Origin: Comamonadaceae bacterium ALPHA2B | GTDB taxonomy: Bacteria > Pseudomonadota > Gammaproteobacteria > Burkholderiales > Burkholderiaceae_C | Assembly: GCA_005503065.1 (NCBI GenBank) | Contig: SCOE01000044.1 | Coordinates: forward strand, 1 to 44,121 | Reading direction: 5' to 3' | DNA length: 44,121 nt | In this document: positions 1-44,121 of the stretch, piece after piece | Layout: each line of letters starts with the position of its first letter | How positions within the stretch are numbered: position 1 is the stretch's first letter | Position numbers and translations under genes: made by a program | The notes under the pieces: generated by a model | Told to the model about the DNA's origin: nothing | The model's input: the letters and a program-made list of their open reading frames with translations, nothing else | The model's database searches: none

Positions 1-606
1 CCAGCAGGCGGCGATGCCCGCCCCGCCCTGCCAGAAGCCGGGGCGCCGCACGTAATCACCTGGCCGGCCGAGCGGCCGGGCCGGGGCGCCGTCGAAGCGG
101 ACGTCGACGCTCGCGCTCCCGGCCATGCCCACGGCCTGCCAGCCGATGTCGGTGACCGTCACGCCCGGGGCGTCCATCGCCACCGTGGCCAGGCACGGCT
201 CGCCATCTGCATTCCAACCGCTGACGACCGCGTGCGTCACCTGGGCCGCACCGGAGCACCAGGCCTTGGTACCCCGCAGTCGATAGCCGTCGCCCGCCGT
301 CTCGAAGATCAGGCGCGCATCCGGCGGCTCCGCGCACCAGGTCGCCCAGCGGCTGCCTGGCGGTGCCGGCGAGGCGCCCAACTCGGCGAGGATCGCCAGG
401 GCATCGGTGTGGCCCTCGAAGAGCTTGACGAGGGACAGATCGTGCGCGGCCACCTGGGCCAGGCGTTGCCAGCGTGCCAGCGTATGGCCGCTGCCCGGCC
501 GCGGCAGGCGGTCCAGTCCGGCCCCGACCAGATCGGCCAGCGACAGTGCGCGACCGACCGCGCCGCGCAGCGCCGCGACGGGGTCCGAAGAAATAGAGGA
601 AACCAT
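1..606 (-). CDS. acyl-CoA dehydrogenase family protein, N-terminal 202 codons (runs off the window edge)
   Basis: The minus-strand frame opens at an ATG (604-606) and stays open to base 1, giving 202 residues with no stop. The sequence has the acyl-CoA dehydrogenase middle-domain pattern: a helical N-terminal part, then a beta segment containing GDGYRLRGTKAWCSGA (the fold packing on the flavin) and DIGWQAVGMAGSASVDVRFD. It should be a cytosolic FAD flavoprotein acting on an acyl thioester or a related substrate; the substrate cannot be told and the C-terminal domain lies outside the window. No convincing Shine-Dalgarno precedes the ATG. Instead a small hairpin, GCACC-GAT-GGTGC (608-620), sits directly before it, and a minus-strand terminator lies about 100 bases upstream. 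The family call is firm, the exact function is not. Confidence 0.85.
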   Translation of the reverse strand, partial: MVSSISSDPVAALRGAVGRALSLADLVGAGLDRLPRPGSGHTLARWQRLAQVAAHDLSLVKLFEGHTDALAILAELGASPAPPGSRWATWCAEPPDARLIFETAGDGYRLRGTKAWCSGAAQVTHAVVSGWNADGEPCLATVAMDAPGVTVTDIGWQAVGMAGSASVDVRFDGAPARPLGRPGDYVRRPGFWQGGAGIAACW

Positions 607-697
607 TGCACCGATGGTGCGGTTCAAGGGCGCACCCGCCGGTCGGCCGGCAGGAGCCGCGCGTGTAGGCGCCCGCCCGCCGCCATGCGGGCCAGCC

Positions 698-726
698 AAA
701 AGAAAGGGCGCCCATCGCAGGCGCCC
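698..726 (-). terminator. rho-independent terminator on the minus strand, inside the leader of the acyl-CoA dehydrogenase gene
   Basis: A perfect 7-bp stem (GGGCGCC at 706-712, GGCGCCC at 720-726) with a 7-base loop is followed, in minus-strand reading, by TTTCTTTT. The plus-strand side has no T-run, so the signal points towards the acyl-CoA dehydrogenase start codon about 100 bases downstream. No minus-strand protein gene lies immediately upstream of it. It must therefore end a small RNA or attenuate the leader. Confidence 0.7.
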
Positions 727-867
727 TCTCACGGCTGTCGATCATCCCCGGCGCGCTGCCGTGCGGGCATCGGTTTGCTGGCTTCGTGGCGGGCATCCCC
801 TTCACGATGCACGGAATCCGCTGCCGCTCGTCGCATCGCTGGACCCCGGGACGTCTCTTCGACCGCA
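698..867 (-). ncRNA. candidate structured leader or small RNA of about 170 nt
   Basis: No protein gene fits this minus-strand stretch. Its two ends can pair: GTCGA and TCCCGG near 845-863 match CCGGGG and TCGAC near 737-751, enclosing about 90 nt that hold further hairpins (for example GCATC...GATGC near 793-810). The U-rich terminator above follows. A TTAGAT hexamer (minus strand, 879-874) could be a -10 box placing the start near 867, but no good -35 box is visible. I checked by eye for cobalamin, FMN, TPP and SAH riboswitch signatures and for 6S RNA and found no clear match. It could be an attenuating leader or an independent sRNA. Confidence 0.35.
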
Positions 868-892
868 ACGCCAATCTAAGGCTGCGCGGCGC

Positions 893-947
893 GCTGCATG
901 TAGGAAGTGCAGCATGGCAGGCGTCGCCCGGTGCGTACGACGCCTGC
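893..947. promoter_or_regulatory. two inverted repeats upstream of paiB, candidate operator
   Basis: A perfect 10-bp inverted repeat, GCAGGCGTCG (917-926) and CGACGCCTGC (938-947) with an 11-base spacer, lies about 70 bases before the PaiB-type start codon. A shorter one, GCTGCA (893-898) and TGCAGC (908-913), sits next to it. Both lie between the divergent paiB gene and the minus-strand leader. They could bind a regulator of either unit or form RNA hairpins. The rest of the gene-free stretch 607-1018 is covered by the leader, its terminator and these repeats. Confidence 0.4.
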
Positions 948-1018
948 ACGCCGGCTCGCCCGCGCTGCATGAAATCGCGCACACTGTCGGGCGTCGAACC
1001 ACCGGCTTCGCCCGCACG

Positions 1019-1651
1019 ATGTACATCCCTGCCCACTTCGCCGAGACACGCCCCGACGCCCTGGCGCGCATCATGCGCGAGCATCCGCTGGGCGTGCTGG
1101 TCCACCCGCACGACGGCCGCTTCGACGCCGACCACCTCCCCTTCGAGTACGAGCCGGGCGAAGGCCCGCACGGAACCCTGCACGCCCATGTCGCCCGCGC
1201 CAACCCGCTGTGGCAGCGCTGCCCGACCGGCACGCCGGTGATGGTCGTCTTCCGCGGCGCCGAGGCGTATGTCTCGCCGAGCTGGTACCCGAGCAAGCAC
1301 GAGACCCATCGCCTGGTGCCGACCTGGAACTACGAGGTGGTGCACGCCCACGGCACGCTCGTCATCGACGACGACGAGCGTTCGGTGCGGCGCATCGTGG
1401 CCCGGCTGACGCGGCGCCACGAGGCGCAGGAGCCGCGGCCCTGGAAGATGGGCGACTCGGCGCCCGAGTTCATCGACGAGCTGCTGCGGCAAATCGTGGC
1501 GATACGCGTCGAACTCACGGCCCTCGAGGGCAAGGTCAAGCTGAGCCAGAACCGCGAGGAGCGCGACCGGCTGGGCGCGGCCGACACGCTGGATGCACGC
1601 GGTGCCGGCGAGATGGCGCGCGCGATGCGGGAGGCGGGCACGAAGTCCTGA
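1019..1651 (+). CDS. PaiB-type FMN-binding negative transcriptional regulator
   Basis: This 210-residue protein has the length and sequence style of the PaiB family, a split-barrel flavin-binding fold. Recognisable stretches are the opening MYIPAHFAETRPDALARIM, then HPLGVLVHP, PVMVVFRGAEAYVSPSWYPSK (the conserved strand and binding loop) and VPTWNYEVVHAHG. The family was named for a Bacillus sporulation and protease repressor. Many proteobacterial members have no known target and may be enzymes or heme/flavin-utilisation proteins rather than DNA-binding repressors; no helix-turn-helix is visible here. The frame stays open far upstream, but the ATG at 1019 starts exactly where family similarity begins. 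The gene converges on the rhtA-like gene, 33 bases away. Confidence 0.85.
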   Translation: MYIPAHFAETRPDALARIMREHPLGVLVHPHDGRFDADHLPFEYEPGEGPHGTLHAHVARANPLWQRCPTGTPVMVVFRGAEAYVSPSWYPSKHETHRLVPTWNYEVVHAHGTLVIDDDERSVRRIVARLTRRHEAQEPRPWKMGDSAPEFIDELLRQIVAIRVELTALEGKVKLSQNREERDRLGAADTLDARGAGEMARAMREAGTKS

Positions 1652-1684
1652 GGCGCCGCCCGGCAGCTGACCAGCGGCCGACGC

Positions 1685-2578
1685 TCAGACCGCCACGCCC
1701 TGTGCCGCTGCAGGGCGCCGCCGCACGGTGACGGCGCAGCCCACCGAGGCCCCCATCACCAGCGCGATTGCCAGCCACTGGGTGACGCTCAGCCTTTCGC
1801 CCAGCAGCCCCAGCGCCAACAATGCGGCCACCGCCGGCTCCATGCTGATCATGATGCCGAAGGCCTCCCTGGGCATCCGCTTCAGGGCCACCATTTCCAG
1901 CGAGATGGGGATGGCGCTCGAGATGGCCGCCACGCACAGGCCCACAGCGAGCACGCCCGGCGCCAGCAGCGCGGCGCCTGCGTGCCACGCGCCTACCGGC
2001 AGCACCACGAGCGCCGCCACACTCAGGCCCAGCGCCACCGAGTGGCCGGCATGGAGATGGCCGAGCCGCTTGCCGAACACGATGTACAGGCCCCACAGGA
2101 CCGCAGCGGCCAGCGCCCAGAGCACCCCGAGCGGGTCGAGACGGCTGTCGCCGATCCCCAGCGGCAGCAGCAGGGCCAGGCCCGAGGCGGCGAGCGCCAC
2201 CCAGATGAAGTCGATCGCGCGGCGCGACGACAGCACGGCCACGGTCAACGGCCCCGCGAACTCGATCGCCACCGCCAGTCCGAAGGGGATGGTGCGCAGC
2301 GCCATGTAGAAGCTCAGGTTCATGAGCCCCAGCGTGGCGCCGTAGAGCACGATGGCGCGCCAGTCGCCAGGCCGCAGGGGCCGGCGCCAGGGCCTCCAGA
2401 TCAGCAAAAGCAGGAGCGCCGAGAAGCCGACGCGCAGCGCCGTCGTGCCCTGGGCACCGATGGCTGGAAACAGGGCGTGCTTGGCCCAGGAGGTGCCCAG
2501 GCCCAACGCGGTGACGGCGCCCAGCACCGCCAGGAAAGGGACGAAGGAGGCCGGCGTGCGGCCCGTGAAGGAAGGCAT
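1685..2578 (-). CDS. rhtA: EamA-family transporter, RhtA-like amino-acid exporter
   Basis: 297 residues with about ten hydrophobic segments form two EamA repeats. Similarity to E. coli RhtA, the threonine/homoserine exporter of the inner membrane, runs the full length: LVGAPGVTALR-like IGAQGTTALRVG near residue 40, AVAIEFAGPLTVAVLSSRRAID in the middle, and FGIMISMEPAVAALLALGLLGE in repeat two. A role in exporting homoserine, threonine or related analogues follows from the family; the actual substrate is not proven. Homoserine export would suit a neighbour of metY, which consumes O-acetylhomoserine, but it is transcribed as the last minus-strand gene, 33 bases after the molbindin, and the link is only positional. 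Confidence 0.8.
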   Translation of the reverse strand: MPSFTGRTPASFVPFLAVLGAVTALGLGTSWAKHALFPAIGAQGTTALRVGFSALLLLLIWRPWRRPLRPGDWRAIVLYGATLGLMNLSFYMALRTIPFGLAVAIEFAGPLTVAVLSSRRAIDFIWVALAASGLALLLPLGIGDSRLDPLGVLWALAAAVLWGLYIVFGKRLGHLHAGHSVALGLSVAALVVLPVGAWHAGAALLAPGVLAVGLCVAAISSAIPISLEMVALKRMPREAFGIMISMEPAVAALLALGLLGERLSVTQWLAIALVMGASVGCAVTVRRRPAAAQGVAV

Positions 2579-2611
2579 CGGGCGCAGTATCGCCCGCGCC
2601 CTCCCCGCGAC

Positions 2612-2827
2612 TTACAGCTTGGCGATCGACACCTCGGTCGACTTGACCAGCGCAACGACGTCGGAGCCGATCTTCAGCTGCAGCTCGTCCACCGAACGCG
2701 TGGTGATGACGGAGGTGACGATGCCCCAGGGCGTCTCGACGTCGACCTCGGAGACGACGTCGCCGCGGATGATCTCGCGGACCTTGCCCTTGAACTGGTT
2801 GCGCACGTTGATGGCCTGGATGCTCAT
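2612..2827 (-). CDS. molbindin-like TOBE-domain molybdate-binding protein
   Basis: 71 residues make one complete TOBE/Mop domain: the opening MSIQAINVRNQFKGKV, a central VDVETPWGIVTSVIT and the closing GSDVVALVKSTEVSIAKL. Small stand-alone Mop proteins assemble into cytosolic oligomers that bind molybdate (or tungstate) and buffer it. Length is normal for the family. The ATG is preceded on the minus strand by GGAAACC about seven bases away, an adequate ribosome site. A dispersed repeat copy (2853-2917) fills the space upstream, between it and metY, so it may be read from the sulfur operon or from a promoter in or near the repeat. Family assignment is secure. Confidence 0.9.
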   Translation of the reverse strand: MSIQAINVRNQFKGKVREIIRGDVVSEVDVETPWGIVTSVITTRSVDELQLKIGSDVVALVKSTEVSIAKL

Positions 2828-2852
2828 GATGGTTTCCTTGAAAACAAATAGG

Positions 2853-2917
2853 TTTGCTATGGATTCGATAGCTGCTTGCGCAGGCGGGACGGGCGCTGCG
2901 GCCCGATTTCTTTCAAA
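2853..2917 (+). repeat. dispersed two-hairpin intergenic repeat, copy A
   Basis: The unit starts TTTGCTAT and ends GATTTCTTTCAAA. It holds a first hairpin with arms GCTAT and ATAGC, and a GC-rich second hairpin (GCGC...GGGCGC). Three further copies are at 11333-11399, 21568-21631 and 33452-33518. It lies between metY and the molbindin gene. Confidence 0.75.
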
Positions 2918-2959
2918 TTCGGCGACATCGCGGCGGCGCCGGCAGCGCGTGCCGCGTGC

Positions 2960-4249
2960 TCATGTGGACGCCGCCTTCAACGCCCGGTCGAGGTCGGCGA
3001 CCAGGTCGTCGATGTGCTCGATGCCGACCGAGAGGCGCACCGTGTCTTCCGTGACGCCGGCCTTGGCGAGTTCTTCCGGCGAGAGCTGGCGGTGCGTGGT
3101 CGAGGCCGGATGCGTGGCCAGCGAACGCACGTCGCCGATGTTCACCAGCCGCGTGAAGAGCTTCAGCGCGTCGAGGAACTGCGCGCCCCCTGCCCGGCCG
3201 CTGCCGATGCCGAAGGTGAGCACGCCGCTGGCCCTGCCGCCCAGGTACTTCTGCGCCAGCGCATGGTCGGGGTGGTCCTCCAGCGCGGCGTAGTTGACCC
3301 ACTTCACGGCGGGGTGCTGCTGGAGGTGGCGCGCCACGGCCAGCGCGTTGGCGCTGATGCGGTCCACGCGCAGGGCCAGCGTCTCGATGCCCTGCAGGAT
3401 CTGGAAGGCATTGAAGGGCGAGATCGCCGCGCCGGTGTTGCGCAGCGGCACGACGCGCGCGCGGCCGATGTAGGCGGCCGGGCCCAGCGCCTCGGTATAG
3501 ACCACGCCGTGGTAGCTCACATCGGGTTCGTTCAGGCGCTTGAAGCGTTCCTTGTGCTGCGCCCAGGGGAACTTGCCCGAGTCCACGATGGCCCCGCCGA
3601 TGCTGGTGCCGTGGCCGCCGAGGTACTTGGTGAGCGAGTGCACCACGATGTCGGCGCCGTGCTCGATGGGCCGGCTGAGGTAGGGCGAGGGCACCGTGTT
3701 GTCGACGATCAGCGGCACGCCGTGCTTGTGCGCGATCGCCGCCACCGCGGCGATGTCGGTGATGTTGCCGGCCGGGTTGCCGAGCGACTCCACGAAGATG
3801 GCCTTGGTCTTCGCGTCGATCAGCGGCTCGAAGCTGGCCGGGTCGCGGTGGTCGGCAAAGCGCGTGGTGATGCCGAACTGCGGCAGCGTGTGGGCGAACA
3901 GGTTGTAGGTGCCACCGTAGAGCGCCGTGCTGCTGACGATGTTGTCGCCCGCCTCGGCGATGGTCTGGATGGCGTAGGTCACCGCCGCCTGGCCGGAGGC
4001 GAGCGCCAGCGCGGCGATGCCGCCTTCCAGCGCCGCGACGCGCTGTTCCAGCACGTCCTGCGTCGGGTTGTTGATGCGGGTGTAGATGTTGCCCGGCACC
4101 TTGAGGTCGAACAGGTCGGCGCCGTGCTGCGCCGAGTCGAAGGCGTAGGCCACCGTCTGGTAGATGGGCGGCGCCACGGCGCGCGTGGTCGGGTCGGGGC
4201 TGTAGCCGGCGTGCACCGACAGGGTCTCGAATTTCCAGTCCTTGGACAT
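2960..4249 (-). CDS. metY: O-acetylhomoserine aminocarboxypropyltransferase (homocysteine synthase)
   Basis: 429 residues of the Cys/Met-metabolism PLP enzyme family. It opens [20 protein letters not shown] and carries the substrate/phosphate loops YTRINNPT (57-63) and SGQAAVTYA near 85-93, the cofactor aspartate in [10 protein letters not shown] (182-191) and the Schiff-base lysine K208 in [12 protein letters not shown]. It makes homocysteine from O-acetylhomoserine and sulfide in the cytosol. The frame continues 65 codons upstream, but those lie over ssuB and lack family similarity; the ATG at 4249 has AAGGAA before it. It sits 31 bases after ssuB, at the end of the sulfonate operon. That gives an assimilation route for sulfide from sulfonates. 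MetY rather than MetZ is favoured by length and the N-terminal motif. Confidence 0.93.
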
Positions 4250-4280
4250 GCGGCTTCCTTTCAGGGGTTGGGCAAGACGC

Positions 4281-5129
4281 TCACACGGCCCAGCGCAGCG
4301 TGTGCGCGGGCGAGTCGGGCCAGTGCGCATCGTTGGCGGGTTCGGCCTCGTCGGCCGCAGGTTTCTGCAGCACCCGGTCGAGGATGCGTTTCTCGATGGC
4401 TGCGAAAGCCGCGTCGCCCTGCGAGCGCGGGCGGGCGAGCGCAATGCGCTCGTCCAGCGCGATGCGGCCGTCCTCGATCAGGATCACGCGGTCGGCCAGG
4501 GCCACGGCTTCCTGCACGTCGTGCGTGACCAGCAGCGCGGTGAAGCGGTGTTGCTGCCACAGCCCCTCGATCAGGCGGTGCATCTCGATGCGGGTGAGCG
4601 CATCCAGCGCGCCCAGCGGCTCGTCGAGCAGCAGCAGCCGCGGGTGGTGCACCAGTGCGCGGGCCAGGGCCACGCGTTGGCGCTGGCCACCCGACAGGCG
4701 CGCCGGCCATTCGTTCTCGCGGTCGGCCAGCCCGACCTGCGCCAGCACCTCGCGCCCGCGCGCCCTCGCCTCGGGCGGCAGGCCCAGCGTGACGTTGTCC
4801 AGCACGCGCTTCCAGGGCAGCAGGCGCGCCTCCTGGAACATGATGCGCGTGTCGTCGTGCAGGCCGTTGACCGGCTTGCCGTCGGTGACGAGCTGGCCGC
4901 CGCTGGCGGCCTCCAGCCCGGCGATCAGGCGCAGCAGCGTGCTCTTGCCGCAGCCGCTGCGGCCGACGATGGCGATGAACTCGCCCGGCGCGATGGCCAG
5001 CTGCGTGTCGCGCAGCACCTCGCGCTCGCCGTAGCGTTTGACCAAGTGGCGGGCCTCCAGCTTCACGCCGCCGGGCTGCGGCAGCCCGGTCGGACCGGAC
5101 CGGAGGGGGGAATCGATGACAGCGCTCAT
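4281..5129 (-). CDS. ssuB: aliphatic sulfonate ABC transporter ATP-binding subunit
   Basis: 282 residues from the chosen start. Walker A is GRSGCGKST (56-64), the Q-loop is [13 protein letters not shown] (97-109), the signature is LSGGQRQR (145-152) and Walker B is LLLLDEP (165-171), followed by the H-loop [10 protein letters not shown]. The Q-loop context is typical of SsuB/TauB-type importers. It powers the SsuC permease at the inner membrane. I chose the ATG at 5129 because CGGAG precedes it and the ABC fold starts soon after. An in-frame ATG at 5219, five bases from the preceding stop, would add 30 residues but has no ribosome site. It follows the third SsuA-type receptor and precedes metY. 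Confidence 0.9.
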
Positions 5130-5224
5130 GGCGTGCGGGCTCCGTGCGGCCTCCCATTCCCAGGCCGAGCACTCGGTGAGGAGCGACAGGGCACGCAGGT
5201 GGCGGGTGGCGGGTTTCATGGCGA

Positions 5225-6190
5225 TCAGGCCGATGGCTTGAACAGGTCGATGTCGAGCGCGTCCACCTTCCTGGGCAGCAGCTTCTCGGCGAAGAAGGCG
5301 TCGGCGATGCGCTGCTGTTCGCCGATCACCTCGCGGGTGGCGGGACGCACGGCGTAGCTGCGGCGCGCGTTGGCCTGCTCGACGATGGCGGCATCCAGGC
5401 CCCAGAAGGGCGCGAGCAGCGCGGCCGCGTCACGCGGGTTCTGCTTGACCCAGCGGCCGGTCTTCTCGAGCTCGGCGTACAGCACGCCCAGCACCTGCGG
5501 CTGCTGGCGCGCGAAACGGGTGCTGGCGAGGTAGTAGCGCTGGTAGGACGCGAGCCCGGTGCCGTCGGCCAGCACGCGGGCGCCCGACTGGCGCTCGGCC
5601 GCCGACAGGAAGGGGTCCCACACCACCCAGGCGTCGATGGCCCCGCGCTCGAAGGCGGCCCGGCCGTCGGCCGGCGTGAGGTAGGCCGGCTCGATGTCCT
5701 TGAAGGACAGTCCGGCCTTCTCCAGCGCGGCCAGCAGCAGGTAGTGCACGCCGGCCGCCTTGGCGAAACCCACCTTGCGGCCCTTCAGGTCGGCCAGGGT
5801 CGTCAGCGGCGAGTCGGCCTTGACCAGGATGGCCTGCGCCGTGGGCGACGGCGCCTCCTGCGCGACGAAGGTGAGCTTGGCGCCCGCGGCTTGTGCGAAC
5901 ACCGGCACCGTGTCGGCCACGTCGGCGCTGACGTCCACGTTGTCGAGGTTGAGTGCCTCCAGCAGCGGCAGGCCGCTGGTGAATTCGTGCCAGCTCGGCT
6001 TGACGCCCAGCGGCGCGAACTGCTTCTCGAGCGTGCCCTGGATCTTGAGCACGGCGATCAGCGTCGAGGACTTCTGGTAGCCGATGCGCACCGTCTGCGC
6101 GGCGGTGCCCTGCGCCCAGGCGGCTCCCGCGGCCAGCGCGGCGGCCATGCCGAGCGCCTCGCGGCGGGTGGGACGAAGGATGTTCTTCAT
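5225..6190 (-). CDS. SsuA-like sulfonate ABC transporter substrate-binding protein (copy 1)
   Basis: 321 residues with an export signal containing RR ([20 protein letters not shown]), so Tat or Sec targeting to the periplasm. The mature part has the NMT1/SsuA pattern: [72 protein letters not shown] and [14 protein letters not shown]. It lies between ssuC and ssuB, 10 bases after ssuC. It is clearly paralogous to the two upstream receptors but differs at positions they share. For example, copies 2 and 3 have VGEAPPIFAQAAGA where this one has [14 protein letters not shown], and they have NKGSNVH where this one has AKAAGVH. A different ligand preference is an inference from that. Confidence 0.88.
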
Positions 6191-6200
6191 GGTGATGTCC

Positions 6201-7031
6201 TCACTTCGCCTGGTAGCCCGGATGCCAGCGCAGCCACCAGTGCTCGAGGGCGCGTGCGAACACGTCGGCCAGCTTGCCCAGCAGCGCGTAGAGGAGGATG
6301 CCGACCAGCACCACGTCGGTCTGCAGGAACTCGCGGGCGTTCATCGTCAGGTAGCCGATGCCGGCCTGCGCCGAGATGGTCTCGGCCACGATCAGGATCA
6401 CCCACATCAGCCCGAGCGAGAAGCGCAGGCCCACCAGGATGGAAGACAGCGCGCCGGGCAGGATCACGTCGCGGTACAGCTGCCAGCGCGTGAGGCCGTA
6501 GGTGCGGCCCATCTCGATGAGCTGCGGGTCGACGTTGCGGATGCCGTGGAAGGTGTTGAGGTAGATCGGGAAGAACACCGACACGCTGATGAGGAACAGC
6601 TTGGCCGTCTCGTCGATGCCGAACCACAGGATCACCAGCGGGATGAGCGCCAGCGCCGGGATGTTGCGCACCATCTGGATGGTGGAATCGAGCAGCGTCT
6701 CGAAGAACTTGACCGAGCCGGTGAGCAGCCCCAGCGCCAGGCCGGCGCCGCCGCCGATGGCCAGGCCCAGCAGTGCACGTCCGGCGCTCACCTTGACGTG
6801 CGTCCACAGCTCGCCCGACACGGTGAGCGACCACGCGGCCTTGACCACGTCGATGGGCGCCGGGAGCACGCGGGTGGAGAGCCAGCCGAGCGACGAGGCG
6901 ATCTGCCAGGCGACGATGAGGCCGATGGGCACGAGCCAGGGCACGAGGCGGTGGGCGACCTGAGCTGCGAAGGCCTTGGCGCCGCCGAGCGAAGGTGTGC
7001 TCAGGGGCACGGGTTGGACTTGTTCGGTCAT
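6201..7031 (-). CDS. ssuC: aliphatic sulfonate ABC transporter permease
   Basis: 276 residues with about six membrane spans. The permease EAA loop, EMGRTYGLTRWQLYRDVILP (about 176-195), contacts the ATPase. The N-terminal span VPWLVPIGLIVAWQIASSLGW and VLPAPIDVVKAAW fit SsuC. It should form the inner-membrane channel with SsuB. It is the only permease in the cluster, so it probably serves all three receptors. A dispersed inverted repeat (7062-7146) separates it from ssuD. It opens with ATG at 7031. Confidence 0.9.
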   Translation of the reverse strand: MTEQVQPVPLSTPSLGGAKAFAAQVAHRLVPWLVPIGLIVAWQIASSLGWLSTRVLPAPIDVVKAAWSLTVSGELWTHVKVSAGRALLGLAIGGGAGLALGLLTGSVKFFETLLDSTIQMVRNIPALALIPLVILWFGIDETAKLFLISVSVFFPIYLNTFHGIRNVDPQLIEMGRTYGLTRWQLYRDVILPGALSSILVGLRFSLGLMWVILIVAETISAQAGIGYLTMNAREFLQTDVVLVGILLYALLGKLADVFARALEHWWLRWHPGYQAK

Positions 7032-7061
7032 GTGGAACGAGATGGAGGTCAGGACAGAAGA

Positions 7062-7146
7062 CCGTTCGGGCTGAGCTTGGCCTGCCCTGAGCTGGTCGAA
7101 GGGTCGAAGCCGGGGTGCAGCGCTTCGACAAGCTCAGCGCGAACGG
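7062..7146. repeat. dispersed inverted repeat between ssuD and ssuC
   Basis: Two 18-base arms match with one mismatch: CCGTTCGGGCTGAGCTTG (7062-7079) and CAAGCTCAGCGCGAACGG (7129-7146). Between them are further partial copies (GAGCTGGTCGAAGGGTCGAAG, TTCGACA). The TTCGACAAGCTCAGC type of element is a common REP-like repeat in proteobacteria. It lies within the ssu operon, where the transcript would fold into a stable stem that could set the ssuD to ssuC expression ratio. Confidence 0.75.
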
Positions 7147-7170
7147 CGGCGTGTGGCCACGGGTGCTTCA

Positions 7171-8349
7171 TCAACTTTGCGCGCGCAGGCGCGACGGTGC
7201 GTCGACGTTGGCGACGACCTCGCCGAAGGGGCCGGTGAGCGCGCCGCCGACCGTTCCACCCAGGCGCTGCTGCACGCGCCGCGGCAGCAGCGGGAACACC
7301 AGCTCGGCGAAGCGGTAGGCCTCCTCCAGGTGCGGGTAGCCCGAGAGGATGAAGGCATCGATGCCCAGGGCTGCGTATTCCTCGATGCGGGCCGCGACCT
7401 GCTCGGGGCTGCCGACCAGCGCCGTGCCGGCGCCGCCGCGCACCAAGCCCACGCCGGCCCACAGGTTCGGGCTGATCTCCAGCGCCTCCCGGCTGCGGTT
7501 GGCGCCACCTCGGTGCAGCGCGGCCATGCGGCGCTGCCCCTCCGAATCCATGTTGGCAAAGGCCGCCTGCGCGCGAATCACCGTGGCGTCGTCGACGCGG
7601 CTGATGAGCGAGTCGGCGGCCTGCCAGGCCTCCTGCTCGGTCTCGCGCACGATCACGTGCAGCCGGATGCCGACTTCCACGCGGCGACCCTTGCCCTGCG
7701 CCCTCGCCCGCACGTCGGCGATCTTCTTGGCCACCTCGTCGGGCGTCTCGCCCCAGGTCAGGTAGCGCTCGACCTGCTCGGCCGCGAGGTCGTGCGCGGC
7801 CTCGGACGAGCCGCCGAACCACACCGGCGGGTGCGGCTTCTGCACCGGCGGGAAGAGCAGCTTCGCGCCCTTGACCTGCAGGTGCCGGCCGTCGTAGTCG
7901 AAGGTCTGGCCTTCGTGGCTGCGCGCGATGATCTCGCGCCAGATGCGGATGAATTCGGCGGACTGCTCGTAGCGCGCCGCGTGGTCGAGGAACACGCCGT
8001 CGCCTTCCAGTTCCGCGCGGTCGCCGCCGGTGACGAGGTTGACCAGCAGCCGCCCGCCCGACAGCCGGTCGAAGGTCGCGGCCATGCGTGCGGCCAGCGC
8101 CGGCTGGTGCAGGCCGGGCCGCACCGCGACCAGGAACTTCAGCCGCTTGGTCGCACCGATCAGGCTGGACGCGACCACCCACGGGTCTTCGCAGGAGCGG
8201 CCGGTGGGGATCAGCACGCCTTCGTAGCCGAGGGTGTCGGCCGCGCCCGCCACCTGCTGCAGGTAGGCCAGGTCGACCGGGCGCGCGCCCTCGGTGCTGC
8301 CGAGGTAGCGGCTGTCGCCGTGGGTGGGAAGAAACCAGAAGATCTGCAT
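7171..8349 (-). CDS. ssuD: FMNH2-dependent alkanesulfonate monooxygenase
   Basis: 392 residues of the bacterial luciferase-like family, matching SsuD over its full length: [16 protein letters not shown] at the start, TGRSCEDPW with C53 (equivalent to Cys54 of E. coli), [10 protein letters not shown] with R229 and H231 (active-site Arg/His region) and [17 protein letters not shown]. It splits alkanesulfonates to aldehyde and sulfite using reduced FMN supplied by SsuE and O2, in the cytosol. The ATG at 8349 has AAGGA about a dozen bases upstream and lies 19 bases after the small ORF. The frame is open further upstream, overlapping that ORF, but family similarity begins at 8349. Confidence 0.94.
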
Positions 8350-8368
8350 GGGGAAAAGTCCTTTGCGC

Positions 8369-8581
8369 TTACCAGGAATGCGCCAGAAAACGCGCGGGGG
8401 ATGCGACGACGCCCGCCGCGCCGAGCCGGCGCAGCGCTCGCACCGGCACATGGCCGTGCGGTGCGCGCCGGGCCACGGCATGGGCCGAGGGCAGCTTGAT
8501 GCCCCACGCCACCACGGTGACACCCAGCACGCGCAGCGCCTGCTGCGCGGGGGAGGAAGGAGCGACGAGACGGGAACTCAT
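8369..8581 (-). CDS. small hypothetical protein inside the ssu operon
   Basis: 70 codons start at an ATG 12 bases after the upstream receptor gene and stop 19 bases before ssuD, so it fits neatly between two operon genes. The protein is basic with one modest hydrophobic stretch ([16 protein letters not shown], about 15-30) and many Arg/His residues. I do not recognise a family. The gapless placement and absence of another explanation for 244 bases favour a real gene. Against it, the second half is Arg/Ala-rich, as many out-of-frame translations of GC-rich DNA are. A decayed gene is also possible. Confidence 0.4.
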
Positions 8582-8593
8582 GCCGCGAATTCC

Positions 8594-9559
8594 TCAGGCC
8601 AGGCCTGGGGCTGCCGCCTCGAGCACGTTGATGCGCCGGGGGATCAGCTTGAGATCGAAGAAGGTGTCCGCGATCTGCTGCTGCTCGCCCAGGATGGCCT
8701 TGGTGATCGGGCCGGTGCCGAACTGCGAGCGCCCGATCGCGGCGTCGACCACCGGCTTGGGCAGCCCCCAGATCTGCGCCAGCTCGCCGGCGAGTTCGCC
8801 GCGGTGGTCCTTGCCCCACTGGTCGACCTTGTCGAGCTCCTCGATCAGCACCTTGATCACGTCGGCGTTCTTCGCTGCGTAGTCGAGCGACGAGAAGTAG
8901 TAGGCGCGGTTGCCCACCACGCCCGAGGCGTCGGCCAGCACCCTGGCGTCGAGCGACTTCTCGGCCGCTGCAAGGAAGGGGTCCCAGATGACCCAGGCGT
9001 CGATCGAGCCCTTCTCGAAGGCGGCGCGCGCATCGGCCGGCGGCAGGAACACCGCGTTCACGTCCGCGTACTGGAGCCCGTGCTTCTGTAGCAGCTTGAC
9101 GAGGAAGTAATGGACGTTGCTGCCCTTGTTGAAGGCGACCTTCTTGCCCTTCAGGTCGGCCACGCTGCGGATGGCCGAGCCCTTGGACACCAGCACGGCT
9201 TCGGACTGCGGGCGCGGCACCGTGGCCGCCACGTAGGCCAGCGGCGCGCCGGCGGCCTGCGCGAAGATGGGCGGCGCCTCGCCGACGTCGCCGAAGTCGA
9301 TCGAGCCGACGTTGAGCGCTTCCAGCTGCACCGGGCCGGCGGTGAACTCGGTCCACTTGACCGACACCTTCAGCGGCGCCAGGCGCTGCTCCAGCGTGCC
9401 GCGGCCCTTGAGCAGGCTGAGGTAGCCCTTCTGGTGGCCGATGCGCAGTTCGCGGGCGGCGCCCTGGGCAAAGGCGGGTGCGCCGGCCACGGCGGGCAGT
9501 GCGAATGCGGCGGCCCCCTTGAGCAGGCCACGGCGGGACAGGGATGTGTGCAAGGTCAT
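8594..9559 (-). CDS. SsuA-like sulfonate ABC transporter substrate-binding protein (copy 2)
   Basis: 321 residues. The Tat-like signal SRRGLLKGAAAFALPAVAG is followed by AFAQG, a likely cleavage region. The mature protein has LRIGHQKGYLSLLKGRGTLE, WTEFTAGPVQLEALNVGSID, LKGKKVAFNKGSNVHYFLVK, DARAAFEKGSIDAWVIWDPF and AILGEQQQIADTFF, the standard aliphatic-sulfonate receptor motifs. It should deliver sulfonates to SsuBC in the periplasm. It lies 24 bases after the third paralogue and upstream of the small ORF and ssuD. It shares more motif identity with copy 3 than with copy 1, suggesting a local duplication. Confidence 0.9.
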   Translation of the reverse strand: MTLHTSLSRRGLLKGAAAFALPAVAGAPAFAQGAARELRIGHQKGYLSLLKGRGTLEQRLAPLKVSVKWTEFTAGPVQLEALNVGSIDFGDVGEAPPIFAQAAGAPLAYVAATVPRPQSEAVLVSKGSAIRSVADLKGKKVAFNKGSNVHYFLVKLLQKHGLQYADVNAVFLPPADARAAFEKGSIDAWVIWDPFLAAAEKSLDARVLADASGVVGNRAYYFSSLDYAAKNADVIKVLIEELDKVDQWGKDHRGELAGELAQIWGLPKPVVDAAIGRSQFGTGPITKAILGEQQQIADTFFDLKLIPRRINVLEAAAPGLA

Positions 9560-9583
9560 GGCGATTTCCCGGTCGGCGTACGC

Positions 9584-10606
9584 TCAGGGCTGGCCCAGCA
9601 ACACGGCGTCGCTCACCTTGATGGCCTTCGGAATGAGCTTGAGCTCGTGGAAGGTGTCGGCGATCTTCTGCTGGTCGGCCGCCACCTCGCGGGTGATGGG
9701 CTTGACGTTGAACTCGTAGCGGCGCAGCGCTAGTTCCACCACGTCCACCGGCAGGCCCTGCAGCGGCGCGATCAGTTCGGCCGCCTGGCGCAGGTTCTTC
9801 TTGAGCCAGATGCCCTGCGTGACCGAGTCGTCGAACAGCGCCTGGATGACCTTCGGGTTCTTCTGCGCGTAGCCGCGCTCGGCCAGGTAGTACTGGTAGT
9901 TGTTGACCACGCCGGGCGTGCCGTCGGCGAGCACGCGCGCGCCGGTCGCCTTCTCGGCGGCGGCCTGGAACGGGTCCCAGATGACCCACGCGTCGACAGC
10001 CTTGCTTTCGAAGGCCGCACGGCCGTCGGCCGGCGCGAGGTACACGGGCTGGATGTCGCCGAGCTTCAGGCCCGCCTTCTCCAGCTGCTTGACGAGCAGG
10101 AAGTGCACGTTGCTGCCCTTGTTGAGCGCGACCTTCTTGCCCTTGAGGTCGGCCACCGAGCGGATCGGCGAGTCCTTGGTGACCAGGATCGCCTCGGCGC
10201 GCGGCGCGGCCGGGTCGAAGCCGATGTAGACGAACCTGGCGCCCGCGGCCTGGGCGAAGATCGGCGGTGCCTCGCCCACGTAGCCGACGTCCACGGCACC
10301 GACGTTCAGGCCCTCGAGCAGTTGCGGTCCGGCCGGGAACTCGACCCACTTCACGCCCACGCCCAGCGGTGCAAGCTGCTTCTCCAGGGTGCCCTGCGCC
10401 TTCTGCAGCACGAACAGGCTGGCCGACTTCTGGTAGCCGATGCGCAGCTCCCTGGCGGCCTGCGCATGCGCCGAGGTGGCGACAAGGAAGGAGCTGACGA
10501 GCGCGATGGCCGCGACCAGCACCACGGCGACGAGGAGATCGACGAAGACCTGCACGCGCGATCGCGGCCGGGCGGCGGGAAAGTGATCGGTGAGGATGGG
10601 GGGCAT
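9584..10606 (-). CDS. SsuA-like sulfonate ABC transporter substrate-binding protein (copy 3)
   Basis: About 340 residues from the ATG at 10606 (another in-frame ATG at 10633 adds nine). The N-terminus is unusual for this family: a 20-residue basic, Pro-rich head, then a long hydrophobic stretch (VDLLVAVVLVAAIALVSSFL) before SAHAQAARELRIGYQK. It may act as a signal peptide or stay as an anchor. The rest is SsuA-like: WVEFPAGPQLLEGLNVGAVD, LKGKKVALNKGSNVHFLLVK, DGRAAFESKAVDAWVIWDPF. It is the first receptor after ssuE, separated by about 120 bases that contain two GC hairpins (10647-10666 and 10706-10724). Confidence 0.88.
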   Translation of the reverse strand: MPPILTDHFPAARPRSRVQVFVDLLVAVVLVAAIALVSSFLVATSAHAQAARELRIGYQKSASLFVLQKAQGTLEKQLAPLGVGVKWVEFPAGPQLLEGLNVGAVDVGYVGEAPPIFAQAAGARFVYIGFDPAAPRAEAILVTKDSPIRSVADLKGKKVALNKGSNVHFLLVKQLEKAGLKLGDIQPVYLAPADGRAAFESKAVDAWVIWDPFQAAAEKATGARVLADGTPGVVNNYQYYLAERGYAQKNPKVIQALFDDSVTQGIWLKKNLRQAAELIAPLQGLPVDVVELALRRYEFNVKPITREVAADQQKIADTFHELKLIPKAIKVSDAVLLGQP

Positions 10607-10705
10607 GGTGGTCCGGTGTGTTTCTTCGGGCAAAGCTCGGCCCGCACCGCGCGGCAGGCCGCGCGGAAGGAATGCGGAAAGGGGTGGGTGGAGGGCGAGA
10701 GGCGT

Positions 10706-10724
10706 GGGCAGCAGCAGGCTGCCC
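10706..10724. repeat. hairpin just after the ssuE stop codon
   Basis: A perfect 7-bp stem, GGGCAGC (10706-10712) and GCTGCCC (10718-10724), with a 5-base loop lies six bases past ssuE. No T-run follows on either strand, so it is more likely an RNA-stability or processing hairpin than a full terminator. A second hairpin, two copies of CCGCGCGG around CAGG (10647-10666), follows in the same gap. Confidence 0.45.
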
Positions 10725-10729
10725 TCGCC

Positions 10730-11317
10730 TCAGACGCTACATCGCACCTGCGAGAAGTGCACCGGCTCGAAGGCGGCCGGTCGCGGGCCCAGCTTCAGAC
10801 CCTCGGCCGCCAGCGTGTCGACGGCTTCGGCCAGCCGGTCGAACAGGTCGACCTGCAACTGGTAGGCCCCTTCGGGCGTGAGCGTGACCTGCGCATCGCT
10901 CGCGTAGACGCCGGGCAGGATGTGGCGCGCGCCCAGCGCGTTGAGCACCGGCCGCAGCGCATAGTCCAGCGCCAGCATGTGGTGCGGGCTGCCGCCCGTG
11001 GCCAGCGGCAGCACGGCCTTGCCGCGCAGCGCGGTCTGCGGCAGCAGATCGAGGAAGACTTTGAGCAGTCCGCTGTAGGCCGCCTTGTAGACCGGCGTGG
11101 CCACGACGATGGCCTGCGCCTTCGCGATGCGGTCGACGGCCAGCTGCACGCTGTGGTGGCTGGTGTCGGCCGCCAGCAGCGCCGCGGCCGGCAGATCGCG
11201 CACGGCCAGCGCGTCGGTGGCAACGCCGCGGCGCGCCAACCGGTCGGCCACGGCGTCGAGCAGGGCGGTGGACCGCGACGGCGAGGACGGGCTACCCGCC
11301 AGCAACAGCACAGACAT
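10730..11317 (-). CDS. ssuE: NADPH-dependent FMN reductase of the sulfonate system
   Basis: 195 residues, the usual length of SsuE. The flavin-phosphate loop is AGSPSSPSRST (7-17), followed by ATPVYKAAYSGLLKVFLDLLPQ in two adjoining motifs, LATGGSPHHMLALDYALRPVL and LGARHILPGVY. It reduces FMN with NAD(P)H and passes FMNH2 to SsuD. It heads the ssu gene string and follows sbp after a gap occupied by repeat copy D, so it may be read from its own promoter or from sbp. Confidence 0.92.
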   Translation of the reverse strand: MSVLLLAGSPSSPSRSTALLDAVADRLARRGVATDALAVRDLPAAALLAADTSHHSVQLAVDRIAKAQAIVVATPVYKAAYSGLLKVFLDLLPQTALRGKAVLPLATGGSPHHMLALDYALRPVLNALGARHILPGVYASDAQVTLTPEGAYQLQVDLFDRLAEAVDTLAAEGLKLGPRPAAFEPVHFSQVRCSV

Positions 11318-11332
11318 CGGACGCTCTCAGGA

Positions 11333-11399
11333 AAATTGAAGACGAAATCGGCCCGCAGCGCCCGCCAGACGGGCGCCACCAGCTATGAAATCCATAGCA
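11333..11399 (-). repeat. dispersed two-hairpin intergenic repeat, copy D (opposite orientation)
   Basis: Read on the minus strand it starts TGCTATGGATTTCATAGC, goes through GGCGCCCGTCTGGCGGGCGC and ends in CGATTT...TTCAAT. This is the same two-hairpin plan as copies A, B and C, but in the other orientation relative to the window. It fills most of the 112-base space between sbp and ssuE. Confidence 0.72.
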
Positions 11400-11429
11400 G
11401 AGGCCGCTCGGACCCCTGCATCACGCGAC

Positions 11430-12473
11430 CTACTTCTGCTTGTTGGTGTAGATCTGGTCGAAGCTGCCGCCGTCGGCGAAGTGCGCCTTGTCGGCCTGCG
11501 TCCAGCCGCCGAAGGCCTCGTCGATGGTGAAGAGGGCCAGCTTGGGGAACTGGTTGGCGTACTTCGCCTTGGCTTTGTCGGCGGTCGGGCGGTAGTAGTT
11601 GCGGCCGGCGATGTCCTGGCCCTCGTCGGTGTACCAGTACTTGAGGTATTCCTCGGCCACGGCGCGGGTGCCGTGCTTGTCGGCGACCTTGTCGACCACC
11701 GTCACGGCCGGCTCGGCCAGGATGGAGATCGACGGCACGACGATCTCGAACTTGTCCGGACCGAACTCCTTCAGCGCCAGGAAGGCCTCGTTCTCCCACG
11801 CCAGCAGCACGTCGCCCACATTGCGCTGCACGAAGGTGATCGTGCTGCCGCGCGCGCCCGTGTCGAGCACCGGCACGTTCTTGTAGAGGTTGCCGACGAA
11901 GTCCTTCGCCTTGGCATCGCCGCCGTACTTGCGCTTGGCGAATTCCCAGGCGGCCAGGTAGTTCCAGCGCGCGCCGCCCGAGGTCTTGGGGTTGGGGGTG
12001 ATGACCTGCACGCCCGGCTTGACCAGGTCGTCCCAGTCCTTCAGGCCCTTGGGGTTGCCCTTCTTCACCAGGAACACGATGGTCGAGGTGTAGGGCGAGC
12101 TGTTGTGCGGCAGGCGTTTCTGCCAGTCGGCCTTGACCAGGCCGCCGTGGCTCACGAGCGCGTCGGTGTCGCCGGCCAGCGCCAGCGTGGCGACGTCGGC
12201 CTCCAGGCCGTCGATGATCGAGCGCGCCTGCTTGCCCGAGCCGCCGTGCGACTGCTTGACCACCACATCCTGGCCGGTCTTGCCCTTCCAGTACTTGGCG
12301 AAGGCCTTGTTGTAGTCGACGTACAGCTCGCGCGTCGGGTCGTACGAGACGTTCAGCAGGTTGACGGTGTTGCCCTGCACCTGCGCCACGGCCGGCAACG
12401 ACGCCGTCAGGGTCAGGCCCGAGGCCGCGGCGGCCACCAGGGAAAGCTTGATAAAGTCGCGGCGGAGGTTCAT
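11430..12473 (-). CDS. sbp: periplasmic sulfate-binding protein
   Basis: 347 residues from the ATG at 12473. A signal peptide ([27 protein letters not shown]) is followed by the sulfate receptor motifs [11 protein letters not shown] (binding loop), [33 protein letters not shown] and [25 protein letters not shown]. It presents sulfate (perhaps thiosulfate) to a CysTWA importer, whose genes are not in this window. It is the first gene of the sulfur island, and its upstream region (12474-12625) is AT-richer than its surroundings, as expected for a regulated promoter. Two in-frame ATGs upstream (12518, 12494) lack signal-peptide sense. Confidence 0.93.
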
Positions 12474-12625
12474 GGTTGTGCTTCGAAATGGCATAACGTC
12501 GATGCCTTGCATTCTCAAGAACGCATAAAGAAACTGGAACGACCGAGTTTTCAGTTCTAAATAGCGAAATCAACTAAGCGCGGCCGGCCACCGCCCGCCG
12601 CCCACCCACACCGAAGAGGCACGCG
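12474..12625. promoter_or_regulatory. divergent sbp / yggX promoter region with an inverted repeat
   Basis: This 152-base gap separates the minus-strand sulfur genes from plus-strand yggX. It is noticeably AT-richer than the coding DNA around it. An imperfect palindrome, GCATTCT-CA-AGAACGC (12509-12524), with one mismatch between its 7-bp arms, lies about 36 bases before the sbp start. A CysB- or Cbl-type sulfur regulator is the natural candidate for binding here, by analogy with known sulfur genes; the site itself is not a recognised consensus. Confidence 0.4.
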
Positions 12626-12904
12626 ATGGCACGCATGGTCCACTGCATCAAGCTCGGCAAGGAAGCCGAAGGACTGGATTTCCCCCCCTACCCTCCGCAG
12701 ACCGAGCTGGGCAAGCGCATCTGGGAGAACGTCAGCAAGGAAGCCTGGGCTGCCTGGCTCAAGCAGCAGACCATGCTGGTCAACGAGAACCGCCTGAACC
12801 TGGCCGACCAGCGCGCCCGCCAGTACCTGGCGCGGCAGATGGAAAAGCACTTCTTCGGCGAAGGGGCCGATGTCGCCCAGGGGTACGTGCCGCCGAGCGC
12901 CTGA
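12626..12904 (+). CDS. yggX: YggX-family iron-trafficking / oxidative damage protection protein
   Basis: 92 residues, normal for the family. It matches E. coli YggX along its length: [16 protein letters not shown] with the conserved C7, [23 protein letters not shown] in overlapping motifs, [14 protein letters not shown] and the C-terminal GYVPP. These small cytosolic proteins are linked to labile iron and protection of Fe-S clusters from oxidants. It is read divergently from the sulfur island and followed by a terminator-like hairpin (12914-12935) before mnmC. Confidence 0.95.
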
Positions 12905-12913
12905 CGCACCGAG

Positions 12914-12935
12914 CTGGCGCGCGCTGCTGCGCCAG
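12914..12935 (+). terminator. terminator-like hairpin after yggX
   Basis: A perfect 7-bp stem, CTGGCGC (12914-12920) and GCGCCAG (12929-12935), with an 8-base loop begins ten bases past the yggX stop. Only a weak T content follows (CATCTTG), so termination may be partial. Confidence 0.4.
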
Positions 12936-12991
12936 CATCTTGACGGCCCGCGCCGCGAACACTGCCGGCGCCTCGCCTCCTCCGCTTTCCC

Positions 12992-14863
12992 ATGACAGAA
13001 CCCGTCGAGTGGCACCCTGACGGCCGCCCGTTCAGCGCCCGCTTCCAGGAGGGCTACCACTCCGAAGCCGGCGCCGTCGCCCAGGCCCGTCACGTCTTCC
13101 TGGGCGGCTGCGGGCTGCCGGGCGCCTGGGCGAATGCCCCGGAGTGGCGGATTCTCGAAACCGGCTTCGGGCTCGGCCTCAATTTCCTGACAAGCTGGCA
13201 GGCCTGGCGCGACGACCCGGCGCGGCCTGGCCGGCTGCACTTCGTCTCCATCGAGGGCTACCCGGTGTCTGCCGCCGACCTGCTGCGCGCCGCCGCAGCG
13301 CAGGGCCCGGCGCTGGCCGCGCTGGGGGCCGAACTGGCCGCGCAGTGGCACGGGCTGCTGCCGGGCTGCCATCGGCTGGTGTTCGAGCAGGGCCGCGTGA
13401 TGCTCACGCTGTGCGTGGGCGAAGTGCAGCCCATGCTGCGCGCCCTGCAGCCCTTCGATGCCGACAGCCTCTTTCTCGACGGCTTCAGCCCGCAGAAGAA
13501 CCCGCAGATGTGGACGCCGGAGGTGCTCAAGGCCGTCGCGCGCTTTGCGCGGCCGGGCACCGGCATCGCGACCTGGACCATTGCGCGCGCCGTGCGCGAC
13601 GCGCTGGCACCGCTGGGTTTCGTGGTCGAGAAGTCGCCGGGCCTGCCGCCCAAGCGCGACTGCCTTCGCGGCCGCTACGCCCCGGCTTGGCAGCCACGCC
13701 GGCCGCCGCCCGATCCACATCGCGCAGCAGCGCCCGGCGAGTGCGTGGTGGTCGGCGCCGGCCTGGCCGGTGCGGCCGTGGCGGCCAGCCTCGCACGGCG
13801 CGGCTGGCGCGTGACCGTGCTCGATGCGGCGCAGGCTCCGGCCACCGGCGCCTCCGGCGCGCCCGCGGCCGTGCTGGCGCCGCATGTATCGCCCGACGAT
13901 GCGCTGCTCTCGCGCCTGACCCGCGCGGGCGCACGGCTGGGGTGGCAGCAGGTGCAGTCGCTGCTGGCCGACGGCGCCGGCACCGACTGGCAGTGCGAGG
14001 GCGTGCTGGAACGTCGCGCGAGCACCGCTGCCCTGCGCCTGCCGCCCGGCTGGCAGCCCGACGGCCCCAACGACTCGTGGACGGCCGATGCCGCGCAATG
14101 CGCCCGCGCCGCACTGCCCCCGGGCACGCCCGCGCTCTGGCACGCGCACGCCGGCTGGGTGCGCCCGGCCGCGCTGGTGGCGGCCTGGCTGGCCACGCCG
14201 GGCGTGCGCTTCGTCGGCAACACGCAGGTCGCGCGCGTGGCGTCGACCTCCGATGGCCGCTGGCAGGCCCTCGATGCCGAGGGCGCGGTGCTGGCCGAAG
14301 CCGATCGCCTGGTGCTTGCGGGCGGCCACGGCACGCGCCCGCTGGTCGCCGGCGCGCTGCCCTTGCAGCCCGTGCGTGGCCAGCTCGTGCACGGGCCGAT
14401 GCCGCCGGACAGCGGACACGCCGGGCTGCCCGCCGTGCCGCTCAACGGCGATGGGCACCTGGTACCCGGCGCGCCGCTGCCGGCTGGCCCGCGCTGGCTC
14501 AGCGGCTCGACCTTCGCGCCCGGCGACGAGGGCCGCGAACTGCGCCCGCAGGACACGGAATTCAACCTCGCCCGCCTCGAGCGCCTGCATCCCGGCGTGG
14601 CAGCACTCGCACGCCAGCAGGCGGCACGCGGCGAGCTGCAGGCCTGGGCCGGCGTGCGCTGCGCCTCGGCCGACCGGCGCCCGCTGGTCGGCCCGTTGCC
14701 TGGCGCCGCACCGGGCCTGTGGGTCAGCACCGCGATGGGCTCGCGCGGCCTGAGCTTCGCGGCCCTCTGCGCCGAGTTGCTCGCCGCGCGATGGCACGGC
14801 GAGCCGCTGCCCGTCGCCGCCAATCTGGCGCGCGCGCTCGACACCTCGCGCGTGCGCGCCTGA
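12992..14863 (+). CDS. mnmC: bifunctional tRNA mnm5s2U34 methyltransferase / FAD-dependent oxidoreductase
   Basis: 623 residues in two domains. The N-terminal methyltransferase part (1-235) opens with VEWHPDGRPFSARFQ, has the SAM motif ILETGFGLGLNFL (54-66) and the family motif FLDGFSPQKNPQMW (161-174). The C-terminal oxidase (250-623) has the dinucleotide-binding GAGLAGAAVA (255-264) and an ending typical of DAAO folds (GVRCASADRRPLVGPLPG, then STAMGSRGL). MnmC converts the cmnm5 group of tRNA wobble uridine to nm5 and then to mnm5. Both halves look intact. The spacing suggests co-transcription with yggX at most partly. Confidence 0.94.
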   Translation: MTEPVEWHPDGRPFSARFQEGYHSEAGAVAQARHVFLGGCGLPGAWANAPEWRILETGFGLGLNFLTSWQAWRDDPARPGRLHFVSIEGYPVSAADLLRAAAAQGPALAALGAELAAQWHGLLPGCHRLVFEQGRVMLTLCVGEVQPMLRALQPFDADSLFLDGFSPQKNPQMWTPEVLKAVARFARPGTGIATWTIARAVRDALAPLGFVVEKSPGLPPKRDCLRGRYAPAWQPRRPPPDPHRAAAPGECVVVGAGLAGAAVAASLARRGWRVTVLDAAQAPATGASGAPAAVLAPHVSPDDALLSRLTRAGARLGWQQVQSLLADGAGTDWQCEGVLERRASTAALRLPPGWQPDGPNDSWTADAAQCARAALPPGTPALWHAHAGWVRPAALVAAWLATPGVRFVGNTQVARVASTSDGRWQALDAEGAVLAEADRLVLAGGHGTRPLVAGALPLQPVRGQLVHGPMPPDSGHAGLPAVPLNGDGHLVPGAPLPAGPRWLSGSTFAPGDEGRELRPQDTEFNLARLERLHPGVAALARQQAARGELQAWAGVRCASADRRPLVGPLPGAAPGLWVSTAMGSRGLSFAALCAELLAARWHGEPLPVAANLARALDTSRVRA

Positions 14864-14905
14864 AACGAACCGGCGCTGCGCGGCAGCCCGACGACAATCC
14901 CCACC

Positions 14906-15802
14906 ATGGCCACCCATTACGACATCCTGCACACCACCACCTACCGCTATCGGGAGCCGGTGAGCTTCGGGCAGCACCGGGTGATGTTCCGGCCACGCGA
15001 CAGCCACGACCTGCGCGTGCTCGCCACCGACCTGCAGGTCAGCCCGCAGGCGCATGTGCGCATGATCCAGGACCCGCATTCCAACTCGGTCGCACTGGTG
15101 CAGCCCCAGGGACAGGCCGCCGAGCTCACGATCGCCTGCTCGTTCACCATCGAGCACGTCCCGTCGCCCGAAGACGAGCTGCAGCTCGATCCGGCCGCCG
15201 AGTTCCTGCCCTTCGCCTATTCGATGCAGGAGCGGCTGGACCTGGAGCATTACCTGCGCCCGCACCACGACGATCCCGACGGCACGCTGATCCGATGGGC
15301 GCACCAGTTCCTGCACAGCGACCAGCCCAACAGCACGCGCGAGACGCTCACGCGCATGAACGCCCACATCAACCAGAGCCTGACCTACCAGGCGCGCGAC
15401 GAGGAAGGCACGCAGACGCCACTGGAAACGCTGGCCGTTGGCGGCGGGAGCTGCCGCGACTACGCGCTGCTGATGATGGAGGCCGCGCGCCGGCTGGGCA
15501 TCGCCACCCGCTTCGTGTCGGGCTACCTCTACGACGCGATGCTCGACACCGGCGTGCAGGAGCCCGGCGAGAGCATCGTCGGCGCCGGCGCGACCCATGC
15601 CTGGCTGCAGGCCTACCTGCCGGGCGCGGGCTGGGTCGCCTTCGACCCCACCAACAACCTCATGGGCAGCGGGCGCCTCATCCGCGTCGGCGTCGCGCGC
15701 GACCCGGCCTTCGCGCCGCCCATCGCCGGCAGCTGGTTCGGCGAGGCCGACGCCTACGAGGGCATGGACGTGGTGGTCAAGGTCACCCGCCGGCGCAAAT
15801 GA
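14906..15802 (+). CDS. transglutaminase-like family protein
   Basis: 298 residues. An N-terminal Bact_transglu_N region (YDILHTTTYRYREPVSFGQHR) is followed by a transglutaminase-like core with a complete catalytic triad: C183 in GGGSCRDYALLM, H231 in GATHAW and D247 in WVAFDPTNN. Members are cytosolic cysteine proteases or amide-bond-modifying enzymes, and many sit near genes for circularly permuted ATP-grasp proteins. None is nearby here, so the substrate is unknown. It lies 42 bases after mnmC. A 6-bp hairpin (AGCTGC 15804-15809, GCAGCT 15820-15825) starts right after its stop codon. Confidence 0.88.
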   Translation: MATHYDILHTTTYRYREPVSFGQHRVMFRPRDSHDLRVLATDLQVSPQAHVRMIQDPHSNSVALVQPQGQAAELTIACSFTIEHVPSPEDELQLDPAAEFLPFAYSMQERLDLEHYLRPHHDDPDGTLIRWAHQFLHSDQPNSTRETLTRMNAHINQSLTYQARDEEGTQTPLETLAVGGGSCRDYALLMMEAARRLGIATRFVSGYLYDAMLDTGVQEPGESIVGAGATHAWLQAYLPGAGWVAFDPTNNLMGSGRLIRVGVARDPAFAPPIAGSWFGEADAYEGMDVVVKVTRRRK

Positions 15803-15887
15803 GAGCTGCTGTGGTTTTCGCAGCTGCCGATGGCAGTCCCGCCCTCTTTCCGAGTTCACTCCCCCTTTTTTTGCCCTGGACCGCACC

Positions 15888-16166
15888 ATGAGCCTCCGCC
15901 CCGAAGACCGCAACCAATTCGTCAACGAAGTCGGCTATGAAGCCTTCGAGCACATCGTCAGGCGCATGGAGGCACTCGGCACTCTGCCGCTGCCCGAATT
16001 GCTGCCGCTCGTCTTCGCCGCGGTCAACGTGTGTCTGGCGAACGCCATGCGCGCTCCCATCGAACGCGCCAGCGATCGGCAGGCGGCAGCGGACGCGCTG
16101 CTCGCGGCCAGCCAGCAGCAGACGCGTCAGCTGATCGACCAGATCGTGAACGCACCGCGCGGCTGA
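15888..16166 (+). CDS. hypothetical 92-residue helical protein
   Basis: The frame from ATG 15888 encodes 92 residues with a hydrophobic central helix (LPELLPLVFAAVNVCLANAM, about 35-54) between charged, probably helical ends. The C-terminal part is Ala/Gln-rich (AADALLAASQQQTRQLIDQI). There is no signal peptide; the middle helix might be an amphipathic or buried helix rather than a membrane span. I do not recognise a family. Codon use matches the neighbours, with strong G/C at third positions, so a real gene is likely. It lies 85 bases after the transglutaminase gene, with a C/T-rich tract (CCCCCTTTTTTT, 15862-15873) just upstream, and converges on mesD over a strong hairpin. Confidence 0.7.
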   Translation: MSLRPEDRNQFVNEVGYEAFEHIVRRMEALGTLPLPELLPLVFAAVNVCLANAMRAPIERASDRQAAADALLAASQQQTRQLIDQIVNAPRG

Positions 16167-16168
16167 CC

Positions 16169-16195
16169 GCCCGCCCTGGCCCGGTCCGGGCGGGC
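16169..16195. terminator. hairpin between convergent genes, likely bidirectional terminator
   Basis: A perfect 8-bp stem, GCCCGCCC (16169-16176) and GGGCGGGC (16188-16195), with an 11-base loop fills the 30-base gap between the 92-residue ORF and mesD. No clear T-run is present on either side, so termination strength is uncertain. Confidence 0.5.
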
Positions 16196-16196
16196 T

Positions 16197-17222
16197 TCAC
16201 GCCCGGTCGAAGCGCTCCCTGGCCAGCCGCGTGCCTTCCGCCAGCGCCTGCAGCTTGCGCCATGCGACGTCCCGCCCCATCGGGGCCAGTCCGCAGTTCG
16301 TGCAGGGGAACAGGCGCTCCTTCGGCACGAATTCCAGCGCCCGCCCGATGGTGGCCGCCACTTCCTCCGGTGTCTCGACCACGTCGCTGGCCACGTCGAT
16401 CACGCCGACCATGACGTCCTTGCCGGCCAGCAGCTTCATCAGGTCGGGCGGTACATGGGAGTGGATGCACTCCAGGCTGACCTGGTCGATGCTGCTGCGG
16501 GCCAGGGCAGGAAACACGGCTTCGTACTGGCGCCATTCGTCGCCCAGCGTCTGCTTCCAGTCGGTGTTGGCCTTGATGCCGTAGCCGTAGCAGATGTGCA
16601 CCGCGGTCGTGCAGGTCAGCCCCTGGGCCGCGCGTTCGAGCGCCTGCACGCCCCAGTCGGCGGCGTCCTTCATGTAGACATTGAAGGCGGGTTCGTCGAA
16701 CTGGATGATGTCGACGCCGTCGGCCTGCAGCGCCAGCGCTTCCTGGTTGAGCAATTCGGCAAACGCGAAGGCCATCTTCACCTTGTCGCCGTAGAAGCGG
16801 TCGGCCACGGTGTCGACGATGGTCATCGGGCCGGGCAAGGTGAACTTCAGCTTCTTCTTCGTGTGCGCGCGGGCCAGCTGGGCCTCGAAGGCATGCACCC
16901 GGCCCTTCAGGCGCAGCGCCGACACCACCTGCGGCACCATCGCGTCGTAGCGGTTGTCGCGGATGCCCATCTTCACCTTGTGCTCGAAGTCGATGCCATC
17001 GACCTGTTCGAGGAAGCCGTGCACGAAGTGCTGTCGCGATTGCTCGCCGTCGCACACGATGTCCAGGCCGGCGTCCTCCTGGGCCTTGATCCACAGCAGC
17101 GTGGCGTCGGCCTTGGCCTGGCGAAGCGCGTCGCCTTCCGCCCGCCACTGCGGCCAGAGCTTGTTGGTTTCGGCCAGCCAGGCCGGCTTCGGCAGGCTGC
17201 CGGCGATCGAGGTTTCAAACAT
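16197..17222 (-). CDS. mesD: folate-independent core methionine synthase, MesD family
   Basis: 341 residues equal only the catalytic C-terminal half of cobalamin-independent MetE; there is no folate-binding N-terminal half. Zinc and homocysteine motifs are present: DGEQSRQHF (59-67), DEPAF (176-180), H209 and C211 in VHICYGYG, E251 in SLECIHSH and C310 in CTNCGL. It transfers a methyl group to homocysteine in the cytosol. The MesD call rests on the adjacent DUF1852 gene, which is the hallmark of this branch; MesD is reported to need that partner and oxygen, with the methyl donor unknown. The ATG at 17222 has AAAGGA upstream; one seven codons earlier is less likely. Confidence 0.88.
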   Translation of the reverse strand: MFETSIAGSLPKPAWLAETNKLWPQWRAEGDALRQAKADATLLWIKAQEDAGLDIVCDGEQSRQHFVHGFLEQVDGIDFEHKVKMGIRDNRYDAMVPQVVSALRLKGRVHAFEAQLARAHTKKKLKFTLPGPMTIVDTVADRFYGDKVKMAFAFAELLNQEALALQADGVDIIQFDEPAFNVYMKDAADWGVQALERAAQGLTCTTAVHICYGYGIKANTDWKQTLGDEWRQYEAVFPALARSSIDQVSLECIHSHVPPDLMKLLAGKDVMVGVIDVASDVVETPEEVAATIGRALEFVPKERLFPCTNCGLAPMGRDVAWRKLQALAEGTRLARERFDRA

Positions 17223-17342
17223 TCGAGGATTCCTTTCAGGCAAAGATGTGTGGGGCGGGCGAATTCAACGCATGCGCTGTCGCGGCAAGCAAGGGCTCGG
17301 AAGTCGTGCGCAGCGTGAGCTCAGGAGGCGCCACGCGGGCGG

Positions 17343-18326
17343 TCAAGGCGCCACGCTGGCAGCCCACTTCTCAAGCAGGCGCCCGTACGGCTTCATGAAG
17401 TGTTCCTCGGCGAATTTTCCCTGCTTCACGGCCAGTTGGCTGCGCTCCTCCCGGTCGTAGACGATCTGAGTCAAGGAGTAGTCCTGGTTCTTCAGGCTCG
17501 GTCGAAAGAGACTCCCGGCCGCCGAATTGGCGTTGTAGATCTCGGGGCGATAGATCTTCTGGAAGCTTTCCATGGTGCTGATGGTGCCGATCAGTTCGAG
17601 GTCCGAGTAGTCGGCCAGCAGATCCCCGTGGAAGTAGAAGGCCAGCGGTGCCACCCCCCCCGGGGGCATGAAGAAGCGGACCTGCATGCCCATCTTCGCG
17701 AAGTAGCGGTCGGTCGACGAGGGCTCGTCCTGCTCGTACTCGACACCCAGCACCGGGTGGCGGTTGCCGCTGCGCTGGTAGCTTCTGCTGGTGGCCGCGC
17801 TGATGCAGATCACCGGCGCCTTGCCAAGGTGCGCCTTGTAGACGCTCGACTTGACGAACTGCCTGAACAGCTTGCCGTGCAGGTCGCCGAAGTCGTCCGG
17901 CACCCCGAATTCCGACCGGTCCGCGTTGTAGCCCGGAAGCAGGATGCTGAAGTCGTAGTCGCGCACATAGGAGGAGAAATTGTTCCCCGCGATGCCTTCG
18001 ATGCGCCTGTTCTCCCTCCTGTCGTGGATGCAGGTCTTGAGCATCTCGATCAACGGGAATGCCGCAGCGCCGTCCTCGACGTCGATGCCGATCTCGACGG
18101 AGATGATTTCGAGTTCGACGGCGTAGCGATCTCCCATGGGGTTGTCCCAGTGGGCCAGTTCGTTGAAGCGGTTGTCGATCATCCGCAACGTGTTGCGCAG
18201 GTTCTGCTGGCGGCTCTTTCCCCGGGCCAGGTTGGCAAAGTTGGTGGTGATGCGCGTGCCCTCCGATGGCTGGTAGTTCTCGTCGAAACCGATGCGCTGG
18301 AGTTTGAAGCTGAGTTCGTGGTTCAT
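17343..18326 (-). CDS. mesX: DUF1852 protein, MesX partner of MesD
   Basis: 327 residues matching DUF1852 throughout: FKLQRIGFDENYQPSEGTRI, ITTNFANLARGKSRQQNLRN, LRMIDNRFNELAHWDNPMGD, VELEIISVEIGIDV. No signal peptide or membrane span is present, so it is cytosolic. DUF1852 is reported to be required for MesD function and has been suggested to be an oxygenase that supplies the methyl group, but I see no classical oxygenase motif that proves it. Alternative in-frame starts exist upstream (18410), but family similarity starts at MNHELSF. A 120-base gap precedes mesD. It is divergent from metR, with a MetR-like box between them. Confidence 0.88.
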   Translation of the reverse strand: MNHELSFKLQRIGFDENYQPSEGTRITTNFANLARGKSRQQNLRNTLRMIDNRFNELAHWDNPMGDRYAVELEIISVEIGIDVEDGAAAFPLIEMLKTCIHDRRENRRIEGIAGNNFSSYVRDYDFSILLPGYNADRSEFGVPDDFGDLHGKLFRQFVKSSVYKAHLGKAPVICISAATSRSYQRSGNRHPVLGVEYEQDEPSSTDRYFAKMGMQVRFFMPPGGVAPLAFYFHGDLLADYSDLELIGTISTMESFQKIYRPEIYNANSAAGSLFRPSLKNQDYSLTQIVYDREERSQLAVKQGKFAEEHFMKPYGRLLEKWAASVAP

Positions 18327-18408
18327 CGATATCCGGTGACCCGATTGCTGAGATAACGGGCGACGGATGCTAGGGCCGGGAACCCATGAAGTAAAATGGT
18401 CATATCTC

Positions 18409-18430
18409 ATTCATCCATGAATTCTGCTCA
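18409..18430. promoter_or_regulatory. MetR-type operator between mesX and metR
   Basis: TGAATTCTGCTCA (18418-18430) matches the E. coli MetR consensus TGAA-N5-TTCA at seven of eight fixed positions and lies seven bases before the metR start. It overlaps a perfect inverted repeat, ATTCAT-CC-ATGAAT (18409-18422). A wider pair, CATGAAGT (18385-18392) and ACTTCATG (18432-18439, running into the metR start codon), brackets it. Autoregulation of metR and control of mesX are the natural readings. Confidence 0.55.
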
Positions 18431-18436
18431 CACTTC

Positions 18437-19375
18437 ATGCTGGAGCGCATCCACCTCGCCGTCGTCCGTGAAGTCGAACGTCAAGGTTCGCTGACCGCCG
18501 CGGCAGCGGTGCTGCACGTCACGCAGTCCGCACTGAGCCACAGCATGCGCAAGCTGGAGCAGCAGCTGGGTGCCGACATCTGGCTGCGTGACGGCCGCAG
18601 CCTGCGGCTCACGCAGGCGGGCCAGTACCTGCTGGCGGTGGCCAACCGCGTGATCCCGCAGCTCGACCTGGCGCAGGATCGGCTGCTACAGTTCGCCCAG
18701 GGCGAACGCGGCACGCTGCGCATCGGCATGGAATGCCACCCCTGCTACCAGTGGCTGCTCAAGGTCGTGTCGCCCTACCTCGCCCAGTGGCCCGACGTCG
18801 ACGTGGACGTCAAGCAGAAATTCCAGTTTGGCGGCATCGGCGCGCTCTTCGGCTACGAGATCGACCTGCTGGTCACGCCAGACCCGCTCTTCAAGCCCGG
18901 CCTCGCCTTCGAGCCGGTGTTCGACTACGAGCAGGTGCTCGTGGTGGCACGCGGCCACGCGCTGGCCGACGCTGCCCACGTCAAGCCCAGGGACCTGGCC
19001 CGCGAGGTGCTGGTGACCTATCCGGTCGAGACCGACCGGCTCGACATCTACAACCAGTTCCTCATGCCCGCTGGCGTCACGCCGAAGCGGCACAAGACCA
19101 TCGAGACCACGGACATCATGGTGCAGATGGTGGCCAGCGGCCGCGGCGTGGCCGCCCTGCCCCGCTGGCTGGTCGAGGAGTACGCGGGCCGGATGGATGT
19201 CGTGGCGGTGCGGCTCGGCGCCCGCGGCATCCACAAGCACATCTACCTGGGCGCCCGCGAGTCCGAGACGCACATCGACTACCTCAGGGCCTTCGTCGAG
19301 CTGGCGCGGCGCGGGCCGGCGCTGCCCCCACGAGGCGGCTCCGACGCCCCGGGACAAAGGGCGAAGAAACCGTAG
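18437..19375 (+). CDS. metR: LysR-family regulator of methionine genes, MetR type
   Basis: 312 residues. The N-terminal winged HTH holds REVERQGSLTAAAAVLHVTQ and SALSHSMRKLEQQLG. The effector domain matches MetR at diagnostic places: IGMECHPCYQWLLKVV (E. coli IAIECHSCIQWL), VFDYEQVLVVARGHALAD, LVTYPVETDRLDIYNQFL and GRGVAALPRWLVEEY. MetR uses homocysteine as co-inducer. Here it is divergent from mesX-mesD, so it probably controls this alternative methionine synthase. Its last residues (GQRAKKP) and stop codon lie inside the hairpin element at 19353-19476, so its C-terminus may have been altered by that element. Confidence 0.92.
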   Translation: MLERIHLAVVREVERQGSLTAAAAVLHVTQSALSHSMRKLEQQLGADIWLRDGRSLRLTQAGQYLLAVANRVIPQLDLAQDRLLQFAQGERGTLRIGMECHPCYQWLLKVVSPYLAQWPDVDVDVKQKFQFGGIGALFGYEIDLLVTPDPLFKPGLAFEPVFDYEQVLVVARGHALADAAHVKPRDLAREVLVTYPVETDRLDIYNQFLMPAGVTPKRHKTIETTDIMVQMVASGRGVAALPRWLVEEYAGRMDVVAVRLGARGIHKHIYLGARESETHIDYLRAFVELARRGPALPPRGGSDAPGQRAKKP

Positions 19376-19476
19376 CGAGCGCGCCGAGGTCGCGCCGAGG
19401 ACCGGAGCCGTGCTCTGTACGGTGGGGACCGCAGGTGCGAGATCGGGGCGCGCAGTAGGTTGATTTGTCCTTTGTC
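19353..19476. repeat. 124-bp hairpin element at the junction of metR and the prpB-like gene
   Basis: The ends are perfect 8-bp inverted repeats, GACAAAGG (19353-19360) and CCTTTGTC (19469-19476). Inside, further imperfect pairs continue inwards: AACC with GGTT, GCGCGCC with GGCGCGC, CGCGCCGAGGAC with GACCGCAGGTGCG, and CCGT with ACGG at the tip. The whole element can fold into one long stem. It carries the metR stop codon and reaches the last base or two of the convergent lyase gene. It could be a MITE-like insertion, a shared terminator, or both. Confidence 0.6.
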
Positions 19477-20335
19477 AGCTGTAGCGCTTCTCCAGCGCAT
19501 CCCACTCCGGCTTGCCCACCAGCCGCTGCCGCTCGGCGAAGGGCGTGACCAGGCCGCTGGACTCCTGCACTTCCTGTTCGTCGCGCAGCACGGTCAGCGC
19601 CTTCTGCATGCCGGCCACCGCGCCCTGCAGGGCCGCATTGGCGTACAGCACGATCCCGTAGCCCAGCTCGCCCAGCTGCTTCGCATTGAAGATCGGCGTG
19701 CGCCCGCCGATGACCATGTTCATGAGCTGCGGCTTGGCCAGGCGCTGCGGCAGGGCACGCACCTCGTCTTCTCTTGTCACCGCCTCGACGAAAAGGATGT
19801 CGGCACCGGCCTCGGCGAACTTCTGCGCGCGCTCGACGGCGGCCTCGAAGCCCTGCGTGGCGCAGGCATCGGTGCGGGCCAGGATGAGCAGGTCCGGGTC
19901 CCGGCGCGCGTCGACGGCTGCCTTGATCTTGCTCACCGCCTCGTCGGTCGGGATGACGTCCTTGCCAGAGAAATGGCCGCAGCGCTTGGGCGCGACCTGG
20001 TCCTCCAGCTGGATGCAGTCGGCACCGGCGCGCTCCAGCGTGCGCACCGTGTGGCGCACGTTCAGCGCATTGCCGAAGCCCGTGTCGGCATCGACGATCA
20101 GCGGCAGGCCCACGGCGTCGCGGATGCGCGCCGTGTGGTCGGCGATCTCGGCCAGGCCCATGAAGCCCTGGTCGGGCATGCCGAACCACATGTTGGTCAC
20201 GCCGGCGCCGGTGACGTAGATGGCAGAGTAGCCCAGGTCTTCGATGACGCGGGCCGACAGGGCGTTGAAGGCGCCCGGCACGATGACGCCGCGGCGCGCT
20301 TCGACGAGGGCCTTGAGTTGCTGGCGGGTGGACAT
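19475..20335 (-). CDS. PrpB-like lyase of the isocitrate lyase / PEP mutase superfamily
   Basis: 286 residues with a complete lyase active site: VDADTGFGN (81-89, metal/substrate loop), LEDQVAPKRCGH (110-121) with the gating cysteine C119, LARTDA and a C-terminal cap. In this superfamily KRCGH marks 2-methylisocitrate lyases. It ends the prpC-acnD-prpF operon, 26 bases after prpF, where the pathway needs a lyase splitting 2-methylisocitrate to pyruvate and succinate. However, its start (MSTRQQLKALVEARRGVIVPGAFNALSA) and FGMPDQGFMG are closer to oxaloacetate decarboxylase or dimethylmalate lyase-like members than to classical PrpB. The function is therefore inferred mainly from context. Confidence 0.75.
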   Translation of the reverse strand: MSTRQQLKALVEARRGVIVPGAFNALSARVIEDLGYSAIYVTGAGVTNMWFGMPDQGFMGLAEIADHTARIRDAVGLPLIVDADTGFGNALNVRHTVRTLERAGADCIQLEDQVAPKRCGHFSGKDVIPTDEAVSKIKAAVDARRDPDLLILARTDACATQGFEAAVERAQKFAEAGADILFVEAVTREDEVRALPQRLAKPQLMNMVIGGRTPIFNAKQLGELGYGIVLYANAALQGAVAGMQKALTVLRDEQEVQESSGLVTPFAERQRLVGKPEWDALEKRYS

Positions 20336-20361
20336 GGTTCGCTCTCGGGAAAGAAGGGTTC

Positions 20362-21567
20362 TCAGAAACAGTCGCCGGGCACGCGCACGAAGCCTTCCAT
20401 CAGCACGCGCGCGCTGCGGCTCATGAGGGCCTTGGTCACCGTCCACTGCCCGCCGACCTGCACGGCCTCGGCGCCGACGCGCAGCGTGCCGGAAGGATGG
20501 CCGAAGCGCACCGAGGTGCGCTCGCCGCCGCCGGCCGCGAGGTTGACGAGGGTACCCGGTATGGCGGCGGCCACGCCGATCGCGACCGCGGCGGTGCCCA
20601 TCATCGCGTGGTGCAACTGCCCCATCGACAGCGCGCGCACCAGCAGGTCCACATCGGCCGCCTGCACCGGCTTGCCGCTCGACGCGATGTAATCCTGCGG
20701 CGGCGCGACGAAGGCGATCTTGGGCGTGTGCTGGCGCGTCGCCGCGTCGGCCACCTCGCGGATGAGGCCCATCTTCACGGCACCCCCGGCGCGGATGGCC
20801 TCGAAGCGCGCCAGGGCCGCCTGGTCGCCGTTGACGGCCGGCTGCAGCTCCGTGCCGGCGTAGCCCAGGTCGCGGGCGTTCAGAAAGATCGTCGGGATGC
20901 CGGCGTTGATGAGCGTGGCGTCGAAGCTGCCGATGCCCGGCACGTCGAGCGTGTCGACCACGTTCCCTGTCGGGAACATCGCGCCGCCCCCTTCGCCCTC
21001 ACCGCCCTCCTCCGCCGGGTCCATGAACTCCAGCGGCACCTCGGCCGCGGGAAAGGTCACGCCGTCGAGTTCGAAGTCGCCCGTCTCCTGCACCGCGCCG
21101 TTCGTGATCGGCACATGGGCCACGATGGTCTTGCCGATGTTCGCCTGCCAGACGCGCACGGTGCAGATGCCGTCGCGCGGGATGCGGTCCGCCGGCACCA
21201 GCCCGTTCGCGATCGCAAACGGACCGACGGCGGCCGAGAGATTGCCGCAGTTGCCGGACCAGTCCACGAAGGCCTTGTCGATCGCGACCTGGCCGAAGAG
21301 GTAGTCCACGTCGTGCCCAGGCCGTTCGCTGGCCGAGAGGATGACGGCCTTGCTGGTGCTCGAGGTCGCGCCGCCCATGCCGTCGGTCTGCTTGCCGTAG
21401 GGATCGGGGCTGCCGATCACGCGCAGCAGCAGCCGGTCGCGCGCCGCGCCGGGCCGGCGGGCGGCCTCGGGCAGGTCCTCCAGGCGGAAGAAGACGCCCT
21501 TGCTGGTGCCGCCGCGCATGTAGGTGGCGCGAATGCGAATCTGCGGGGCGAAGTTGCCGACGGTCAT
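20362..21567 (-). CDS. prpF: 2-methylaconitate cis-trans isomerase
   Basis: 401 residues of the PrpF family (diaminopimelate epimerase-like fold). Typical motifs are RIRATYMRGGTSKGVFFR at the start, DPYGKQTDGMGGATSSTSKAV, DWSGNCGNLSAAVGPFAI and MGQLHHAMMGTAAVAIG. It isomerises the 2-methylaconitate made by AcnD so that the cycle proceeds to 2-methylisocitrate; PrpF and AcnD always work as a pair. It starts 32 bases after acnD ends, with the gap occupied by repeat copy B. Confidence 0.95.
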   Translation of the reverse strand: MTVGNFAPQIRIRATYMRGGTSKGVFFRLEDLPEAARRPGAARDRLLLRVIGSPDPYGKQTDGMGGATSSTSKAVILSASERPGHDVDYLFGQVAIDKAFVDWSGNCGNLSAAVGPFAIANGLVPADRIPRDGICTVRVWQANIGKTIVAHVPITNGAVQETGDFELDGVTFPAAEVPLEFMDPAEEGGEGEGGGAMFPTGNVVDTLDVPGIGSFDATLINAGIPTIFLNARDLGYAGTELQPAVNGDQAALARFEAIRAGGAVKMGLIREVADAATRQHTPKIAFVAPPQDYIASSGKPVQAADVDLLVRALSMGQLHHAMMGTAAVAIGVAAAIPGTLVNLAAGGGERTSVRFGHPSGTLRVGAEAVQVGGQWTVTKALMSRSARVLMEGFVRVPGDCF

Positions 21568-21631
21568 TTTGCTATCGATTTCATAGCTGCTCGCGCCCGT
21601 CAGACGGGCGCCCCAGCCCTTTTTGATTCAA
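21568..21631 (+). repeat. dispersed two-hairpin repeat, copy B, running into acnD
   Basis: The unit reads TTTGCTATCGATTTCATAGC, CTGCTCGCGCCCGTCAGACG, GGCGCC...GATTCAA. The second hairpin is a near-perfect stem (GCGCCCGTC / GACGGGCGC around A). It starts one base before the prpF ATG region and reaches into acnD, so that the acnD stop codon and its last ten or so residues (LESKRAGAPV) are repeat sequence. Confidence 0.75.
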
Positions 21632-24239
21632 GAAAATCCTGGGCGAAGCGCTGCAGCACGCCGCCCGCCTCGTACACCGACACCTCCTCGGCCGTGTCGA
21701 GGCGGCAGGTCACCGGCACCCGCAACACGTCCCCGCTGCGCCGATGCACGACCAGCACGAGCTCGGCACCGGGTGTGCGCGCGCCCTCCACATCGTAGGT
21801 CTCGGTGCCGTCCAGCTGCAGCGTGAGGCGATTGGTGCCGGGCCGGAACTCCAGCGGCAGCACGCCCATGCCGATGAGGTTGGTGCGGTGGATGCGTTCG
21901 AAGCCCTCCGCCACCACCGTTTCCACGCCGGCCAGGCGCACGCCCTTGGCGGCCCAGTCGCGGCTGGAGCCCTGGCCGTAGTCGGCGCCGGCGATGACGA
22001 TGAGCGGCTGTCGCCGGTCCAGGTAGGTCTCGATGGCTTCCCACATGCGCACGACCCGGCCCTCGGGCTCGATGCGCGCCAGCGATCCCTTCTTCACCAC
22101 GCCGTCCACCACCGCCATCTCGTTCACGAGCTGCGGGTTGGCGAAGGTCGCGCGCATGGCCGTGAGGTGGTCGCCGCGGTGCGTGGCGTAGGAGTTGAAG
22201 TCCTCCTCCGGCAGGCCCATGCGGTGCAGGTATTCGCCGGCGGCCGAGTCCATGAGGATCGCGTTCGACGGCGACAGGTGATCGGTCGTGATGTTGTCCG
22301 GCAGGATCGCCAGCGGGCGCATGCCGCGCAGGGAGCGCGGCGTGGCGGCCAGCGCGCCCACGCCCTCGGTGTCCCAGTACGGCGGCCGGCGGATGTAGGT
22401 GGACCGGGGACGCCAGTCGTACTGCGGCGCCACGACCTCGCCGTCGTCGGCGCGGATGGCGAACATCGGCTCGTACACGGCGCGGAACTGCGAAGGCTTG
22501 ACGCTGGCCGCGACGATGGCGTCGATCTCCTCGTCGCTCGGCCAGAGGTCTTTGAGGCGCACCGCTCGGCCGTCGCCATCGATGCCCAGCACGTCCTGCT
22601 CGATGTCGAAGCGCACCGTGCCCGCGATGGCGTAGGCCACCACCAGCGGCGGCGACGCGAGGAACGCCTGCTTCGCATAGGGGTGGATGCGCCCGTCGAA
22701 GTTGCGATTGCCCGAGAGCACCGCCGTGGCGTACAGGTCGCGCCGGGCGATCTCCTGCTGGATCGCCGGGTCGAGCGCCCCGCTCATGCCGTTGCAGGTG
22801 GTGCAGGCGAAGCCGACGATGCCGAAGCCCAACTGCTCCAGCTCGCCCAGCAGCTTCGCTTCGCGCAGGTACAGCTCCACCGCGCGGGAGCCCGGCGCCA
22901 GCGAGCTCTTGACCCAGGGCTTGCGCACCAGCCCGCGCGCGTTGGCATTGCGGGCCAGCAGCGCCGCCGCGATCACGTTGCGCGGGTTGCTGGTGTTGGT
23001 GCAGCTGGTGATGGCGGCAATGATCACCGCGCCGTCGGGCATGTGGCCCTGCGCCTCGTCGGCCTGGCCGGCTGCGAGCTTCGCGCTGTCGGCGATCCCG
23101 CGCTCGGCCAGCGCGCCGACCGGCAGGCGGCGGTGCGGGTTCGAGGGGCCGGCCATGTTGCGCACCACGGTGGCGAGGTCGAAGTGCAGCACGCGCTCGT
23201 ACTGCGCCGACACCAAGTCGTCGGCCCACAAGCCCGCCGCCTTCGCATAGGTCTCGACCAGCTGCACCTGCTCGTCGCTGCGGCCGGTGAGCCTGAGATA
23301 GTCGAGCGTCTGCCCGTCGATGGAGAAGAGCGCCGCCGTGGCGCCGTACTCGGGGCACATGTTGGAAATGGTGGCGCGGTCGCCGATCGACAGGCTGCGC
23401 GCGCCTTCACCGAAGAACTCGACATACGCGCCGACCACCTTCTGCGCCCGCAGGAATTCGGTGAGCGCGAGCACGATGTCGGTGGCCGTGATGCCCGGCG
23501 GGCGACGGCCCGTGAGTTCCACCCCCACGATGTCGGGCAGGCGCATCCAGGACGCGCGGCCCAGCATCACGTTCTCGGCCTCCAGCCCGCCCACGCCCAC
23601 GGCGATCACGCCCAGCGCGTCGACGTGCGGCGTGTGGCTGTCGGTGCCCACGCAGGTGTCGGGGAAGGCCACGCCCTCGCTCACGGCGACGACGGGCGAC
23701 ATCTTCTCCAGGTTGATCTGGTGCATGATCCCGTTGCCCGCGGGGATCACGTCGACGTTCGCGAAGGCCTTCTTCGTCCACTCGATGAAGTGGAAGCGGT
23801 CCTCGTTGCGGCGGTCCTCGATCGCGCGGTTCTTCGCGAAGGCGTCGGGGTCGAAGCCGCCGCACTCCACCGCCAGCGAATGGTCGACGATGAGCTGCAC
23901 CGGCACCACCGGATTGACGGCCGCGGGGTCGCCCCCCTCCTTCGCGATCGCGTCGCGCAGGCCGGCCAGGTCGACCAGCGCGGTCTGGCCCAGGATGTCG
24001 TGGCACACCACGCGCACCGGGTACCAGGGAAAGTCCAGGTCGCGGCGGCGCTCGACGATCTGGCGCAGGTAGTCCTGAAGGTGCGCCTGGTCGGCGCGGC
24101 GCACGAGGTTCTCGGCGTGCACCCGCGCGGTGTAGGGTAGGCCGGCCCAGGCGCCGGGCTGCAAGGCCTCCACGGCGGCGCGGGCATCGAAGTAGTCCAG
24201 GCCGGTGCCTGGCAGGGATTGGCGGTAGCTGAGGTTCAT
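21600..24239 (-). CDS. acnD: Fe/S-dependent 2-methylisocitrate dehydratase
   Basis: 879 residues of the aconitase A/IRP fold. The [4Fe-4S] ligands are C413 in AAITSCTNTSNP and C479/C482 in ACTTCNGMSG. Also seen are SHTPHVDALGVIAVGVGGLEAE in parts and the C-terminal swivel domain (ITTDHLSPSN, GADYGQGSSRDWAAKG, RIHRTNLIGMGVLPLEF). Dependence on PrpF identifies it as AcnD rather than a housekeeping aconitase. It dehydrates 2-methylcitrate. It follows prpC by 48 bases. The C-terminal LESKRAGAPV derives from an intergenic repeat (copy B), so the original end may have differed. Confidence 0.95.
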   Translation of the reverse strand: MNLSYRQSLPGTGLDYFDARAAVEALQPGAWAGLPYTARVHAENLVRRADQAHLQDYLRQIVERRRDLDFPWYPVRVVCHDILGQTALVDLAGLRDAIAKEGGDPAAVNPVVPVQLIVDHSLAVECGGFDPDAFAKNRAIEDRRNEDRFHFIEWTKKAFANVDVIPAGNGIMHQINLEKMSPVVAVSEGVAFPDTCVGTDSHTPHVDALGVIAVGVGGLEAENVMLGRASWMRLPDIVGVELTGRRPPGITATDIVLALTEFLRAQKVVGAYVEFFGEGARSLSIGDRATISNMCPEYGATAALFSIDGQTLDYLRLTGRSDEQVQLVETYAKAAGLWADDLVSAQYERVLHFDLATVVRNMAGPSNPHRRLPVGALAERGIADSAKLAAGQADEAQGHMPDGAVIIAAITSCTNTSNPRNVIAAALLARNANARGLVRKPWVKSSLAPGSRAVELYLREAKLLGELEQLGFGIVGFACTTCNGMSGALDPAIQQEIARRDLYATAVLSGNRNFDGRIHPYAKQAFLASPPLVVAYAIAGTVRFDIEQDVLGIDGDGRAVRLKDLWPSDEEIDAIVAASVKPSQFRAVYEPMFAIRADDGEVVAPQYDWRPRSTYIRRPPYWDTEGVGALAATPRSLRGMRPLAILPDNITTDHLSPSNAILMDSAAGEYLHRMGLPEEDFNSYATHRGDHLTAMRATFANPQLVNEMAVVDGVVKKGSLARIEPEGRVVRMWEAIETYLDRRQPLIVIAGADYGQGSSRDWAAKGVRLAGVETVVAEGFERIHRTNLIGMGVLPLEFRPGTNRLTLQLDGTETYDVEGARTPGAELVLVVHRRSGDVLRVPVTCRLDTAEEVSVYEAGGVLQRFAQDFLESKRAGAPV

Positions 24240-24287
24240 CGTGGGCGCCGCCTCGAAGGGTGGCGGTGGTATGGACGGGTCGACGCC

Positions 24288-25445
24288 TCAGCGCCGCGCA
24301 TCGATCGGCACGAAGGCCTGGTCTTCCGGCCCGGTGTAGTTGGCGCTCGGGCGGATGATCTTGTTGTCGATGCGCTGCTCGATCACGTGGGCCGCCCAGC
24401 CGCTGGTGCGCGCGATCACGAAGAGCGGCGTGAACATCGACGTCGGCACGCCCATCAGGTGGTAGCTCACGGCGCTGAACCAGTCCAGGTTGGGGAACAT
24501 CCTCTTGGCATCCCACATGACCGATTCCAGCCGCTCGGCGATGTCGAACATGCGCGTGGAGCCGGCCTCCTCGGACAGGCGCCTCGCCACACCCTTGATC
24601 ACCACGTTGCGCGGATCGCTCACGGTGTACACGGGATGGCCGAAGCCGATCACCACCTCCTTGGCCTCGATGCGGCGGCGGATGTCGGCCTCGGCCTCGT
24701 CGGGGTTGTCGTAGCGCTTCTGGATCTCGAAGGCCACCTCGTTGGCACCGCCGTGCTTGGGGCCACGCAGCGCGCCGATGGCGCCGGCGATGGACGAGTA
24801 CATGTCGCTGCCCGTGCCGGCGATCACCCGCGCCGTGAACGTCGATGCGTTGAACTCGTGCTCCGCATAGAGGTTCAGCGAGGTGTGCATCGCGCCGACC
24901 CAGGCCTGCGAAGGCTTGCGTCCGTGCAGCAGGTGCAGGAAGTGGCCGCCGATGGAGTCGTCGTCGGTCTCGACCTCGATGCGCCGCCCGGCGCTGCTCC
25001 AGTGGTACCAGTACAGCAGCATCGAGCCGAGCGAGGCCATCAGCCGGTCGGCAATGTCGCGCGCACCGGCGATGTTGTGGTCGTCCTTCTCGGGCAGCAC
25101 GCAGCCCAGCGCCGAGACGCCGGTGCGCATCACGTCCATCGGGTGGGCACCGGCCGGCAGGCTCTCCAGCGCGTCCTTCACGCTCGCCGGCAGGCCGCGC
25201 ATGGACTTCAGCCGTGTCTTGTACGTGCGCAGTTCGGCGCGCGTGGGCAGCTTGCCGTGCACCAGCAGGTGCGCGATTTCCTCGAATTCGCAGACCTCGG
25301 CAATGTCCAGGATGTCATATCCCCGGTAGTGCAGGTCGTTGCCGGAGCGCCCGACGGTGCACAGGGCGGTGTTGCCGGCGGTGACGCCGGACAGCGCCAC
25401 GGATTTCTTGGGCTTGAAGGCGGCCGATGCGGTGGGTGTTGTCAT
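24288..25445 (-). CDS. prpC: 2-methylcitrate synthase
   Basis: 385 residues of the citrate synthase family in the short PrpC form. Catalytic residues are in place: H231 in [10 protein letters not shown]270 in VIGFGHPVY and D321 in NLDWFSAV; H196 sits in [10 protein letters not shown]. The C-terminus has the [19 protein letters not shown] pattern shared by 2-methylcitrate synthases. It condenses propionyl-CoA with oxaloacetate. The frame extends far upstream across the divergent regulator, but the ATG at 25445 is where similarity starts. It heads the prp operon; a TTGCGAA site lies immediately before its start codon and its ribosome site is poor. Confidence 0.95.
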
Positions 25446-25447
25446 GC

Positions 25448-25538
25448 TTCGCAATCTACGCAAAATGCGCGTTGCCGCCCATGGCTGAATTGGCGAAACA
25501 TTGCGAATGAAAAGCCTCCTTATTGCGAATTTTGCGAA
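25448..25538. promoter_or_regulatory. cluster of TTGCGAA sites between prpC and its regulator
   Basis: TTGCGAA occurs three times on the plus strand (25501-25507, 25523-25529, 25532-25538) and once inverted as TTCGCAA (25448-25454). A degenerate inverted TTTTGCGT lies at 25459-25466. The last two plus-strand copies are nine bases apart. The sites cover both divergent starts, so they are the likely operators of the adjacent XRE-type regulator for prp and for itself. Confidence 0.6.
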
Positions 25539-25559
25539 TCCAACCCAAAGGCTACGCCG

Positions 25560-26972
25560 ATGAAGAAGACCTTCATGGGCGTGCGCCTCCGCAAGCTGCG
25601 CGCCGAACGGGGCATGACGCAGATCGCGCTCGCCCAGGCGCTGGGCCTGTCGCCGAGCTATCTCAACCAGCTGGAGCAGAACCAGCGTCCGCTCACGGTG
25701 TCGGTGCTCCTCAGGATCCACCGCACGCTGGGCATCGATATCCAGCGATTCTCGGAAGACGAGGAAGCGCGGCTGATCGCGGGCATGCGCGAGGCCCTGG
25801 CTGATGCGCCCGAGGCGGTCGCACAGCCCGAGCTGCAGGAAGCCGCCAGCCAGATACCCGCACTGGGCCGCGCCCTGGTCGCGCTGCACCGGCGCAACCT
25901 CGCGTTGCAGGAACAGCTGGAGACCATCGCGCTGCGCATGGGCGACGACCGCGCCGATGTCGCAGCGCCCCGCGCCATGCCCTTCGAGGTGGTGCGCGAC
26001 TTCTTCTTCGCCCATCGCAACCACTTCGACGAGGTCGATCGGCAGGCCGAAGCCCTGGCCGCGGAGGCGGCGGTGGAAGGTCCCCTGCTTGCCCGCTGGC
26101 TGATCGAGCGTCTGGACCGGCGCCACGGTGTGCGGGTGGACGTGGTGGCCGATGCGCAGGTCGGCAAGCGCCGATTCGATCCGGCGCGCCGCAGGCTCCA
26201 GCTGTCGGCGCGGCTCGGGCCCGCGCAGCAGGTCTTCCAGCTCGCCACGCAGCTGGCGCTTGTCGAACACGCCGCGCTCATCGATGCACTGGTGGCCGTG
26301 CCACCGCTGCAGGACGACGCACCCTCGCGCCGGCTCGCCCGCATCGGCCTGGCCAACTATTTCGCCGGCGCCCTGCTGCTGCCATACGGCCGCTTCCTGC
26401 AGGCCGCGGAAAGCCTGCACTACGACATCGACCGGCTCGGCGAGCAGTTCGGCGTCGGCTTCGAGACGGTCTGCCATCGCCTGAGCACGCTGCAGCGGGC
26501 CGACGCGCCCGGCGTGCCCTTCTTCTTCGTGCGGGTGGACCGCGCGGGCAACATCTCCAAGCGCCAGTCGGCCACGCACTTCCACTTCAGCCGCACGGGC
26601 GGCACCTGCCCCCTGTGGAACGTGTACGAGGCCTTCGCGCAGCCGGGGCGCATCCTGCCGCAGCTGGCGCGCATGCCCGACGGCCGCTGCTACCTGTGGG
26701 TGGCGCGCACGGTGGCCAGCGGCCCGGCGGGCTACGGCGCGCCGCAACGCGTGTTCTCCATCGGGCTGGGCTGCGACATCCGGCACGCGCCACGCCTGGT
26801 CTATGCCAAGGGGCTCGACCTGGGCGACCCCGACGCGGCCACGCCGATCGGCATGGGCTGCAAGGTCTGCGAACGCACCGACTGCCCGCAGCGCGCCTTT
26901 CCCTTCGTCGGCCGGCCGCTGCAGGTCGACGAGCACCAGAGCCGCTTCACGCCCTACGGCGCGGCGCTCTGA
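25560..26972 (+). CDS. XRE-family regulator of short-chain acyl metabolism (ScfR/RamB type)
   Basis: 470 residues. The N-terminal helix-turn-helix (5-60) includes [20 protein letters not shown] and [21 protein letters not shown] central region resembles the ImmA/IrrE-like part of this class, and the C-terminal domain carries [11 protein letters not shown], the Cys motif [18 protein letters not shown] and a Cys-bearing GLGCDIRH. Such proteins control methylcitrate or glyoxylate genes and sense acyl-CoA-related signals. Placement divergent from prpC and the TTGCGAA cluster between them fit that role. The ATG at 25560 has AAAGG nine bases upstream. Its last 26 bases overlap the end of the convergent LysR gene. 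Confidence 0.88.
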
Positions 26973-27918
26973 GGCGAGAGGCCGCGGCCTTCACCGCTTC
27001 GGCGAAGGCCAGCAGCACCGCAGGGCGTTCCATGCCGTCGCGCCGGAAGAAGAGGCCGAAGGACGGCAGCGGGACCTTGGGAACGACCTCGAGCCGGCGC
27101 ACGCCGCCGCGCGCAATCTCGTCCATGGCGTGCTCCAGCCGCACCGCACACAGCAGCGACGCGTCCTGGCGCATCAGCGCCCCGATGGTGACGGAGGAGA
27201 TGGCCTCGATGACCGGCGCCGGCGGCGTGCCGCCGTCGTTCAGGAAGGCCGTCATGAAGGCCTGGCGCACCAGCGTGTCCTTGGGCGGCAGCAGCCACGG
27301 CGCAGCGCCCAGATCCCGCCAGCGCAGCCGTTTCCTGGCATTGCCGGCACCCTGGGGTGGCAGCGAGGCCAGCACGCACAGTTCGTCCTGCAGCATCGCC
27401 ACCGGCTCCAGCAGCGGCGTGATGTCGGCGGTGAGCAGCTCCGGGGTCACTGCGCCATAGACGCAATCGAGCTCGCCGGCCAGCAGGCGCTGGATCAGTT
27501 CCTGCACCCGCCCCTCGCGGATCTGCACCGCGGCGCCGGGCATGCGCGCGCGCAGCCGCACGATGGCCGCCGGCACCGTGGCCGTGACGGAAGGCGCGCC
27601 CACCCGCAGCACGGCTTGCGCGCCCTGCTGCATGGCGCCCACGTCCTCGGTGGCGCGCGCCAGCTGGTTCAGCACCGCTCGGGCATGGAAGACCGCGCCG
27701 GCGCCCAGCGCGTTGGGATGGATGCCCTGGTGGCTGCGCTCGAAGAGGCGAGCGCCGAAACACGTCTCGATCTCGCCGAGCATCTTGCTGATCGCCGGCT
27801 GGCTCAGGTGCAGCTGCGCCGACGCGCTGCGCATGGTGTCCGCGTCGGCGAGCACCGCCAGCAGTTCGAGGTGGCGCAGCCGCAGCTGGCGAACGAGGCG
27901 GCTCGTCGTGGCATCCAT
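26947..27918 (-). CDS. LysR-family transcriptional regulator
   Basis: 323 residues. The HTH (11-70) contains [20 protein letters not shown] and [20 protein letters not shown]. The rest is a periplasmic-binding-fold effector domain ([27 protein letters not shown]). It resembles GbpR/galactose-binding-protein-type or pca-type LysR members; I cannot name the effector. It is divergent from the CoA-transferase operon with 77 bases between, including a perfect 8-bp inverted repeat, so it probably controls that operon. Its 3' end overlaps the convergent XRE-type regulator by 26 bases. Confidence 0.88.
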
Positions 27919-27941
27919 CGGGCTCTCCTGGGTCGATATCC

Positions 27942-27965
27942 AATCGTGATCACTCCCTCACGATT
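27942..27965. promoter_or_regulatory. inverted repeat between LysR gene and CoA-transferase operon
   Basis: AATCGTGA (27942-27949) and TCACGATT (27958-27965) are perfect 8-bp arms around an 8-base spacer, within the AT-richer divergent gap. It is a natural LysR activation or repression site. An additional ATCG...ATCG pair follows at 27966-27983. Confidence 0.55.
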
Positions 27966-27995
27966 ATCGAATTTTCAAGAATCGCGGGACTGGCT

Positions 27996-29219
27996 ATGGT
28001 CCGGTCCATGCGCTTCGAGAACGACGAGACAACGACGAAACCCGCTGCGCCCCTGGAGGGCGTGCGCGTGCTGGACCTGGGGCAATACATCGCGGGCCCC
28101 GGCGCGGCGATGGTGCTGGCCGAACTCGGCGCCCGGGTCATCAAGGTCGAACCCCTGGCCGGCGACCAGGCCCGGCACATCGGCAGCTACGGCGAGTCGA
28201 TGATCCGGGCCTACAGCCGCGGCAAGCAGTCCATCGCACTCGACCTCAAGAGCGAGGCCGGCCGCGAGATCGCCTGGCGCCTGATCGGCCAGAGCGACGT
28301 GCTGATCCAGAACCTGCGCCCGGGCGCCGTCGAGGCGCTCGGCTTCGGCCCGGAAGCGGTTCGCGAACGCTTTCCCGCGCTCGTGTACCTCTCGATCTCG
28401 GGCTTCGGCCACCAGGGGCCGTCGAGCGGGCGGCCCGGCTACGACATCGCGGCGCAGGCCGAGAGCGGGCTCATGTCCGTCACCGGCGAGCCCGACCGGC
28501 TGCCGCAGAAGGTGGGCGTGCCCATCATCGACGCCGCCGCCGCGCACCTGGGCGCCCAGGCCGTGCTGGCGGCGCTGTATGGCCGCACCCGCACCGGCCG
28601 CGGCGAGACGCTGCGCACCTCGCTGCTCGAGGTGGCGGTGCACCTGCAGGCGACGACCTGGTGCGACTACCTGGGCGGCGCGCCCGAACCCACGCGCATC
28701 GGCGACGGCCAGCCCAACAACGCGCCGGCCGCCGAAGTGCTGCCCACGCGCGACGGCCACATCGTGCTCTCGGCCTACGCCGAGGAGCATTGGGCGCGCT
28801 TCTGCCGCGTCGTCGGGCGCGAGGACCTGATCGCCGACCCGCGCTTTCGCAGCAATGCACTGCGCGTGCAGCATCGCGCCGAACTGCGCGCCGTGCTGCG
28901 CGACTGCCTGTCGGCCATGAGCAGCGAGGAGTGCGTGGCGCTGCTCAGCCGCAACCAGATCGTCGTCGGCGCCGTACGCAGCTATGCGCAGGTGCTGCAG
29001 AGCCCCGACGTGCAGGCCAGCGGCATGCTGGTCGACGCGATGGCCGGGGACGGCACCCGCCATGCGGCGCTGGCGCTGCCCTACACCCTCGGCGATGCCC
29101 CCCGCGCCACGCCGGCGGCGGCGCCGTCCTGCGGCGCCGACACCGACGCCGTGCTCTGCGCGCTGGGCTTCGCCGCCGACGAGATCGCCCGACTGCGTGA
29201 GCAGCGTGCCGTGGCCTGA
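27996..29219 (+). CDS. CaiB/BaiF family (class III) CoA-transferase
   Basis: 407 residues. Family motifs are VRVLDLGQYIAGPGAAMVLAE with GARVIKVEPLAGDQAR, ALDLKSEAGREIAWRL, DVLIQNLRPGAVEALGFG and the catalytic aspartate D179 in GVPIIDAAAAHLGAQAV. It moves CoA between carboxylic acids in the cytosol; donor and acceptor are unknown. It leads an operon with a DUF1254 protein, a Bug-type receptor and an esterase (gaps of 26, 32 and -4 bases), which suggests uptake, ester cleavage and CoA activation of one class of acids. A second ATG at 28008 is also possible. Confidence 0.88.
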   Translation: MVRSMRFENDETTTKPAAPLEGVRVLDLGQYIAGPGAAMVLAELGARVIKVEPLAGDQARHIGSYGESMIRAYSRGKQSIALDLKSEAGREIAWRLIGQSDVLIQNLRPGAVEALGFGPEAVRERFPALVYLSISGFGHQGPSSGRPGYDIAAQAESGLMSVTGEPDRLPQKVGVPIIDAAAAHLGAQAVLAALYGRTRTGRGETLRTSLLEVAVHLQATTWCDYLGGAPEPTRIGDGQPNNAPAAEVLPTRDGHIVLSAYAEEHWARFCRVVGREDLIADPRFRSNALRVQHRAELRAVLRDCLSAMSSEECVALLSRNQIVVGAVRSYAQVLQSPDVQASGMLVDAMAGDGTRHAALALPYTLGDAPRATPAAAPSCGADTDAVLCALGFAADEIARLREQRAVA

Positions 29220-29245
29220 CAGGCCCTTCCGTACCTGCCATCCAG

Positions 29246-30517
29246 ATGACCCTCGACACCCTCCCCGACCACGACACGGCGGCCGCCGAAGCCGCCGTCA
29301 TCCAGACGCTTCCCCTGTTCGAGATGATGCGCATGCGCGCCGCCACCACGGCGCGCCGCCATCCCACGCTCGGCTTCGCCTCCGACCAGCCCGGCTCGTC
29401 CTGGCGCTGGGTCAACCAATTCACCCACACCCACCGCCGCCTCGGCCCCGACGACCGCGAAGTCGTGAGCCCGAACAACGACACGGTCTACAGCAACGCG
29501 TGGATCGACCTGTCCGAAGGCCCGGTGCTGATCGAGTCGCCGGACGTCGGCGATCGCTACTGGACGCTGGGCCTGCTCGATGCCTGGACCAACCCCTTCG
29601 CCTACGTCGGCCGGCGCACCACCGGCAACCGGCCGCAGCGCACGCTGGTCCACGGCCCGGGCTGGCGCGGCGAGGTGCCGGCCGACGTGACGCACACCAT
29701 CGCGGCACCCGGCCACGACGTGTGGCTCATCGGTCGCTTCCTGGTCGACGACGACGGGCCGGATGCCGAGCGCGTGCGTTCGCTGCAGCAGGTGCTGCGC
29801 ATGCGGCGGCTGGACGGCCGCGACGCGGCGATGCGGGTGGACACGGCCCTCGACGGCCGCGACACGCGCATTCCCTCGGCGCAGCTGTATCGCGCCACGG
29901 TGGACGCAGCGCTGCGCGGCAACCCGCCGCCCGAGGGCGAGTCGCTCGCCTGGCCGCCCGGCGACGACGCGCTGGCGGCAGCCTTGCCGGTGGTGTATGA
30001 ACGCCTGCGTAACGCCGGCCAGCCGCACGAGCTCGGTGGCGGCTGGGCCATCCCGGTGATGGTCCGCACGCACTGGGGCGACGACCTGCTCACGCGCGCC
30101 CGCATCGCGCGCAACTTCATCGGCGCACTGGGCGTGGACGAAGCCATGTACCCGACGGCCGAGGTCGACGTGCAGGGCCGGCCCCTGCACGGGTCGGATC
30201 GCTACGAGCTGCGATTCCCACCGGGCCTGGGGCCGCGGGTCGACGCCTTCTGGTCGCTCACGATGTACCGGCGCAGCGACTGCCTGTTCGTCGCCAATCC
30301 GATCGGCCGCTACTCGATCGGCGACCGCACGCCCGGCCTGCGCACCGAGCCCGACGGCAGCCTGGTGATCCGGCTGCAGGCGGAGGACCCCGGGCCCGGC
30401 GTGAACTGGCTGCCCGCGCCGCCGGGCGAGCTGTTCTACGTGGTGCTGCGGCTGTACCAGCCACGCGCCGAGCACCTCGGGCTGCGCTTCGACTACCCGC
30501 CGATCCGCCCGATCTGA
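29246..30517 (+). CDS. DUF1254/DUF1214 domain-containing protein
   Basis: 423 residues. The N-terminal DUF1254 part has WVNQFTHTHRRLGPDDREVV followed by SPNNDTVYSNAWIDLSEGPV and DRYWTLGLLDAWTNPFAYVG. The C-terminal DUF1214 part has the beta-rich ending DAFWSLTMYRRSDCLFVANP, GRYSIGDRT and the closing WLPAPPGELFYVVLRLY. Most relatives are exported, but no signal peptide is visible here (MTLDTLPDHDTAAAEAAV), so this one looks cytosolic unless the start is wrong. The biochemical function of the family is unsettled. Its place second in a catabolic-looking operon suggests a hydrolytic or accessory role. Confidence 0.85.
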   Translation: MTLDTLPDHDTAAAEAAVIQTLPLFEMMRMRAATTARRHPTLGFASDQPGSSWRWVNQFTHTHRRLGPDDREVVSPNNDTVYSNAWIDLSEGPVLIESPDVGDRYWTLGLLDAWTNPFAYVGRRTTGNRPQRTLVHGPGWRGEVPADVTHTIAAPGHDVWLIGRFLVDDDGPDAERVRSLQQVLRMRRLDGRDAAMRVDTALDGRDTRIPSAQLYRATVDAALRGNPPPEGESLAWPPGDDALAAALPVVYERLRNAGQPHELGGGWAIPVMVRTHWGDDLLTRARIARNFIGALGVDEAMYPTAEVDVQGRPLHGSDRYELRFPPGLGPRVDAFWSLTMYRRSDCLFVANPIGRYSIGDRTPGLRTEPDGSLVIRLQAEDPGPGVNWLPAPPGELFYVVLRLYQPRAEHLGLRFDYPPIRPI

Positions 30518-30549
30518 CGCACGATTTCAACAAGACGGAGACAAGAGCC

Positions 30550-31527
30550 ATGCCCATGAAACGACGCCACCTCCTTGCCTCGGCCGCCGCCGGGCTCGCC
30601 CTGCCCTGGAGCCTGCCCACTGCTGCGCAGGCCTGGCCCGCACGGCCGATCCGCCTGGTGTCGCCCTACGGCGCCGGCGGTTCGAACGACATCCTCACGC
30701 GGGTGCTCGGCGATTTCCTCTCGCGCCGCCTGGGCCAGAGCGTGGTGGTCGAGAACAAGGCCGGCGCCGGCACCCGCATCGCCAACGACTACGTGGCCAA
30801 GGCTGCGCCCGACGGCTACACGCTGCTGCACGCGGCGGCCCCCATCGCGATCGGCGAGGCGCTGTACAAGGACCTGCCCTACGACGTGCACAAGAGCTTC
30901 GCCGCCATCGGCAGCACGGCCATCGCACCGCTCTTCCTCGTGGTGAATGCCCAGGCGCCCTACAAGACGCTGGCCGAGTTCATCCGGTTCGCCAAGGCGA
31001 GTCCCAAGGGCGCCACCTTTGGCTCGCCCGGCGCCGGCTCGGCACCTCACCTCACGGCCGAGCTGCTGCTGCGCGCCGCCGGCGCCAAGGGCATCGTGGT
31101 GCAGTACCGCGGCGACGCCCCCGCCTACACCGAGCTGCTGGCCGGCCGCATCGACGCCACGCTCACGGCCATCTCCACGGCGGTGCCGCACATCCAGGCG
31201 GGCAAGCTGCGCGTGCTGGGCGTGGCGAACGAGGAACGCACGCCGCTGTACCCCGAAGCACCCACGCTGCGCGAACAGGGCCTGCCCGGCGTGGTCGGCT
31301 ACGGGTGGTACGGCATGCTGGCGCCCGCAGGTACGCCCGCCGACGTGCTGACGCGCATCAACGCCGAACTGAAGACCGCGCTGGCCGACGCGGAGGTGCA
31401 GCGCAAGGCCGAGGCGGCCGGGCTCCAGTTGCGTGGCGGGACGCCGGCCGAGTTCAGCGCATTCATCGCGAGCGAAACGCGCAAGTGGGCGCAGATCATC
31501 CAGGCCGCGCAGATCACGGCGGAATGA
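30550..31527 (+). CDS. Bug-family (TctC) tripartite tricarboxylate transporter receptor
   Basis: 325 residues with a Tat-like signal (MKRRHLLASAAAGLALPWSL, then PTAAQA). The mature protein starts WPARPIRLVSPYGAGGSNDI and shows the Bug ligand-loop pattern, ENKAGAGTRIANDYVAKAAP, GSPGAGSAPHLTAELLLRAAG and LRVLGVANEERTPLYPEAPT. It should bind a carboxylate in the periplasm. No TctA or TctB membrane subunits are present, which is common for orphan Bug proteins in Burkholderiales; these may use a shared transporter or act as sensors. Its stop codon overlaps the next ATG by four bases. Confidence 0.9.
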   Translation: MPMKRRHLLASAAAGLALPWSLPTAAQAWPARPIRLVSPYGAGGSNDILTRVLGDFLSRRLGQSVVVENKAGAGTRIANDYVAKAAPDGYTLLHAAAPIAIGEALYKDLPYDVHKSFAAIGSTAIAPLFLVVNAQAPYKTLAEFIRFAKASPKGATFGSPGAGSAPHLTAELLLRAAGAKGIVVQYRGDAPAYTELLAGRIDATLTAISTAVPHIQAGKLRVLGVANEERTPLYPEAPTLREQGLPGVVGYGWYGMLAPAGTPADVLTRINAELKTALADAEVQRKAEAAGLQLRGGTPAEFSAFIASETRKWAQIIQAAQITAE

Positions 31528-33284
31528 TGGCCGCGCTCGACCCCAAGGGCCGTGCCTGGCCCACCTTCGCCTCGGCGCTGCTTGCCCTGTGCATCGCCGG
31601 CTGCGCCGCGCCCGGCGCGGGCGAGGCCCCGATGCAGCGCCGGACCACCGCTGGGCCCGTGCTGGGCAGTGACGACTCGGCCGCGAGCGGCACCTGGAGC
31701 TGGAAGGGCGTGCCCTACGCCCAGGCGCCGGTCGGCGAGCTGCGCTGGCACGCGCCGCGCGACCCGCAGCCCTGGTCCACCCCGCGCCCCGCACGCGCCT
31801 TCGCGCCCGCCTGCGTGCAGACCCAGCGCCTCTACGGCCCGGGCCTGAACAACCGCTACGACGAGACGGTGGGCATTTCGCTGGGCCGCACCGTGGGCGC
31901 CGAGGACTGCCTGTACCTCAACATCTGGACCCCCGCGTCGCGCCCGGCCGCGCCGCGGCCGGTGATCGTCTTCGTGCACGGCGGCAGCAACATCACCGGC
32001 TACACCGCCGACCCGGTGTACGACGGCGCGGCACTCGCCCGGCGCGAGGATGCGGTGGTGGTCACGGTCAACTACCGGCTCGGCATCTTCGGCTTCCTCG
32101 ACGCGAAGGCGCTGAAGACCGGCCAGCGCGAGGAGGACTCGGGCAACTTCGCGCTGCTGGACATCGTGAAGGCGCTCGAGTTCGTCGCTGCCAACGCACC
32201 CGCCTTCGGCGGCGATCCGCAGCGGGTGACGCTGATGGGCCAGTCGGCCGGCGCCGTGAACGTCTACGCGCTGCTCACCTCGCCGATGCTGGTCGCGCGC
32301 GGCCGGCCGCTGTTCCACCGTCTGGCCGCACTGAGCGGCGGGCTGTCGACCGCGGCCTCGCTGCCGCCAGGCGGCATCCCGGCGGTGCTGCCCGCGCCGG
32401 TCTGGGCGGCGCGCGGCGAGGCGCTGGTGCACGAATCGCTGGTCGCAGGCCGGCAGGCCGCCGACGCCCCGCAGGCCCGGGAATGGGAAGTCGGCGCCGG
32501 GCCGCGGCGCACCGCGGCCTGGCTGCGAAGCCAGCCCGCCGACGCCCTGCTGCAGGTGGTGCGCACCCGGCTCGCGGCGCGCGGGATGGCGGCCAGCAAC
32601 CCGATCCCCGACGGCTGGGTGCTGGCGCAGGACCCGATCGCCGCCGTGCGTGCCGGCCGCTACCTGCGCATGCCGGTGCTGGCCGGCCACGCGCGCGACG
32701 AGACCAAGCTCTTCCCGCAGCTCTTCGCCCTCAGCCCGGCGCTGGGCGGCACCAGCGGCCGCCTGCTGGACGACGGTGCCGTGTTCTCGCTCGCCGCGCG
32801 CTACGACCCCGAGGCGCCGCCGCAGACCACGCTCGCCCAATGGATCCCGCCGGCCTACCTGCCGGTCGACGCGCCCGGGACGGGTTTCGACGCGCGGGCC
32901 CGCCAGCTCGATGCGCTGTGGTTCTCCGCCATCCGCGACGACATGCTCAACGCCCTGCGCACCCGGCAGGACGCCGTCTGGGCCTACGAGTTCGATTGGG
33001 ACCGCCTGCCGCCGCCCCTGGACCGCATCTTCGGCGCCGCCCACACCTTCGACCTGCCCTTCGTCTTCGGCAACTTCGGGCCGTCGCTGTATTCGCGCTT
33101 CATGTTCACGCGTGCCAACGCCCCGGGCCGGCAGGCGCTGTCCGAAGCCATGATGCGCAGCGTCGGTGCGTTCGCGCGGCGCGGTGACCCCAACGATGCG
33201 GGCCTGGGCGCCACCTGGGGCGCATGGCCCTCGCGGCTGGTCTTCGACGCCGACCTGCAGCGCGCGGCGATCCGTGCGCGCTGA
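31524..33284 (+). CDS. type B carboxylesterase lipoprotein
   Basis: 586 residues from the ATG that overlaps the preceding stop (ATGA); a second ATG follows immediately. The N-terminus is a lipoprotein signal ending in LCIAGC with lipid-attachment C27. The carboxylesterase fold has WKGVPYAQAPVGELRW, EDCLYLNIWTP, the oxyanion-hole HGG (152-154), the nucleophile S241 in GQSAGAVN, a probable acid residue in GHARDETKLF and a His in GAAHTFDLPFVFGNF. It should hydrolyse esters at the cell surface or in the periplasm. In this operon it may free an acid for the Bug receptor and the CoA-transferase. The substrate is unknown. Confidence 0.88.
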   Translation: MMAALDPKGRAWPTFASALLALCIAGCAAPGAGEAPMQRRTTAGPVLGSDDSAASGTWSWKGVPYAQAPVGELRWHAPRDPQPWSTPRPARAFAPACVQTQRLYGPGLNNRYDETVGISLGRTVGAEDCLYLNIWTPASRPAAPRPVIVFVHGGSNITGYTADPVYDGAALARREDAVVVTVNYRLGIFGFLDAKALKTGQREEDSGNFALLDIVKALEFVAANAPAFGGDPQRVTLMGQSAGAVNVYALLTSPMLVARGRPLFHRLAALSGGLSTAASLPPGGIPAVLPAPVWAARGEALVHESLVAGRQAADAPQAREWEVGAGPRRTAAWLRSQPADALLQVVRTRLAARGMAASNPIPDGWVLAQDPIAAVRAGRYLRMPVLAGHARDETKLFPQLFALSPALGGTSGRLLDDGAVFSLAARYDPEAPPQTTLAQWIPPAYLPVDAPGTGFDARARQLDALWFSAIRDDMLNALRTRQDAVWAYEFDWDRLPPPLDRIFGAAHTFDLPFVFGNFGPSLYSRFMFTRANAPGRQALSEAMMRSVGAFARRGDPNDAGLGATWGAWPSRLVFDADLQRAAIRAR

Positions 33285-33451
33285 GGGCGCCGGCGTCCAG
33301 CCCGTGCGGTGCTGCTCGGCGAGCCGCGCTTCGCGCCTGGCGATGAGCGCCCTTGCCTCTTCGCCCTCGCGGATCGGGCGGCCGCTGTCGCGCCACCGCA
33401 CCGCGCTCTTGAAGCCCCGGCACAACCGGGCACAACCGGGAACATCACCAG
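33285..33451. other. gap between esterase and kinase genes with coding-like remnant and tandem repeat
   Basis: In minus-strand reading, 33425-33290 has strongly G/C-ending codons and a plausible polar helix (GEEARALIARREARLAEQHR), yet the frame continues antisense through the esterase and has no own stop. It may be the remains of a gene. A tandem copy of CACAACCGGG (33421-33430 and 33431-33440) sits at its upstream edge. Confidence 0.3.
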
Positions 33452-33518
33452 TTTGCTATCTTTTCCATAGCTACTGGCGCAGGCAGGGCGGGCGCTGGAG
33501 CCCGATTTCCTTTGAAAT
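33452..33518 (+). repeat. dispersed two-hairpin repeat, copy C
   Basis: It starts TTTGCTATCTTTTCCATAGC, passes through GGGCGGGCGCTGGAGCCC and ends GATTTCCTTTGAAAT, touching the stop codon of the kinase gene. It has the same plan as copies A, B and D. Confidence 0.72.
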
Positions 33519-34942
33519 CAGCCTGGCTGGCGTCGCAGCGCATCCAGCAACCGCGCCCGCTGCGCCGGGTCGTCGAGCTGCTGCGCCAACAGCTCGTGCA
33601 GGTGCTGCGGCGAGCGCGCCTCGGCCAAGGCCTTCTTGAGCATGATCCTGGCGATGGGGCCCAGTTCGCGCGACAGGGCGATGCGCGCATGTTCGACCAC
33701 CTCCGCACCGATGGGCGCCTGCACCGCCGCGCGGCCGACGGCTGCGCCGCCTGAGCCGAAGCCCGCGCTGCCGCCGGTGGGCCGCGCCGCGCTGCCGAAG
33801 CCGCTGCCGGCGGTGCCGATCAGGGTGATGAAGCGCGCCCGGTCGGCCGCGTCGGGGATGTGCTGGCTCAGCGCGTCCTGCAGCGCGCCCAGGTCGGTGG
33901 CGGTGCGTGCCGCCTCGCGCACCAGCACGCGCGCCATCGGGCCCATGAATCGCGTGAGCGCCGCCTCCATCGGCGCGAGGCTGGCCGCGTCCCAGCGTGA
34001 GGGGCCGGCCGAGCCCGGACGGCTGGCAGCCCCCGAGGGCGGATGCCCGTCCGGCCGCCGCAGCGGCAGATGCAGCGAGGCGACCACCGTCGCGTCGTCG
34101 GCCGCCGTGCCGATGTGCAACGCGCTGCGTTCGGCCAGCGCATCGCGGAACTCTTGCGCGCTGGCGAAGCGGGACTGCGGCGCCTTGGCGAGCGCGCGCG
34201 CCACGATCGGATCGAAGGACGCAGGCACGGACAGGCCCGGCAGCTGAGACGGCGGCTCGGGGTCCCTGTTCAGCACCCGGTACATCACGGCCTCGGCCGA
34301 CTCCGCGGCAAAGGGGGAACGGCCGGTGAGCATGCGGTACAGCAGCACGCCGGCGGCGAAGAGATCGACGCGGTGGTCGATGGCCTCGCCCAGGTACTGT
34401 TCCGGCGCCATGTAGCCCGGCGTGCCGATGGTGGCGGCCATCTGCGTGAGCGCGGCCGACTCGATGCGCGCAATGCCGAAATCCGTCACCTTGAGCAAGC
34501 CGTCGGTGGTCACGATGAGGTTGGCCGGCTTGATGTCGCGGTGCCACACGCCGGCGCGATGCGCGCAGGTCAGTGCGTCCAGCAGCTGCTGCATGAAGCG
34601 GATGACGGTGCCTTCGGGCAGGCGCGGCGTGGCACCCAGCACCTGTGCCAGGTCGCGCCCCTGCACGTACTCCATGGCGATGAAGGCGGTGGTGTCGTCC
34701 TCGCCGTACTCGTAGATGGCAACGATGCCCGGATGCGACAGCCGCCCCACCGCCTTGGCTTCGTTGCGAAAGCGCGCCGCCAGGTCGATGCCGCCGTCGG
34801 ACTGCACCAGCGCCTTGCGGATGGTCTTGATCGCCACCGGCCGGTCGATGCCGGGGTCGTGGCCCTTGTAGACCACGCCCATGGCGCCCTCGCCCAGCAC
34901 CTGGACGATGTCGTACTTGCCCAGGCGCTTCGGGTGCTCCAT
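33518..34942 (-). CDS. Hanks-type serine/threonine protein kinase with duplicated C-terminal module
   Basis: 474 residues. The kinase domain (8-270) is complete: glycine loop GEGAMGVVY (17-25), K39 in VAIKT, catalytic HRDIKPAN (134-141), DFG (154-156) and APE (179-181). After a linker come two copies of a helical module of about 50 residues: LTRFMGPMARVLVREAARTA (329-348) and LSRELGPIARIMLKKALAEA (423-442), each followed by a LQDALSQHIPD- or LHELLAQQLDD-like helix. The copies are joined by a Gly-rich linker (376-411). There is no membrane span or PASTA domain, so it is cytosolic. The ATG at 34942 begins right before GKYDIVQVLG. It lies downstream of the heme-sensor gene; partners and substrates are unknown. 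Confidence 0.9.
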   Translation of the reverse strand: MEHPKRLGKYDIVQVLGEGAMGVVYKGHDPGIDRPVAIKTIRKALVQSDGGIDLAARFRNEAKAVGRLSHPGIVAIYEYGEDDTTAFIAMEYVQGRDLAQVLGATPRLPEGTVIRFMQQLLDALTCAHRAGVWHRDIKPANLIVTTDGLLKVTDFGIARIESAALTQMAATIGTPGYMAPEQYLGEAIDHRVDLFAAGVLLYRMLTGRSPFAAESAEAVMYRVLNRDPEPPSQLPGLSVPASFDPIVARALAKAPQSRFASAQEFRDALAERSALHIGTAADDATVVASLHLPLRRPDGHPPSGAASRPGSAGPSRWDAASLAPMEAALTRFMGPMARVLVREAARTATDLGALQDALSQHIPDAADRARFITLIGTAGSGFGSAARPTGGSAGFGSGGAAVGRAAVQAPIGAEVVEHARIALSRELGPIARIMLKKALAEARSPQHLHELLAQQLDDPAQRARLLDALRRQPG

Positions 34943-35073
34943 GTCTTCAGCTCGCCCGATGCGGCGCGACGGACATGACGCCGGCGGCGCCCCCACTCAG
35001 TCTGCGCCGAAGGCCGCGGAGCAGGCCATGCGGGGACATCCGCGGAACCGGCTCGGCCGGACCGCTGGATGTG

Positions 35074-35121
35074 CCCCCCTTCGCGCAGCGGAAGGGGGGA
35101 GCGGCGACGCCGCTTGGGGGG
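35074..35121. repeat. tandem hairpins upstream of the kinase gene, dispersed GC repeat type
   Basis: The first stem is CCCCCCTTC (35074-35082) with GAAGGGGGG (35091-35099), perfect 9-bp arms. The second is AGCGGC (35100-35105) with GCCGCT (35109-35114), followed by GGGGGG. It lies in the 189-base gap between the heme sensor and the kinase, which shows no gene. Similar C-run/G-run hairpins are frequent between genes in Comamonadaceae, as I recall. Confidence 0.6.
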
Positions 35122-35131
35122 ATGCTCCGAA

Positions 35132-36004
35132 TCATGCGTCCAGCAGCTTCATGGCATGCACGAGGCTTTTGCGCATGCGCGCGAAGGAGTCCGACAGCAC
35201 GCCGATCTCGTCCTTCGACCGCACCTTGAACTCCGGCGCATCCAGCTCGCCCATGCTCACGCGGTCGGTCAGGGCCGACAGCCGCGTCACGGGCTGGATC
35301 ACGAGCTTCCAGAGCATCAGGTTGAGCGTGAGGCCGATCAGCACGAACACGCCCGCCAGCGAGGCCATCACCACGCCGAAGGCCTTGTCGGCCCGCTCGA
35401 AGGGCACCGACATGGGCACCGACACCACCTGTGCGCCCAGCACCTCGTTGAGCTTCCAGCCGAAGCCGTTGGACGGGCCGTACTTCTCGATCATCGGGGC
35501 CGGCGCGGCGCCCGGCGTGCTGTGGCAGCTCAGGCAGACCGGGTTGCTGATGCGGATCGGGCGGGCGATGTACAGGGCGGGGCCCGACGCGGTGTCGCGC
35601 CGGCCGACGAATTCCGCCAGTTCCGACTGCTGGGCGAACCGGGCGATCACGTCCTCCTCCCAATCCTGCGCGCGGTCGCGCGGGTTGGTCGGGTTGAGCA
35701 TGGCCGGCTTGTACGAGTACTCGGGATGCTTGGTGCGCAGCGCGTTGATCATCTCGGTGGACGAGTAGGCCGGCACCGACTGCGGCAGGAAGGTGTACTT
35801 CATCTGCGTCTGCAGCAGCGGCTGGATCTGCGTGGCTGTGTAGGTACTGACGGCGGCGGCGCTTTCCATGAGGAGGCGGGCGCGGTCCAGCACCTCGTCG
35901 TGCGCACCCTGCTGCAGCATGTTGCGGGCGAGGTAGCCCGCACCCGCCAGCCCCAGTGCGAAGACCAGCAGGAAGACCAGGTTGAACTTGAGCAGCAGCT
36001 TCAT
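35132..36004 (-). CDS. membrane-anchored heme-c sensor (Tll0287/DUF3365-like) with HAMP domain
   Basis: 290 residues. Span one is about 5-26, a periplasmic domain covers 30-205, span two about 209-232, and a HAMP segment follows (ending near 285). The periplasmic part has the DUF3365/Tll0287 pattern (LRTKHPEYSYKPAMLNPTNP) and a single c-type heme site CLSCH (157-161). There is no kinase, methyl-accepting or cyclase output after HAMP, so the signal must pass to another protein. The gene lies 15 bases after the FecR gene and upstream of the Ser/Thr kinase, the obvious candidate receiver. Ligand or redox sensing is inferred. Confidence 0.85.
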   Translation of the reverse strand: MKLLLKFNLVFLLVFALGLAGAGYLARNMLQQGAHDEVLDRARLLMESAAAVSTYTATQIQPLLQTQMKYTFLPQSVPAYSSTEMINALRTKHPEYSYKPAMLNPTNPRDRAQDWEEDVIARFAQQSELAEFVGRRDTASGPALYIARPIRISNPVCLSCHSTPGAAPAPMIEKYGPSNGFGWKLNEVLGAQVVSVPMSVPFERADKAFGVVMASLAGVFVLIGLTLNLMLWKLVIQPVTRLSALTDRVSMGELDAPEFKVRSKDEIGVLSDSFARMRKSLVHAMKLLDA

Positions 36005-36019
36005 CGGGAAGACTCGATC

Positions 36020-36946
36020 TCAGTAGGTGGACGTCGCCGGCCGAGGCGCGCCCGGGGTCGGGGGCGGCCGCTTGGGCAGGTATTTCTCGGGAAAGACGAT
36101 GCGGTCCCACTCCGGATGGCTGCGCATGTGGGCCACCAGCCCGGCCCGGAAGTCCGGCCGGCGGGCCAGCGCACGCCATCGGGCGACGAATGGGCTGCGC
36201 AGCGCGGATTCGGCCGAGAGCCACGCCGCCACGTCGTCGTACGCGAGGTCGGCCGTGCGCTTGGGCACCACCTCCCGGTCCTTGAACAGCGCGGCGCGCG
36301 AGGGCAGCGGGTCGAGGAAGCTGCGCGGCACCGCCTGGATGAAGGCCGGCCCGGGCCGCGGCTTCAGGGCGGCCTTCTCGCTGCCCAGGCGCAAGAAGTA
36401 CTCGCCGGCCTTGAGCCGGATCGGCTCGGCTGGCTTGGCGATGCGCTCCTGCAAGGTGGCAGCGCCGGCCTCGCAGAAGAGCTGCAGCCCGGCCGGCTCG
36501 CTCAGCGCCACCTGCTGGCCTGCGGCTTCGGAGAGGGCATGGGAGGGCGTGAGGACGGTCGCCGCCGCAGCGCCCTTCCCGCCTGCCGGCGTGATCAGCT
36601 TGAACCAGCCTTGCAACACGTAGAGGTGCGGCGCCGCGGCCGCAGCGCCCTTGCCCGTCAGTCGTGGCGCCACCAGCGCGCGGGTCGCGGGGCCGAGGTC
36701 GACGATGGTGCCGTCGGCGAACTCCAGGCGAAGCAGCCTGGCCTGGTCGCCGGTTTCCACGATGTCACCGCTGTCGAGGCGCACGCCTTCGGCAACGGCG
36801 AAGCGGCCGCTCTCGCGCAACAGCGCGGCTTCGCCGTCCAGGATGGACGCAAGCACGGGCAGCTGCGCCGCATGGACGGCCAGGGCCCCGGCGAGTCCGC
36901 ACAGGGCGGCCAGGAACTGTGGGATGCACTTCACCGCCGGGAACAC
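36020..36946 (-). CDS. FecR-domain exported protein
   Basis: 308 residues with a signal peptide (IPQFLAALCGLAGALAVHA) and a FecR-like beta domain: ILDGEAALLRESGRFAVAEG, VRLDSGDIVETGDQARLLRL and EFADGTIVDLGPATRALVAP. The C-terminal third (FPEKYLPKRPPPTPG) is Pro-rich and unassigned. FecR domains of this stand-alone type are periplasmic and do not need a sigma factor partner. It is the first gene of the sensor/kinase string and may bind a ligand or envelope component. Function is unproven. Confidence 0.82.
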   Translation of the reverse strand: MFPAVKCIPQFLAALCGLAGALAVHAAQLPVLASILDGEAALLRESGRFAVAEGVRLDSGDIVETGDQARLLRLEFADGTIVDLGPATRALVAPRLTGKGAAAAAPHLYVLQGWFKLITPAGGKGAAAATVLTPSHALSEAAGQQVALSEPAGLQLFCEAGAATLQERIAKPAEPIRLKAGEYFLRLGSEKAALKPRPGPAFIQAVPRSFLDPLPSRAALFKDREVVPKRTADLAYDDVAAWLSAESALRSPFVARWRALARRPDFRAGLVAHMRSHPEWDRIVFPEKYLPKRPPPTPGAPRPATSTY

Positions 36947-37015
36947 TCCAGATCGCGAGACCCGGATCGTGCGCCGTAACGAAGTGTGAGGGCATCGGCC
37001 TCACGGCCTATGCAA

Positions 37016-37034
37016 CGCGGCCGATACGGCCGCG
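37016..37034. repeat. hairpin between dadA and the FecR gene
   Basis: CGCGGCCG (37016-37023), ATA loop, CGGCCGCG (37027-37034): a perfect 8-bp stem 15 bases past the dadA stop. No T-run follows on the minus strand, so it is terminator-like only. Confidence 0.45.
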
Positions 37035-37048
37035 GGCCGGCGAGCCTC

Positions 37049-38359
37049 TCAGGCCGCGTGCGCGGGACGCAGGCCGCCGGCGGCCGCGGCGGGCCTGCGG
37101 GTGTAACGGTCCATCGCCAGGCCGTCGGTGCGGATTTCCGGGCGTTGTCCGGTCACCAGATCCGACACCAGCTTGCCGCTGCCGCAGGCCATGGTCCAGC
37201 CCAGCGTGCCGTGGCCGGTGTTGAGGAACAGGTTGGCCAAAGGCGTCGCGCCGACGATGGGGGTGCTGTCCGGCGTCATGGGGCGCAGGCCGGTCCAGAA
37301 ACTGGCGGCCGGCAGGTCGCCGCCCGGGAACAGCTCGCCCACCACCTTCTCCAGGGTGGCCCGGCGCGCCGGGTTCAGGCGCAGGTCGAAGCCGCCCAGC
37401 TCGGCCATGCCGCCGACGCGGATGCGGTCGTCGAATCGTGTGACAGCGATCTTGTAGGTTTCGTCCAGCACGGTGGACTGCGGCGCCAGCGCGGCGTCCA
37501 CCAGCGGCACGGTGAGCGAGTAGCCCTTGACCGGGTACACCGGGATGTCGAGACCGATGGCGGCCAGCGCAGCGCGCGAGTAGCTGCCGAAGGCCATCAC
37601 GTAGCGGTCGGCCGTGAGCACCTCGTCGACGCCGTCCTGGCTGACGTGCACGCCGCGCACGGCACCGCCTTCGGTGAGCAGTTCGTCGACGCGCACGCCG
37701 AAGCGGAACTGCACGCCCAGGCCCTTGGCCATCTCGGCCAGGCGACGGGTGAACAGGTGGCAGTCGCCCGTCTCGTCGTTGGGCAGGCGCAGGCCGCCGA
37801 CCAGTGCGCCGCCGGTGCGGGCGAGCGCGGGCTCGACGCGAGCCAGGCCTTCACGGTCGAGCAGCTCGAACGGCACGCCGCATTCCTGCAGCACCGCGAT
37901 GTCGCGCTGTACGCCGTCGAGCTGCTGCTGGGTGCGGAAGACCTGCAGCGTGCCGCCGGTGCGCTGTTCGTAGTTCAGGCCCGTCTCGGCGCGCAGGGCG
38001 CGCAGGCAGTCGCGGCTGTACTCGGCCACGCGCATCATGCGTTCCTTGTTGACCGCATAGCGTTCCGGCGAGCAGTTGCGCAGCATCTGCGCCATCCAGC
38101 GCAGCTGGAACAGCGAGCCGTCGGCGCGGATGGCGAGCGGTGCGTGCTTCTGGAACATCCACTTCAGGGCCTTGAGCGGGATGCCGGGCGCAGCCCAGGG
38201 CGTGGAGTAGCCGGGCGACACCTGGCCGGCATTGCCGAAGCTGGTTTCCTGGGCGGCGCCGTCCTGGCGCTCGAGCACCGTGACGCTCGCACCCGACTTG
38301 GCCAGGTACCAGGCCGTGGTCACACCGATGACGCCGCCGCCGAGAACGATCACTTTCAT
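37049..38359 (-). CDS. dadA: D-amino acid dehydrogenase small subunit
   Basis: 436 residues. FAD-binding [20 protein letters not shown] is followed by the family motifs [31 protein letters not shown] and [11 protein letters not shown], and near the C-terminus [14 protein letters not shown] and [17 protein letters not shown]. It oxidises D-amino acids (mainly D-alanine) to 2-oxo acids at the inner face of the membrane, feeding the respiratory chain. The ATG at 38359 is where similarity starts; the frame is open 31 codons further. It is divergent from an Lrp-type regulator gene that probably controls it. No alr/dadX racemase is adjacent. Confidence 0.93.
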
Positions 38360-38512
38360 GCCAATCCGCTCCAAGGAAGGAATGGCAGGGAATGTAGGGA
38401 GAGTTGGCCAGTAAATTTTTTGGTTCTTTTGGTGAACTGCAGCAAAATCCACTGACCATCCCGGTGCAGGCGGGCATCCCGCCCGTCAAAACACCGCTTT
38501 CCAGGCCATGCC
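38360..38512. promoter_or_regulatory. divergent dadA / Lrp-type regulator control region
   Basis: This 153-base gap has an AT-rich core (GCCAGTAAATTTTTTGGTTC, 38408-38427, then TTTTGGTGAACTGCAGC) in an otherwise GC-rich area. Such tracts are typical of Lrp/AsnC binding. No exact consensus site can be defined by eye. Confidence 0.4.
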
Positions 38513-38992
38513 ATGACCGCCGCCGCCCTCGACCGCACCGATCGCCGCATCCTCGACATCCTCCAGCGCGAGGGGCGCATCGCCATCACCGAACTCGCAC
38601 AACGGGTGGGGCTGTCCACTTCGCCCTGCTCCGAGCGCGTGAAGCGGCTGGAAAAACACGGCGTGATCACCGGCTACCACGCCCGCGTGTCGCCCGAGGC
38701 GGTGGGCAAGACGCTGCTGGTCTTCGTCGAGATCAAGCTGTCGGCCAAGTCGGGCGAGGTCTTCGAGAAAGTACGCAACGAGCTGCTGCACATGCCCGAG
38801 GTGCTCGAATGCCACCTGGTCTCGGGCGACTTCGACTATCTGGTCAAGGCCCGCCTGCGCGGCATGGGCGAGTACCGCCACCTCCTGGGCAACATCCTGC
38901 AGAAGATGCCCGCCTCTGCCGCGGCCGACTCGCGCAGCTACGTGGTGATGGAGGAGATCAAGGAAACCTTGGCGCTGCCGCTGGACCGCTGA
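38513..38992 (+). CDS. Lrp/AsnC-family transcriptional regulator, probable dad regulator
   Basis: 159 residues: an N-terminal HTH (DRTDRRILDILQREGRIAIT, then ELAQRVGLSTSPCSERVKRL) and a C-terminal RAM domain for effector binding (VVMEEIKETLALPL at the end). The HTH recognition helix LSTSPCSERVKRLE resembles that of Lrp/BkdR proteins. Location divergent from dadA suggests it senses alanine or another amino acid and activates dadA, as Lrp-type DadR does. It converges on the sensor kinase gene ten bases away. Confidence 0.88.
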   Translation: MTAAALDRTDRRILDILQREGRIAITELAQRVGLSTSPCSERVKRLEKHGVITGYHARVSPEAVGKTLLVFVEIKLSAKSGEVFEKVRNELLHMPEVLECHLVSGDFDYLVKARLRGMGEYRHLLGNILQKMPASAAADSRSYVVMEEIKETLALPLDR

Positions 38993-39001
38993 GCGGCGTG
39001 C

Positions 39002-40411
39002 TCAGGCGGGCGCCAGCGGCAGGTGCAGATCGAAGCGCGCGCCGCCGCCGGGCTCGTTGCCGGCCGTCAGGCTCGCTCCGTGCGCCTGCATCACGGCCTG
39101 CGCCAGCGACAGGCCCAGCCCCAGGCCCGACGCCGCCTCGCGGGCGCGGGCGCCGCGGTAGAAGCGTTCGAAGAGGTGCGGCAGCTCGCCCGCGTCGATG
39201 CCGGGGCCCGCGTCGGCCACGCGCACGATGGCCTGCTGCGCCGGCAGGTCGGCCAGGAGATTCACCGACACGGCGCCGCCGGCGGGCGAGTACTTGATGG
39301 CGTTGTCCAGCAGGTTGGTCAGGGCCAGTTGCACCGCGACGCGCGCCGACACCGCGACCACGCCGCGCTCCCCGGCGAGCGACAGGCGCACGCCGCGCTG
39401 CTGCGCCACCGGCTCCATCCGGCGCAGGATCTCCTCCACCAGCTGGCGAAGCGGCAGGCGCTCGAGCTCGCCGCGCTCCTGGCCCGCATCGAGGCGCGCC
39501 AGCACCAGCAATTCCTCGACCAGCAGGGTCAGCGACTCGACCTCGTCGAGCGCGGAGCGCAGCGTGTCGACATACGCCGCCGCATCGCGGGGGCGGCGCA
39601 GCGCGATCTCCAGCTCGGCCCGCAGGCGCGACAGCGGCGAGCGCAGTTCGTGCGAGGCATCGGCCGTGAAATGCCGCTGCGCCTCGATGCCGTGCTCCAG
39701 CCGGTCGAGCATGTCGTTGAGCGTGTCGACCAGCCGCCCGATCTCGTCCGGCGTGCCCGGGTGCGGCAGCCGCCCGGCCAGGTTGCGCTGGCCGATGCGC
39801 CGGGCCTCGTCGACGATGTCGTCGATGGCGCCGAACACGCGCCGCGTCAGCAGCTCGCCCGCCACGCCCAGCGCCAGCATGAGCACCAGCGCGAGCAGCA
39901 CCAGCATCACGCCGGCACTGGTCACCGCGTGGTCCACGTCGTCCAGCGATGCGGCGACCTGCACGGCCAGCACGTCGGGCCGGTTGGGCACCGACACCGA
40001 GACCATGCGCGTGGGCTCGCCCGCATAGCGCTGCAGCAGCGTGAAGACGGGGCCGCCCGCGGCCAGCCGTGCGCGCAGGTCGGCCGGCACCGGCAGCGAA
40101 CCGGTGCCCAGGTTGGCGCTGCGGGCAGCCACCGCGCCGTCGCTGTCGACGATCTGCACCAGCCGGTCGACCCGGGCGTAGGTCGGCGTGCGGGCGCGCG
40201 GCGTTTCGTGCACCACGAGGCCGGAGCCGGGCTCCGACATGGCCAGCAGGCCGGCCTCGACCTCGGCCAGCGCCAGCAGCGCGTCGTCGAGTTCGCCGCG
40301 CAGGTTCTTCGAGAAGGCCCAGGTGCCCACCGCCACGGCCACGGCCATCACCAGCGCGACGACCAGGAAGTGCACCAGCGCCAGCCGGCGCCGGAAGCTC
40401 AACACCTTCAT
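39002..40411 (-). CDS. sensor histidine kinase of a two-component system
   Basis: 469 residues. Span one is about 10-32, a periplasmic sensor loop about 35-165, span two about 166-188, then HAMP (188-242). The phosphorylated H254 is in HFTADASHELRSPLSRLR, the N-box is LTNLLDNAIKYSP, and the G-boxes are ADAGPGI and GLGLGLSLAQAV. It belongs to the OmpR-linked HPK class that includes QseC/PmrB and CusS types. The sensor loop gives no clue to the signal. The ATG overlaps the response-regulator stop by four bases (ATGA), so the two proteins are translationally coupled. Confidence 0.92.
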   Translation of the reverse strand: MKVLSFRRRLALVHFLVVALVMAVAVAVGTWAFSKNLRGELDDALLALAEVEAGLLAMSEPGSGLVVHETPRARTPTYARVDRLVQIVDSDGAVAARSANLGTGSLPVPADLRARLAAGGPVFTLLQRYAGEPTRMVSVSVPNRPDVLAVQVAASLDDVDHAVTSAGVMLVLLALVLMLALGVAGELLTRRVFGAIDDIVDEARRIGQRNLAGRLPHPGTPDEIGRLVDTLNDMLDRLEHGIEAQRHFTADASHELRSPLSRLRAELEIALRRPRDAAAYVDTLRSALDEVESLTLLVEELLVLARLDAGQERGELERLPLRQLVEEILRRMEPVAQQRGVRLSLAGERGVVAVSARVAVQLALTNLLDNAIKYSPAGGAVSVNLLADLPAQQAIVRVADAGPGIDAGELPHLFERFYRGARAREAASGLGLGLSLAQAVMQAHGASLTAGNEPGGGARFDLHLPLAPA

Positions 40412-41085
40412 TCGGGCGTATCGGCAGACAGGCGGAAGCCCCGGCCGCGCACGGTCTGGATCCACGGCGGCGAGGCCGGGTCGATCTTGCGGCGCAGGTT
40501 GCCCATGTGCACGTCGATGAGGTTGTCGATCGCCAGCAGGTCGTCCTTCCAGATCTGCTCGGCGATGCGTGCACGGCTGACGACCTCGCCCGCATGGCGC
40601 ATGAGGATGTGCAGCAGCGCGTACTCCTTCTGCGTGAGGTCGATCTTCACGCCGCCCTGCGTCACCACGTGGCTCACCGGGTCGAGCGCCAGCGTGCCGA
40701 CGCTCATCACCGTGGGACGCGCCAGGTCGGAGCGCCGCAGCAGCGCCCGCACGCGGGCGATGAGTTCGTCGAAGGCGAAGGGCTTGGTGAGGTAGTCGTC
40801 GGCACCGGTATTCAGGCCCTCGACGCGGTCGCTGAGCGCATCGCGGGCAGTGAGCATGAGCACCGGCGTGGCGCAGCCGCGCGCGCGCAGGGCCTTGCAC
40901 CAGCTCAGGCCGTCCATGCCGGGCAGCATGCGGTCGAGCAGGATGACGCCGTAGTCGTTGACGAAGGCCTCTTCGTCGCCCTCTTCCGCCGAGTGCGCCA
41001 CGTCGACCACGAAGCCCTCCTCCTGCAGCCCGCGCGCCAGCACGCGCGCTGCCTTGCGGTCGTCGTCGATGAGAAGGATGCGCAT
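40408..41085 (-). CDS. OmpR-family response regulator
   Basis: 225 residues: a receiver domain with D7-D8-D9 and phospho-acceptor D51 in ILLDRMLPGMDG, T in LTARDA and K in YLTKPF, and a winged-helix C-terminal domain (DLTQKEYALLHILMRHAG, VSRARIAEQIWKDD, DVHMGNLRRKID, VRGRGFRLS). It resembles metal- and envelope-stress regulators (QseB/PmrA/CusR). It pairs with the kinase downstream. Three tandem 11-bp repeats lie in the gap ahead of it, shared with the divergent hydrolase operon. Confidence 0.93.
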   Translation of the reverse strand: MRILLIDDDRKAARVLARGLQEEGFVVDVAHSAEEGDEEAFVNDYGVILLDRMLPGMDGLSWCKALRARGCATPVLMLTARDALSDRVEGLNTGADDYLTKPFAFDELIARVRALLRRSDLARPTVMSVGTLALDPVSHVVTQGGVKIDLTQKEYALLHILMRHAGEVVSRARIAEQIWKDDLLAIDNLIDVHMGNLRRKIDPASPPWIQTVRGRGFRLSADTPE

Positions 41086-41147
41086 GGAAAGAGGCCACGG
41101 AGCGGGTTCACGGGGCGGAAAGTATGCCTGCTCGACCGCCGCGCGGT

Positions 41148-41190
41148 CCTGAAGAACTCTTCAGGATTTCTTGGGAGTTTCTTCAGGTGC
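41148..41190. promoter_or_regulatory. response-regulator binding region with three phased 11-bp repeats
   Basis: TCTTCAGGATT (41158-41168), TCTTGGGAGTT (41169-41179) and TCTTCAGGTGC (41180-41190) follow each other without gaps. An inverted copy, CCTGAAGAAC (41148-41157), precedes them. Eleven-base spacing on one helix face is what OmpR-class dimers bind. The block lies between the regulator and hydrolase genes and can serve both. Confidence 0.6.
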
Positions 41191-41250
41191 CCCCGGCTAA
41201 CGTGCCGGCTCCAACAGCTTCGTCCCGACGGTGCGGCACCCCTGGCCTCC

Positions 41251-42096
41251 ATGATCGAAACGCCCTCCTTTGCCCCCGCGCGCCCGGCTCCCATGGGCGC
41301 GGTCCTCCTGCTGCCGGGCCTGTGCAGCACCGCCGACGAGTTGCTGCACCTGCAATCCGCCCTGCGCCGTGCCGGCTGGGCCTTCAGCACGCCGCACATC
41401 GAGGGCTACTCCTTTGACGCCTCGCGCCAGCGCCAGGTTGCCGGCCGCTTCTCCGACTGGGTCGAGCGCGTCTGCGAGGAGTTCCTGGCCCTGCGGCGCC
41501 AATACGGCACCGTGCTGCTCGCGGGCATCTCGGCCGGGGCGTCGCTGGCGCTGGCCGCGGTGGCCCGTCTCGGCCTGAGCGCCGACGGCCTGGTGCTCAT
41601 GTCGACCACGCTGCGCATGGACGGCTGGTCGGCCCGGCGCGGCGGCTGGCTGCTGCCGCTGGCCCTGTACACGCCGCTCGGACGCCTGTGGCGCTACCGC
41701 GAACGCACCCCCTACGGCGTGAAGAACGAGCGCGTGCGCGCCTGGATCGAGCAGGAACTGAAGCAGCGCCGCATCTCGCGTGCCGGCTGCGCCGCCATCG
41801 GCGTGGGCCACCTGCGCGAGTACGACCGCCTGCGCCGCGCGGTGCGGTGCAGCCTCTCGCAGATCCGCTGCCCGGTGCTGGCCCTGCATGCGCGCCACGA
41901 CGAGGTCGCCAGCCTGTCGAACGTCGAGCTGCTGGCCCGCGGCCTCACGCAGGCGCCCCTCCATACCGTGGTGCTGGAGAACAGCTACCACATGATCTCG
42001 ATCGACAACGACCGCCGACAGGTGGCGCAGGAAACGATCGACTTCGCCCGCTCGGTGGCCGACGGCCATCGCCCTTGTTCCACCGTCGAAAGCTGA
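41251..42096 (+). CDS. alpha/beta-fold hydrolase (esterase/thioesterase-like)
   Basis: 281 residues. The fold shows GAVLLLPGLCSTADELLHLQ at the first strand, the nucleophile S94 in LLAGISAGASLAL, the acid in ALHARHDEVAS and the histidine in LENSYHMISID, the order found in monoacylglycerol-lipase and Est30-like carboxylesterases. A cap of basic helices (KNERVRAWIEQELKQRRIS) lies between. It is cytosolic, with no signal peptide. It is the first gene of a tight operon with an acyl carrier protein and a ketosynthase (four bases before the ACP), so a thioesterase or acyl-releasing role is reasonable but unproven. Confidence 0.85.
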   Translation: MIETPSFAPARPAPMGAVLLLPGLCSTADELLHLQSALRRAGWAFSTPHIEGYSFDASRQRQVAGRFSDWVERVCEEFLALRRQYGTVLLAGISAGASLALAAVARLGLSADGLVLMSTTLRMDGWSARRGGWLLPLALYTPLGRLWRYRERTPYGVKNERVRAWIEQELKQRRISRAGCAAIGVGHLREYDRLRRAVRCSLSQIRCPVLALHARHDEVASLSNVELLARGLTQAPLHTVVLENSYHMISIDNDRRQVAQETIDFARSVADGHRPCSTVES

Positions 42097-42100
42097 GGCC

Positions 42101-42391
42101 ATGTCCACACCCACCTTCGCCACCATCTCCCGCATCGTGCAGGAAGAGCACGCCTGCGACCCGGCCCTGATCCGCCGCGACGTGCCCCTGGCCGACCTGG
42201 GCCTGGACTCGCTGGCCCTGATGGAATTCATCTTCTCGGTCGAGGATGCCTTCCATCTGCGCCTGCCCGAGGACAAGCTCGACCCGCGCGAAGCCGGCAT
42301 CACGCTGGGCGACCTGTGCGATGCGATCGATGCCCGGCTGGCCGAGGAGCAGGCCGCGGACGCCGCGCACCCGGCAGCGGCGCATGCCTGA
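42101..42391 (+). CDS. acyl carrier protein
   Basis: 96 residues with the 4'-phosphopantetheine serine S37 in DLGLDSLALMEFIF, and helices typical of ACPs (ISRIVQEEHACD at the front, LGDLCDAIDARLAEEQ at the back). It is more divergent than housekeeping AcpP (no EEFD patch). The last bases overlap the ketosynthase start (eight bases), so both are coupled. It is probably a dedicated carrier for this cluster and not the fatty-acid synthase ACP. Confidence 0.9.
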   Translation: MSTPTFATISRIVQEEHACDPALIRRDVPLADLGLDSLALMEFIFSVEDAFHLRLPEDKLDPREAGITLGDLCDAIDARLAEEQAADAAHPAAAHA

Positions 42392-43634
42392 GGCCCGGCC
42401 GATGACCGGCGCACCGGTGGCCATCACGGGCCTCGGTGCCGTGACGCCGCTGGGCGCCAGCGTCCGTGCGCTGCACGACACGCTGTCCGACAACCTGTGC
42501 GCCGTCGCGGCGCGCGAGGTGGTGATCGAGGGCGTGGAGCGCTTCACCTTCGGCGCGGCCGCCTGCACCGGCTTCGAGGAACGGCAGGTCCGCGGGCCCT
42601 CGGGCGTGGCCCTCGACCGCGGCACCGCCCTGGCGCTGACCGCCGCACGCGAAGCGGCCGCACAGGCCGGCCTCACAGGGGACGCGCGCCCGGTCGAACC
42701 CGAACGCCTGGGCGTGTACTGGGGCGCCGGCATGGGCGGCGCGTCCAGCTTCGACCAGAGCACCGAGCAGCTCTACGCACGTCATCGGCGCCTGCGTCCC
42801 ACCACCGTGCTGACCACGATGCCCAACGCCGCGGCGGCCGAGCTGTCGATGGCCTTCGGCGCACGTGCCGCTTCGATGGGCTATGCCTGCGCCTGTGCCT
42901 CGTCGGCGGTGGCGATCGGCGAGGCGATGCGCGCGATCCGCGCGGGCTGGGTGGACATCGCCGTCGTCGGCGGCCACGAGGCCCTGCTGTCGCCGGGTGT
43001 GATCGCCAGCTGGCAGGCGATGAAGGTGCTGGCCCCGGCGAACGGCGAGCCGCGCACGGTGTGCCGCCCCTTCACCCATGACCGCGCCGGCTTCGCACTC
43101 GGCGAGGGGGCGGCGGCACTGGTCATCGAGTCGCTGGATTCGGCACGCCGCCGCGGCGCGCCGCTGCTGGCGCTGCTCTCGGGCTACGGCACCAGCTGCG
43201 ACGCGGCGCACATCAGCACGCCGGACAGCGCGGGCCAGGTGCGCGCCATGAAGGCGGCGCTGGCCGACGCCGGCCTGGTGCCGGGCGACATCGGGCACGT
43301 CAATACGCACGGCACCGGCACCCTCGCAGGGGACCTGGCCGAGGCGGGCTCGCTGGCCGAAGTGTTCGGCACTCGCGGTGTGCCGGTCAGCGCGACCAAG
43401 GCGCTGCACGGCCACCTGATGGGTGCGGGCGGCGCCGTGGAGCTGGTCTGCGCGCTGCATGCGATGCAGGCGGCGCGGCTGCCGGCCTGTGCCGGCGCCC
43501 CGGCCGAGGCCCTCGGCATCGACCTGGTGCACGGGCAGTCGCCGCGCGCGGTGCCTCCGCAGCGGCATGTGATGTCGAACTCCTTCGCGTTCGGCGGCAC
43601 CAACGCCGTGCTCATCGCGAGCCGGCTCGCGTGA
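42384..43634 (+). CDS. beta-ketoacyl-ACP synthase family protein
   Basis: 416 residues from ATG 42384 (alternative 42402). The condensing-enzyme triad is intact: C171 in YACACASSAVAIGEA, H309 in NTHGTGTLAGDLAE and H344 in ATKALHGHLMGAGGAVE (with K339). The closing NSFAFGGTNAVLI is FabF-like. It extends ACP-bound acyl chains by decarboxylative condensation; its chain type is unknown. It is linked to the ACP by an eight-base overlap and follows the hydrolase. No ketoreductase or dehydratase is within the window, but the operon may continue beyond. Confidence 0.92.
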   Translation: MPEARPMTGAPVAITGLGAVTPLGASVRALHDTLSDNLCAVAAREVVIEGVERFTFGAAACTGFEERQVRGPSGVALDRGTALALTAAREAAAQAGLTGDARPVEPERLGVYWGAGMGGASSFDQSTEQLYARHRRLRPTTVLTTMPNAAAAELSMAFGARAASMGYACACASSAVAIGEAMRAIRAGWVDIAVVGGHEALLSPGVIASWQAMKVLAPANGEPRTVCRPFTHDRAGFALGEGAAALVIESLDSARRRGAPLLALLSGYGTSCDAAHISTPDSAGQVRAMKAALADAGLVPGDIGHVNTHGTGTLAGDLAEAGSLAEVFGTRGVPVSATKALHGHLMGAGGAVELVCALHAMQAARLPACAGAPAEALGIDLVHGQSPRAVPPQRHVMSNSFAFGGTNAVLIASRLA

Positions 43635-43708
43635 TTCCGCGCGTGACCTTGCCAGACGCTGAACGTCACAGTCAGTCGATGTTCACGCGTCGCGCCTAGC
43701 ATCCCGCC

Positions 43709-44121
43709 ATGTCCACCATGCGCCTGCGTCGCCTGCTGTCCACCCAGTGCCTGGCCTGGTGGATCGGCGCCCTGCTGCTGTCGGCGCTGCAGCCTTTCAT
43801 CGCGGTGCATTTCCGCAGCGACGGCTGGGAGGACGAGCCGGGCTTCCGCATCCGGCCGATGAGCCAGACCACCCAGTTCGAGCGTGACGGACGGAGCGAC
43901 CATGCACGCGAGCACGAGACCACGCTCTTCGTGCCTCAGGGTGCCGGCATGCAGGCGGCACACGCCTTCGGCGATGCCCTCGGCGCTCTCCTGGCGCTGC
44001 TGGCTCTGGCGCTGCCGCTCGCGGTGCTGAAGCATCTGCCGACCCCGCGCGGAACGACACCCGCTCCAGGCCCGCGACCCTGCACACGCGGCGGTCCGCC
44101 CCCGCCCGCCGCGCCCTGGCA
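43709..44121 (+). CDS. hypothetical membrane protein, N-terminal part (runs off the window edge)
   Basis: From ATG 43709 the frame is open to the last base (137 codons plus two bases). The predicted protein has a hydrophobic segment near 14-32 (CLAWWIGALLLSALQPFIAV), a polar loop rich in His/Asp/Glu (DGRSDHAREHETT), a second hydrophobic segment near 92-112 (ALGALLALLALALPLAVL) and a Pro-rich tail. I do not recognise the family. It starts 75 bases after the ketosynthase and may or may not belong to that operon. The gap holds a 7-bp inverted pair (CGCGTGA 43640-43646, TCACGCG 43683-43689). Confidence 0.55.
   Translation, partial: MSTMRLRRLLSTQCLAWWIGALLLSALQPFIAVHFRSDGWEDEPGFRIRPMSQTTQFERDGRSDHAREHETTLFVPQGAGMQAAHAFGDALGALLALLALALPLAVLKHLPTPRGTTPAPGPRPCTRGGPPPPAAPW

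Follow-up and report, generated by a model that had tools for sequence, protein, structure and literature searches.

The closest described systems are the MesD/MesX methionine synthases, in which MesD depends on MesX and oxygen and requires neither MetF nor cobalamin, as mutant fitness and complementation of E. coli have shown (PMC7857596, Price 2021). In that study mesD, mesX or both from Sphingomonas koreensis were tried in E. coli strains deleted for metE or metF alone, without cobalamin and in the presence or absence of O2, so that much of the complementation proposed in the first-pass annotation of the present locus is already published with S. koreensis genes. MesX was predicted to supply methyl groups through oxidation of its substrate, a flavin reductase was often found near the two genes, the methyl donor was left unidentified in 2021, and it was left possible that a methyl group is held covalently or that respiration or peroxide is involved (PMC7857596). 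The main text of that paper contains none of the words Acidovorax, Comamona-, Variovorax, Burkholderi- and luciferase. In Acinetobacter baumannii, B12 was reported to repress the DUF1852 gene by a factor of about 300 (log2 -8.3; PMC12892962), and N2O was tolerated by two strains with MesD homologues (PMC13059711); the accessible text of PMC12478193 and PMC12366255 does not mention MesD. Among the open-licence PMC papers listed, and in the text accessible, we found none that names the methyl donor, whether in 2021 or later.

The window, by which we mean the whole stretch of 44,121 nucleotides analysed here from Comamonadaceae bacterium ALPHA2B (genome of 6.0 Mb in 91 contigs), carries a mesXD pair that is a member of this known, published system (Table 1). 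The first-pass annotation had assigned the genes to MesD and MesX with oxygen dependence and an unidentified methyl donor, all of which agrees with what PMC7857596 reports for relatives. On balance, we consider it probable that the locus encodes a MesX/MesD methionine synthase pair in which MesX forms the donor with flavin and O2, under MetR-like control and as a B12-free route beside MetH.

Table 1 Features of the mesXD region and of the ssu cluster in the window.
Feature	Position	Strand	Remarks
ssuE-type NADPH:FMN reductase	10730..11317	-	In the window's ssu cluster; TIGR03567 221.4 bits, cut-off 164
mesD, MetE catalytic half only	16197..17222	-	341 aa; Zn ligands H209, C211, E251, C310; homocysteine residues S9, E60, D176
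mesX, PF08908/DUF1852, 'putative oxygenase MesX'	17343..18326	-	327 aa; 5' of mesD, same strand
MetR-type box TGAATTCTGCTCA	18418..18430	.	One mismatch to TGAAN5TTCA; just 5' of metR start, about 92 bp from mesX start
metR-like LysR regulator	18437..19375	+	Divergent from mesX; best NCBIfam model MetR NF011950
Isocitrate lyase/PEP mutase family gene	19475..20446	-	Adjoins metR; prpB score below cut-off

The two genes lie on one strand in the order mesX then mesD with a gap of 120 bp. The mesD reading frame spans 16197-17243 (-), and the ATG that matches the earlier residue numbering is at 17222. MesD passes the NCBIfam 'methionine synthase' model NF006589/PRK09121 (584.8 bits, cut-off 392) and contains PF01717 as its sole Pfam domain (residues 3-327), and the N-terminal folate half of MetE (PF08267) gave no match in the genome at E 0.001, which bears out the earlier description of MesD as a core MetE lacking that half. 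The zinc ligands, earlier noted as intact, and the homocysteine residues were invariant in an alignment of 35 rows, and the same seven residues were retained in all 40 stand-alone MesD copies of a wider set as well as in 132 MesX-linked rows, duplicates counted, bar one row gapped at C310. The three homocysteine residues are those named in PMC7857596, matched through an alignment with 3RPD, the solved structure of a MesD protein, to which the window's MesD scores 410.7 bits over residues 3-336. Given this score and an identity of 54-58% with MesD of the other type, comparison of the sequences suggests that the window's MesD would fall under the published phmmer threshold of 560 bits to ACIAD3523.

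MesX is full length over PF08908 (residues 1-323, 580.4 bits against a curated cut-off of 25), which is its only Pfam match; it did not match the luciferase family. An alignment of 86 rows contains 92 invariant positions, including H150, H190, C174, D123, D125 and E196. Comparison of two MesX models with solved folds returned no convincing match, including no confident flavin-binding fold, and no MesX relative was found by sequence in the PDB. MesX also matched 209 plasmid records, and mesXD cassettes are plasmid-borne in L133, L134, L142 and L143, with IS1071/Tn3 transposases nearby in L133 and L143 and integrases in L133 and L142. Two records labelled 'Acinetobacter phage' contain MesX; none was confirmed in viral contigs.

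All 122 MesX loci tallied contain MesD, in 121 of them on the strand of MesX and no more than 300 nt away; in the exception, L086, msuE stands between mesX and mesD. The family genome of L086-L088 has this intact mesX-msuE-mesD set in an unusual order and a broken second mesXD copy elsewhere. In 118 MesX loci the identity of MesD to the window's protein is either 80-100% (the window type), with values below 87% coming from pieces of one broken copy only, or 54-58% (the Acinetobacter type). In a quick MesD tree (91 rows, one support value, search shown not to be optimal) the Acinetobacter type has a support of 100 and the MesX-linked window-type copies group in a single clade (SH-aLRT 99). The MesX tree (86 rows), also a quick tree with one support value and with three long branches (L086, L136 and L137) placed unsurely, requires three changes of MesD type, and two Stenotrophomonas rows with the other MesD type lie inside an otherwise window-type MesX clade (support 95). 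We read this pattern as a probable exchange of MesD under a resident MesX.

MesX had been called the obligate neighbour of MesD. This holds from the side of MesX, as every MesX locus tallied contains MesD, but not from the side of the window's MesD type. Among 150 sampled genomes of the window's family, 45 had a MesD match at E 1e-30, of which 43 were of the window type (74-100%), one was of the Acinetobacter type and one was only a 40% paralogue. MesX was present in five, namely four of the 43 and the Acinetobacter-type genome, and a genome-wide search found none in the other 39 of the 43, which include five one-contig genomes (G506, G673, G733, G749 and G780). Similarly, MesX was not seen in 40 stand-alone loci (these 39 and plasmid L135), some of which have short flanks (L185, L192). 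For the window's MesD subfamily, dependence on MesX is an assumption carried over from relatives.

These findings raise the possibility, which we regard as somewhat unlikely, that this subfamily works without MesX, in most relatives at least, with another donor, and that the pairing is a recombined cassette in which MesX adds a second, aerobic donor. The MesX-less genomes with their intact catalytic residues, and the single linked MesD clade set against three changes of type on the MesX tree, fit such a history. So do S5 and T220 of MesD, which are kept in both MesX-linked groups and mostly lost in stand-alone copies, with no position showing the reverse pattern. However, the branches of the linked clade are short, and this by itself could yield the residue asymmetry through unequal divergence of the groups. 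MetH is present in 42 of the 43 window-type genomes, being absent only from G736 (85% complete), and is retained in 38 of the 39 with stand-alone MesD, so that the stand-alone protein need not make methionine. An AU test gave no rejection of a single clade of stand-alone copies (p 0.90), so either state may have come first. Our initial placement of MesX-linked MesD inside the stand-alone copies, taken from the quick tree, was withdrawn, as the AU test gave a better tree with the stand-alone copies together.

The flavin/O2 reading of MesX that we favour draws on the genes beside it. A reductase of one of two families lies nearby on the same strand in 68 of the 122 MesX loci: an MsuE-type FMN reductase in 44 (37 window-type and 7 Acinetobacter-type) and a PF01613-type reductase in 24, all Acinetobacter-type. 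Neither is in view in 54 (10 window-type and 44 Acinetobacter-type), 25 of which have flank enough to show one. Restricted to the 85 loci with enough flank, the counts were 33 window-type and 3 Acinetobacter-type for MsuE, 24 for PF01613, and 7 and 18 for neither. MsuE was checked in L006, L052 and L086, where the TIGR03566 cut-off was passed and PF03358 matched, and PF01613 in one example (L061); the remaining reductases were assigned from tblastn hits, of which some for the PF01613 type reached no more than 24-27% identity. The two families differ in fold, and the presence of both beside the same MesX is poorly explained by plain shared ancestry. This arrangement lends support to a putative reduced-flavin/O2 role for MesX.

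In the window, neither type of reductase lies beside mesXD. The genome has no MsuE above the TIGR03566 cut-off, the only matches being the window's SsuE and a further weak one, both below it; ten PF01613 genes lie elsewhere in the genome. As no reductase adjoins mesXD, reduced FMN may come from another locus, SsuE, encoded about 5 kb away, being a possible source. The ssuE gene belongs to an ssu (sulfonate use) cluster at 4281-11317 (-) that also contains ABC transporter genes and genes for three substrate-binding proteins; a luciferase-like monooxygenase of the cluster is encoded at 7171-8520.

MsuE and SsuE reductases usually serve sulfonate monooxygenases. Together with the ssu cluster in the window and the 54 loci with no reductase in view, this agrees with an explanation that we judge unlikely, namely that MesX is a metal-dependent (non-haem) oxygenase or oxidase without flavin, with its invariant His, Cys, Asp and Glu residues as potential metal ligands, and that the adjoining reductases serve co-regulated sulfur-starvation enzymes. 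Two reductase families adjoining mesX in different lineages argue against it, as does the lack of an annotated sulfonate oxygenase within about 6 kb in three msuE plasmid loci (L133, L134 and L143; gene tables incomplete).

The same reductase neighbours, and the occurrence of one MesX type with two MesD types that share no more than about 57% identity, which does not favour a tight protein-protein methyl hand-over, make it decidedly unlikely that MesX is a methyl-carrying protein or chaperone of MesD rather than an oxygenase, with oxygen needed indirectly through respiration or peroxide, although no enzyme fold was recognised in the two models and PMC7857596 allows for a covalent methyl, respiration and peroxide.

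Other genes recur around stand-alone MesD. Of the 40 loci, 11 have a luciferase-like flavin monooxygenase (MsnO8 family, TIGR03558) upstream, at a distance of up to 530 nt in 9 of them; 11 have a 2OG-Fe dioxygenase (PF10014) downstream, no more than 2 kb away in 8 of them; and 9 have a cupin close by. All of these genes are on the strand of MesD. The corresponding MesX-linked counts are 0, 0 and 0 of 42 window-type loci and 1, 0 and 0 of 45 Acinetobacter-type loci. For the luciferase-like neighbour this gives a Fisher p of 0.0002, a value that ignores relatedness and the choice of the query for its recurrence in stand-alone loci. Genes for an AMP-ligase (9), an ion channel (5) and a zinc-dehydrogenase (10) recur in the same 40 loci. 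We rejected the luciferase-like neighbour as a proven substitute for MesX, since unrelated genes recur too and eroded synteny can explain the pattern, which we treat as a lead. It is very doubtful that MesD has several interchangeable O2-using partners, MesX being one of them, with the MsnO8-family or 2OG-Fe neighbour supplying the methyl donor in MesX-less relatives; if it were so, the donor would be a small diffusible product rather than a methyl bound to MesX, and the two systems would have met in the window's cassette.

The regulatory part of the preferred reading concerns the divergent metR. The gene reported earlier is present; its product scores 232.9 bits to NF011950, below the cut-off of 382, hence 'MetR-like'. 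A divergent metR adjoins 42 of 51 window-type loci. We take the MetR box consensus to be TGAAN5TTCA. The MetR box of the first-pass annotation does not stand out in the window alone, where matches occur at chance (2 found against a mean of 3.0 in shuffles), but its position is conserved: among 46 other loci with a metR more than 70% identical, 42 have a box with at most one mismatch (14 exact) that begins 16-19 nt ahead of metR, as counted without a shuffle control for this set. Conservation supports a putative MetR box site between mesX and metR.

Adjacent to metR, the isocitrate lyase/PEP mutase gene lies together with prpF and acnD (19475-24239, -). A close relative of the isocitrate lyase/PEP mutase gene lies near mesXD in 12 of the 122 other loci; in L016 it is on the other side of mesXD, and in plasmid L133 it lies close to a Tn3 transposase and prpF-like sequence is retained. 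A protein with a methylenetetrahydrofolate reductase C-terminal domain is encoded near mesX on an Acinetobacter lwoffii plasmid (L137 2073-3464) and has relatives near mesXD in L050, L077, L084 and L114. The window contains no Rfam match over gathering scores. Its genome encodes one MetH activation domain, one MetF and, as its second PF01717 protein, a MetE-like one of PRK06520 type, whose gene comes straight after a 2Fe-2S oxidoreductase gene that contains a DmmA-like stretch (L002 386-2583).

In the mechanism that we propose, MesX, probably with reduced FMN and O2, would oxidise a common metabolite to yield the methyl donor. MesD, whose residues are in place for a reaction known from relatives, would bind homocysteine as a zinc thiolate and then methylate it. 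The MetR-like protein would act through the conserved intergenic box, and the pair may complement MetH as a B12-free route under aerobic conditions with little B12. New here are the reductase tally, the finding that this MesD subfamily often lacks MesX, and the conserved position of the MetR box. The two families of reductase neighbours direct MesX biochemistry towards reduced flavin and O2, and a MesD subfamily that exists with and without MesX offers a natural comparison and control for finding the methyl donor.

Among known systems, the two-component sulfonate monooxygenases (MsuD/MsuE and SsuD/SsuE) resemble MesX loci in having the same FMN reductase family beside an oxygen-using gene; MesX differs from them in being a PF08908 protein outside the luciferase family, with no fold match. 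The core synthases MesA, MesB and MesC share with the window's MesD a MetE catalytic domain without the folate half but, unlike it, come from anaerobes and are corrinoid-linked (PMC7857596). The window's mesXD is set apart from most window-type loci by the absence of an adjoining MsuE-type reductase, and its MesD shares 54-58% identity with the other type of MesD, including the Acinetobacter copies compared. With the pairs of Acinetobacter baylyi (ACIAD3523/3524) and Sphingomonas koreensis it shares the same gene pair, the core MetE without the folate half, the zinc and homocysteine residues and the PF08908 partner.
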